Positions 1 to 38,956 of a stretch of 38,956 nucleotides of DNA are shown here, one piece after another. This stretch comes from Candidatus Cloacimonadota bacterium (GTDB taxonomy: Bacteria > Cloacimonadota > Cloacimonadia > Cloacimonadales > Cloacimonadaceae): the NCBI GenBank assembly GCA_027318475.1, contig DAHVPC010000007.1, forward strand, positions 1 through 38,956. The letters run 5' to 3'. The first letter of the stretch is position 1. Every line of letters starts with the position of its first letter. Under the pieces are notes generated by a model that saw only the letters and a list, made by a program, of their open reading frames with translations, was not told the origin of the DNA and did not search any database. The position numbers and the translations under genes were made by a program.

Positions 1-4
1 CTTG

Positions 5-87
5 GCCTTAATCAAGTATTAATCAAGCCTTAATCAAGCGTTAATAGTTAAGGCTTGATTAAGGCTTGATTAAGACTTGATTAAGGC
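5..87. repeat. Inverted repeat (hairpin) built of 11-bp TTAATCAAGCC units, copy 1
   Basis: Left arm 5-44 GCCTTAATCAAGTATTAATCAAGCCTTAATCAAGCGTTAA pairs with right arm 48-87 at 38/40 positions; 3-nt loop; internal 11-bp period. Confidence 0.93.
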
Positions 88-485
88 TAATCTCCCAGGG
101 CCAGACCAAAAATCCCCAGATAAGAGTATGAGTTCTCCGCTGATTTCTCTACCGATTTCGCTGGTAAATCAATGGATTCAGGGTTTCAGGTTCATTATCC
201 CGCTCCCCTCTAAACCAGTTTGGCAGGGCCCAGATCCCCTCTTCCCAGTCCCTTGAAGTCTTCCTGTAATCAATAAGGTTACAACCTTGAGCAATTGGAA
301 TAAAACTTGCGTGGATTTGTATTTCAGATATCCCTAACCGATTTTTCGGCCCGTTGTTTCCCCATTGGTTGTAAAATGACCAAAAAAGTCGGCAGATCGC
401 TCCCCCATTTTGGGCGCCAACCGTCTATAGAAGTGTAGTTTCATAAGGAAAACCATTAACTGGAGTACGAGATAAGGAGTTTGCC

Positions 486-3449
486 ATGAGACGCTGTGTT
501 TTGACAACCTTGATCCTGCTGGCGGCGATATTCGCGCTGGCTCAGGAAATTCCTTTGCGCCAGGCCTGGAAGTTGGATTGGCGGGGCACTTATGTCCGCA
601 GCACCGACGGCTGCGTGATTGCCCTGTGGGAAGACACCGATGCCGGGGATACGGATATCTGGGCGCAGAAGCTCAATCCCTCGGGTGTGCCGCAATGGAC
701 GGAACCACGGATCATAGTCAGTGCTCCGGGCGTTCAGGAAATAGCGGCCTGCGTGCCAACCTCGGACAACAACTTCGTGGTGTTATACGAACAATCGGGA
801 AGGGATATCGATCAGGGCGTCCGGGTGCAAAAATTCAGTTCCAACGGCCAAGCTCTGTGGGGCGAAAACGGCGTGCAGATCAGCAGCGGTGGCGGCGCTT
901 TCGTCGAGACCAGCCTGGTCCCCAACACAAGCGGCGGAGTTTATGCGGTGTATGGCCGCAGTTATGGTTTCCACGATGTCATCGGCCAAAATCTGGACAG
1001 CTTTGGCAACCAGCTATGGACTGCCGGCGGGATCGTCCTGGCCAGCCATGCCAACAGCATAAACCTTGATTCGGCGGTGAGCGACGGCGAGGGCGGCCTC
1101 ATCGTCAATGTAAACAAACCGCAGGGCAGCATCCGCTATACCGAACTGACCCGCTTTTCACCGCAAGGCACGGTGATCGGCAATAATCCCATGCTGCCGC
1201 AATCTGCTTTTCCCGGACTCCGCTATTCCATACTGCGGGACGCCTCTGGCGAATATGTGCTCTGGAATGTAAACACCAATGCCAATGGCGGCCTGATCCT
1301 GCAGCGGATGGACAACAGCGGCAATCTGCTGCTGCCCGCGCCTGTGACGGTATCACTGTCTGCCAATACCGAAGGCATGAATCCGCCAATCCTGAAACCT
1401 GTTTCCGAAGGCGGCCTGATGTTTGGCTACGAGGACACATCCGGTTATCTGGATGTCTATCTGAAGGTCCTGCGTCTGGACAACTCTTACGCTCCCGTTT
1501 GGGGATCCGCCGGAGTGCAGATTGCCAGCAGCGCTTCTTCGGGCTGGGTTTTCCGGAACCTGCAATTGGCGGTTACAGACGGCGGCGCGGCCTGGCTCAG
1601 CTTCGTGCAAAACAACGCGGAAGACACAGCCCAGGAATTGAAAACGCAGTATGTGTCTGCCGCGGGAAACCTGCCCTGGGGCGAAAATGGGATCACGCTC
1701 AGCGCTCCCAACCGTGATCTAACCATGCCCATGCCGGTGGCCTTTTCCGACCGGGGAATGTTCCTCTGGCGCGACCAAAGGGAAATGCAGAACGCCATCC
1801 GCAGGCAGGTTTTGAGCACCGGTGGCGCGACTTTCCAGGATCTGGGCGGATCTCCGTTGGTTTCGCGTCTCAATGGTTTCGCCGGAACGATCGGCGTGGC
1901 GGCCTTGCAAGACAGATATCTGGTGCTCTTTGTGGATATCCGCAACGGCTGGTTCAACACCTACTACCAGCTCTGCGACAGCGACATGAATCCACTTTTA
2001 GAGCCCAACGGCAGGCCGCTTTATCAGCCTTCAGAAATGCACTTGACCGATTTCAGGGTGTTCCCTTTGCCGGATAACAGCGTTGCTATCCTCTACCGCG
2101 CTATAGATTACGGTGGGCAGAACCTGGCGTACCATCTGCAAAAGATCGACGCGCAGGGCAATACACTGTACCCAGGATATGGCGTCCAGATTACCCAGAA
2201 TTTGTATGTCGAGTCAGACATCCGCATCAGCAGCAGCGGCGAAGACATCTACATCGGTTGGACGCAGGGTTCCTATCCCCAGGAGTATCTGATGGGGCAA
2301 CGGATCACGAACGGACAAGCGTTGTGGGGTCCGGAAGGCAGGGTCTTGATCCAAATGCCTGATGCCGTCAACATCACTTTGGTGAGCATTCAGGACAGGT
2401 TTTTCACTTTCAATGCCAGCGATGCGAATACCGATGCAGCCCATGGCTGCGTCCTGAGAATCGATGCCAACGGCGATCCTGAAGCGGGCTGGCCAGCCCT
2501 GGGGATCGAGGTTGTGAACGCAGACGGATATATTCACGACTATTCCCCTTCGACCGTCAGGCTTGGCGACGACCTCGTGGTTTTCTTCATCACCAGGCCC
2601 TCATATGACATAGTGCTGGCGCAGCGCATCACTCCAGCCGGAACCAAGCTTTGGACCGACTCTGGTATCCAAATGCCGTTTAGCAACATCCAGAGCCTGG
2701 TGAAAGCGGATGACGGCCTCATCCTTCTCTATTCCGCGCAATTCGAACCGCAGGACCTGCGTTTGCAGAAATTGGGAGGAAACGGCAACCTGCTCTATGG
2801 CGCAGAAGGCCATCCAGTGGGAGCCGGAATGGAATCCCTGAACGATGCGACCCTTCTGCGCTTCGCCAATGGAAGCCTGGCCTGCCTCTGGACGGATTAC
2901 AGGCCGGGATCTGACTACGACCGGGATCTTTACATCAGGCACATCAACCCGCAGGGAATCGCCATGGGCTCTTGCCCCGCCACGCTTTGCGGAGCCTGGC
3001 TGGAACAGGATCATATCCAAGCGGACGTGATCGGTAACTCCGCTTTGGTGGCTTGGAACGACGCCCGAGCCGGGATCCTGGACTCCGAATACTATGTTTC
3101 CGCGATCTACGCCACACGCGTCAACAGCGCCTGGGTCGAGGTTTCCGATCCCGTTGCGCCTGCGCTTGATCAGCCCGCACTCCATCAGAACTATCCCAAT
3201 CCTTTCAATCCCGAAACGACCATCGCGTTCAGCTTGCCAGAAGCCGGAATCGCCGATCTGGCGGTGTTTAACCAGAAAGGCCAAATGGTGAGGAGCCTGG
3301 TTTCCGGCCAACTGTTACCGGCTGGCGCTAGTTCCTTGGTCTGGGATGGACGCGACGATCAGGGGAATCCGGTGAGCAGCGGGATCTATTTCAGCCGCCT
3401 GACCTGCGCGGGAAGAAGCGTTTCGCGCAAGATGGTGCTGATCAAGTGA
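486..3449 (+). CDS. Secreted propeller-like repeat protein with C-terminal FlgD-like/Por-type sorting domain
   Basis: 987-aa ORF; N-terminal signal peptide (MRRCVLTTLILLAAIFALAQE); RBS AAGGAG; repeated 'G..LW...G..I' units; C-terminus NYPNPFNPETTIAFSLPEAG...SSGIYFSRLTCAGRSVSRKMVLIK. Confidence 0.9.
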   Translation: MRRCVLTTLILLAAIFALAQEIPLRQAWKLDWRGTYVRSTDGCVIALWEDTDAGDTDIWAQKLNPSGVPQWTEPRIIVSAPGVQEIAACVPTSDNNFVVLYEQSGRDIDQGVRVQKFSSNGQALWGENGVQISSGGGAFVETSLVPNTSGGVYAVYGRSYGFHDVIGQNLDSFGNQLWTAGGIVLASHANSINLDSAVSDGEGGLIVNVNKPQGSIRYTELTRFSPQGTVIGNNPMLPQSAFPGLRYSILRDASGEYVLWNVNTNANGGLILQRMDNSGNLLLPAPVTVSLSANTEGMNPPILKPVSEGGLMFGYEDTSGYLDVYLKVLRLDNSYAPVWGSAGVQIASSASSGWVFRNLQLAVTDGGAAWLSFVQNNAEDTAQELKTQYVSAAGNLPWGENGITLSAPNRDLTMPMPVAFSDRGMFLWRDQREMQNAIRRQVLSTGGATFQDLGGSPLVSRLNGFAGTIGVAALQDRYLVLFVDIRNGWFNTYYQLCDSDMNPLLEPNGRPLYQPSEMHLTDFRVFPLPDNSVAILYRAIDYGGQNLAYHLQKIDAQGNTLYPGYGVQITQNLYVESDIRISSSGEDIYIGWTQGSYPQEYLMGQRITNGQALWGPEGRVLIQMPDAVNITLVSIQDRFFTFNASDANTDAAHGCVLRIDANGDPEAGWPALGIEVVNADGYIHDYSPSTVRLGDDLVVFFITRPSYDIVLAQRITPAGTKLWTDSGIQMPFSNIQSLVKADDGLILLYSAQFEPQDLRLQKLGGNGNLLYGAEGHPVGAGMESLNDATLLRFANGSLACLWTDYRPGSDYDRDLYIRHINPQGIAMGSCPATLCGAWLEQDHIQADVIGNSALVAWNDARAGILDSEYYVSAIYATRVNSAWVEVSDPVAPALDQPALHQNYPNPFNPETTIAFSLPEAGIADLAVFNQKGQMVRSLVSGQLLPAGASSLVWDGRDDQGNPVSSGIYFSRLTCAGRSVSRKMVLIK

Positions 3450-3481
3450 ACTAACGCAGCCAGGCCAGGATTCAGGCTACC

Positions 3482-5233
3482 CTATTTCAAATGTTCGTGC
3501 AGGAAGTCGTGATATTCCTGGTTGTTGAAGACGAGTTCGTCGTGCGTGCCCTGATGCGCGCGCCCCTCTGAATCGATGAACAGCACGCGGTCCACGTAAT
3601 GCAGGGTGGAGAGGCGGTGCGAGATCACGATGGCCGCGATGCCGGGATAGTGGATGTTGATATCCTGCCAGAGTTTTTCCTCGTTCTCCGCGTCCAGTGA
3701 GGCGGTAATGTCGTCCAGGATCAGCAATTGCGGCCGTTTGATCAGAGCCCGGGCGATGGTCACGCGTTGTTTCTGCCCGCCGGAAACGCCCAAACCGCGC
3801 TGCCCGACTTTGGTCTGTTCCCGTTCCGGAAAAGCCGCGATCTCCTGCTCCAGTTGCGAGGCGCGCACCGCAGTCTGATATTCCTCATCCGTAGCCCCAT
3901 CCACCGCGAAAAGCACATTGTCCTTGATCGTCCCGGTAAACAGGACCGGATCTTGCGGCACATAGGCGATCAGGTCGCGCAGGTCATTCAGGTCGATCTT
4001 CTGAAGCGGTATGCCGTTGAAGGTGATCGCGCCTGAATCCGGCTGCAGCAGACCCAGCACGAGATTGGCGACCGTGCTCTTCCCCGCTCCGGTGGAACCA
4101 AGGATCAATAGACGTTCGCCCTTCCGCAGGTCGAAACTGCAATCCCGAATGGCAGGCTCGCTTTTGTCGGGATAAGTGCAGTCCACGTTCTCGAAGCGCA
4201 ATTCCTGCAGTTCCGCGGGCTTCTCGGTGCCGGACCAGGTGTCGTTGAAACTGGGGTAATCCTTCATGTCCTCCAGGCGGTCGATATTCACGAAGGCCTG
4301 TTTGCCGGAAACGAAGAGTTGCGGCAGGTCCAACAGCGGATAGATCATCATGCTGAGGTAGGAATAGAACATGTAGAAGGTGCCCACCGTGATCCTGCCT
4401 TTCACGGCCATATAACCGCCGAAGAGGATGACGCCGATCTGGGCGAAGTAGTCGATATACTCGTAGATCAGGTGCAGCACGGCATTGAGTTTCACCACGC
4501 TCATCTCGGTCTTGAAACGGCGCGCCAGCGCGGTATCGAAAAAGCGGTTGTACTTTTCCTCGCTGACGAAGGCTTTCACGATGCGGATGCCGGAGAAACT
4601 CATCTCCAACTGGTTGTTGATATTGCTGATCGCTTGCTGGTTGCGCTCGAAGTTCTTGTACAGCCGGTCCGAGGTGAAGTAGAAGACCACCATCATCAGC
4701 GGCAGCGGTGCCACCGAAAGCAAGGTCAGGCGAGGGCTGATGCCAAACATCACCACCAGCGAAAACATGATCAGGCTGAAGGAATTCAGCGCCCGGAAGA
4801 TCCCGGAGCAGAGGAACCAGCTGATCTTCGGGAAATCGCTGAGGTCGTCCGTAAGCCGCGTAACCACGTCGCCGGTGCGGTATTTCTGGAAAAAGCGGAA
4901 GTCCTTGGTGACCACGAAACGGAAGTAAAACATGCGCAGGAAGTGCTCGAAACGGATGTTCACCCAACCCCGGAAGGCAGGATAGAAACCGGTGACGAAC
5001 TGCGCGAAACCCAGTCCCAACAAGATCCAGATGATGCGGTTGACCTCGTCCATGGGGGCAGGATATTTGCCTGGATTGGAGAGGATGTTGCGCAGCAGGT
5101 CGATCAGCCTGCCAAACACGATGGGATGGGCGATGGAGACCGCCGAACTGCCCAAGGTGAAAAAGAGCATGATGATCAGGAACCATTTCTGGTGCGTCCA
5201 CTGGCGGATGATCCACTTAACGTGCTTATTCAC
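3482..5233 (-). CDS. ABC exporter half-transporter (TMD-NBD), subunit with degenerate Walker B (LILDD)
   Basis: 583 aa; Walker A GSTGAGKST, signature VSGGQKQR, Walker B LLILDDITAS, H-loop ISHRLST; overlaps the upstream ABC gene by 8 bp. Confidence 0.95.
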   Translation of the reverse strand: MNKHVKWIIRQWTHQKWFLIIMLFFTLGSSAVSIAHPIVFGRLIDLLRNILSNPGKYPAPMDEVNRIIWILLGLGFAQFVTGFYPAFRGWVNIRFEHFLRMFYFRFVVTKDFRFFQKYRTGDVVTRLTDDLSDFPKISWFLCSGIFRALNSFSLIMFSLVVMFGISPRLTLLSVAPLPLMMVVFYFTSDRLYKNFERNQQAISNINNQLEMSFSGIRIVKAFVSEEKYNRFFDTALARRFKTEMSVVKLNAVLHLIYEYIDYFAQIGVILFGGYMAVKGRITVGTFYMFYSYLSMMIYPLLDLPQLFVSGKQAFVNIDRLEDMKDYPSFNDTWSGTEKPAELQELRFENVDCTYPDKSEPAIRDCSFDLRKGERLLILGSTGAGKSTVANLVLGLLQPDSGAITFNGIPLQKIDLNDLRDLIAYVPQDPVLFTGTIKDNVLFAVDGATDEEYQTAVRASQLEQEIAAFPEREQTKVGQRGLGVSGGQKQRVTIARALIKRPQLLILDDITASLDAENEEKLWQDINIHYPGIAAIVISHRLSTLHYVDRVLFIDSEGRAHQGTHDELVFNNQEYHDFLHEHLK

Positions 5234-7016
5234 CGTTCCGCTCCGTAGCGATCAGCTGGAGTTCCACAAGTTTGCGGTACTCGGCGGAAAGCTCCATCAA
5301 TTGGGTGTGCGTGCCGCGATGGATGATCTCGCCATCCTGGTAAAAGAGGATCTCGTCGGCGTCCAGCACCGAAGTCAGCCGGTGCGCCACCACCACCGCC
5401 GTTTTATCGGAAAACACGGTGTGCATGCTGCGCTGGATCTTGGCCTCGGTTTGCGGATCGATGGAGGCGGTCGCCTCGTCCATGATGATCAGTTCCGCCT
5501 CGAAAGCCAGAGCCCGGGCGAAGCTGATCAATTGCTTCTCGCCTTGGGAAACGTTCTGTCCGCGCTCCGCCAATTCGCTGTCCAGGCCAAGGTTCTGGCC
5601 CTGGATAAACTCGTCCAGTTGCACGATGTTGATCGCTTCCTGCACTTTTTGCACCGGCACCGTGTCGTTGTAAACGCGCACGTTTTCCAGAATGCTGCCC
5701 GGGAAGAGGAAGATGTCCTGTAAAATCAGCCCGATCTTGCGGCGCCAGGCGCGGAACTCGATCTCGTCGAGTGGCACGCCGTCGATCAGGATGCGACCTT
5801 TCTGGATGGGATAGAAGCCGCAGAGCAAGCTCACCGTGGTGGTCTTGCCGCTGCCCGAAGCTCCGACCAGAGCGATTTTGGCGCCCTTGGGTATGGTGAA
5901 GGAAACGTCCTTGAGGATCCAGTCCTCGTCCTTGTAAGCGAACCACACGTGGTCGAAGCGGATTTCGTGTTCGAAAGAGGGAATTTTGGTGCCGGTGAAG
6001 ATCTCTTCCTCGGAGCCCAGTTCCGTGAGTTCCAATATGCGTTTCAGGGACACGAAAGCCCGCTGGATCTGCATCACGTTTTCCGAGATCTGCATCAGCG
6101 GCCACATCATGCGGAAGATGTAGTCCACAAACACGATCAGCGTGCCCAGGGTCACCGCTCCGGCGATGATCCGCGGCGCCATCATGCGGATGATCAGCAC
6201 CAGGAACAGCACCTCGAAAAACAGCATGAACACGCTTTGTGAGCCATACTCCAGAAACGAAGTGCGCGTCTCCAGGCGGTATTTATCGGCCGAAGCCTGT
6301 TTCAGGTCTTCATACACCCGCTCCTGCCGGTTCAATGCCTGGATGATCTGCATGCCCTGCACGTAGTCGGTAATCTTGGCGCTGAGCAGCGCGTATTTTT
6401 CCCGGATCAGCCGGTAAAACTTGGAAAGGTATTTGATCAGGAAATAGTAGCCCACGATCGCTACGCCCATGAGGGGAAAAATGTAGGCTGCCACGCGCCA
6501 TTCGCGCACGAACATGACGATGAACACCCCGATGAAGAACAGCACATTGCCGATGATGCGGATGGACAGCTCGGAAAACAGCGCTTTCACGCGCTCGCTG
6601 TCGCTTTCCACGCGGGCGATCAGTTCGCCCACCTGCCTCTGGTTGAACCAGTCCACGGGCAGGGTCAAAAGGTGGCGGAAGACCTTGGCCTTGAAGTTGG
6701 TGATGATTTTGATGCCCAGGCGCGAAAGCAGCACGATCTGCAGATAGGAGAGCAGGCCCGAAACCACCACCACGCCGATGAACAGCAAGCCGTACTGGTA
6801 CATCAGCGCGACGTTGCCGCTGGGTATGCTCTTGTCCACGATCGCCGCCAGGATCAGGGGATAGATCAGCTGCAGCGAGGAAGTGAGCAGCATCGCGAAC
6901 AGCCCGAAGCCGAGCAGGCCCAAGTCCTTTTTTACATAGGGAAAAAGGAGCTTGAGATAGAAAAGGGTGCTTTGCTTGCGTTCGGACATTGGCTTCCTTG
7001 TCGAATATAAAAACAA
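5226..7016 (-). CDS. ABC exporter half-transporter (TMD-NBD), subunit with canonical Walker B
   Basis: 596 aa; Walker A GASGSGKTT, signature VSQGEKQ, Walker B LIIMDEATAS, H-loop VAHRLTS. Confidence 0.95.
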   Translation of the reverse strand: MFLYSTRKPMSERKQSTLFYLKLLFPYVKKDLGLLGFGLFAMLLTSSLQLIYPLILAAIVDKSIPSGNVALMYQYGLLFIGVVVVSGLLSYLQIVLLSRLGIKIITNFKAKVFRHLLTLPVDWFNQRQVGELIARVESDSERVKALFSELSIRIIGNVLFFIGVFIVMFVREWRVAAYIFPLMGVAIVGYYFLIKYLSKFYRLIREKYALLSAKITDYVQGMQIIQALNRQERVYEDLKQASADKYRLETRTSFLEYGSQSVFMLFFEVLFLVLIIRMMAPRIIAGAVTLGTLIVFVDYIFRMMWPLMQISENVMQIQRAFVSLKRILELTELGSEEEIFTGTKIPSFEHEIRFDHVWFAYKDEDWILKDVSFTIPKGAKIALVGASGSGKTTTVSLLCGFYPIQKGRILIDGVPLDEIEFRAWRRKIGLILQDIFLFPGSILENVRVYNDTVPVQKVQEAINIVQLDEFIQGQNLGLDSELAERGQNVSQGEKQLISFARALAFEAELIIMDEATASIDPQTEAKIQRSMHTVFSDKTAVVVAHRLTSVLDADEILFYQDGEIIHRGTHTQLMELSAEYRKLVELQLIATERNGE

Positions 7017-7094
7017 TGGTCGGGATGAGAGGATTCGAACCTCCGACTTCTCGGTCCCGAACCGAGCGCGCTAACCGGACTGCGCTACATCCCG
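7017..7094 (-). tRNA. tRNA-Pro (anticodon CGG), CCA encoded
   Basis: Reverse complement CGGGATGTAGCGCAGTCCGGTTAGCGCGCTCGGTTCGGGACCGAGAAGTCGGAGGTTCGAATCCTCTCATCCCGACCA; acceptor stem CGGGATG/CATCCCG, anticodon stem CTCGG/CCGAG with loop TTCGGGA, GGTTCGAATCC T arm. Confidence 0.96.
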
Positions 7095-7139
7095 ACCGGT
7101 TTGGCTCAAACTTTGTTGAGCCAGCTATCTGTCAAGAAC

Positions 7140-8591
7140 TTATTCTTTACCGATAGCCTTGAGCAGGCGCTCCGCCTCCTCCGCGGTGATTTTGCCGGCT
7201 TCCAGCATTTCCAGGATCTTGATCCGGCTGCGTTCGTCGACCTCACTCTTTTCGCGGCTGCTCATTCCTTTGCCAGCTTTGCCGAAAGCCGATTCCATGG
7301 TTTTGTGCACATAGTCCTTGATGGACTCGGGATCAAAGAATTCGTGGTGGAACTCGAAACCCTTGCCGCCAAAGGGTCCGCGGAATTGCGCACGTTGCTC
7401 GCGAAACCGGGATTCGCCATCGCGGAAGGGGCCTTTCACCTTGCGGAAGATCTCTTTCAGGCCGTCGGCCAGCTCATCGCCCGCTTGTTCGACCACTTTG
7501 ATGACTTTGTCCTTGGTTTCCTGGACCTCAAACTCCTCGACCGCGGTCTTGAGCTTGGCGAGCGAAGCGGCGAGTTTTTCCTGGATATTGGTTTCAGCCA
7601 CGCTGTTGATGGCGCGTTCGATCGCCGCGGTGACTTTTTCCAGCGCCCTGAGCGCTTTTTCCTTGTCCTCTTCGCTCACGGACTTGCCGATCTGTTCTTT
7701 CAATTCCGCCAGTTTGAGGCTGATGAAACCAAATTCTGCCTTGCCTCCGGAACTGATCTTCACCGCTCCGTTTTCCGTACGGACGCTGATCCTGGCGCCG
7801 CCTTCGCCGCGACGGACGATTCTGCGGCCGCCTTCAGTAATGACCTCGGCATCGAGGTTGGCGGTCACGGAACCGTTTTCGGTCTCGGCCTGCAGTTCAA
7901 ACGCGAAATCTTCCGGCACGGACAGATGGATGCGGCCGTTTTCGCTGCTGAAACTGAACTCCCCGTTTTCCACAGGCAGGGTTTCGTAATAGATCAGGCC
8001 GTTTTCGGTGCTGATGTTCACCAGCGGAAAGGCTGCCTGGCGGATCTTGAGGGGGCTGTTCTCAGATTCCACCTCGAGTTTGCTGCCGCTGACCTTTTCC
8101 GCCACCAAGGGCCCGTTTTCCAGATCGATCTCAAATTCGCCGCTGCATTCGCGCAAACTGATCGGGCCGTTTTCCGCCTCGATGTGCGTATGGCCGGAGC
8201 ATTTCTCCAGCGAGACCGGGCCGTTTTCGTTGTGGATCACCAGAGGGCATTCCAGGCCTTGCACACTTAGCGGCCGCACTTCGGATGTCGCCACCACCAT
8301 GAGCTGTTGCGGAACGCGGATCTGCACCAGCGAACCGCGGCTCCCGGCCCATGATTCCGCCAGATGCGGAATTTCGTCCAGGACGATGGAAACCGTCTTT
8401 TCAAAGAGATTCACGTTGAAATATTCGGCGGTGTCGGTGCCGGAGACGAAAGAATGCAGGTTCAGTTCCGCCTCGATCTCGAACTGCCCGGTTTCTGAAG
8501 GGCTGATGAGCACTGGCGCCATGTGGTTTTCGATCTCCACCTTTTCCGCGCCGGTGAAGTCGTAGTTCAGGTTTATCTTGGCTGTTTTCAT
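7140..8591 (-). CDS. DUF4097-like beta-helical 'ENG-ladder' protein with C-terminal SHOCT-like helical motif
   Basis: 483 aa; repeated (I/L)..ENGP(V/I/L) motifs at roughly 20-aa spacing; C-term RSRIKILEMLEAGKITAEEAERLLKAIG. Confidence 0.8.
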   Translation of the reverse strand: MKTAKINLNYDFTGAEKVEIENHMAPVLISPSETGQFEIEAELNLHSFVSGTDTAEYFNVNLFEKTVSIVLDEIPHLAESWAGSRGSLVQIRVPQQLMVVATSEVRPLSVQGLECPLVIHNENGPVSLEKCSGHTHIEAENGPISLRECSGEFEIDLENGPLVAEKVSGSKLEVESENSPLKIRQAAFPLVNISTENGLIYYETLPVENGEFSFSSENGRIHLSVPEDFAFELQAETENGSVTANLDAEVITEGGRRIVRRGEGGARISVRTENGAVKISSGGKAEFGFISLKLAELKEQIGKSVSEEDKEKALRALEKVTAAIERAINSVAETNIQEKLAASLAKLKTAVEEFEVQETKDKVIKVVEQAGDELADGLKEIFRKVKGPFRDGESRFREQRAQFRGPFGGKGFEFHHEFFDPESIKDYVHKTMESAFGKAGKGMSSREKSEVDERSRIKILEMLEAGKITAEEAERLLKAIGKE

Positions 8592-8953
8592 GATTTCCTC
8601 CTTGTGTCAATCATGTTGATGGCTTCCTCCACGGATATGAAGCCCTGCTCCAGATCGCTGAAGATATCGCTGAAATCAGTGGGGGAAGGCTCTTCCCTGG
8701 CGATCACCTTGATGATTTCCGCCAGACGGTTTTTTACGGTTGGATAGGAGATGCCGAGGCGCTTTTCCATCTCTTTGATGTTGCCGCCCACGGTGATGAA
8801 CAAACGTATAAACTCCAGCTGCGCCGGCTTCAAACCGGTCAGCCAGCTGTTGGTGAAGGTCCCCGTGAATCCCACTTCGCAGGCTGGGCAATAGAGTTCC
8901 CGGATCACCAGTTCCTTCTTGCAGATCGGGCAGGATGTCAATTCCATGATCAT
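8588..8953 (-). CDS. DUF2089 family protein (zinc ribbon plus HTH), probable regulator
   Basis: 121 aa; CPICKKELVIRELYCPACEVGFTG then HTH-like MEKRLGISYPTVKNRLAEI; overlaps the downstream ENG-ladder gene by 4 bp (ATGA type). Confidence 0.88.
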   Translation of the reverse strand: MIMELTSCPICKKELVIRELYCPACEVGFTGTFTNSWLTGLKPAQLEFIRLFITVGGNIKEMEKRLGISYPTVKNRLAEIIKVIAREEPSPTDFSDIFSDLEQGFISVEEAINMIDTRRKS

Positions 8954-8981
8954 CTCCTTAATAATGTCAATGCCAAGTTTG

Positions 8982-9022
8982 AATATCTTAAGATTCTGTC
9001 AAGAGAAATTTCAAATATCTTA
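8982..9022. promoter_or_regulatory. Candidate operator: direct repeat AATATCTTA x2, 32 bp apart, upstream of the DUF2089 gene
   Basis: AATATCTTA at 8982-8990 and 9014-9022; a minus-strand TTGACA (complement of 8997-9002) lies between them. Confidence 0.45.
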
Positions 9023-9075
9023 GGTTCGAGTCCAAATCGCCGCCTATTCTGCTCGGCAATCCTCCCCGCGGGTAA

Positions 9076-9156
9076 GCCTTAATCAAGCCTTAATCAAGCC
9101 TTAATCAAGCGTTAATAATAGACACTTGATTAAGGCTTGATTAAGAAGTGATTGAC
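9076..9156. repeat. Hairpin repeat of TTAATCAAGCC units, copy 2
   Basis: GCCTTAATCAAGCCTTAATCAAGCCTTAATCAAGCGTTAA, then CTTGATTAAGGCTTGATTAAGAAGTGATTGAC; same 40-nt arm layout as copies 1 and 3. Confidence 0.9.
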
Positions 9157-9202
9157 AGGAATCCGCCAGCTGGAAGGATGGAATCCCAGAAAGGAGTTCA
9201 CT

Positions 9203-9646
9203 ATGAAAGTAACTGTAAAAGATGGAATCAAGGGCTTTTCGGGCCGTCTCGACGGAGCGATTTACTATTATCATCCGCGCCTGAAGCGCACCCTGATGCG
9301 CCGCCAGCCAAAAATGCCAGCCCAGCCGCAAAACGCGGACTACGCCACGATCGCCCAGCGGATCAAGGCTTTAAACCCCTCGTCCGCCTACCGCTACGAT
9401 TTCAAGATCTACCTCAGCACCTTGCGCGATCATGACGACCAGGTGACCTATCCCTCCTGGTACAGCCTGTTCGTGAAAATGCTCTGGGCGCTGCAAGCCA
9501 AATACCCCTCTCAGGTGGATCTGAAAACGCTGACCCGGTCGCAGATTATCCAGCAGGAACTGCCTTGCGTATCGGTCAGGGACGCGGTCGAGAATGGCCT
9601 GCTGCCCATGGTCCCCGGCATCGAATATCTGGATCATCAGATCTAA
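9203..9646 (+). CDS. Conserved-looking hypothetical protein
   Basis: 147 aa from ATG at 9203 preceded by AAAGGAG; MKVTVKDGIKGFSGRLDGAIYYYHPRLKRTLMRR... Confidence 0.75.
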   Translation: MKVTVKDGIKGFSGRLDGAIYYYHPRLKRTLMRRQPKMPAQPQNADYATIAQRIKALNPSSAYRYDFKIYLSTLRDHDDQVTYPSWYSLFVKMLWALQAKYPSQVDLKTLTRSQIIQQELPCVSVRDAVENGLLPMVPGIEYLDHQI

Positions 9647-9661
9647 ATCTGAGTGTAGGGC

Positions 9662-9699
9662 ATTGCCGTAACACCGGTTTCAACGGGTGTTCCGGCAAT
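9662..9699. other. Intergenic hairpin
   Basis: ATTGCCG-t-AACACC ... GGTGTT-c-CGGCAAT, nested stems of 7 and 6 bp with one mismatch. Confidence 0.6.
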
Positions 9700-9789
9700 A
9701 TGCACAGCCTCAGGAAGTGAAGTCAGATGGAAAGCCAGATAAGCCCCAAGGGGTTTATTACCTCTTTTTTTTACCTTACCCCAAAAATA

Positions 9790-9818
9790 GTCCCAACACT
9801 TTGACCACTCTGAACGTT
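9790..9818 (+). promoter_or_regulatory. Putative ECF sigma promoter upstream of the sigma gene
   Basis: GTCCCAACACTT-N12-ACGTT; AAC to CGT spacing of 17 fits known ECF promoters; same motif and spacing at 11807-11835. Confidence 0.65.
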
Positions 9819-9848
9819 TGCTATATGTGCACAGGATGATAAAGTGAT

Positions 9849-10337
9849 ATGATCGATCTGGAAGAATTCGTCAGTACGCATGAACGGCCGTTGCACAATT
9901 TCGCGCTGCAGCTTACCAAGTCCGAAGACGAAGCGGATGATCTGGTCCAGGACACCTGGCTCAAGTGCATGGTCCAGCAGCAGTTGCTGGTGTCTCTAAC
10001 GGTCCCGAAACAGCGCAGCTGGCTGTTCACGGTGCTCAAGAACCGCTGGCTGGACATCTGCCGGCACCGGAAGCTGGAACGGACCCTGGAGCTGAGCAAC
10101 GAGCCAATCGCTCCGGCAGTTACGCCAGTGTACCGGTTGGACGAACATCTGGACAAGCTGCCCGCCCTGGAAAAAGAAATAGTCCGGCTCAGGTTCTGGT
10201 CGGAATTCAACAGCCGCCAGATCGCCGAAGAATTGGGAATCCCCGAAGGCACGGTGCGCTGGCGCTTGAAATCGGCAATGGATAAACTAAGAAGATATAT
10301 GGAAAAGAGTGATAAGGAGGAACGATGTCAACTCTGA
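9849..10337 (+). CDS. ECF-type RNA polymerase sigma factor
   Basis: 162 aa; region 2 'EDEADDLVQDTWLKC...RSWLFTVLKNRWLDICR', region 4 'LPALEKEIVRLRFWSEFNSRQIAEELGIPEGTVRWRLKSAMDKLR'. Confidence 0.95.
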   Translation: MIDLEEFVSTHERPLHNFALQLTKSEDEADDLVQDTWLKCMVQQQLLVSLTVPKQRSWLFTVLKNRWLDICRHRKLERTLELSNEPIAPAVTPVYRLDEHLDKLPALEKEIVRLRFWSEFNSRQIAEELGIPEGTVRWRLKSAMDKLRRYMEKSDKEERCQL

Positions 10338-11539
10338 TCAAAAACGTCGGCATCCTGGATGCCCGCAAAGCCTCACCTGAACAGCTCCGCGAGATCGGCA
10401 AGGTCGTAAATGTCGGTTGCCTGGTGATCCATCCGGGATTAAAAGCGGAATTACTGAAAATCAACCTGCAAGACGTGGGCAAGATGCTGGAACTGGACGA
10501 CGATTACCGTTTGCACACAGGCCCGTTGGAGATCTCGCGGCAAATGCTGGAGGACACCCAGGACAGCCTGAAACTGTGCGTGGTAGGGCCTCTCAGCCTG
10601 GAGCCCGATATAACAGTCGAGCTGCTGCAAGAGAAGCTTAGCGGTTTATGTTTGATCGGGCCGGCCTCAGTTCCGGAACACCTTTACGGTACTTTCATGA
10701 GCGTTGCCCGGGATATCGTGGGACCGGTTTCCCCCCTGAAATACGCCGGACTCAGAGCCGCGGGCAAGATCCTGATCACCGACACCTATCTTAACGGCCT
10801 GGAGGACGGGGCGGAACTTACTGTGGCTGGCAATGTTACCTTCGCGGAGGAGGTTGACGCCGAACTTTTCGCCCGCAAGATCAGCAAACTGCAGGTGGTG
10901 GGAGCGATCAAATGCCTGGACACGCAGGAGGAGATGCTGCACAAAGTACTCACCGCCAACAGCGTAGCCAAGATCAAGATCATCCGGGTGGACTTTCATT
11001 ACGTGCCCGGCGGCACCATGCTGGACACCTTCACCATCATGACTGTGAACAAACAGACCGTTTCCTGCCCGGGCTTGCTGATCCTGGACGAAGAGGTGAC
11101 GCCTGAACTGATCAAGGAAAAAGACATTCATTTTGAAGCTGGCACCCTCTACTTCCCGAAATCGGTGATGCGGGAAATGTCTTCCCGCCTGGCTCCCAAA
11201 ACCAAAGGCATACCCTTTGAGCCGGGGAAATTGGAACTGGTGGCCAGCCAGCAATGCATGACCCAAGTCCGCCTGGAAACTATGCCGGATAAGGTCACCC
11301 TGGTTGTCAGCGGCGAACTGACCATCGGCGAGGAAGTCAGCATCGAACAGCTTTCCGCCAAGATCGGCGTTCTGGACAACTATGGCGAGATCATCGCTTC
11401 GCGTGACCAGGCCAGCATCCTGCAAAGCAAGCTGCGCCACGACGAAGGCAGCGTGGTGATCTCAGGCGAAGAGGACGACGACGAGGACCACGCCAAGTAC
11501 GACAACGTGATCGAGAACCTCGCGACCTACGTCTTGTGA
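10325..11539 (+). CDS. Repeat-containing protein of unknown function coupled to the ECF sigma factor
   Basis: 404 aa; start inside the sigma gene (13-bp overlap) after AAGGAGG; no signal peptide or TM stretch apparent; degenerate ~60-aa units such as 'G.L.I...V..E.L..KI..L.V.G.I'; acidic tail GEEDDDEDHAKYD. Confidence 0.85.
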   Translation: MSTLIKNVGILDARKASPEQLREIGKVVNVGCLVIHPGLKAELLKINLQDVGKMLELDDDYRLHTGPLEISRQMLEDTQDSLKLCVVGPLSLEPDITVELLQEKLSGLCLIGPASVPEHLYGTFMSVARDIVGPVSPLKYAGLRAAGKILITDTYLNGLEDGAELTVAGNVTFAEEVDAELFARKISKLQVVGAIKCLDTQEEMLHKVLTANSVAKIKIIRVDFHYVPGGTMLDTFTIMTVNKQTVSCPGLLILDEEVTPELIKEKDIHFEAGTLYFPKSVMREMSSRLAPKTKGIPFEPGKLELVASQQCMTQVRLETMPDKVTLVVSGELTIGEEVSIEQLSAKIGVLDNYGEIIASRDQASILQSKLRHDEGSVVISGEEDDDEDHAKYDNVIENLATYVL

Positions 11540-11569
11540 TTCTTTAAGCAGTTGTTATCGTTTAAGTTG

Positions 11570-11595
11570 AGCCCTGCAAACGCGGGGCTTTTTTT
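11570..11595 (+). terminator. Rho-independent terminator
   Basis: AGCCCTG-CAAACG-CGGGGCT followed by TTTTTT. Confidence 0.85.
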
Positions 11596-11806
11596 CGCAG
11601 GTTCTTCTGTAGTGGGCAGAGATCCCGGAGGGAAAAGAATTGGGGTGGGGACGTCCCAGGTAGTGTAGCTTTCCAATGCGACAACAGCTGTTGGTTTGTA
11701 ATCCTCCACTCAAGTCGGCTCCGCCAATTCTGTCGACCCGGAGCCCGACAGCCCAGCCCCCCTTCCAGCAGCGCTGAATTTTGCATGAACGTAAATCTGG
11801 AAAAAT

Positions 11807-11835
11807 GTCCCAACACTTGCAGACACTCATACGTT
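11807..11835 (+). promoter_or_regulatory. Second putative ECF sigma promoter, same motif as 9790-9818
   Basis: GTCCCAACACTT-N12-ACGTT, preceded by AAAAAT as in the first copy. Confidence 0.65.
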
Positions 11836-11868
11836 AGATAAGTGAATCGATGATGTTTGGGAGGAACA

Positions 11869-12051
11869 ATGACGAACATCAACAGGACCCCGCAGCAAGC
11901 CATGGCCTCCAACGCCAAAAAGGCGGACGATGATCTGCAGCCCTGCACTCTGAGGGAATCAAACGGTCCTCAAGTGGCTGACCTGCATATCTTGAGTGTC
12001 TGGAACGAGCATCGCGCCCGCCTGAACAGAACCCAAGTGCATTTGTTGTAG
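11869..12051 (+). CDS. Small ORF (60 aa) downstream of the putative ECF promoter
   Basis: ATG at 11869 preceded by GGGAGG; MTNINRTPQQAMASNAKKADDDLQPCTLRESNGPQVADLHILSVWNEHRARLNRTQVHLL. Confidence 0.45.
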   Translation: MTNINRTPQQAMASNAKKADDDLQPCTLRESNGPQVADLHILSVWNEHRARLNRTQVHLL

Positions 12052-12060
12052 GATCAAACA

Positions 12061-12100
12061 GCGGGTTAAACAACTGGGTAACCCCGGCCGTTTAACCCGC
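12061..12100. terminator. Strong hairpin, possible terminator of the small transcript
   Basis: GCGGGTTAAAC (12061-12071) / GTTTAACCCGC (12090-12100), perfect 11-bp stem with 18-nt loop; only a weak T stretch follows. Confidence 0.5.
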
Positions 12101-12160
12101 ATCATTTCTACGCTTCCGTTCCGTAACGCTGTTCAGGCGGTCCGGATGCAGGGGGCAAGC

Positions 12161-12916
12161 TTATTCGGGCATAGACTCACTCACGGGAAACCATTTTTCC
12201 TTCAGGGTTTGGATGGTGCCTGCCTGTTCCAATTTGGCATAGGCTTGTTTCCACTTTTCGACCGTCTCGACTGGAGTTTGTTTGGAAATGGCGACGTAGT
12301 ACTGGGTTTTCATCAGTTCCAACACAGGTTTAAGGGCGGTGGCCTCGACGCCGGCTTCCTTCAATAAGCGGGGCAGGTTGACATCCGTGAAGACCGAAAG
12401 GTCGGCCTCTTTGCTCATCAGCATCTTGACGGCGTCCTTGGGATCGGGTTTGCTGACCAGATTGGTGAAGCCCTGTTCCTTCAGATACTGCTCCGTGAAC
12501 CAGTCCGTGGTGGTGGCGATGGCTTTGACGCCTTGGGCGGTTTTCAGGTCGGGCACCGCCAGTTCGCTATCCTTCAGGGTGTAGAAGCTGGAGATGTTGT
12601 CGCCCAGGGGACCGATGAAGAAGAACTTGTCCTCACGTTCCGGAGTTTTCTCCATCGTGAACAGGACCACGTTCGGTTCGGTCAGGGCGCGTTTGTAGGC
12701 GGCATCCCAGTTCATCAGTTCCGGGACGGCCTTGGTTTGCAGTTCGGCCTGAATGGCGGCCACGACGTCCGCTCCATAACCGGTTACAACGCCGTTTTCC
12801 AGGTAACTGAGCGGGGGATAATCTTCGGTGAGGATGGTCATGGGGGTTTCTTTGCGGGCGCAGGAAACAAAAATCAACACGCCCAGCACCATAAGCAGCA
12901 GGCTTGCCTTTTTCAT
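12161..12916 (-). CDS. Solute-binding lipoprotein, SBP_bac_3-like
   Basis: Start at ATG 12916 with AAGGAGG upstream; lipobox-like MKKASLLLMVLGVLIFVSC; 'ILTEDYPPLSYLENGVVTGYGADVVAAI' motif. Confidence 0.88.
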   Translation of the reverse strand: MKKASLLLMVLGVLIFVSCARKETPMTILTEDYPPLSYLENGVVTGYGADVVAAIQAELQTKAVPELMNWDAAYKRALTEPNVVLFTMEKTPEREDKFFFIGPLGDNISSFYTLKDSELAVPDLKTAQGVKAIATTTDWFTEQYLKEQGFTNLVSKPDPKDAVKMLMSKEADLSVFTDVNLPRLLKEAGVEATALKPVLELMKTQYYVAISKQTPVETVEKWKQAYAKLEQAGTIQTLKEKWFPVSESMPE

Positions 12917-13087
12917 AAGGGCCTCCTTGTGGTGAAATTTTGGCAAGTAAAACGCGGGTCGCCAGTCTGTCAAGGATTTTGCGTAGTCATGCATATCCGC
13001 TTAAACGGCAGATAGTTACCGAGATTCGGATTGATCCGGATTGGCGGTATGAAAGCTTGTGAGAGGCCGGAAAGGGGGTGGTGGAAT

Positions 13088-13990
13088 TTATTTTGCCCGC
13101 TGAAAACGGGAAAGCGCCAGGCCGGAGACGATCACGCAGATCGCCAGGATCTGCAGGATGGAAAGGGTTTCGGCCAGCAGCAGCACCGCCAGCAGCGATG
13201 CTATCACTGGTTTCAGGAAGAAATACACGGAAGTCCGGGCGGCGCCTATGCCTTTCATTGCTTCAAAGTACATCAGGTAGGCGATGCCGGAAACCATTAC
13301 CCCCAGATACAGCATTATCCCGGCTTTTTGCCAGCTGAAATCCAGGAATAGCGGCTTGCGGGCAATGATGTTATAGATAAAGAGCAGGATTGCCCCGCCG
13401 ATGAAGGAAACGCTGTTAGTGAGGGCGTTTCCGTGCTTTTGCAGACTCTTTTTGGCCAGCGCCAGATAGAATCCGAACGTGACAGCTGCGCCCAAGCCCA
13501 AAGCTATGCTGAGCGGAAGATTCAGATAGCGGGCTGCGGCCAGTTCGCCTTCCCCCAAGATCAGCAAAGCCACGCCAGCCAAAGCCAGAGCCAGGCCGAG
13601 GAGCTGAAACAAACTGAGTTTTTCGCGCAGCAGAAGATAAGCGAAAATACTCACAAAGAGGGGATTCGAACTCACCAGCACGGCGCTGAGCGAGGCTTTG
13701 CCGAAATGGACTGAGAGCTGCAGCAATAGCATGCTGATACAGACATTCAGGAAGCCCAGAAATACCAGGGCGGGAAACTCCGCCAGTTTCAGGGCGCGCC
13801 GCGCCTTGCGCAGCTGCAGCAGCGCGAAGGGCAGGATCACCAAACCGCCGATCAGGAACCGCCAGGCTGTGATGGTGAACGGCGAGACGCCCGGACCCAG
13901 GTATTTGCTGGCCAATTCGATGGTGGAATAGACCACGATGGCCAGAGCAGCCAGGATGTGGTATTTGGTGAGAGAGGGTTTATCCGGCAT
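13088..13990 (-). CDS. DMT superfamily (EamA) transporter
   Basis: 300 aa, about 10 hydrophobic segments; SKYLGPGVSPFTITAWRFLIGGLVILPF; second EamA half 'GIAYLMYFEAMKGIGAARTSVYFFLKPVIASLLAVLLLAE'. Confidence 0.92.
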   Translation of the reverse strand: MPDKPSLTKYHILAALAIVVYSTIELASKYLGPGVSPFTITAWRFLIGGLVILPFALLQLRKARRALKLAEFPALVFLGFLNVCISMLLLQLSVHFGKASLSAVLVSSNPLFVSIFAYLLLREKLSLFQLLGLALALAGVALLILGEGELAAARYLNLPLSIALGLGAAVTFGFYLALAKKSLQKHGNALTNSVSFIGGAILLFIYNIIARKPLFLDFSWQKAGIMLYLGVMVSGIAYLMYFEAMKGIGAARTSVYFFLKPVIASLLAVLLLAETLSILQILAICVIVSGLALSRFQRAK

Positions 13991-14004
13991 GGTTTCGATC
14001 TGCT

Positions 14005-14041
14005 AAAAAGGGCCAGCGATCGCTGGTTGCAGGACCAGCGA
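14005..14041 (-). promoter_or_regulatory. Candidate attenuator-like element upstream of the DMT gene (or terminator of the upstream gene)
   Basis: Minus strand TCGCTGG-TCCTGCAA-CCAGCGA-TCGCTGG-CCCTTTTT: three-part repeat allowing two mutually exclusive hairpins. Confidence 0.4.
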
Positions 14042-14097
14042 CCGCGTGACCCCTATTCCGGACTCCGTTGCCGGAGCCCGCTTCAAGTATCGTTTGC

Positions 14098-15840
14098 TTA
14101 CTTCATCAGCACCATTTTACGGGTGGATGAGTACTTGCCGGAGTGCATGCGGTAGTAGTAAACACCGCTGCTGACTGCGATGCCGTTGTCGTCGGTTCCG
14201 TTCCAATTGAGGCTGTGCGTGCCTTTGCCTTCGGTGAGGAGGTTCCAGGTCTTCACTGCCTGGCCCTTCTGATTGTAAACGGTGATCTGCACCGGTTCGG
14301 CTTTGGCTGTGAAATAACTGATGGTGGTCTCCGGATTGAACGGATTGGGATAGTTGCCGATCAGCTGAGTGGTGGCGGGAACTGCCGTGGCGTCGTCATT
14401 GGCCACGTTGCCCCAGTCGGAGAGCTGGCGGGCAAAGACCTGCGGCGTGTTGTTGAACTGGTTGACCAGCGCCAGCAGGCTGAAGTTTCCTGTGGGAATG
14501 GGCTCGCCAATGTAATCAGCGTCGTAGAAGGCGGTTCGGAACACGATCGTTCCGCTGTCGTCCACCAAGGTGTAGTTTGTGCCGCTGGCGAAGGTTCCGG
14601 TTTCCTGGAAGTGGGCATTGTTAAACCTCACCAGGCGGGCCTGGTACATTTCCACATTGGCGTTGACGTTGGCGGCAGTCACCACCGGTACGAAGACCGA
14701 GTTGCCGGAAGAAGTTGCTGGTCCGGGGTTCGCCACGGGTGTGAACTGCAGCATATTATTGTAGCGGGCGATGGTTCCCGTGATGCCGGTGATTCCATCC
14801 ATCAGGTTGTAGCTGGTGGAGATCACTCCGGAAGGATCGTCGATGAGGACGCCGGCTCCGTTGTCCTGCACGAATTTCTGGTTGCGGAAGGTCTGCTTGA
14901 AAGTCATCACGACTTCGCCGGAGACCATGTAAACGCTTCCATCGCCGGCTGTCAGAGCGCGCAACTGGGTGACGTTCTGCACCACCTGGGAAACGAAGGT
15001 GTAGGTTCCGGAAGCCACATAACTGGGATCGAATCCCGTGGCATAGGCGATGGCTTTCAGAGTGGTGGTGGCGGTCAGGTGCACCGGAGTGGTGTAGATC
15101 GTGCCCACTGTGGTGGTGGGATTGGATCCGTCGGTGGTGTAGCGGATGGTGGCGCTGGGCGTGGTGGTTGAAATGGTAACGTTGATGGGCTGGGAGAAAA
15201 CGCCGGCAGGGGGATTGAAGGTAGGCGTGGCGGCGTTTTGGCCACCGCCCGGATCGAAGGTGTGCATGCCGATGTCGGCTACATAATCCTGCGGTTGAAC
15301 CAGCCATTCGGAATTATCCATGTTGGTTCCGGCTCCATCCACGAAGTCCAGATTTCCCGAAACGATTTCGGGCTTTCTGATCAGGGTGTGTTCCCGGGTG
15401 GCGTTTTCCACGCCGGCAACCGGCCAACCCAGGTCTGTACCGGGATTCTGCTCATAAACTCCGATGATGTCGATCAGAGTGTCGCCGTGAAACAGCCCCA
15501 CGCAGTCGTTGCCGTTATAGTAGGTGACGGTGTGGGTCATATCCGCGACGGCTTGGATGGCGGCATTGGCGCCGGCATTGGCGATCACGAAAACGTCGTT
15601 GTTGGCCAGGGTTCCGGAGAGCGTCACGCTGTTCGTGGCGGACCAGGTACCGCCATTGGAGGCGAGTTTCATCGTGTAGTTGGAAAGGTCCACCGCAGCA
15701 CCGGTGCCATTGAAGATCTCGAGGGCTTTGTTGTTGGAACTTCCCTCCAGATACTCCGAAATGAAGAGATCCTGGGCCTGGGCAAACATCACTGCGATGA
15801 GCCCCAGCAGCAGGATCGAGACAAGTGTTCTTTTGATCAT
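14098..15840 (-). CDS. Secreted protein: lamin-tail domain, chitobiase-C-like domain, OB-like region, C-terminal sorting domain
   Basis: 580 aa; signal peptide; 'DLFISEYLEGSSNNKALEIFNGTGAAVDLSNYTMKL'; 'ISTTTPSATIRYTTDGSNPTT'; 'NYPNPFNPETTISYF...GVYYYRMHSGKYSSTRKMVLMK'. Confidence 0.92.
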   Translation of the reverse strand: MIKRTLVSILLLGLIAVMFAQAQDLFISEYLEGSSNNKALEIFNGTGAAVDLSNYTMKLASNGGTWSATNSVTLSGTLANNDVFVIANAGANAAIQAVADMTHTVTYYNGNDCVGLFHGDTLIDIIGVYEQNPGTDLGWPVAGVENATREHTLIRKPEIVSGNLDFVDGAGTNMDNSEWLVQPQDYVADIGMHTFDPGGGQNAATPTFNPPAGVFSQPINVTISTTTPSATIRYTTDGSNPTTTVGTIYTTPVHLTATTTLKAIAYATGFDPSYVASGTYTFVSQVVQNVTQLRALTAGDGSVYMVSGEVVMTFKQTFRNQKFVQDNGAGVLIDDPSGVISTSYNLMDGITGITGTIARYNNMLQFTPVANPGPATSSGNSVFVPVVTAANVNANVEMYQARLVRFNNAHFQETGTFASGTNYTLVDDSGTIVFRTAFYDADYIGEPIPTGNFSLLALVNQFNNTPQVFARQLSDWGNVANDDATAVPATTQLIGNYPNPFNPETTISYFTAKAEPVQITVYNQKGQAVKTWNLLTEGKGTHSLNWNGTDDNGIAVSSGVYYYRMHSGKYSSTRKMVLMK

Positions 15841-15845
15841 GGTCT

Positions 15846-16643
15846 TTACCTCACTTTAGTTAAAATCATTAACGCGCAATACAGGAAGGCGCCTGCCAGC
15901 AGGACGCTGTCCACACGGTCGAGCATTCCGCCGTGGCCTGGAAAGAGCCTGGAGGAATCCTTGACGCCGGCAAAGCGTTTGAGCATGCTTTCAGCCAGAT
16001 CGCCCAATTGCCCTGCGATCCCGGCCGCAAAAGCGGTCAAGAGAAGAGCGGGCAGATCGGAAACAAGTCCGGCATAATATAATATAATCACAAAGATAAA
16101 AGGAACAAGCGCCCCGGCCACGAAGCCTTCCCGGCTCTTGTTTGGGCTCACGGGAAAGATGCCGCGCCGCCTGCCCCACTTCATGCCCACTAAATAAGCG
16201 GCAGAATCAGCCGACCAGATCAGGAGCACCAGCCAAAAAAGCGCTTTGGGCGGCTGATGCATCAGGCCAAGGCGTGCGCAAAGGGCGGGGAGGCCGGCTG
16301 TGTAGGCCATGCCCCAAAAACTCAGGGCGGTACGGGGCAAACTGCGCTCGCCATCCCAGTTTGCCAGGCCTTCCAGAATGGCCAGGACAAAGGCGGTTCC
16401 CATCAGGACAGGTTCCCAGCCGGGTAAAAAGACCAGGCCCAGATACAATGCAGGCGCGAATAGAACCCAGTGCCAGCCCGGCTTGTAGGCTGTCTGCCTG
16501 AGCATGCCGACAAATTCCCCGGCGCATACAACGGAGATCGCTCCCAAACCCGCCACCAGCCAGTATCCACCCAGCCACAGCAAAGCCAGGGCAACCGGAA
16601 TCAGCAGCGCGGAGACCAGGATACGTTTGTGCAATTCGGTCAT
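15846..16643 (-). CDS. cdsA: Phosphatidate cytidylyltransferase
   Basis: 265 aa, multi-TM; C-terminal 'GIAGQLGDLAESMLKRFAGVKDSSRLFPGHGGMLDRVDSVLLA' signature. Confidence 0.96.
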   Translation of the reverse strand: MTELHKRILVSALLIPVALALLWLGGYWLVAGLGAISVVCAGEFVGMLRQTAYKPGWHWVLFAPALYLGLVFLPGWEPVLMGTAFVLAILEGLANWDGERSLPRTALSFWGMAYTAGLPALCARLGLMHQPPKALFWLVLLIWSADSAAYLVGMKWGRRRGIFPVSPNKSREGFVAGALVPFIFVIILYYAGLVSDLPALLLTAFAAGIAGQLGDLAESMLKRFAGVKDSSRLFPGHGGMLDRVDSVLLAGAFLYCALMILTKVR

Positions 16644-17383
16644 TTGGGTTTCCTGCCTCCGAAACGCCTTTGGCGGCTTTGGAAATCGATGAGCGCTTCC
16701 AGCATTTCCACTTTGCCGAAATCGGGCCAGAGGGTGTCGGTGATATAGATCTCGGCATAAGCGCTCTGCCAGAGCAGGAAGTTGGAAAGGCGCCGTTCTC
16801 CGCTGGTGCGGATGATCAGGTCGGGATCAGGCTGCCCGGATGTGTACAGATAGCGGGAAAAGGTCTCGGAATCAAGCTTGTCCAGCATTTCCGGGTTACG
16901 CAGCGCGTCCCGCCCTATTTTCTGGACCGCTTCCAGGATCTCGCGGCGCCCGCCGTAATTAAAGGCAAGATTGAGGGTCAAACCGGTGTTCTGATGCGAG
17001 ACCGAGGCCACCTTGCGCAGTTCGGTCAGATACTTGGGATCGAGTTCCGTCTCGCTGCCCAGGATACGAACCACGATGTTCTGCCTGTGCAGTTCGCCGA
17101 TCTCCTTGATCAGCAGTTCTTTGAACATCCTCAGCAGGCCCTGCACCTCGGCCTGCTCGCGGCTCCAGTTTTCCGTGGAGAAAGTATAAAAAGTCAGGAA
17201 GCCCAGCTTCAATTCCACACCCAATTCCACCACCTGGCGCAGGGCGCGCGATCCCGCCCGGTGGCCATACAGGCGCGGCCTGTGATGCAGCTTCGCCCAA
17301 CGCCCGTTGCCGTCCATGATGATGCCAACGTGCCGGGGCAAACGGCTGAGGTCGAGCTGGGGCAGCAGGTCCTGGTAGTTCAT
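16640..17383 (-). CDS. uppS: Isoprenyl (di-trans,poly-cis-undecaprenyl) diphosphate synthase
   Basis: 247 aa; HVGIIMDGNGRWA, YTFSTENWSR, DPDLIIRTSGERRLSNFLLWQ. Confidence 0.97.
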   Translation of the reverse strand: MNYQDLLPQLDLSRLPRHVGIIMDGNGRWAKLHHRPRLYGHRAGSRALRQVVELGVELKLGFLTFYTFSTENWSREQAEVQGLLRMFKELLIKEIGELHRQNIVVRILGSETELDPKYLTELRKVASVSHQNTGLTLNLAFNYGGRREILEAVQKIGRDALRNPEMLDKLDSETFSRYLYTSGQPDPDLIIRTSGERRLSNFLLWQSAYAEIYITDTLWPDFGKVEMLEALIDFQSRQRRFGGRKPK

Positions 17384-18493
17384 TGCATCTTCTGCTGGGC
17401 GTTGTATTTGAGCCAGGCGTAGATAAAGCCGTCCAGGTCACCGTTCATGACCCTGTCCACCTGCCCCACTTCATACTTGGTGCGCAGGTCTTTCACCATT
17501 TGATAAGGTTGAAACACGTAGGAGCGGATCTGGTTGCCCCAGCCGATATCGGTCTTGCCGGATTCGGTGATCTTCTTCTCCGCCTCCCGCTGCTCCTCGT
17601 AGTGCTGGTACAGGCGGGATTTCAGGATGGCCATGGCCTTTTCGCGATTCTGGATCTGGGAGCGTTCGTTCTGGCAGGAAACCACGATCCCGGTGGGCAG
17701 ATGGGTGATGCGGACCGCGGAATCGGTGGTGTTCACATGCTGTCCGCCGGCTCCGCTGGAACGGTAGGTATCCACTTTGAGGTCTTTGGGATCGATCTCA
17801 ACCTCGATATCGTCGTCGAACTCGGGGTAGACGAAGACCGAGGCGAAAGAGGTCTGGCGCTTGCCCTGGGCGTTGAAAGGCGAGATACGGACGAGGCGGT
17901 GGATGCCGATCTCGGCTTTGAGCATGCCGTAGGCGAAATTACCGCTGATCTCCACGCTGACGCTTTTCAAGCCAGCTTCTTCACCGGCCAGGGAATCGAT
18001 GATGGAATAGGAAAACTTGCTCTGTTCAGCCCAGCGGGTGTACATGCGCAGGAGCATCTCAGCCCAGTCCTGGGCTTCGGTTCCGCCTGCTCCGGCATGG
18101 ATGATCAAGAGGGCGTTTTCGTGATCGAATTTATCGTTCAGATAGCATTCGATCTCGGCTTTTTCGATGAAGGCTTTCTGAGTGGGGAGTTCCGCCACGG
18201 CCTCCTGCAGCAGGTTTTCGTTGAAATCTTCTTCCAGCAGCAGAAGATAGGTCTCCAGCTCGTCCTTGAGGCGTTCCAGCGTATTGATATGGTCGATCTC
18301 CTCGTTCACCTGGCTCAATTGCCGGGAGATCTTTTTGGCCCTGTTCGTGTCGTTCCAGAAACCGGGGCTGTTTACCTCCAACTCCAGTTGCGAGGCCTGC
18401 TCCTCTTTTTGGGCGAGATTAAAGTAACCTCCTGATCTCGGAAATCTGGGAGATCATGGAGTTCACTTCTTTGCGGTAATCTACGTATTCCAT
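17380..18493 (-). CDS. prfB: Peptide chain release factor 2, expressed via programmed +1 frameshift at CTT-TAA (18419-18424)
   Basis: Zero frame MEYVDYRKEVNSMISQISEIRRLL-stop; shift to +1 gives NLAQKEEQASQLELEVNSPGFWNDTNRAKK...; SPF and GGQ motifs (ISPFNAQGKR, SSGAGGQHVN); internal SD AGGAGG at 18428-18433. Confidence 0.93.
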
Positions 18494-18535
18494 GGCGTTC
18501 ATCCTGCGTGGGTCTGATAAAAATTTTAGCGTTTC

Positions 18536-18564
18536 ATTAAATTCCGCGCTCAGGATTTTGTCAA
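18536..18564 (-). promoter_or_regulatory. Sigma70-type promoter for the prfB operon
   Basis: Minus strand TTGACA-N17-TTTAAT. Confidence 0.65.
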
Positions 18565-18590
18565 TTCTTTTATGAAAACCCAGAATTTCA

Positions 18591-18618
18591 TTGACAGAAT
18601 GGCGAGAATTTCTAATTA
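18591..18618 (+). promoter_or_regulatory. Possible sigma70-type promoter for hppA
   Basis: TTGACA-N16-TAATTA. Confidence 0.45.
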
Positions 18619-18671
18619 AGCCCTCTCTTTTGCGTGGGTTGCCCAAGCGCCCACGACACCTGACTGAGGTA

Positions 18672-21134
18672 ATGAATATGATTCCTTCCCTTTGGTACAT
18701 CGCTCCAGCCGGAGCCATCATGGCTTTGATCTTTGCGGCGATCTTCTTCCGCCAGGTCAAGAACGCGCATCCCGGCAATGCCCGGATGATCGAAATCGCC
18801 GGATACGTCCGAGAAGGCGCTTTTGCCTATCTCAAACAGCAATACCGGGGCGTCACCCTCTTTTTCCTGGGCGCTTTTATCGTCTTCATGTTCATGTCCC
18901 AGGTGCTGCACGTGCTGCACTGGCTGGTGCCCTTCGCTTTTTTGACCGGAGGTTTTTTCAGCGGACTGGCCGGCTACATCGGCATGAACATGGCCACTTT
19001 GGCCTCCAACCGCACTGCGCAGGCCTGTTCCGAGAGTTTGAACAAAGGCCTCAAGGTCGCTTTCCGGGGCGGAGCGGTCATGGGTTTGACCGTGGTGGGG
19101 CTGGCGCTGATCGACATTTCCGCCTGGTTTTTCATCCTGAACAAGTTTGACTTCCCGTTGCATCAGATCACAGTGATCATGCTCAGTTTCGGCATGGGCG
19201 CCTCGACCCAGGCCCTGTTCGCGCGTTTGGGCGGCGGAATATTTACCAAGGCGGCCGATGTGGGCGCTGACCTTGTGGGAAAGGTGGAAGCGGAAATTCC
19301 GGAAGACGACGTCCGCAATCCCGCCACCATCGCCGATAACGTGGGCGACAACGTGGGCGACGTGGCAGGCATGGGAGCCGACCTCTATGAAAGTTACGCC
19401 GGCTCGATCCTGGCGACCGCCGCTCTGGGCATGAGCGCCGTTTCCACGCTGGGAGCGCAGTTCGAGGCGTTCCGCTTCAACTTTGTGGTCGCGCCGATGG
19501 TCCTGGCTGGAATCGGAGCCCTGCTTTCGATCCTGGGCGTCTTCATGGTCAGCACCAAGGAAAACGCCGGCACCAAGGAATTGATGTTCGCCCTCAACAA
19601 AGGCGTGTACGGAAGTTCAGTGCTCATCGCCGTGGCGGCGTTCTTCATCACGCGGATGTTGCTGCCTGCGGATTATTGGTTCGGAGTGTTCATCTCCACG
19701 GTGATCGGCCTGATCTGCGGAATCCTGATCGGCTTGTTCACGGAACGCGACACCTCGCACAGCTATGAGGCCACGCGCAACATCGCGTCCCAGGGAATCT
19801 ACGGCCCCGCCACCGTCATTCTGGAAGGTTTGGCCGTGGGCATGCGTTCGGCAGCCGCCCCTGTGATCACGATCGTGGTGGGGATTCTAACCGCCTTCAT
19901 CTGCAGCCATGGTTTCCAGAGCATTGAAATGGGGCTTTACGGAATCGGTTTCGGCGCGGTGGGAATGTTGGCCACGCTTGGCGTGACCCTGGCCATGGAC
20001 GCTTTCGGTCCGATCGCCGACAATGCCGGCGGCAATGCCCAGATGTCGCATCTGCCTGACAATGTGCGCGAAATGACCGACAATCTGGACAGTGTGGGCA
20101 ACACCACCGCGGCAACGGGCAAAGGTTTTGCCATCGGTTCGGCCGCCCTCACCGCCATGGCCCTGCTCGCAGCCTACCTGGAGGAAGTGCGCGCCGGCCT
20201 GGTCCTCATCGGTAATAAAGCCGGAGAATACATGTTCCTGAGCATTAACTACGGCCGCGACCTGGTCGAGAGGGTGCGCGTGGATAATGCCTCCATCTCC
20301 GATTTCATCAATTTCTACCAGATCCATGTGCTCAACCCCAAATTCCTGATGGGTATCTTTGTGGGCGCCATGGTCGCTTTCGTCTTTTCCGCGCTCACGA
20401 TCAAAGCCGTGGGCAAAGCCGCGGGCAAAATGGTCCATGAGGTCCGCCGCCAGTTCAAGGAAATCCCCGGAATCCTGGAAGGAACCGCCAAGCCCGAATA
20501 CTCCACCTGCGTCAAGATCGCCACAGTGGGTGCTCAGCAGCAGATGTTGCTGCCAGCTTTAGTTGGCATCATCACGCCGATCATCGTGGGCTTGATCCTG
20601 GGTGTGCCGGGCGTTTTGGGCGTCCTCTGCGGAGCCCTGGTCAGCGGCTTCGTATTAGCGATCATGATGAACAACGCCGGCGGAGCCTGGGATAACGCCA
20701 AGAAATTCGTGGAAACAGGCGAGCACGGCGGAAAATCCTCCTCCGTGCACAAAGCGACAGTGGTCGGCGACACCGTGGGCGATCCTTTCAAGGACACCGC
20801 CGGTCCCTGCATCAACATTCTGATCAAGCTCATGAGCATGGTCTCTATCGTCTTTGCCGGCTTGATCGTCTCCTATTCACTCAGCGTCGAGATCATCCAG
20901 CCGCCATTTTCCGGACGCGGCGTCGACCGCTCCAAGCACAACGTCATCATCCGGGTGGACAAGGCCAAATACGATAAAAGCGCCTGCGCCAATTGCGCGC
21001 TGCTGACTCCGGACTGCTTCGACAAAGAAAAGGAAGCCGCTGCTGACCCTCAAAAGCCGGCTGGCGCGGTGAAACCCACTCCCCAAGCCGCTGCCAAACC
21101 TGTGCCGGAAAATACCCGTGGCCAAAGACCTTAG
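18672..21134 (+). CDS. hppA: Membrane-bound ion-pumping pyrophosphatase with Cys-containing C-terminal tail
   Basis: ~820 aa from ATG 18672; DVGADLVGKVEAEIPEDDVRNPATIADNVGDNVGDVAGMGADLYESY; GNTTAATGKGFAIGSAALTA; VVGDTVGDPFKDTAGPCINILIK. Confidence 0.96.
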   Translation: MNMIPSLWYIAPAGAIMALIFAAIFFRQVKNAHPGNARMIEIAGYVREGAFAYLKQQYRGVTLFFLGAFIVFMFMSQVLHVLHWLVPFAFLTGGFFSGLAGYIGMNMATLASNRTAQACSESLNKGLKVAFRGGAVMGLTVVGLALIDISAWFFILNKFDFPLHQITVIMLSFGMGASTQALFARLGGGIFTKAADVGADLVGKVEAEIPEDDVRNPATIADNVGDNVGDVAGMGADLYESYAGSILATAALGMSAVSTLGAQFEAFRFNFVVAPMVLAGIGALLSILGVFMVSTKENAGTKELMFALNKGVYGSSVLIAVAAFFITRMLLPADYWFGVFISTVIGLICGILIGLFTERDTSHSYEATRNIASQGIYGPATVILEGLAVGMRSAAAPVITIVVGILTAFICSHGFQSIEMGLYGIGFGAVGMLATLGVTLAMDAFGPIADNAGGNAQMSHLPDNVREMTDNLDSVGNTTAATGKGFAIGSAALTAMALLAAYLEEVRAGLVLIGNKAGEYMFLSINYGRDLVERVRVDNASISDFINFYQIHVLNPKFLMGIFVGAMVAFVFSALTIKAVGKAAGKMVHEVRRQFKEIPGILEGTAKPEYSTCVKIATVGAQQQMLLPALVGIITPIIVGLILGVPGVLGVLCGALVSGFVLAIMMNNAGGAWDNAKKFVETGEHGGKSSSVHKATVVGDTVGDPFKDTAGPCINILIKLMSMVSIVFAGLIVSYSLSVEIIQPPFSGRGVDRSKHNVIIRVDKAKYDKSACANCALLTPDCFDKEKEAAADPQKPAGAVKPTPQAAAKPVPENTRGQRP

Positions 21135-21597
21135 CGCTTTCCCGCAACGCATAGAACTGGATATCGAATTGGGGTACTCGGCCGAGTACCCCAATTCAGC
21201 ATTTATCTCCTGCAGTTTCGACGTTTACCCGATCTTCGGCAGCAAGGCCCGCATCCCCGTAAAACTGACAGTGGACGGCCATGTCTTCCGCTCCAGTCTG
21301 GCTCCCATGGGCGGTACGCACATGATGGTCTTCAACAAGCAAATGCGCGACGCCACGGGATACAAGGCCGGAGACCGCATCCACATCATCCTGGAACGCG
21401 ACTCCGAGCCCCGTATAGTGGAGATTCCCGACGATGTCAGGACAGCCCTGCTAGCCAACCGGACCTGGGAAAAGTTCCAGAAATACACCTATTCCCACCA
21501 GAAAGAAACCATGGACTGGATCAACGACACTAAAAATCCGGAAACCCGGTCCCGCCGCATCGCCAAACTGGCAGACAATCTCCTCAACCAATCCTAA
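21118..21597 (+). CDS. DUF1905 / YdeI-like protein
   Basis: 159 aa, GTG start overlapping hppA by 17 bp; 'PVKLTVDGHVFRSSLAPMGGTHMMVFNKQMRDATGYKAGDRIHIILERD' and 'WEKFQKYTYSHQKETMDWINDTKNPETRSRRIAKLADNL'. Confidence 0.88.
   Translation: MAKDLSAFPQRIELDIELGYSAEYPNSAFISCSFDVYPIFGSKARIPVKLTVDGHVFRSSLAPMGGTHMMVFNKQMRDATGYKAGDRIHIILERDSEPRIVEIPDDVRTALLANRTWEKFQKYTYSHQKETMDWINDTKNPETRSRRIAKLADNLLNQS
21166..21197. repeat. Perfect 32-bp palindrome within the DUF1905/YdeI-like CDS
   Basis: GAATTGGGGTACTCGGCCGAGTACCCCAATTC equals its own reverse complement. Confidence 0.98.
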
Positions 21598-21600
21598 TCT

Positions 21601-21633
21601 GGGCATGGCCCTAACTGACAGGGCCGTATGCCC
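21601..21633 (+). terminator. Hairpin terminator after the DUF1905/YdeI-like gene
   Basis: GGGCATGGCCCT-aactgac-AGGGCC-gt-ATGCCC, then CTTTACT (short T run). Confidence 0.6.
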
Positions 21634-21737
21634 TTTACTACGAACCTGTTTTCCATCCCACTCCCATAACCGTTGCGCCATCATTGCGCAATGATCACGT
21701 GAACGAGCTGGGTTTACCGCTGGTTCAAAACCTGCAT

Positions 21738-24700
21738 CTACTCCAGCAGCAGCATCTTCTTCACGCTCTGATAGGCGCCGGCTCTCATGCGGTAGAAATA
21801 CACCCCGCTGCCGACAGCGCGCCCGCTGTCGTCCAGTCCGTCCCACAGCACGTGGTAATATCCCGCCGGCTGTTGCGCGCTCACGAGCTGGCGCATTTGC
21901 TGCCCCTTCAGGTTATAGATGGCCAGAGTGACGGCAGCCGGATCCTTGAGCGCGTAGGCTATCGTGGTTTCCGGATTGAAGGGATTGGGGTAGTTGCCTG
22001 TGAGTTCGGTGGCGGCAGGCGGAACGAGCGGATCGACAACTGCTGAGCCCGGAGTCAAATGGAAGTTGACCGTCGTGGTCTGGTTTTCCAGCACGCTGAC
22101 GTCCTCCACGGTTTGGGAAATGAAGCCCTGTTTGGAGGCGGTCACATCGTAGGTTCCCACGGGCACCACCAAACTATAGGCTCCGGCGGTATTGGTGGTG
22201 GCGGTGTAGGTGGCCGCGGTGACCGTGGCTCCTGAAATGGGGGCGTTTTGCGTGGTGCGCACCACCCCGGAGATGAAGCCGGTGACCAGTTCCTTGACCA
22301 GCGGATTGGATAGCGAGGGCACGGAGAGGACGTTGGAAGTGTACACCGCTTTCACAGCCCAGCGATAGGTTCCGTTGGGCAAAGCGCCCCAGCCAGTATC
22401 GGTCAAACTCAGGCCGGTGATCGTTTGCGGCGTGAGCGCTACCCAGGCGGTCTCATTTCCTTCCTGGCCGGATGCCAGCCTCCACACCCGGTATCCCACC
22501 AATGCCCGCGAACCATTTCTGCTCACAGCTTGGGAGGGTAAAACCGGCTGGCTGAAGGCTTGATCCTGTCCGGCTCCGAATTGGGCTTTGGAGTAACGCA
22601 GAGGCAGGTCCAGATCCGGCCGCGGCTCGCTCTGCGCCTGAGTTCCGAAGCGAGCAAGCTCACCCGGCAGAAAACGGACCGGATTCACGGAATTGCCGAT
22701 GTAAATGTCGTCGATGAACCACACATACCAGAGGCCGTCGTTGGTGGGGCCGTCCACCGCGTGGAACGCGACCCTTAGTTGCAGGCCTTCGTACATGGCG
22801 AGGTCGATCACGATCGGCGAAGCGTAATAGTTCCAGCCTCCTGTCTGGGCCGAGGCGTCCCAGAGCGTGGTCCAGGTGTTTCCATCGTTGGTGGAGACCT
22901 TCACGTAGTAGTGGTCGCCGTTGGTGGAGCCCTGGAACACGTAGGATGAGAAGCTCAGATAGGCAGCGGGGGGACAGTTGAAACCGGGCGTGACCAGCCA
23001 CTCGTCCTGATGGTCATAGCTCCACCAGAGGCCGGCTTGATATACTCCATCCGGAGGTGTGGCGGGCTGTCCGCTGATGGTGATGGCCCCAAAACGGCAC
23101 CAGGTGGGATACACGCCAGAGGTGTTCGCCGGGCCTGTATTGGTGATGGTTTGGGTCCAGTTGGGGGGCGGGAAGCCGTCCCCTTCGAAGCTCTCCACCA
23201 CGTCCAATGCCGTGGGATCCGGCGCCAGCCAATTCAACTCCACCTGCGCGTTGTTGCCCGCAATTTCGCCATGCACCTGGCGCGGCGCGTAGGCCACTTC
23301 GTTCAGGATGATGGTGCCGAAGTTATAGTTTCCCGCACCGACGTTGATCGTGCCGGATACGTTTTGATAGCCGGGACAGATGACTGTGTAGTTGTAGGTG
23401 AAATTGGCATAGACGCCGGGGATCGTGAATACTCCGGCGGCGTTGGTGCTGGCGGTGTAATCCGCATAGCCTTGCAGGTAGATACCCGCTCCATTCAAAC
23501 CGGCCGAGGTGTCGCTGGCCACCACGGTCCCGCCCACTGCTACCATGGGCATCTGCTGCAGCGTGATATTCAGCGTAATGGTCTGATCCTCAGGTATGGC
23601 CACGGCTTGGGAATGGTCGATGTATCCATAATGGGTGAAACTGAATTGATAGTTGCCGGCGACGATGTTCTGGATGCTGTATTGGCCTTGCGCGTTCGTT
23701 GTTGTGGAGTAGCCACCGGTTGCCGATTGGATGGCGACCCCTGCCAGAGGCTGGTTTCCGGCTCCCAGGACCGTACCGGTGAGATGTCCGACTCCACCGG
23801 GAATGATGAAGAAACTGGTCTTGGGAAATCCGGACGAGGCCGAACCACCGGGAGGACTGGTGGGATCGAACGCCGTGCCGTCCGAATAGGCGTTGCGGGC
23901 GCGCAAGGTGGTTCCGTCCTGAGTTAAAAACACATCCTGGTAGCTGTAGTACTGGGCGTCCATGGGACGCTGGACCATCATCACGAGGTTTTGCCCGGTC
24001 AGATACAAATAGGGCACCGGGAACGAGATGTTGATCAGGTTCTGGCCACTGGGATAACTCACCAATCCGGTAAAGACCTGGGTCAACTGCGTGGAGGGTA
24101 TCCAGTCCGCGCTGAGGTCGGCGCTGGTGGTCGTTCCCAGCCAGACGTTCGTGGGCTGGTTGGGCAGATCGGTCACGAAGTTGTTGTAGAATCCCACGCC
24201 ATAGATGGAGCCGATGGTGTTGCTCAGTTCCGCCGGATAATACATGCACTCGTAGAGCGAGTTCATATAGTACATGTCCAGCGGAATGCGATCGGTCTGC
24301 GAGCCGTCGCCGATTGTCAGCACCACCAGGCCCTGCGGCTGCACGGTCACGTTGTAGTTGGGGCTTTGGTCGTTCAGGTTGTTTTGGTCGCCGGTAAGTG
24401 ACACCTTGCCGTAGATGTAGGTGGCGCCTTGCTCGGTGGGGGTCCAGGGCACAGTTACCTGGACGGTCTGGTTCGGGTTTATGGCCGTTCCGGCCACCGT
24501 TGCCAGCTCGATATCGCCCTGCTTGAATAGCTTTACCTGATAGTTGTTCTGAGCGTTGGTGCCCCAGTTGAAGACGTTGACCACATAGTTGGTGGCCATG
24601 CCCACGGATGGAGTCACATTGCCTTGCACGGAGAGGGCTGCGAGGTCGTTCTGGGGCGTGAATTCCAGCATCACGTTGTCCAGATAGATACCGCGATACA

Positions 24701-27700
24701 TGTCGCCCATGCCGTGTTTGAACGCCACGGTCCTTCCGGTTCCGGCATAGGTGGAGAAGCTGACCACGTATTCGGCCCATTGCTGGGTCAGGGTCACGGT
24801 CTGGATATCCGTGAAGGTGGCGGAGTTCTGCGGATTGGCCATGATGCCCACGATCAGCGTGTGGTTCGTCCCGACACCGCGGGCGTGGAATTTCACGCGG
24901 GTCAGGTTCGTGGCGATGGTGTTCGCGTAAGGCGGCGCGACCAGGATCATCGTGGCGCCGGTCTGCTCGTAGTTGTTCATATACACGCAGTTCGGCGGGG
25001 AAACGCAATCGCCGTTGGTGGTGAATATTTCCGGCCCGGTGGAACCTTCGATGATCGCGGCCCATTGCACTGGCAAAGCGGGCGGCGTCACGCCGTCGAA
25101 ACCCTGCAGGTAGGGCAGTTCGGTGATCGTGGGGTCCACGCAGGTGCCGGAAAGCGCCACTGTGTGAGGCGTACGGAAGGCGTTTCTGCTATCCAGGTTC
25201 ATAACCAGGTTGTCGTTGATGGTGATCGTTGCCGTATGCGCTCCGGTCGCCGTCGGATTGTAGCGTCCCGTGAAAGTGATGCTCTGGCCGGTGTTCAGGC
25301 TGACGGGCAGCGTGGGAACGTTTTGCAGCGTGAAATGCGGGCTGCCGGCGATGTTGATGCTGTTCACGGTCAGGGTTCCGCCCCCGGCGTTCATCACCAG
25401 GAAGTTGCGGTTCTGGACGTTGTTCAGCAGCACGGTTCCGAAATCGTGGCTGGCGGGATTGACCATGAAGATGGGATCCGGACCCAGCGGAGTCATGTGG
25501 AAAGAGGTTTTGGGGAATTGGCCGGTGAGGTTGGACTCCGTGGGAGGGTTGTCCGGGAAAAACTCCGTGCCGTCGGAATAGACGTGCCGGGTGCGGTTCG
25601 TGCCCACGGTCTGGCAATAGAAGTTATCCATCGAGGAGAAATAGGTGGTGTCCATCGGCCGGTTGACCATCATGACCAGGTTTCCGCCGGCATAGGTGAA
25701 GGGCGTTTGCAAAGGAATGACGATGGTGTTCGGCCCGGAGGGATAGTTGACGTTGCCGTTGAAAACCTGGGTCAGTTGGGTGGCGGGGATCCAGCCGGCG
25801 GAAAGGTCCTGGCTCTGCGTGCTGCCCAGCCAGATCTTGGTGGGCTTGTTGGGCAGGTTGGTGACAAAGTTGTTGTAGAAGCTGATCGCCGTCACCGTGC
25901 CGAACATGGTCATTTCGGGAGTGAGGTAGATCGTCTCGAACAAGCTGTTGCGCCAGAACATGTTGACCGGCAACAGGGCTTGCTGGCCGCCGTCTCCGAT
26001 GGTTACCACGAGCATGCCTGCCGGCATCACGGTGACGCTCAGAAGCGGGCTGGGATCGTTGAGCGGATTCTGGTCGCCGGCCATCACCACTTTGCCATAG
26101 ATCTGCATCGGGCCTTCGGTTGCGGGAGTCCACATCACGGAAACCTGGACCGTTTGCGCCGGAGCGACAGTCACGCCGGGCACGGAAGCCAGCTCCACAT
26201 CGGCGCTGCTGAACAGCTTCACCGTGTAGGTGCTCTGGGGCTGGGAGCCCCAGTTGTAAACTGCGACCGTGTACGCGGTGGCGTTGCCCACGCTGGGGGT
26301 CTGGTTTCCCGTCACGGACAGCGCGGCGAGGTCGTTGGCGGGAATCACTTCCAGCATCACGTCGTCGATGTAGATGGTCTGGTACCATTGCCCCAAGCCG
26401 TGTTTGAAGGCCACATTGCGTCCGGTGCCGGCATATGTGGCGAAACTCACCACATACTCCGTCCAGGTGGAGTTCAGGTTCACAGTTTGGATGGGCAGGA
26501 ACGTGGCGGCGTTTTGCGGATCGCCCATAATGCCCACGACCACGCTGATCTCTTCGTTGGAAGATCCCCTGCCGCGAAAATGCAGGCGGGTGGTGTTGGT
26601 GGGAATGTTTGTGGCATAAGGAGGCGCGATCAGCAGCAGGCTGGCCGCCATATCGTCGTAGTTGTACATCCCGACGTTGTTCGGCGGGCTGAAACTGCCG
26701 TTGCCGTTGGTTTGGACATAGGCGTAGGTGGTGGTGGTCTGCACGATCTTGCTCCATTCGAGCGGCAGCGCCGGCACCGTCACGGCGTCGAAATTCTGCG
26801 CGTAGGGCAGCGTGTAGATCGTGGGGTCGATGCAGGACGCGCTGATGGGAATGGTGTGCACCACACGGGTGAGATTGTCCGTAACCGTCAGCGTCCCAGT
26901 GTGCGTTCCCGCCGTTGTTGGCAGATAGACCACATTGAACTGGATGCTCTGCCCGGTCACCAGGTTGGCTGGCAAAGCGGGCGGATTCTGAATGGAGAAA
27001 TAGGCGCTGCCGGTGAGCGTCACGTCCGTCACGCCCAAAGTTCCGCCACCGCCGTTCATGACCACAACCTGGCGGCTATGCGTCGTCTGCATCAGCACCT
27101 GGCCAAAGTCGATGCTGCCGGGGCTGATGATCGCCACGGGATCCGTGCCCAGCGGAGTCATGTGGATCGAGGTTTTGGGGAACTGCCCCGTGTTTTCCGC
27201 TTCACCCGGAGGGTTCGCGGGATCGAAAGTCGTGGAATCGCTGTAGATATTGCGGCTGCGCGTGGCGCCCACGGTCTGGCAGTAGAACAGGTCCTGCGTG
27301 CTGTAATACTGGGTGTCCATGGGCCGGTTGACCATCATCACGAGGTTGCCGCCGGTGTAGGTGAACACGGTCTGCAGCGCGATCAGGACGGTGTTTTGCC
27401 CGCTGAGGTAGTTCACCGTGCCGTCAAACACCAAAGTGAGCTGCGTGGAGGGTATCCAGCCTCCGGAAAGGTCGGCGTTCGTGGTGGTGCCCAGCCAGAT
27501 CTTGGTGGGCATATTGGGCAGGTTGGTAGAGAAAGTGTTGTAGAAGCTGAGGGCGGAGATATTGCCCGCCATGCCGATCTCGGTGGGATAGAAGAGCGTT
27601 TCGAACAGCGAATTGCGCCACCACATGTCCACCGGAACGCGGGCTTGCTGGCTGCCGTCGCCGATGGTCATCACCACCATTCCGGCCGGCATCACGGTCA

Positions 27701-28685
27701 CGTTAAGCGGCGGGCTCTGGTCGTTGTTGGGGTTTTCGTCCCCGGCCAAAACCACCCTGCCCCGCAAGATCAAGGGGCCTTGCGTCGTGGGAGTCCAGCT
27801 CAGCGTGAAATCCAGGCTTTGGTTGGCCAGGATCGCGGTTCCGGGAACGGAGGCCAATTCAGTGCCGGTGGAAGTCACCAGCTTCACCTGGTAAACCGTC
27901 TGGGCGTTGCTGCCCCGGTTGCGCACGCTCACAATGTAGTTCGCTGGCGTGCCCACCGAGGGCGTCGTATTGCCGCTCAGGGCAAAGGCCGCCAGGTCGT
28001 GGGTGGCAGGCGGTGTGGGCAGAAACTCATAGATCGATCCGGCTCCGGGCCAAGTGCTGATCGAGGTGTTTTCCGCGGTCTGGGAAACCGAGGGCACGGC
28101 GCCCGGAGTGACGCTGTAAAACCAGTTGGCACCGCCGGGGCTCATATTGATCCCGATCGATGCGGAAGCGTTTTCCGGTCCGCCAGTTGAGGGGCCATAC
28201 ACGAAATCCACCTTGCCCGTCTCATAGAGCCGGATCTGGTAGTTGAACTGGTTATCGGCCCAATAGTTCCAGCGCAGGTTCATGTATTGGACCGTGAAAA
28301 CGCGGTTGGGCGCGGTTCCCGAGAGCAGGTACTGGCAATCCCCCCCGCCCAAGCTGGTGTCGTCCCAAAGCGCGGCCAGAACGGGATACCAGTCCCCTGA
28401 ACTGAGCTGGTTGCTCAGGTTGCTGTGGGTCAGAGAGGTCCCCAAGCCCACCCAGCCATTCGAAGACACCACGATCGTGCTGAAAGTGGATTCCCCATAG
28501 GGAAATCCGAAGCCGAGGGTGATCGATTCGGACAGCGCGTCGTCCGAAAGGATGCTGGAGATGGAAGTTCCGGTGATGGGGGTGTAGTTTCCGGTGGTGG
28601 CATTGAACGTATAAAAATCGTCGATGCCGGCAAAACATAGAGCCGCGAGCGCGACCATCACGAAAATCATTGCGGGCGTTTTCAT
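21738..28685 (-). CDS. Giant secreted multidomain repeat protein with C-terminal sorting domain
   Basis: 2315 aa; signal peptide MKTPAMIFVMVALAALCFAG; three ~560-aa units with CARDB-like, choice-of-anchor-D-like and cleaved-adhesin-like segments; carboxypeptidase-regulatory-like 'GHLTGTVLGAGNQPLAGVAIQSATGGYSTTTNAQGQY'; cleaved adhesin 'VESFEGDGFPPPNWTQ...'; NYPNPFNPETTIAYALKDPA. Confidence 0.92.
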   Translation of the reverse strand: MKTPAMIFVMVALAALCFAGIDDFYTFNATTGNYTPITGTSISSILSDDALSESITLGFGFPYGESTFSTIVVSSNGWVGLGTSLTHSNLSNQLSSGDWYPVLAALWDDTSLGGGDCQYLLSGTAPNRVFTVQYMNLRWNYWADNQFNYQIRLYETGKVDFVYGPSTGGPENASASIGINMSPGGANWFYSVTPGAVPSVSQTAENTSISTWPGAGSIYEFLPTPPATHDLAAFALSGNTTPSVGTPANYIVSVRNRGSNAQTVYQVKLVTSTGTELASVPGTAILANQSLDFTLSWTPTTQGPLILRGRVVLAGDENPNNDQSPPLNVTVMPAGMVVMTIGDGSQQARVPVDMWWRNSLFETLFYPTEIGMAGNISALSFYNTFSTNLPNMPTKIWLGTTTNADLSGGWIPSTQLTLVFDGTVNYLSGQNTVLIALQTVFTYTGGNLVMMVNRPMDTQYYSTQDLFYCQTVGATRSRNIYSDSTTFDPANPPGEAENTGQFPKTSIHMTPLGTDPVAIISPGSIDFGQVLMQTTHSRQVVVMNGGGGTLGVTDVTLTGSAYFSIQNPPALPANLVTGQSIQFNVVYLPTTAGTHTGTLTVTDNLTRVVHTIPISASCIDPTIYTLPYAQNFDAVTVPALPLEWSKIVQTTTTYAYVQTNGNGSFSPPNNVGMYNYDDMAASLLLIAPPYATNIPTNTTRLHFRGRGSSNEEISVVVGIMGDPQNAATFLPIQTVNLNSTWTEYVVSFATYAGTGRNVAFKHGLGQWYQTIYIDDVMLEVIPANDLAALSVTGNQTPSVGNATAYTVAVYNWGSQPQSTYTVKLFSSADVELASVPGVTVAPAQTVQVSVMWTPATEGPMQIYGKVVMAGDQNPLNDPSPLLSVTVMPAGMLVVTIGDGGQQALLPVNMFWRNSLFETIYLTPEMTMFGTVTAISFYNNFVTNLPNKPTKIWLGSTQSQDLSAGWIPATQLTQVFNGNVNYPSGPNTIVIPLQTPFTYAGGNLVMMVNRPMDTTYFSSMDNFYCQTVGTNRTRHVYSDGTEFFPDNPPTESNLTGQFPKTSFHMTPLGPDPIFMVNPASHDFGTVLLNNVQNRNFLVMNAGGGTLTVNSINIAGSPHFTLQNVPTLPVSLNTGQSITFTGRYNPTATGAHTATITINDNLVMNLDSRNAFRTPHTVALSGTCVDPTITELPYLQGFDGVTPPALPVQWAAIIEGSTGPEIFTTNGDCVSPPNCVYMNNYEQTGATMILVAPPYANTIATNLTRVKFHARGVGTNHTLIVGIMANPQNSATFTDIQTVTLTQQWAEYVVSFSTYAGTGRTVAFKHGMGDMYRGIYLDNVMLEFTPQNDLAALSVQGNVTPSVGMATNYVVNVFNWGTNAQNNYQVKLFKQGDIELATVAGTAINPNQTVQVTVPWTPTEQGATYIYGKVSLTGDQNNLNDQSPNYNVTVQPQGLVVLTIGDGSQTDRIPLDMYYMNSLYECMYYPAELSNTIGSIYGVGFYNNFVTDLPNQPTNVWLGTTTSADLSADWIPSTQLTQVFTGLVSYPSGQNLINISFPVPYLYLTGQNLVMMVQRPMDAQYYSYQDVFLTQDGTTLRARNAYSDGTAFDPTSPPGGSASSGFPKTSFFIIPGGVGHLTGTVLGAGNQPLAGVAIQSATGGYSTTTNAQGQYSIQNIVAGNYQFSFTHYGYIDHSQAVAIPEDQTITLNITLQQMPMVAVGGTVVASDTSAGLNGAGIYLQGYADYTASTNAAGVFTIPGVYANFTYNYTVICPGYQNVSGTINVGAGNYNFGTIILNEVAYAPRQVHGEIAGNNAQVELNWLAPDPTALDVVESFEGDGFPPPNWTQTITNTGPANTSGVYPTWCRFGAITISGQPATPPDGVYQAGLWWSYDHQDEWLVTPGFNCPPAAYLSFSSYVFQGSTNGDHYYVKVSTNDGNTWTTLWDASAQTGGWNYYASPIVIDLAMYEGLQLRVAFHAVDGPTNDGLWYVWFIDDIYIGNSVNPVRFLPGELARFGTQAQSEPRPDLDLPLRYSKAQFGAGQDQAFSQPVLPSQAVSRNGSRALVGYRVWRLASGQEGNETAWVALTPQTITGLSLTDTGWGALPNGTYRWAVKAVYTSNVLSVPSLSNPLVKELVTGFISGVVRTTQNAPISGATVTAATYTATTNTAGAYSLVVPVGTYDVTASKQGFISQTVEDVSVLENQTTTVNFHLTPGSAVVDPLVPPAATELTGNYPNPFNPETTIAYALKDPAAVTLAIYNLKGQQMRQLVSAQQPAGYYHVLWDGLDDSGRAVGSGVYFYRMRAGAYQSVKKMLLLE
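23795..28001 (-). repeat. Three long internal repeats of the giant exoprotein (third truncated)
   Basis: Units begin at 28001 (HDLAAFALSGNTTPSVG), 26336 (NDLAALSVTGNQTPSVG) and 24650 (NDLAALSVQGNVTPSVG): periods 1665 and 1686 bp; each contains 'TIGDGSQQ...SLFETLFYP...LPNMPTKIWLGTT'. Confidence 0.9.
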
Positions 28686-29054
28686 GACAGCCTCCTTATG
28701 CTTTATTTACTAGGTTTATAGCATTTTAACGGTGCAGGAGCAGCGTTGGACTAAGTTTTAGTAAACAACATCACGTGGGCGATAGGTCATTCTTTATGTC
28801 CGCATATCAACGCGCCCGAATCTTGTCAATAATTATCTGAATCGGTCTCTCATATGTGTGGCAAGGCCGGTTTCCTGCTCTGGCGGATCGCTGTTTGGGG
28901 CTGTTAACCACCAGGGAACACAGGTTTCAACCGGTCGGACCACCAGATGAATCCAGGGTTCCGGCAATGACCCGCACTCTTTGATTACAAGCGCCTCCAA
29001 CGCTTCCACCTTTCCACCTTTCCACCCCCTTTTTTTCTTCGATCCGGCGGCTTG

Positions 29055-29135
29055 GCGTTAATCAAGCCTTAATCAAGCCTCAATCAAGCGTTAATAATTA
29101 ACGCTTGATTAAGGCTTGATTAAGAAGTGATTGAC
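29055..29135. repeat. Hairpin repeat of TTAATCAAGCC units, copy 3
   Basis: GCGTTAATCAAGCCTTAATCAAGCCTCAATCAAGCGTTAA-taa-TTAACGCTTGATTAAGGCTTGATTAAGAAGTGATTGAC. Confidence 0.92.
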
Positions 29136-29497
29136 TGCCAGAGGCGGGAACCTGGCCTGTGCGGGTTAGCGGATAACGCACTTTTCGAGGCGTTGGGGAG
29201 CGTGCCGCGCCCTCTCCCGGCACAAGATTTTTCCACCGTAAATAGTTGCTGCTGTGAAAATATACACGGCGGGGAGTTTGCATAACGACTGGCAGAGATA
29301 ACAATATTGTTGGCGTATAGGTAATATAATCTTGTTAAGGGCGGAATATTTAAATATTATGTAACCTCGCCCTAAATGTGAAATTCTTCTTGACAAGTTT
29401 ATTTGGTTCGGGAGAATTGACACAGCATATTGGCCTGTTCCGGCAAATACGCTGGGATAAGTTTCTATGTGATAAAGCTTTTACCAAGGAGTTCAGC

Positions 29498-31153
29498 ATG
29501 AAAAAGCTAATCTTTATGTGTCTCGTAGTTTCCCTGGGCGGCATTCTGAGCGCCCAAACCGATCCCCAATGGCTCTGGGCTACCAGTGCCGGCAGCGCGG
29601 GCAACGATATCAGCTACAGCATCTCCCGCGACAACTACGGCTATCTCTACGTCACTGGATTCTTTCTGGACACCGCCCAATTCGGCGGCACCCATCTCAC
29701 CACTCTGGGAAGCAACGAAATCTTTGTGGCCAAACTGGACGCCAACGGCAACTGGCTCTGGGCAGTCCGGGCCGGCGGAACGGGTGACGACAAAGGCATG
29801 AGCATTTCCACCGATGGGGATGGGAACAGCTATGTGACCGGATATTTCTCCGGCACCGCCGATTTCGGCTCCACCACCCTGACCAGCGCTGGCTCAGCGG
29901 ATATCTTCATCGCCAAACTGGATCCCAGCGGCAACTGGCTTTGGGCCAAACGCGCCGGCGGGCCTTACGAAGATTGGGGAAACATCGTCGCTTTCGACAA
30001 CGGATACTGCTATCTCACCGGAAGGTTTCAAGGCACTTCCAGTTTCGGGGCGCTGACAGTAAGCAGCGCGGGCAGCCACGACATTTTTGTCGCCAGGCTG
30101 GATACCAACGGAAACTGGTTCTGGGTAAGGAGCGCGGGCGGCACGAGCTGGGACGAAGGTGATTGCGTATCCACTGACGCCGGCGGAAATTGCTACGTCT
30201 CCGGATACGTGTATGGCGCCGTCAATCTGGGCCCTTTAACTCTCGATGCCAATGGCGATGATGCTTTTGTCGCCAAACTCGATCCCGACGGCAACTGGCT
30301 CTGGGCAAACTGCTGCGGCGGTTCCGGATTAGCCGGGGCATGGAGCGTTTCCACTGATGACAGCGGCAACAGCGCAGTCACTGGTCCGTTTACGGGCACG
30401 GCTATTTTTGGCACGACCACTTTACAATGCAGCGGTTCCTATGATATCTTCATCGCCCGGATGGATAATGAGGGCAACTGGGTGTGGGCCAGGCGCGCGG
30501 GCGGTAACTACGTGATGGCCGATTACACCGACGTCGGGTGCTGCATATCTCTGGATAACAACGGCGACTGCTATGTGAATGGTTATTATTATGGCGCAGC
30601 TGCCGATTTTGGCACCATCGTGCTGCCCAACGGCGGTTTCTACAATCTCTATGTAACCAAGCTGGATATTGACGGCAACTGGCTGTGGGCGATCACTGTT
30701 GCCGGAATTTCCAATGACAGCTGCTGGGGATTTTGCCTGGATGGTGAGGGGAATGGTTACGGCACAGGAGCGTTTTCCGGAACAACGGATTTTGGCGCAA
30801 CCTCGCTGACCAGCGCTGGCGAAAGGGATATCTGGGTCGGAAAACTCTCCTCCGGAGTGGGTATCGACGACGATCTGGCCCCTGATCTATCCGGCGTATC
30901 CAGCTTATCCGACGCCTGGCCCAATCCCTTCCGGGTTGGCGCTACCGCCACCATCAAAGCCCATGTCGCGGAGCGGGAAAATGGCATCCTCACTCTCTAC
31001 AATCTCCGCGGACAAATCATCCAGAGCCAGCAGCTCGATTCCGGCCCGCATGAGATAGTTATCAACGGAGCCGATCTACCCGCCGGGATCTATCTCTATC
31101 AGCTCAAGACCCCTAGTTCCAACAGCACAAAGAAGCTTGTGCTATTGAAATAG
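29498..31153 (+). CDS. Secreted SBBP-type seven-bladed beta-propeller protein, paralog 1
   Basis: Start ATG 29498 after AAGGAG; signal peptide; seven units '(G)NWLWA.RAGG...D..G.....D..GN.Y.TG.F.GTA.FG...L.S.G..DIFVAKLD'; C-term DAWPNPF...LYQLKTPSSNSTKKLVLLK. Confidence 0.92.
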   Translation: MKKLIFMCLVVSLGGILSAQTDPQWLWATSAGSAGNDISYSISRDNYGYLYVTGFFLDTAQFGGTHLTTLGSNEIFVAKLDANGNWLWAVRAGGTGDDKGMSISTDGDGNSYVTGYFSGTADFGSTTLTSAGSADIFIAKLDPSGNWLWAKRAGGPYEDWGNIVAFDNGYCYLTGRFQGTSSFGALTVSSAGSHDIFVARLDTNGNWFWVRSAGGTSWDEGDCVSTDAGGNCYVSGYVYGAVNLGPLTLDANGDDAFVAKLDPDGNWLWANCCGGSGLAGAWSVSTDDSGNSAVTGPFTGTAIFGTTTLQCSGSYDIFIARMDNEGNWVWARRAGGNYVMADYTDVGCCISLDNNGDCYVNGYYYGAAADFGTIVLPNGGFYNLYVTKLDIDGNWLWAITVAGISNDSCWGFCLDGEGNGYGTGAFSGTTDFGATSLTSAGERDIWVGKLSSGVGIDDDLAPDLSGVSSLSDAWPNPFRVGATATIKAHVAERENGILTLYNLRGQIIQSQQLDSGPHEIVINGADLPAGIYLYQLKTPSSNSTKKLVLLK

Positions 31154-31190
31154 TTTAATAACGGACAGCTCCGATCATATTGAAGCGCCT

Positions 31191-31224
31191 GCCAGGGCCT
31201 CGCCCTCAGCAGTAGGGCCCTGGC
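31191..31224 (+). other. Structured leader hairpin, copy A (upstream of paralog 2)
   Basis: GCCAGGGCC (31191-31199) / GGCCCTGGC (31216-31224), preceded by GCGCCT. Confidence 0.7.
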
Positions 31225-31268
31225 GGTCAGAAGAACAAAAGGTGAAACATGGATCCAAGGAGGATATC

Positions 31269-32915
31269 ATGAAGCAACTCGTTTTTGTATGTCTCATCCT
31301 TGCCTTGGGCGGCATTCTCAGCGCGCAAAACGACCCGCAATGGGTGTGGGCGACTCGCGCAGGCGGTGCGGGCAACGACTGGGGCTGGCTGGGTGCAACC
31401 GACCAGTTTGGACGAAGTTACATGACGGGATATTTTTCCGACTATGCGGATTTCGGTTCCGAATCTTTCACCAGCAGCGGAGGGATGGATGTGTTTGTAG
31501 CCCAATTGGATTACCTCGGCAACTGGCTCTGGGTAAAAACCGCGGGTGGAACGAGCTTGGACCAGGGAACGGGGATATCGCTCGATTTTGACGGGTGTGT
31601 GTATGTATGCGGCACATTCAATAACTCCGCCACCTTTGGGACAACAACGCTTACCAGCCACGGAGCCCTGGATATCTTCGTCGCCAAGCTGGATAACAAC
31701 GGTAACTGGCTCTGGGCGGTGAATGCCGGAGGTTCTGGTGATGATGCCGGTTACCAGATCACCACGGACAGCGTCGGTAACAGCTATATCACGGGACAGT
31801 TTTCGCAAACCGCCAACTTTGGCGCCCTCTCTCTGGCCAGCGTCGGGGCAAGCGATATCTACGTTGCCAAGCTGGATAACGACGGAAATTGGCTCTGGGC
31901 AACCCGCGCCGGAGGACTCGGCAATGACTTTGGGTATGGGATCACCCGCGACTACTATGGAAACATCTACACCAGCGGTGATTTTCACGGCGTTGCAGAT
32001 TTCGGCGCTACATCCCTCACCAGCACGGGCTTATACTACAACAACTATGTCGCCAAATTGGATGCCAATGGTAACTGGCTCTGGGCAACGCGTGGCGGAG
32101 GAACCGCCGACGCAGAGCTGGCGCCTGCAATATCCATTGGTCAAGGAGGCATACATCTGGCGGGATATTTCGCCGGAACTGCCGATTTCGGAGCTGTGAA
32201 CCTGACCAGCCAGGGAAGCCAGGATATTTACGTCGCGTGCTTGGATATAGCCGGAAACTGGCTTTGGGCGACCCGCGCCGGAGGGCCTCTCTGGGACGCT
32301 GGCTTCGATATCGTGGTGGACGGCTCCGGGAACAGCTATGTGTCAGGGATTTTTCGAAGCTCTTCCAACTTTGGCTTCAACATCATTACGGCTTTGGGTG
32401 ATGGGGACGCTTTCGTAGGCAAGGTCGATGACATTGGTAACTGGGAATGGGTGCTGCGTGGCGGCGGATACGGCGTGGATTCCGCCGTAAACATCTCCAC
32501 CGATTACGACGGGAATTTCTTCGTGTCCGGGGGTTTTAGTTCAACCACGACATATGGAACAACTACATACACTTCCAGCGGCGGTTACGATGTATTGATT
32601 GCCAAACTTTCCGCAGGTGTGGATATCGATGACGATTTGGCCCCTGATCTATCCGGAGTATCCAACTTGTCCGACGCCTGGCCCAATCCCTTCCACACAG
32701 GAGATACTGCATACATCAAGGCCAGAATCGCGGAGCGGGAAAATGGCATCCTCACTCTCTACAATCTCCGCGGACAAATCATCCAGAGCCAGCAGCTCGA
32801 TTCCGGCCCGCATGAGATAGTTATCAACGGAGCCGATCTACCCGCCGGGATCTATCTATATCAGCTCAAGACCCAAACCGTGAGCGCGGTCAAAAAACTG
32901 GTGCTCTTGAAGTGA
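31269..32915 (+). CDS. Secreted SBBP-type seven-bladed beta-propeller protein, paralog 2
   Basis: Start ATG 31269 after AAGGAGG; signal peptide; seven propeller units; C-term DAWPNPF...VKKLVLLK. Confidence 0.92.
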   Translation: MKQLVFVCLILALGGILSAQNDPQWVWATRAGGAGNDWGWLGATDQFGRSYMTGYFSDYADFGSESFTSSGGMDVFVAQLDYLGNWLWVKTAGGTSLDQGTGISLDFDGCVYVCGTFNNSATFGTTTLTSHGALDIFVAKLDNNGNWLWAVNAGGSGDDAGYQITTDSVGNSYITGQFSQTANFGALSLASVGASDIYVAKLDNDGNWLWATRAGGLGNDFGYGITRDYYGNIYTSGDFHGVADFGATSLTSTGLYYNNYVAKLDANGNWLWATRGGGTADAELAPAISIGQGGIHLAGYFAGTADFGAVNLTSQGSQDIYVACLDIAGNWLWATRAGGPLWDAGFDIVVDGSGNSYVSGIFRSSSNFGFNIITALGDGDAFVGKVDDIGNWEWVLRGGGYGVDSAVNISTDYDGNFFVSGGFSSTTTYGTTTYTSSGGYDVLIAKLSAGVDIDDDLAPDLSGVSNLSDAWPNPFHTGDTAYIKARIAERENGILTLYNLRGQIIQSQQLDSGPHEIVINGADLPAGIYLYQLKTQTVSAVKKLVLLK

Positions 32916-32948
32916 AGGAGTTCTATCCTACCCATATTAAACGATGCG

Positions 32949-32988
32949 CCTGCCAGGACCAGGATCTGATCAGTCCGTACCTGGCAGG
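32949..32988 (+). other. Structured leader hairpin, copy B (upstream of paralog 3)
   Basis: CCTGCCAGG (32949-32957) / CCTGGCAGG (32980-32988), perfect 9 bp. Confidence 0.7.
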
Positions 32989-33027
32989 TAAAATAATATC
33001 CTACAAACATGATCCATAGGAGGAATC

Positions 33028-34668
33028 ATGAAGAACCTATTCTTAGTATGTATTGTTGTTTTCCTGGGCAGTATGGTTTATGCGCAAACCGATCCGCAGT
33101 GGTTGTGGGCGTCAGGAGCCGGAGGAAGCGGCGCTGACGAAGCTTCGCGCATCGCTGTGGACAGCGCCGGCAACAGCTATGTGGCTGGGTATTTCAGCGG
33201 AACTGCCGATTTCGATGGAATCTCCCTGACCAGCGCTGGAGCAACGGACATTTTTGTAGCCAAGCTGGATCCCGACGGCAACTGGCTTTGGGCCAAACGA
33301 GCCGGCGGTACCATGGCCGACGACGCCTATGGTGTTTGCACAGATGGCGATGCCAACGTCAACATCACCGGTTATTTCAAATCCACCGCCCTGTTTGGCA
33401 CTATCTCCCTCACCAGTAGCGGCGCGGAAGACATCTTCGTCGCCAAACTGGATGCCAACGGCAATTGGCTGTATGCAGAAAGAGCCGGCGGAGCAGGATT
33501 CGATGCCGGAACCCGCCTGATCCCGGACAGCAACGGAGATATACTCATAACGGGAGCCTACGCCAATTCCGCGTCATTCGGCTCGATCACTATCACTGGA
33601 GATGCAGGTTATAACGTGTTTGTGGCCAAACTTGACATGTACGCTGAATGGGTCTGGGTGACCCAAGCTGTGGGATCCGGCAATATGTATGGAAACGACA
33701 TTTCCACCGACGGCGCTAATTGCTACATCATCGGCGGTTTGAACGGAACCCTCACCTTCGGCGCCACAACCATGTCCAGCGCGGGAAACTGGGATATCTG
33801 CCTGGCCAAACTGGATGGAGAAGGCAACTGGGTCTGGGTGAAAACCGCCGGAGGCACCAATGAAGACGCCGGCTACGCGATTTCCTGCGACAGCAACGGC
33901 TATTCCCTGATCACGGGATATTTCCAGGCCTATTCCAATTTTGGCACTTTCCATCATACCAGCTCCGGGGATGAAGATATTTTCATTGCCAGGCTCGATC
34001 CCAGCGGCAATTGGCTCTGGGTGCTGCCAGCTGGAGGAACCGCCATTGATTACGGCGGGGACGTTTATATGGACAATTATGGGAATTGTTACGCGATCGG
34101 CTGCTTCTCGTTGACTTTCGAACTGGGAAACCACACTTACACCAGCCAAGGAAGTCAGGACATCTTTATCGCCAGATTGGATCACCAGGGAAATTGCCTC
34201 TGGGCGACCAGCATCGGAGGCAACGGGGTGGACGTGGGTTTCGGCATCGTCACCGATAACGCCGGAAACTACTATGTATGCGGTTCTTTCTCCTCTTCCG
34301 TGGCCTTTGGCAGCACCTGGCTGAACAGCGCCGGAGGCTATGATATCTGGGTCGGTAAACTTTCCTCCGGAGTGGGGATCGACGACGAACTGGCTCCTGC
34401 AGCAACGGAGGTGTCCAGTCTGTCCGACGCCTGGCCCAATCCTTTCCGATCTGGCGATACAGCATATATCAAAGCCAATATCGCTGAGCGAGAAAGCGGA
34501 ACACTTACGCTCTTCAACCTCCGGGGACAAATCGTGCAAAGCCATTACCTCAGTTCCGGAGCCCATCAGATCAGCGTTGATGGCAGCGACCTGCCCGCTG
34601 GGATCTATCTTTATCAACTTAAAACCCAGACCACGAACACGACCAAGAAGCTGGTGCTCTGGAAGTGA
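33028..34668 (+). CDS. Secreted SBBP-type seven-bladed beta-propeller protein, paralog 3
   Basis: 546 aa; signal peptide; seven propeller units; C-term DAWPNPFRSGDTAYIKANIAERESGTLTLFNLRGQ...KKLVLWK. Confidence 0.92.
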   Translation: MKNLFLVCIVVFLGSMVYAQTDPQWLWASGAGGSGADEASRIAVDSAGNSYVAGYFSGTADFDGISLTSAGATDIFVAKLDPDGNWLWAKRAGGTMADDAYGVCTDGDANVNITGYFKSTALFGTISLTSSGAEDIFVAKLDANGNWLYAERAGGAGFDAGTRLIPDSNGDILITGAYANSASFGSITITGDAGYNVFVAKLDMYAEWVWVTQAVGSGNMYGNDISTDGANCYIIGGLNGTLTFGATTMSSAGNWDICLAKLDGEGNWVWVKTAGGTNEDAGYAISCDSNGYSLITGYFQAYSNFGTFHHTSSGDEDIFIARLDPSGNWLWVLPAGGTAIDYGGDVYMDNYGNCYAIGCFSLTFELGNHTYTSQGSQDIFIARLDHQGNCLWATSIGGNGVDVGFGIVTDNAGNYYVCGSFSSSVAFGSTWLNSAGGYDIWVGKLSSGVGIDDELAPAATEVSSLSDAWPNPFRSGDTAYIKANIAERESGTLTLFNLRGQIVQSHYLSSGAHQISVDGSDLPAGIYLYQLKTQTTNTTKKLVLWK

Positions 34669-34700
34669 TAGAGTTCTATCTTAACCAGAATGTAATAAGC

Positions 34701-34742
34701 GCCTGCCAGGACCCGGTTCTCATCAAGTCGGGTCTGGCGGGC
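34701..34742 (+). other. Structured leader hairpin, copy C (upstream of paralog 4)
   Basis: GCCTGCCAGGACCCG (34701-34715) / CGGGTCTGGCGGGC (34729-34742), one wobble and one bulge. Confidence 0.7.
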
Positions 34743-34780
34743 AAAATAACAACCAGCAAACATGATCCCCAGGAGGAATC

Positions 34781-36445
34781 ATGAAGAACCTGATCGTTGT
34801 ATGTTTCGTTGCTTTCATTGTCAGTATGGCCTGCGCGCAGATTCCTGAGTGGGAATGGGCGATACAAGCGGGAGGTTCAAGTCTATATGATGGCGGATCG
34901 AGTATCGCCGCAGACATGCAAGGGAACCTCTATGTGACAGGTAGCTTTGAGGGAACCGTAAACTTCGGCGCCACCACGCTTACCAGCAATGGCAGCAGAG
35001 ATATCTATGCCGTCAAACTGGACAATGGCGGCAACGTCCTCTGGGCGGTCAATGCTGGCGGGACGGCGTATGATGGGGGCTCTGGAATTGCCGTGGATTC
35101 TGCCGGCAATGCCTATCTGGCGGGATATTTCAGGGGCACTGTTGTTTGTGGCTCCGACACACTTATCAGCGACTCCAACCGCGATGATATCTTTGCCGCC
35201 AAACTGGATGGTGACGGCAATTTCCTCTGGGCCAGGAGAGCAGGTGGGTCTGGCGATGACTTCTGCGCGGGTATTACCGTGGATTCCGCCGGCAATGCCT
35301 TTCTGACCGGACATTTTGCGGGAGGCGCTTTCTTTGGCACCCACTATCTCTACAGCAGCGGACTCTATGAAATCTTCGCCGCTAAACTAGGCAGCGACGG
35401 CAATTGGCTTTGGGCGGTCCAGGCAGGTGGAGCCAACATTGATCTGGGCCGTAAGATTGCCGTGGATGATGCAAGCAACGCCTTTGTGACTGGAAGGTTT
35501 ACCGGATCAGCCTATTTCGGCGCCACCATGGTAAGCGGCAACCAAGGAAGCGCCGACGTATTTATTGCCAAACTTGACAACAGCGGAACCTGGCTTTGGG
35601 TCAAACGCGCAGGTGGATCAAGCTCTGATGACTATGGCTACGATATCGCCTTGAACAACGACGGAAACGCCTACCTGACCGGAAGTTTTCTAGGCACCGC
35701 CACCTTTGGCGAAACAACGCTTATCAGCAGCGGCGGGTACGAGATTTTTGCCGCCAAGTTGGACAGCAGCGGCAATTGGCTCTGGGCGGTCAAAGCCGGC
35801 GGGATATATAACGATACCAGTTATGGCATTGCTGTGGATGCAGCGGGGAACGCCTATCTGACCGGTGAGTTTGTGGGGACAGCCTACTTTGGAACAAACA
35901 CGCTCACCATTACCGGATACAAGAACATTTTCACTGCCAAACTAGACGGCATGGGCAACTGGCTCTGGGCAGTCCAAGCAGGCGGGGATAGAGACGATTC
36001 GGGCTATGGCATTGCCGTGGATGACACCGCCAACGTCTATCTGACCGGGTTTTTCCAGGAATCCGCCTCCTTTGGCCCCACAGTCCTCACCAGTTATGGT
36101 GGCAAAGATATCTTTATCGCAAAGCTTTCACCTGGAGTGGGTACCGACGATGACGTGCAGATCCCTGAATCAGCCTTTCAGATGATGAACTACCCCAATC
36201 CCTTCAACCCGGAAACCACGGTATCATATACTTTGCCCGCTGCAGGAATGGTATCTCTGCAGATCTGCAACAGCCGGGGACAGATGGTGAGAAGCCTGTT
36301 GCATGAAGAGCAGCCAGCGGGCGAACATTCCCTCATCTGGAACGGCAAAGACGATTCCGGCCACAGCGTGGCCTCGGGCTTGTACCTTTGCCGGATCGCT
36401 TGTAATGGAAACCAGGAAACGAGGAAGATGCTGCTGCTCAAATAG
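34781..36445 (+). CDS. Secreted SBBP-type seven-bladed beta-propeller protein, paralog 4, with NYPNPFNPETT-class sorting domain
   Basis: 554 aa; signal peptide; seven propeller units; C-term NYPNPFNPETTVSYTLPAAG...QETRKMLLLK. Confidence 0.92.
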   Translation: MKNLIVVCFVAFIVSMACAQIPEWEWAIQAGGSSLYDGGSSIAADMQGNLYVTGSFEGTVNFGATTLTSNGSRDIYAVKLDNGGNVLWAVNAGGTAYDGGSGIAVDSAGNAYLAGYFRGTVVCGSDTLISDSNRDDIFAAKLDGDGNFLWARRAGGSGDDFCAGITVDSAGNAFLTGHFAGGAFFGTHYLYSSGLYEIFAAKLGSDGNWLWAVQAGGANIDLGRKIAVDDASNAFVTGRFTGSAYFGATMVSGNQGSADVFIAKLDNSGTWLWVKRAGGSSSDDYGYDIALNNDGNAYLTGSFLGTATFGETTLISSGGYEIFAAKLDSSGNWLWAVKAGGIYNDTSYGIAVDAAGNAYLTGEFVGTAYFGTNTLTITGYKNIFTAKLDGMGNWLWAVQAGGDRDDSGYGIAVDDTANVYLTGFFQESASFGPTVLTSYGGKDIFIAKLSPGVGTDDDVQIPESAFQMMNYPNPFNPETTVSYTLPAAGMVSLQICNSRGQMVRSLLHEEQPAGEHSLIWNGKDDSGHSVASGLYLCRIACNGNQETRKMLLLK

Positions 36446-36488
36446 GATCTTACTAAACATTTAAACTCTCTTTCCAATGGAGGAAAAG

Positions 36489-38675
36489 ATGAAAGCACTA
36501 TCTCTGATCATTTTGGCCTTGCTCTTTACTACATCACTATGCGCAGTAAAAAGCACCCGCAACGAAGTTGTGTGGTGGGAGGAGGATTTTGAAAGCGCGG
36601 CTCCAGGCTGGACGCATTTTTGCTATCCTGCGAACATCTGGCATAGTGAAAGGTATTGGACAGGTGAGGGTCACAGGGACAGATGGGTTATGGGTGAGGG
36701 ATACTTTGACCACCAATACCTGGTTTTGGATACCCCTGAGCGCACCCTGGCAGACTCAAACGCGACCCTGTCCTTTCTACTTCAATGTCGTATCCAAGGT
36801 ACAGCAGGAGCAACGGCACCTTACGACGGTTGGGATGCCTTCAATGTCCGCATTTCCACGGACGGTGGCACAACCTGGACCCCGATCTACGGAACTCCCG
36901 CCTATAATATGAGCTCATCCTACGCATTCGGTGCCGAGTTCGGCGAAGGACCCGGGGTTCCTGGATGGGGAGGAGAATTTGTATGGCAAGCAGCCAATTT
37001 TAACCTGGGTGCTTATATTGGGCAAACTGTGAAGATCCGATTCGCCTTTGCTTCGGACTCGACCACAACAGCAAATGATTACTACGTAGAAGTTAGCCAA
37101 ATATCCTTCGGCGGATACACCAACGGATCGTCGGGATCTTACTACCCAATCGATAATAGTAGTCTTGATGACAATCAGATGACAATTGCCAACCTCAGTA
37201 CACCTTCCGAAGACATCTGGCAAGTAGCCGTTGACGCAACCGCTCCGTCGCCGGTTCATATCATGAAATGCCAAAACACGCAGGGGACTTACAACGCCAA
37301 TATCAGGGATTTCCTGATAAGCCCACCCATCGACCTACCCCCTGATGGCTTCATACGGGCGGACTTCATGTATCGGGGCGGTATGAACGATCCTGAACAC
37401 GATTACGTTGCTTGGGATGTCTGTTACAGTATCGATGGCATTTTTGGAGGGTGGTTTAGCATGGGTCCATACTCCTGGCCCGGATTCGATCCCCCAGCAA
37501 CATGGTCCTCTATGGCAGGAAATTATGAAACGGAACTCGCCGCTTATGCTGGCCAAACGGTCAGATTCCGCTGGATCTTCATATCCGATGAAGACACACC
37601 GGAGGGGATCGGGCTTCTGATCGACGACTGTAAAATCTTGTACCATCCGGTCCTGAATCCACCGGAAAATCTGGAGGCAACTGTCAATGGTGGCAATATC
37701 ATCCTGACCTGGAATACACAGGTATCTTCCAGAGAGGATGGTCAATCCCGTCACGCCGCCACCTACAAAATTTACAGGGGTCATGAACAGATTGCAATGG
37801 TCACAGCTGACTTGGATACCTATACGGATGAGGAAGTGCCTGCAGGACACCATTCTTATTATGTGACAGCGGCAGATGGCCCCTACGAATCTGAACATAC
37901 AAATACAGTCACTGTTTTTTTGCCTAATGCCTCCCATATTGAGCTTTTCCATGATGACGGAACTGCCGAAAATTTTAGCGACCTTTTTCAATTGGCGGTT
38001 AAGTACACTTATGATGCGCCAGTCACCCTCAGATACGTCAAGGTTTATGTAGACTCTGTGGGGTCTCCCGGTTTTATGCGCCTTGAGCTCTATGTTTATG
38101 ATGATGACGGTCCAAATGGCTTGCCTGGGTCTTTTATACTCGATTATGTTTCTCCGAACTTTTTTGTGTGGGAAGGATGGAACTGGATTGCCGTGAACAT
38201 AGATCTGCCGGAAGGTCAATTCTACATTAGTGTACGCCCGTTCTACGATGGTCCCAGGATTGGATTTGACACATCCTCCCATGGCTTCAGCTATTATCAG
38301 TATATAGGCACACAGTGGTTCCCCTTCACATGGGGAGAACTAATGATCCGCGCCATTGTTGAGCCTACTGTGGCCAATGACGATGATGTGATACCTCCGC
38401 TTACACTTGATCTGAGCAACTACCCCAACCCCTTCAACCCGGAAACCACGATTTCCTATACTGTGCCAACAGCGGGATCGGTGTCCCTGGAGATCTACAA
38501 CAGCCGGGGACAATTGGTAAGAAGCCTGCTGCAGGAAGAGCAGACCGCAGGGGAACATTCCCTCATCTGGAACGGCAGGGACGACTCTGGAAACAGCGTG
38601 GCCTCGGGCTTGTACCTTTGCCGCATCACCTGCAACGGCAAACAGGAAACGAGGAAGCTGCTGCTGTTGAAGTAA
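36489..38675 (+). CDS. Secreted cleaved-adhesin/MAM-like protein with C-terminal sorting domain
   Basis: Start ATG 36489 after GGAGG; signal peptide; 'WWEEDFESAAPGWTHF...' and 'VRISTDGGTTWTPIYGTPAY...'; FN3-like 'PPENLEATVNGGNIILTWNT'; NYPNPFNPETTISYTVPTAG. Confidence 0.9.
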   Translation: MKALSLIILALLFTTSLCAVKSTRNEVVWWEEDFESAAPGWTHFCYPANIWHSERYWTGEGHRDRWVMGEGYFDHQYLVLDTPERTLADSNATLSFLLQCRIQGTAGATAPYDGWDAFNVRISTDGGTTWTPIYGTPAYNMSSSYAFGAEFGEGPGVPGWGGEFVWQAANFNLGAYIGQTVKIRFAFASDSTTTANDYYVEVSQISFGGYTNGSSGSYYPIDNSSLDDNQMTIANLSTPSEDIWQVAVDATAPSPVHIMKCQNTQGTYNANIRDFLISPPIDLPPDGFIRADFMYRGGMNDPEHDYVAWDVCYSIDGIFGGWFSMGPYSWPGFDPPATWSSMAGNYETELAAYAGQTVRFRWIFISDEDTPEGIGLLIDDCKILYHPVLNPPENLEATVNGGNIILTWNTQVSSREDGQSRHAATYKIYRGHEQIAMVTADLDTYTDEEVPAGHHSYYVTAADGPYESEHTNTVTVFLPNASHIELFHDDGTAENFSDLFQLAVKYTYDAPVTLRYVKVYVDSVGSPGFMRLELYVYDDDGPNGLPGSFILDYVSPNFFVWEGWNWIAVNIDLPEGQFYISVRPFYDGPRIGFDTSSHGFSYYQYIGTQWFPFTWGELMIRAIVEPTVANDDDVIPPLTLDLSNYPNPFNPETTISYTVPTAGSVSLEIYNSRGQLVRSLLQEEQTAGEHSLIWNGRDDSGNSVASGLYLCRITCNGKQETRKLLLLK

Positions 38676-38695
38676 GAACAACTATGGAGCTTACC

Positions 38696-38956
38696 ATGAG
38701 ACACTTGGTGATATGCATCATCCTGCTCTGCGGAGCGATGTTGCTCAGCGCTCAAACCCCGCAGTGGCAATGGGCAGTCAGGGCGGGTGGATCAGGAAAT
38801 GATCAAGTGCTGGCCATGGCCAGCGACGGCCTGGGTAATCAGTATTTGACTGGATCGTTTAGCGGAACAGCCGATTTCGGGCCTATTTCACTCACGTCCA
38901 GCGTCCTCAGGGATATCTACATCGCCAAACTGGATGACAGTGGCGACTGGCTGTGG
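38696..38956 (+). CDS. Fifth SBBP-type propeller protein, truncated by window end
   Basis: MRHLVICIILLCGAMLLSAQTPQWQWAVRAGGSGNDQVLAMASDGLGNQYLTGSFSGTADFGPISLTSSVLRDIYIAKLDDSGDWLW... open at the edge. Confidence 0.88.
   Translation, partial: MRHLVICIILLCGAMLLSAQTPQWQWAVRAGGSGNDQVLAMASDGLGNQYLTGSFSGTADFGPISLTSSVLRDIYIAKLDDSGDWLW

Follow-up and report, generated by a model that had tools for sequence, protein, structure and literature searches.

A conserved pair of an ECF sigma factor and a soluble solenoid repeat protein with a predicted small-protein regulon in Cloacimonadota

Gene organisation of the locus

The window, namely the whole analysed stretch of 38,956 nucleotides from a Candidatus Cloacimonadota bacterium, carries an ECF sigma factor gene directly followed by a gene for a 404-aa repeat protein. 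Its closest named relative is L002, likewise from Candidatus Cloacimonadota. The following features were assigned:

9793..9818, + strand: predicted ECF-type autoregulatory promoter CCAACACTT-N13-CGTT, exact match, 56 nt from the start of the -35 element to the sigma ATG
9849..10337, + strand: ECF sigma gene, 162 aa, with Pfam Sigma70_r2 and r4 and TIGR02937
10314..10327, + strand: start region of the repeat gene within the sigma ORF, with the Shine-Dalgarno sequence AAGGAGG and the ATG
10325..11539, + strand: solenoid repeat gene, 404 aa, probable regulator of sigma according to repeat analysis and homologues
11569..11590, + strand: terminator-like hairpin with T run 3' of the repeat gene, closing the two-gene operon
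11810..11835, + strand: second exact copy of CCAACACTT-N13-CGTT, 59 nt 5' of the ATG of a small protein
11869..12051, + strand: ORF behind the second promoter copy, coding for a previously unreported small protein of 60 aa (MTNINRTPQQ...LHILSVWNEHRARLNRTQVHLL)

The sigma factor consists of sigma-2 and sigma-4 domains only, as is characteristic of ECF sigma factors (group IV of the sigma-70 family). The ORF coordinates (9849-10337 and 10325-11539) confirmed the 13-bp overlap of the two genes given in the preliminary description, and AAGGAGG is indeed located inside the sigma ORF just 5' of the ATG of the repeat gene. The two ORFs do not form one continuous reading frame. The translational coupling deduced from this arrangement holds within the genus, where five out of six loci have a spacing of -13 and the sixth has -17, but the spacing varies from -20 to +220 in other lineages. 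Coupling is thus a local feature and only the adjacency of the two genes is general. The two promoter copies and the small ORF behind the second one were absent from the earlier reading of the window.

An ORF for 164 aa of unknown function (9152-9646, +) is located just 5' of the sigma promoter with a terminator-like hairpin in between. Further upstream, a DUF2089 zinc-ribbon HTH gene (8588-8953, -) is followed with a 4-bp overlap by a DUF4097 toastrack gene (7140-8591, -), whose product has a SHOCT-like DUF2089-C tail. Two adjoining, overlapping ORFs (3482-5233 and 5226-7016, both -) resemble a two-subunit ABC exporter.

Architecture of the repeat protein

The repeat protein was previously described as a series of degenerate units of approx. 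60 aa. The repeats are real, but their length is approx. 81 aa. Column autocorrelation of 12 homologues peaked at 81 aa (and at 161), and the value at lag 81 exceeded all 500 column shuffles. The protein is composed of a partial unit (aa 1-59), four units (aa 60-140, 141-221, 222-302 and 303-383), an acidic tail, which had been noticed before and is present, and a conserved C-terminal cap. Units 1 to 4 matched each other in hhalign with E-values between 9e-9 and 3e-17, while the N-terminal partial unit matched unit 1 with E = 3e-4.

Structure prediction of the 404-aa chain alone yielded a β-α solenoid with three coils per unit of approx. 81 aa and helix triplets spaced by approx. 26, 20 and 35 residues. 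The two AlphaFold single-chain models reached a pLDDT of 84.0 (9 sequences) and 85.4 (18 sequences), but a pTM of only 0.45 and 0.56; therefore, the local structure is credible and the overall curvature is not. No fold-search match was found at E ≤ 0.001 and no solved structure fits. The weak top matches were LRR or L-domain-like solenoids, and PF01030 was matched in one solenoid member only with E = 0.04. The suggested bactofilin-like or assembling scaffold gained no support, as neither a bactofilin nor a known solenoid fold was matched significantly by sequence or fold.

None of the 16 members of the family contains an HxxxCxxC motif or a hydrophobic segment; the maximum hydropathy over 19 residues was 1.71 in any member and 1.09 in the window protein. 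Neither an anti-sigma domain or ZAS motif nor a membrane-spanning segment was detected, in agreement with the preliminary view that this soluble protein is not a transmembrane anti-sigma factor, zinc-finger anti-sigma factor or lipoprotein. With a pI of 4.8, the solenoid is acidic. It matched no NCBIfam model and no anti-sigma Pfam family, and was hit marginally in PHROGs and not at all in PADLOC. An Rfam search found nothing.

Relationship to known families

The sole Pfam match of the 404-aa protein was a weak one to RHH_8 (PF17723), outside the DNA-binding part of that family. RHH_8 comprises CopG-type regulators of Alpha- and Betaproteobacteria and Paenibacillus, whose C-terminal β-α unit is recognisable in the solenoid: the C-terminal approx. 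70 aa of RHH_8 aligned in register with one solenoid unit (hhalign probability 87%, E = 4e-6), and L008 scored 40.7 bits against PF17723 at a cut-off of 25.4. On the RHH_8 profile, the window protein covers positions 64-114 and L008 27-117, and none spans the whole ribbon-helix-helix region (approx. 3-45). As this DNA-binding domain is missing, the window protein is not a member of RHH_8. While RHH_8 proteins combine the DNA-binding part with one unit, the solenoid has four or more units, and unlike the solenoid genes, the RHH_8 genes examined had no sigma gene among their annotated neighbours. The C-terminal unit of RHH_8/CopG proteins is the closest sequence relative found, and the two families likely have this module in common.

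LRR and receptor L-domain solenoids, the weak best fold matches, likewise consist of coiled β-α repeats; they differ by the solenoid's unit of approx. 81 aa with three coils and by the lack of a match at E ≤ 0.001. Known ECF sigma factors with soluble partners, such as the Asp23 type of ECF286/292, resemble the present system in the co-encoded soluble partner of a two-domain ECF, the predicted autoregulation and the AAC/CGT promoter (PMC8999054). Unlike these soluble partners, the protein is a 404-aa solenoid without homology to zinc anti-sigma factors, cupins, Asp23 or NepR.

Distribution and linkage of sigma and solenoid

Relatives of the solenoid span three phylum-level groups. They were found in 10 out of 125 Cloacimonadota genomes (one of them, G047, with a C-terminal fragment only), in 3/40 genomes of the phylum of G377 and in 10/16 genomes of the phylum of G234, one of these with a degenerate copy. 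A further domain-wide genome sample contained no additional carriers, and no match was obtained in plasmids with the window solenoid or in phages with L008. In G433 (L036, L037), the solenoid gene is degenerate and in fragments. A frameshift at eight consecutive A interrupts the sigma ORF of G386 (L046), possibly as a result of an assembly error.

The sigma gene is located immediately 5' of the solenoid gene in every intact locus that was checked, across all three groups, and no other neighbour gene is conserved around the pair. In G377 (L021), a GIN/DUF2807-type toastrack-like protein with N-terminal TM segments is encoded after the solenoid (546-1427, -). Nine out of 61 Cloacimonadota genomes contained both the sigma subfamily and the solenoid, and none contained just one of them; given that the sigma profile was built from these same carriers, this means that no other of the 61 genomes has a close copy of the sigma factor. 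Pairwise distances of sigma and solenoid correlated with r = 0.985 over 16 loci, a value that common descent by itself could yield. On this sequence basis, sigma and solenoid are co-encoded and inherited as a unit. The neighbourhood survey thereby bears out the proposed conserved sigma-repeat pair: the linkage persists in relatives, and apart from the weak single-unit match to the C-terminus of RHH_8, no homology to a characterised family emerged. A cytoplasmic solenoid partnering sigma, as envisaged before, fits the reciprocal linkage, the lack of TM segments and the modelled β-α solenoid.

Within the genus, the mean identity was 58% for the solenoid and 64% for sigma. Anti-sigma factors usually diverge much faster than their sigma factors. 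The slow divergence of the solenoid consequently counts against a standard anti-sigma factor and makes a sensor or a co-factor plausible. As a co-factor, the solenoid would be an activator or chaperone required for the folding of sigma or its loading onto core RNA polymerase, which is in line with the perfect reciprocal linkage and with the start overlap that gives matched production of both proteins. Yet positive obligate co-factors are rare among ECF sigma factors and most adjacent, co-transcribed partners inhibit, so this role is considered doubtful.

Promoter motif and predicted regulon

The motif CCAACACTT-N13-CGTT occurred twice in the window compared to 0.11 expected matches, and none of 100 shuffles reached two. 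It was present 5' of sigma in G377 and in all Cloacimonadota loci examined, some of which carry one substitution; it was diverged in G420 and G386. Near the locus of the G234 group, no copy of this promoter and no member of the small-protein family were detected. ECF sigma factors typically activate their own transcription, use AAC/CGT promoters and are co-transcribed with an anti-sigma factor (PMC8103513). With its AAC-type -35 and CGT-type -10 elements 5' of the sigma factor's own operon, the predicted promoter corresponds to this pattern at the level of the motif. Exact matches in G009 and G011, which lack the system, were dismissed because no downstream ORF of ≥35 aa starts there.

A scan of the six genomes of this genus that carry the system, allowing ≤1 mismatch, yielded 39 sites, of which six precede sigma, ten precede genes of the small-protein family and 23 lie inside long ORFs. 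All intergenic matches are therefore located before sigma or a small-protein gene, and the detectable regulon is made up of the sigma operon and the small proteins; weaker promoters would escape at this threshold. Judged by the promoter sequence, the targets of sigma thus seem to be limited to its own genes and the family of proteins of approx. 60 residues. Two of the ten small-protein genes (G000 C111 and G010 C160, both with the promoter) were also reached independently by a protein profile with E-values of 4e-9 and 1e-8. Profile matches in frames of approx. 1360 aa (E = 0.02-0.4) were rejected as chance; by eye, we take these frames to resemble pyruvate phosphate dikinase and not RNA polymerase.

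Homologues of the small protein were found at ten places in six genomes, each behind the promoter. They comprise 47-64 aa with a variable N-terminus, as in the window protein, and a conserved basic C-terminus with the pattern IL..W..(H/R)...L....LHLL. The pI is 8-12 for the full-length proteins and 9-12 for the C-terminal 24 aa. Several paralogues are scattered across the genome. In six genomes with the sigma-solenoid pair (G037, G039, G053, G377, G420 and G386), no homologue of the small protein was detected. A methyltransferase gene and a gene for a 51-aa membrane peptide have this promoter at their 5' side in G386, so outputs may vary among lineages.

The opposite charges of the small proteins and the solenoid would also suit partner switching, in which the role of the anti-sigma factor falls to the small basic protein, and its capture by the acidic solenoid frees sigma. 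Both are predicted to be under the same promoter, like the parts of the PhyR/NepR/EcfG system (PMC8103513), NepR is similarly small and soluble, and the high conservation of the solenoid would fit as well. However, complementary charges carry little weight as evidence, the six pair-bearing genomes mentioned above show that the small protein is not a core part, and scattered paralogues are expected of outputs. Partner switching is hence regarded as improbable. The solenoid could itself be an output, i.e. a product of the regulon with a structural or effector function and no regulatory effect on sigma, given that it belongs to a predicted autoregulated operon and that solenoids often serve as scaffolds. 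If the solenoid were just an output, one would expect it to be replaced in some lineages, whereas it is the one constant partner in three phylum-level groups while the predicted outputs differ, which renders this explanation unlikely.

Proposed sigma factor circuit

Its position and its linkage to sigma make the solenoid the best candidate for the regulator of sigma, and inhibition is the commonest role of such partners. Most likely, although with roughly even confidence, it would act as a soluble anti-sigma factor of a non-canonical kind or as a sensor. The locus would accordingly represent a stand-alone cytoplasmic ECF sigma circuit, a reading that has about an even chance of being right. 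Sigma would recognise the CCAACACTT-N13-CGTT promoter and thereby activate itself, its solenoid partner and the small proteins. The acidic solenoid would bind sigma and keep it inactive despite the missing anti-sigma domain, until a cytoplasmic signal or ligand acting on the solenoid frees it. Since sigma would drive the synthesis of its own inhibitor, a self-limiting pulse is expected with the small basic protein(s) as output.

The invariable position of sigma 5' of the solenoid, their joint occurrence with no other conserved neighbour, the correlated distances, the 16/39 promoter sites before sigma or small-protein genes (the others being inside long ORFs) and the two profile-detected genes with promoter argue for the proposed circuit. 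In addition, several unrelated kinds of soluble anti-sigma factors are listed in the literature, and the Asp23 family partners of ECF286/292 were proposed to act as such (PMC8999054). Against it stand the lacking anti-sigma domain and zinc motif, a conservation almost as high as that of sigma, and the G234 group with neither promoter nor small protein found near the locus. More tentatively, the solenoid might define a new class of soluble sigma regulators built of three-coil units of approx. 81 aa, a single one of which is common with RHH_8 regulators. It would possibly control a closed three-part circuit in which sigma puts out only its own operon and multiplying basic proteins of approx. 60 aa, perhaps feeding back on the solenoid.

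A literature search found no paper on the sigma-solenoid pairing, and the self-contained circuit of sigma, solenoid and small protein has apparently not been described before. The anti-sigma factor is what identifies most ECF systems; in this conserved pair, its place is taken by a solenoid that resembles no characterised regulator. The solenoid would add to the known soluble sigma regulators and offer a first way into the function of the repeat unit that RHH_8 regulators also contain. The predicted promoter and the very small predicted regulon are directly testable in a heterologous host.

The plasmid matches of L008 are RHH_8-type CopG proteins. On plasmids of Bradyrhizobium, Paracoccus and Cereibacter, RHH_8/CopG genes (L164, L166, L168) are located directly 5' of genes for PHB depolymerase family esterases.
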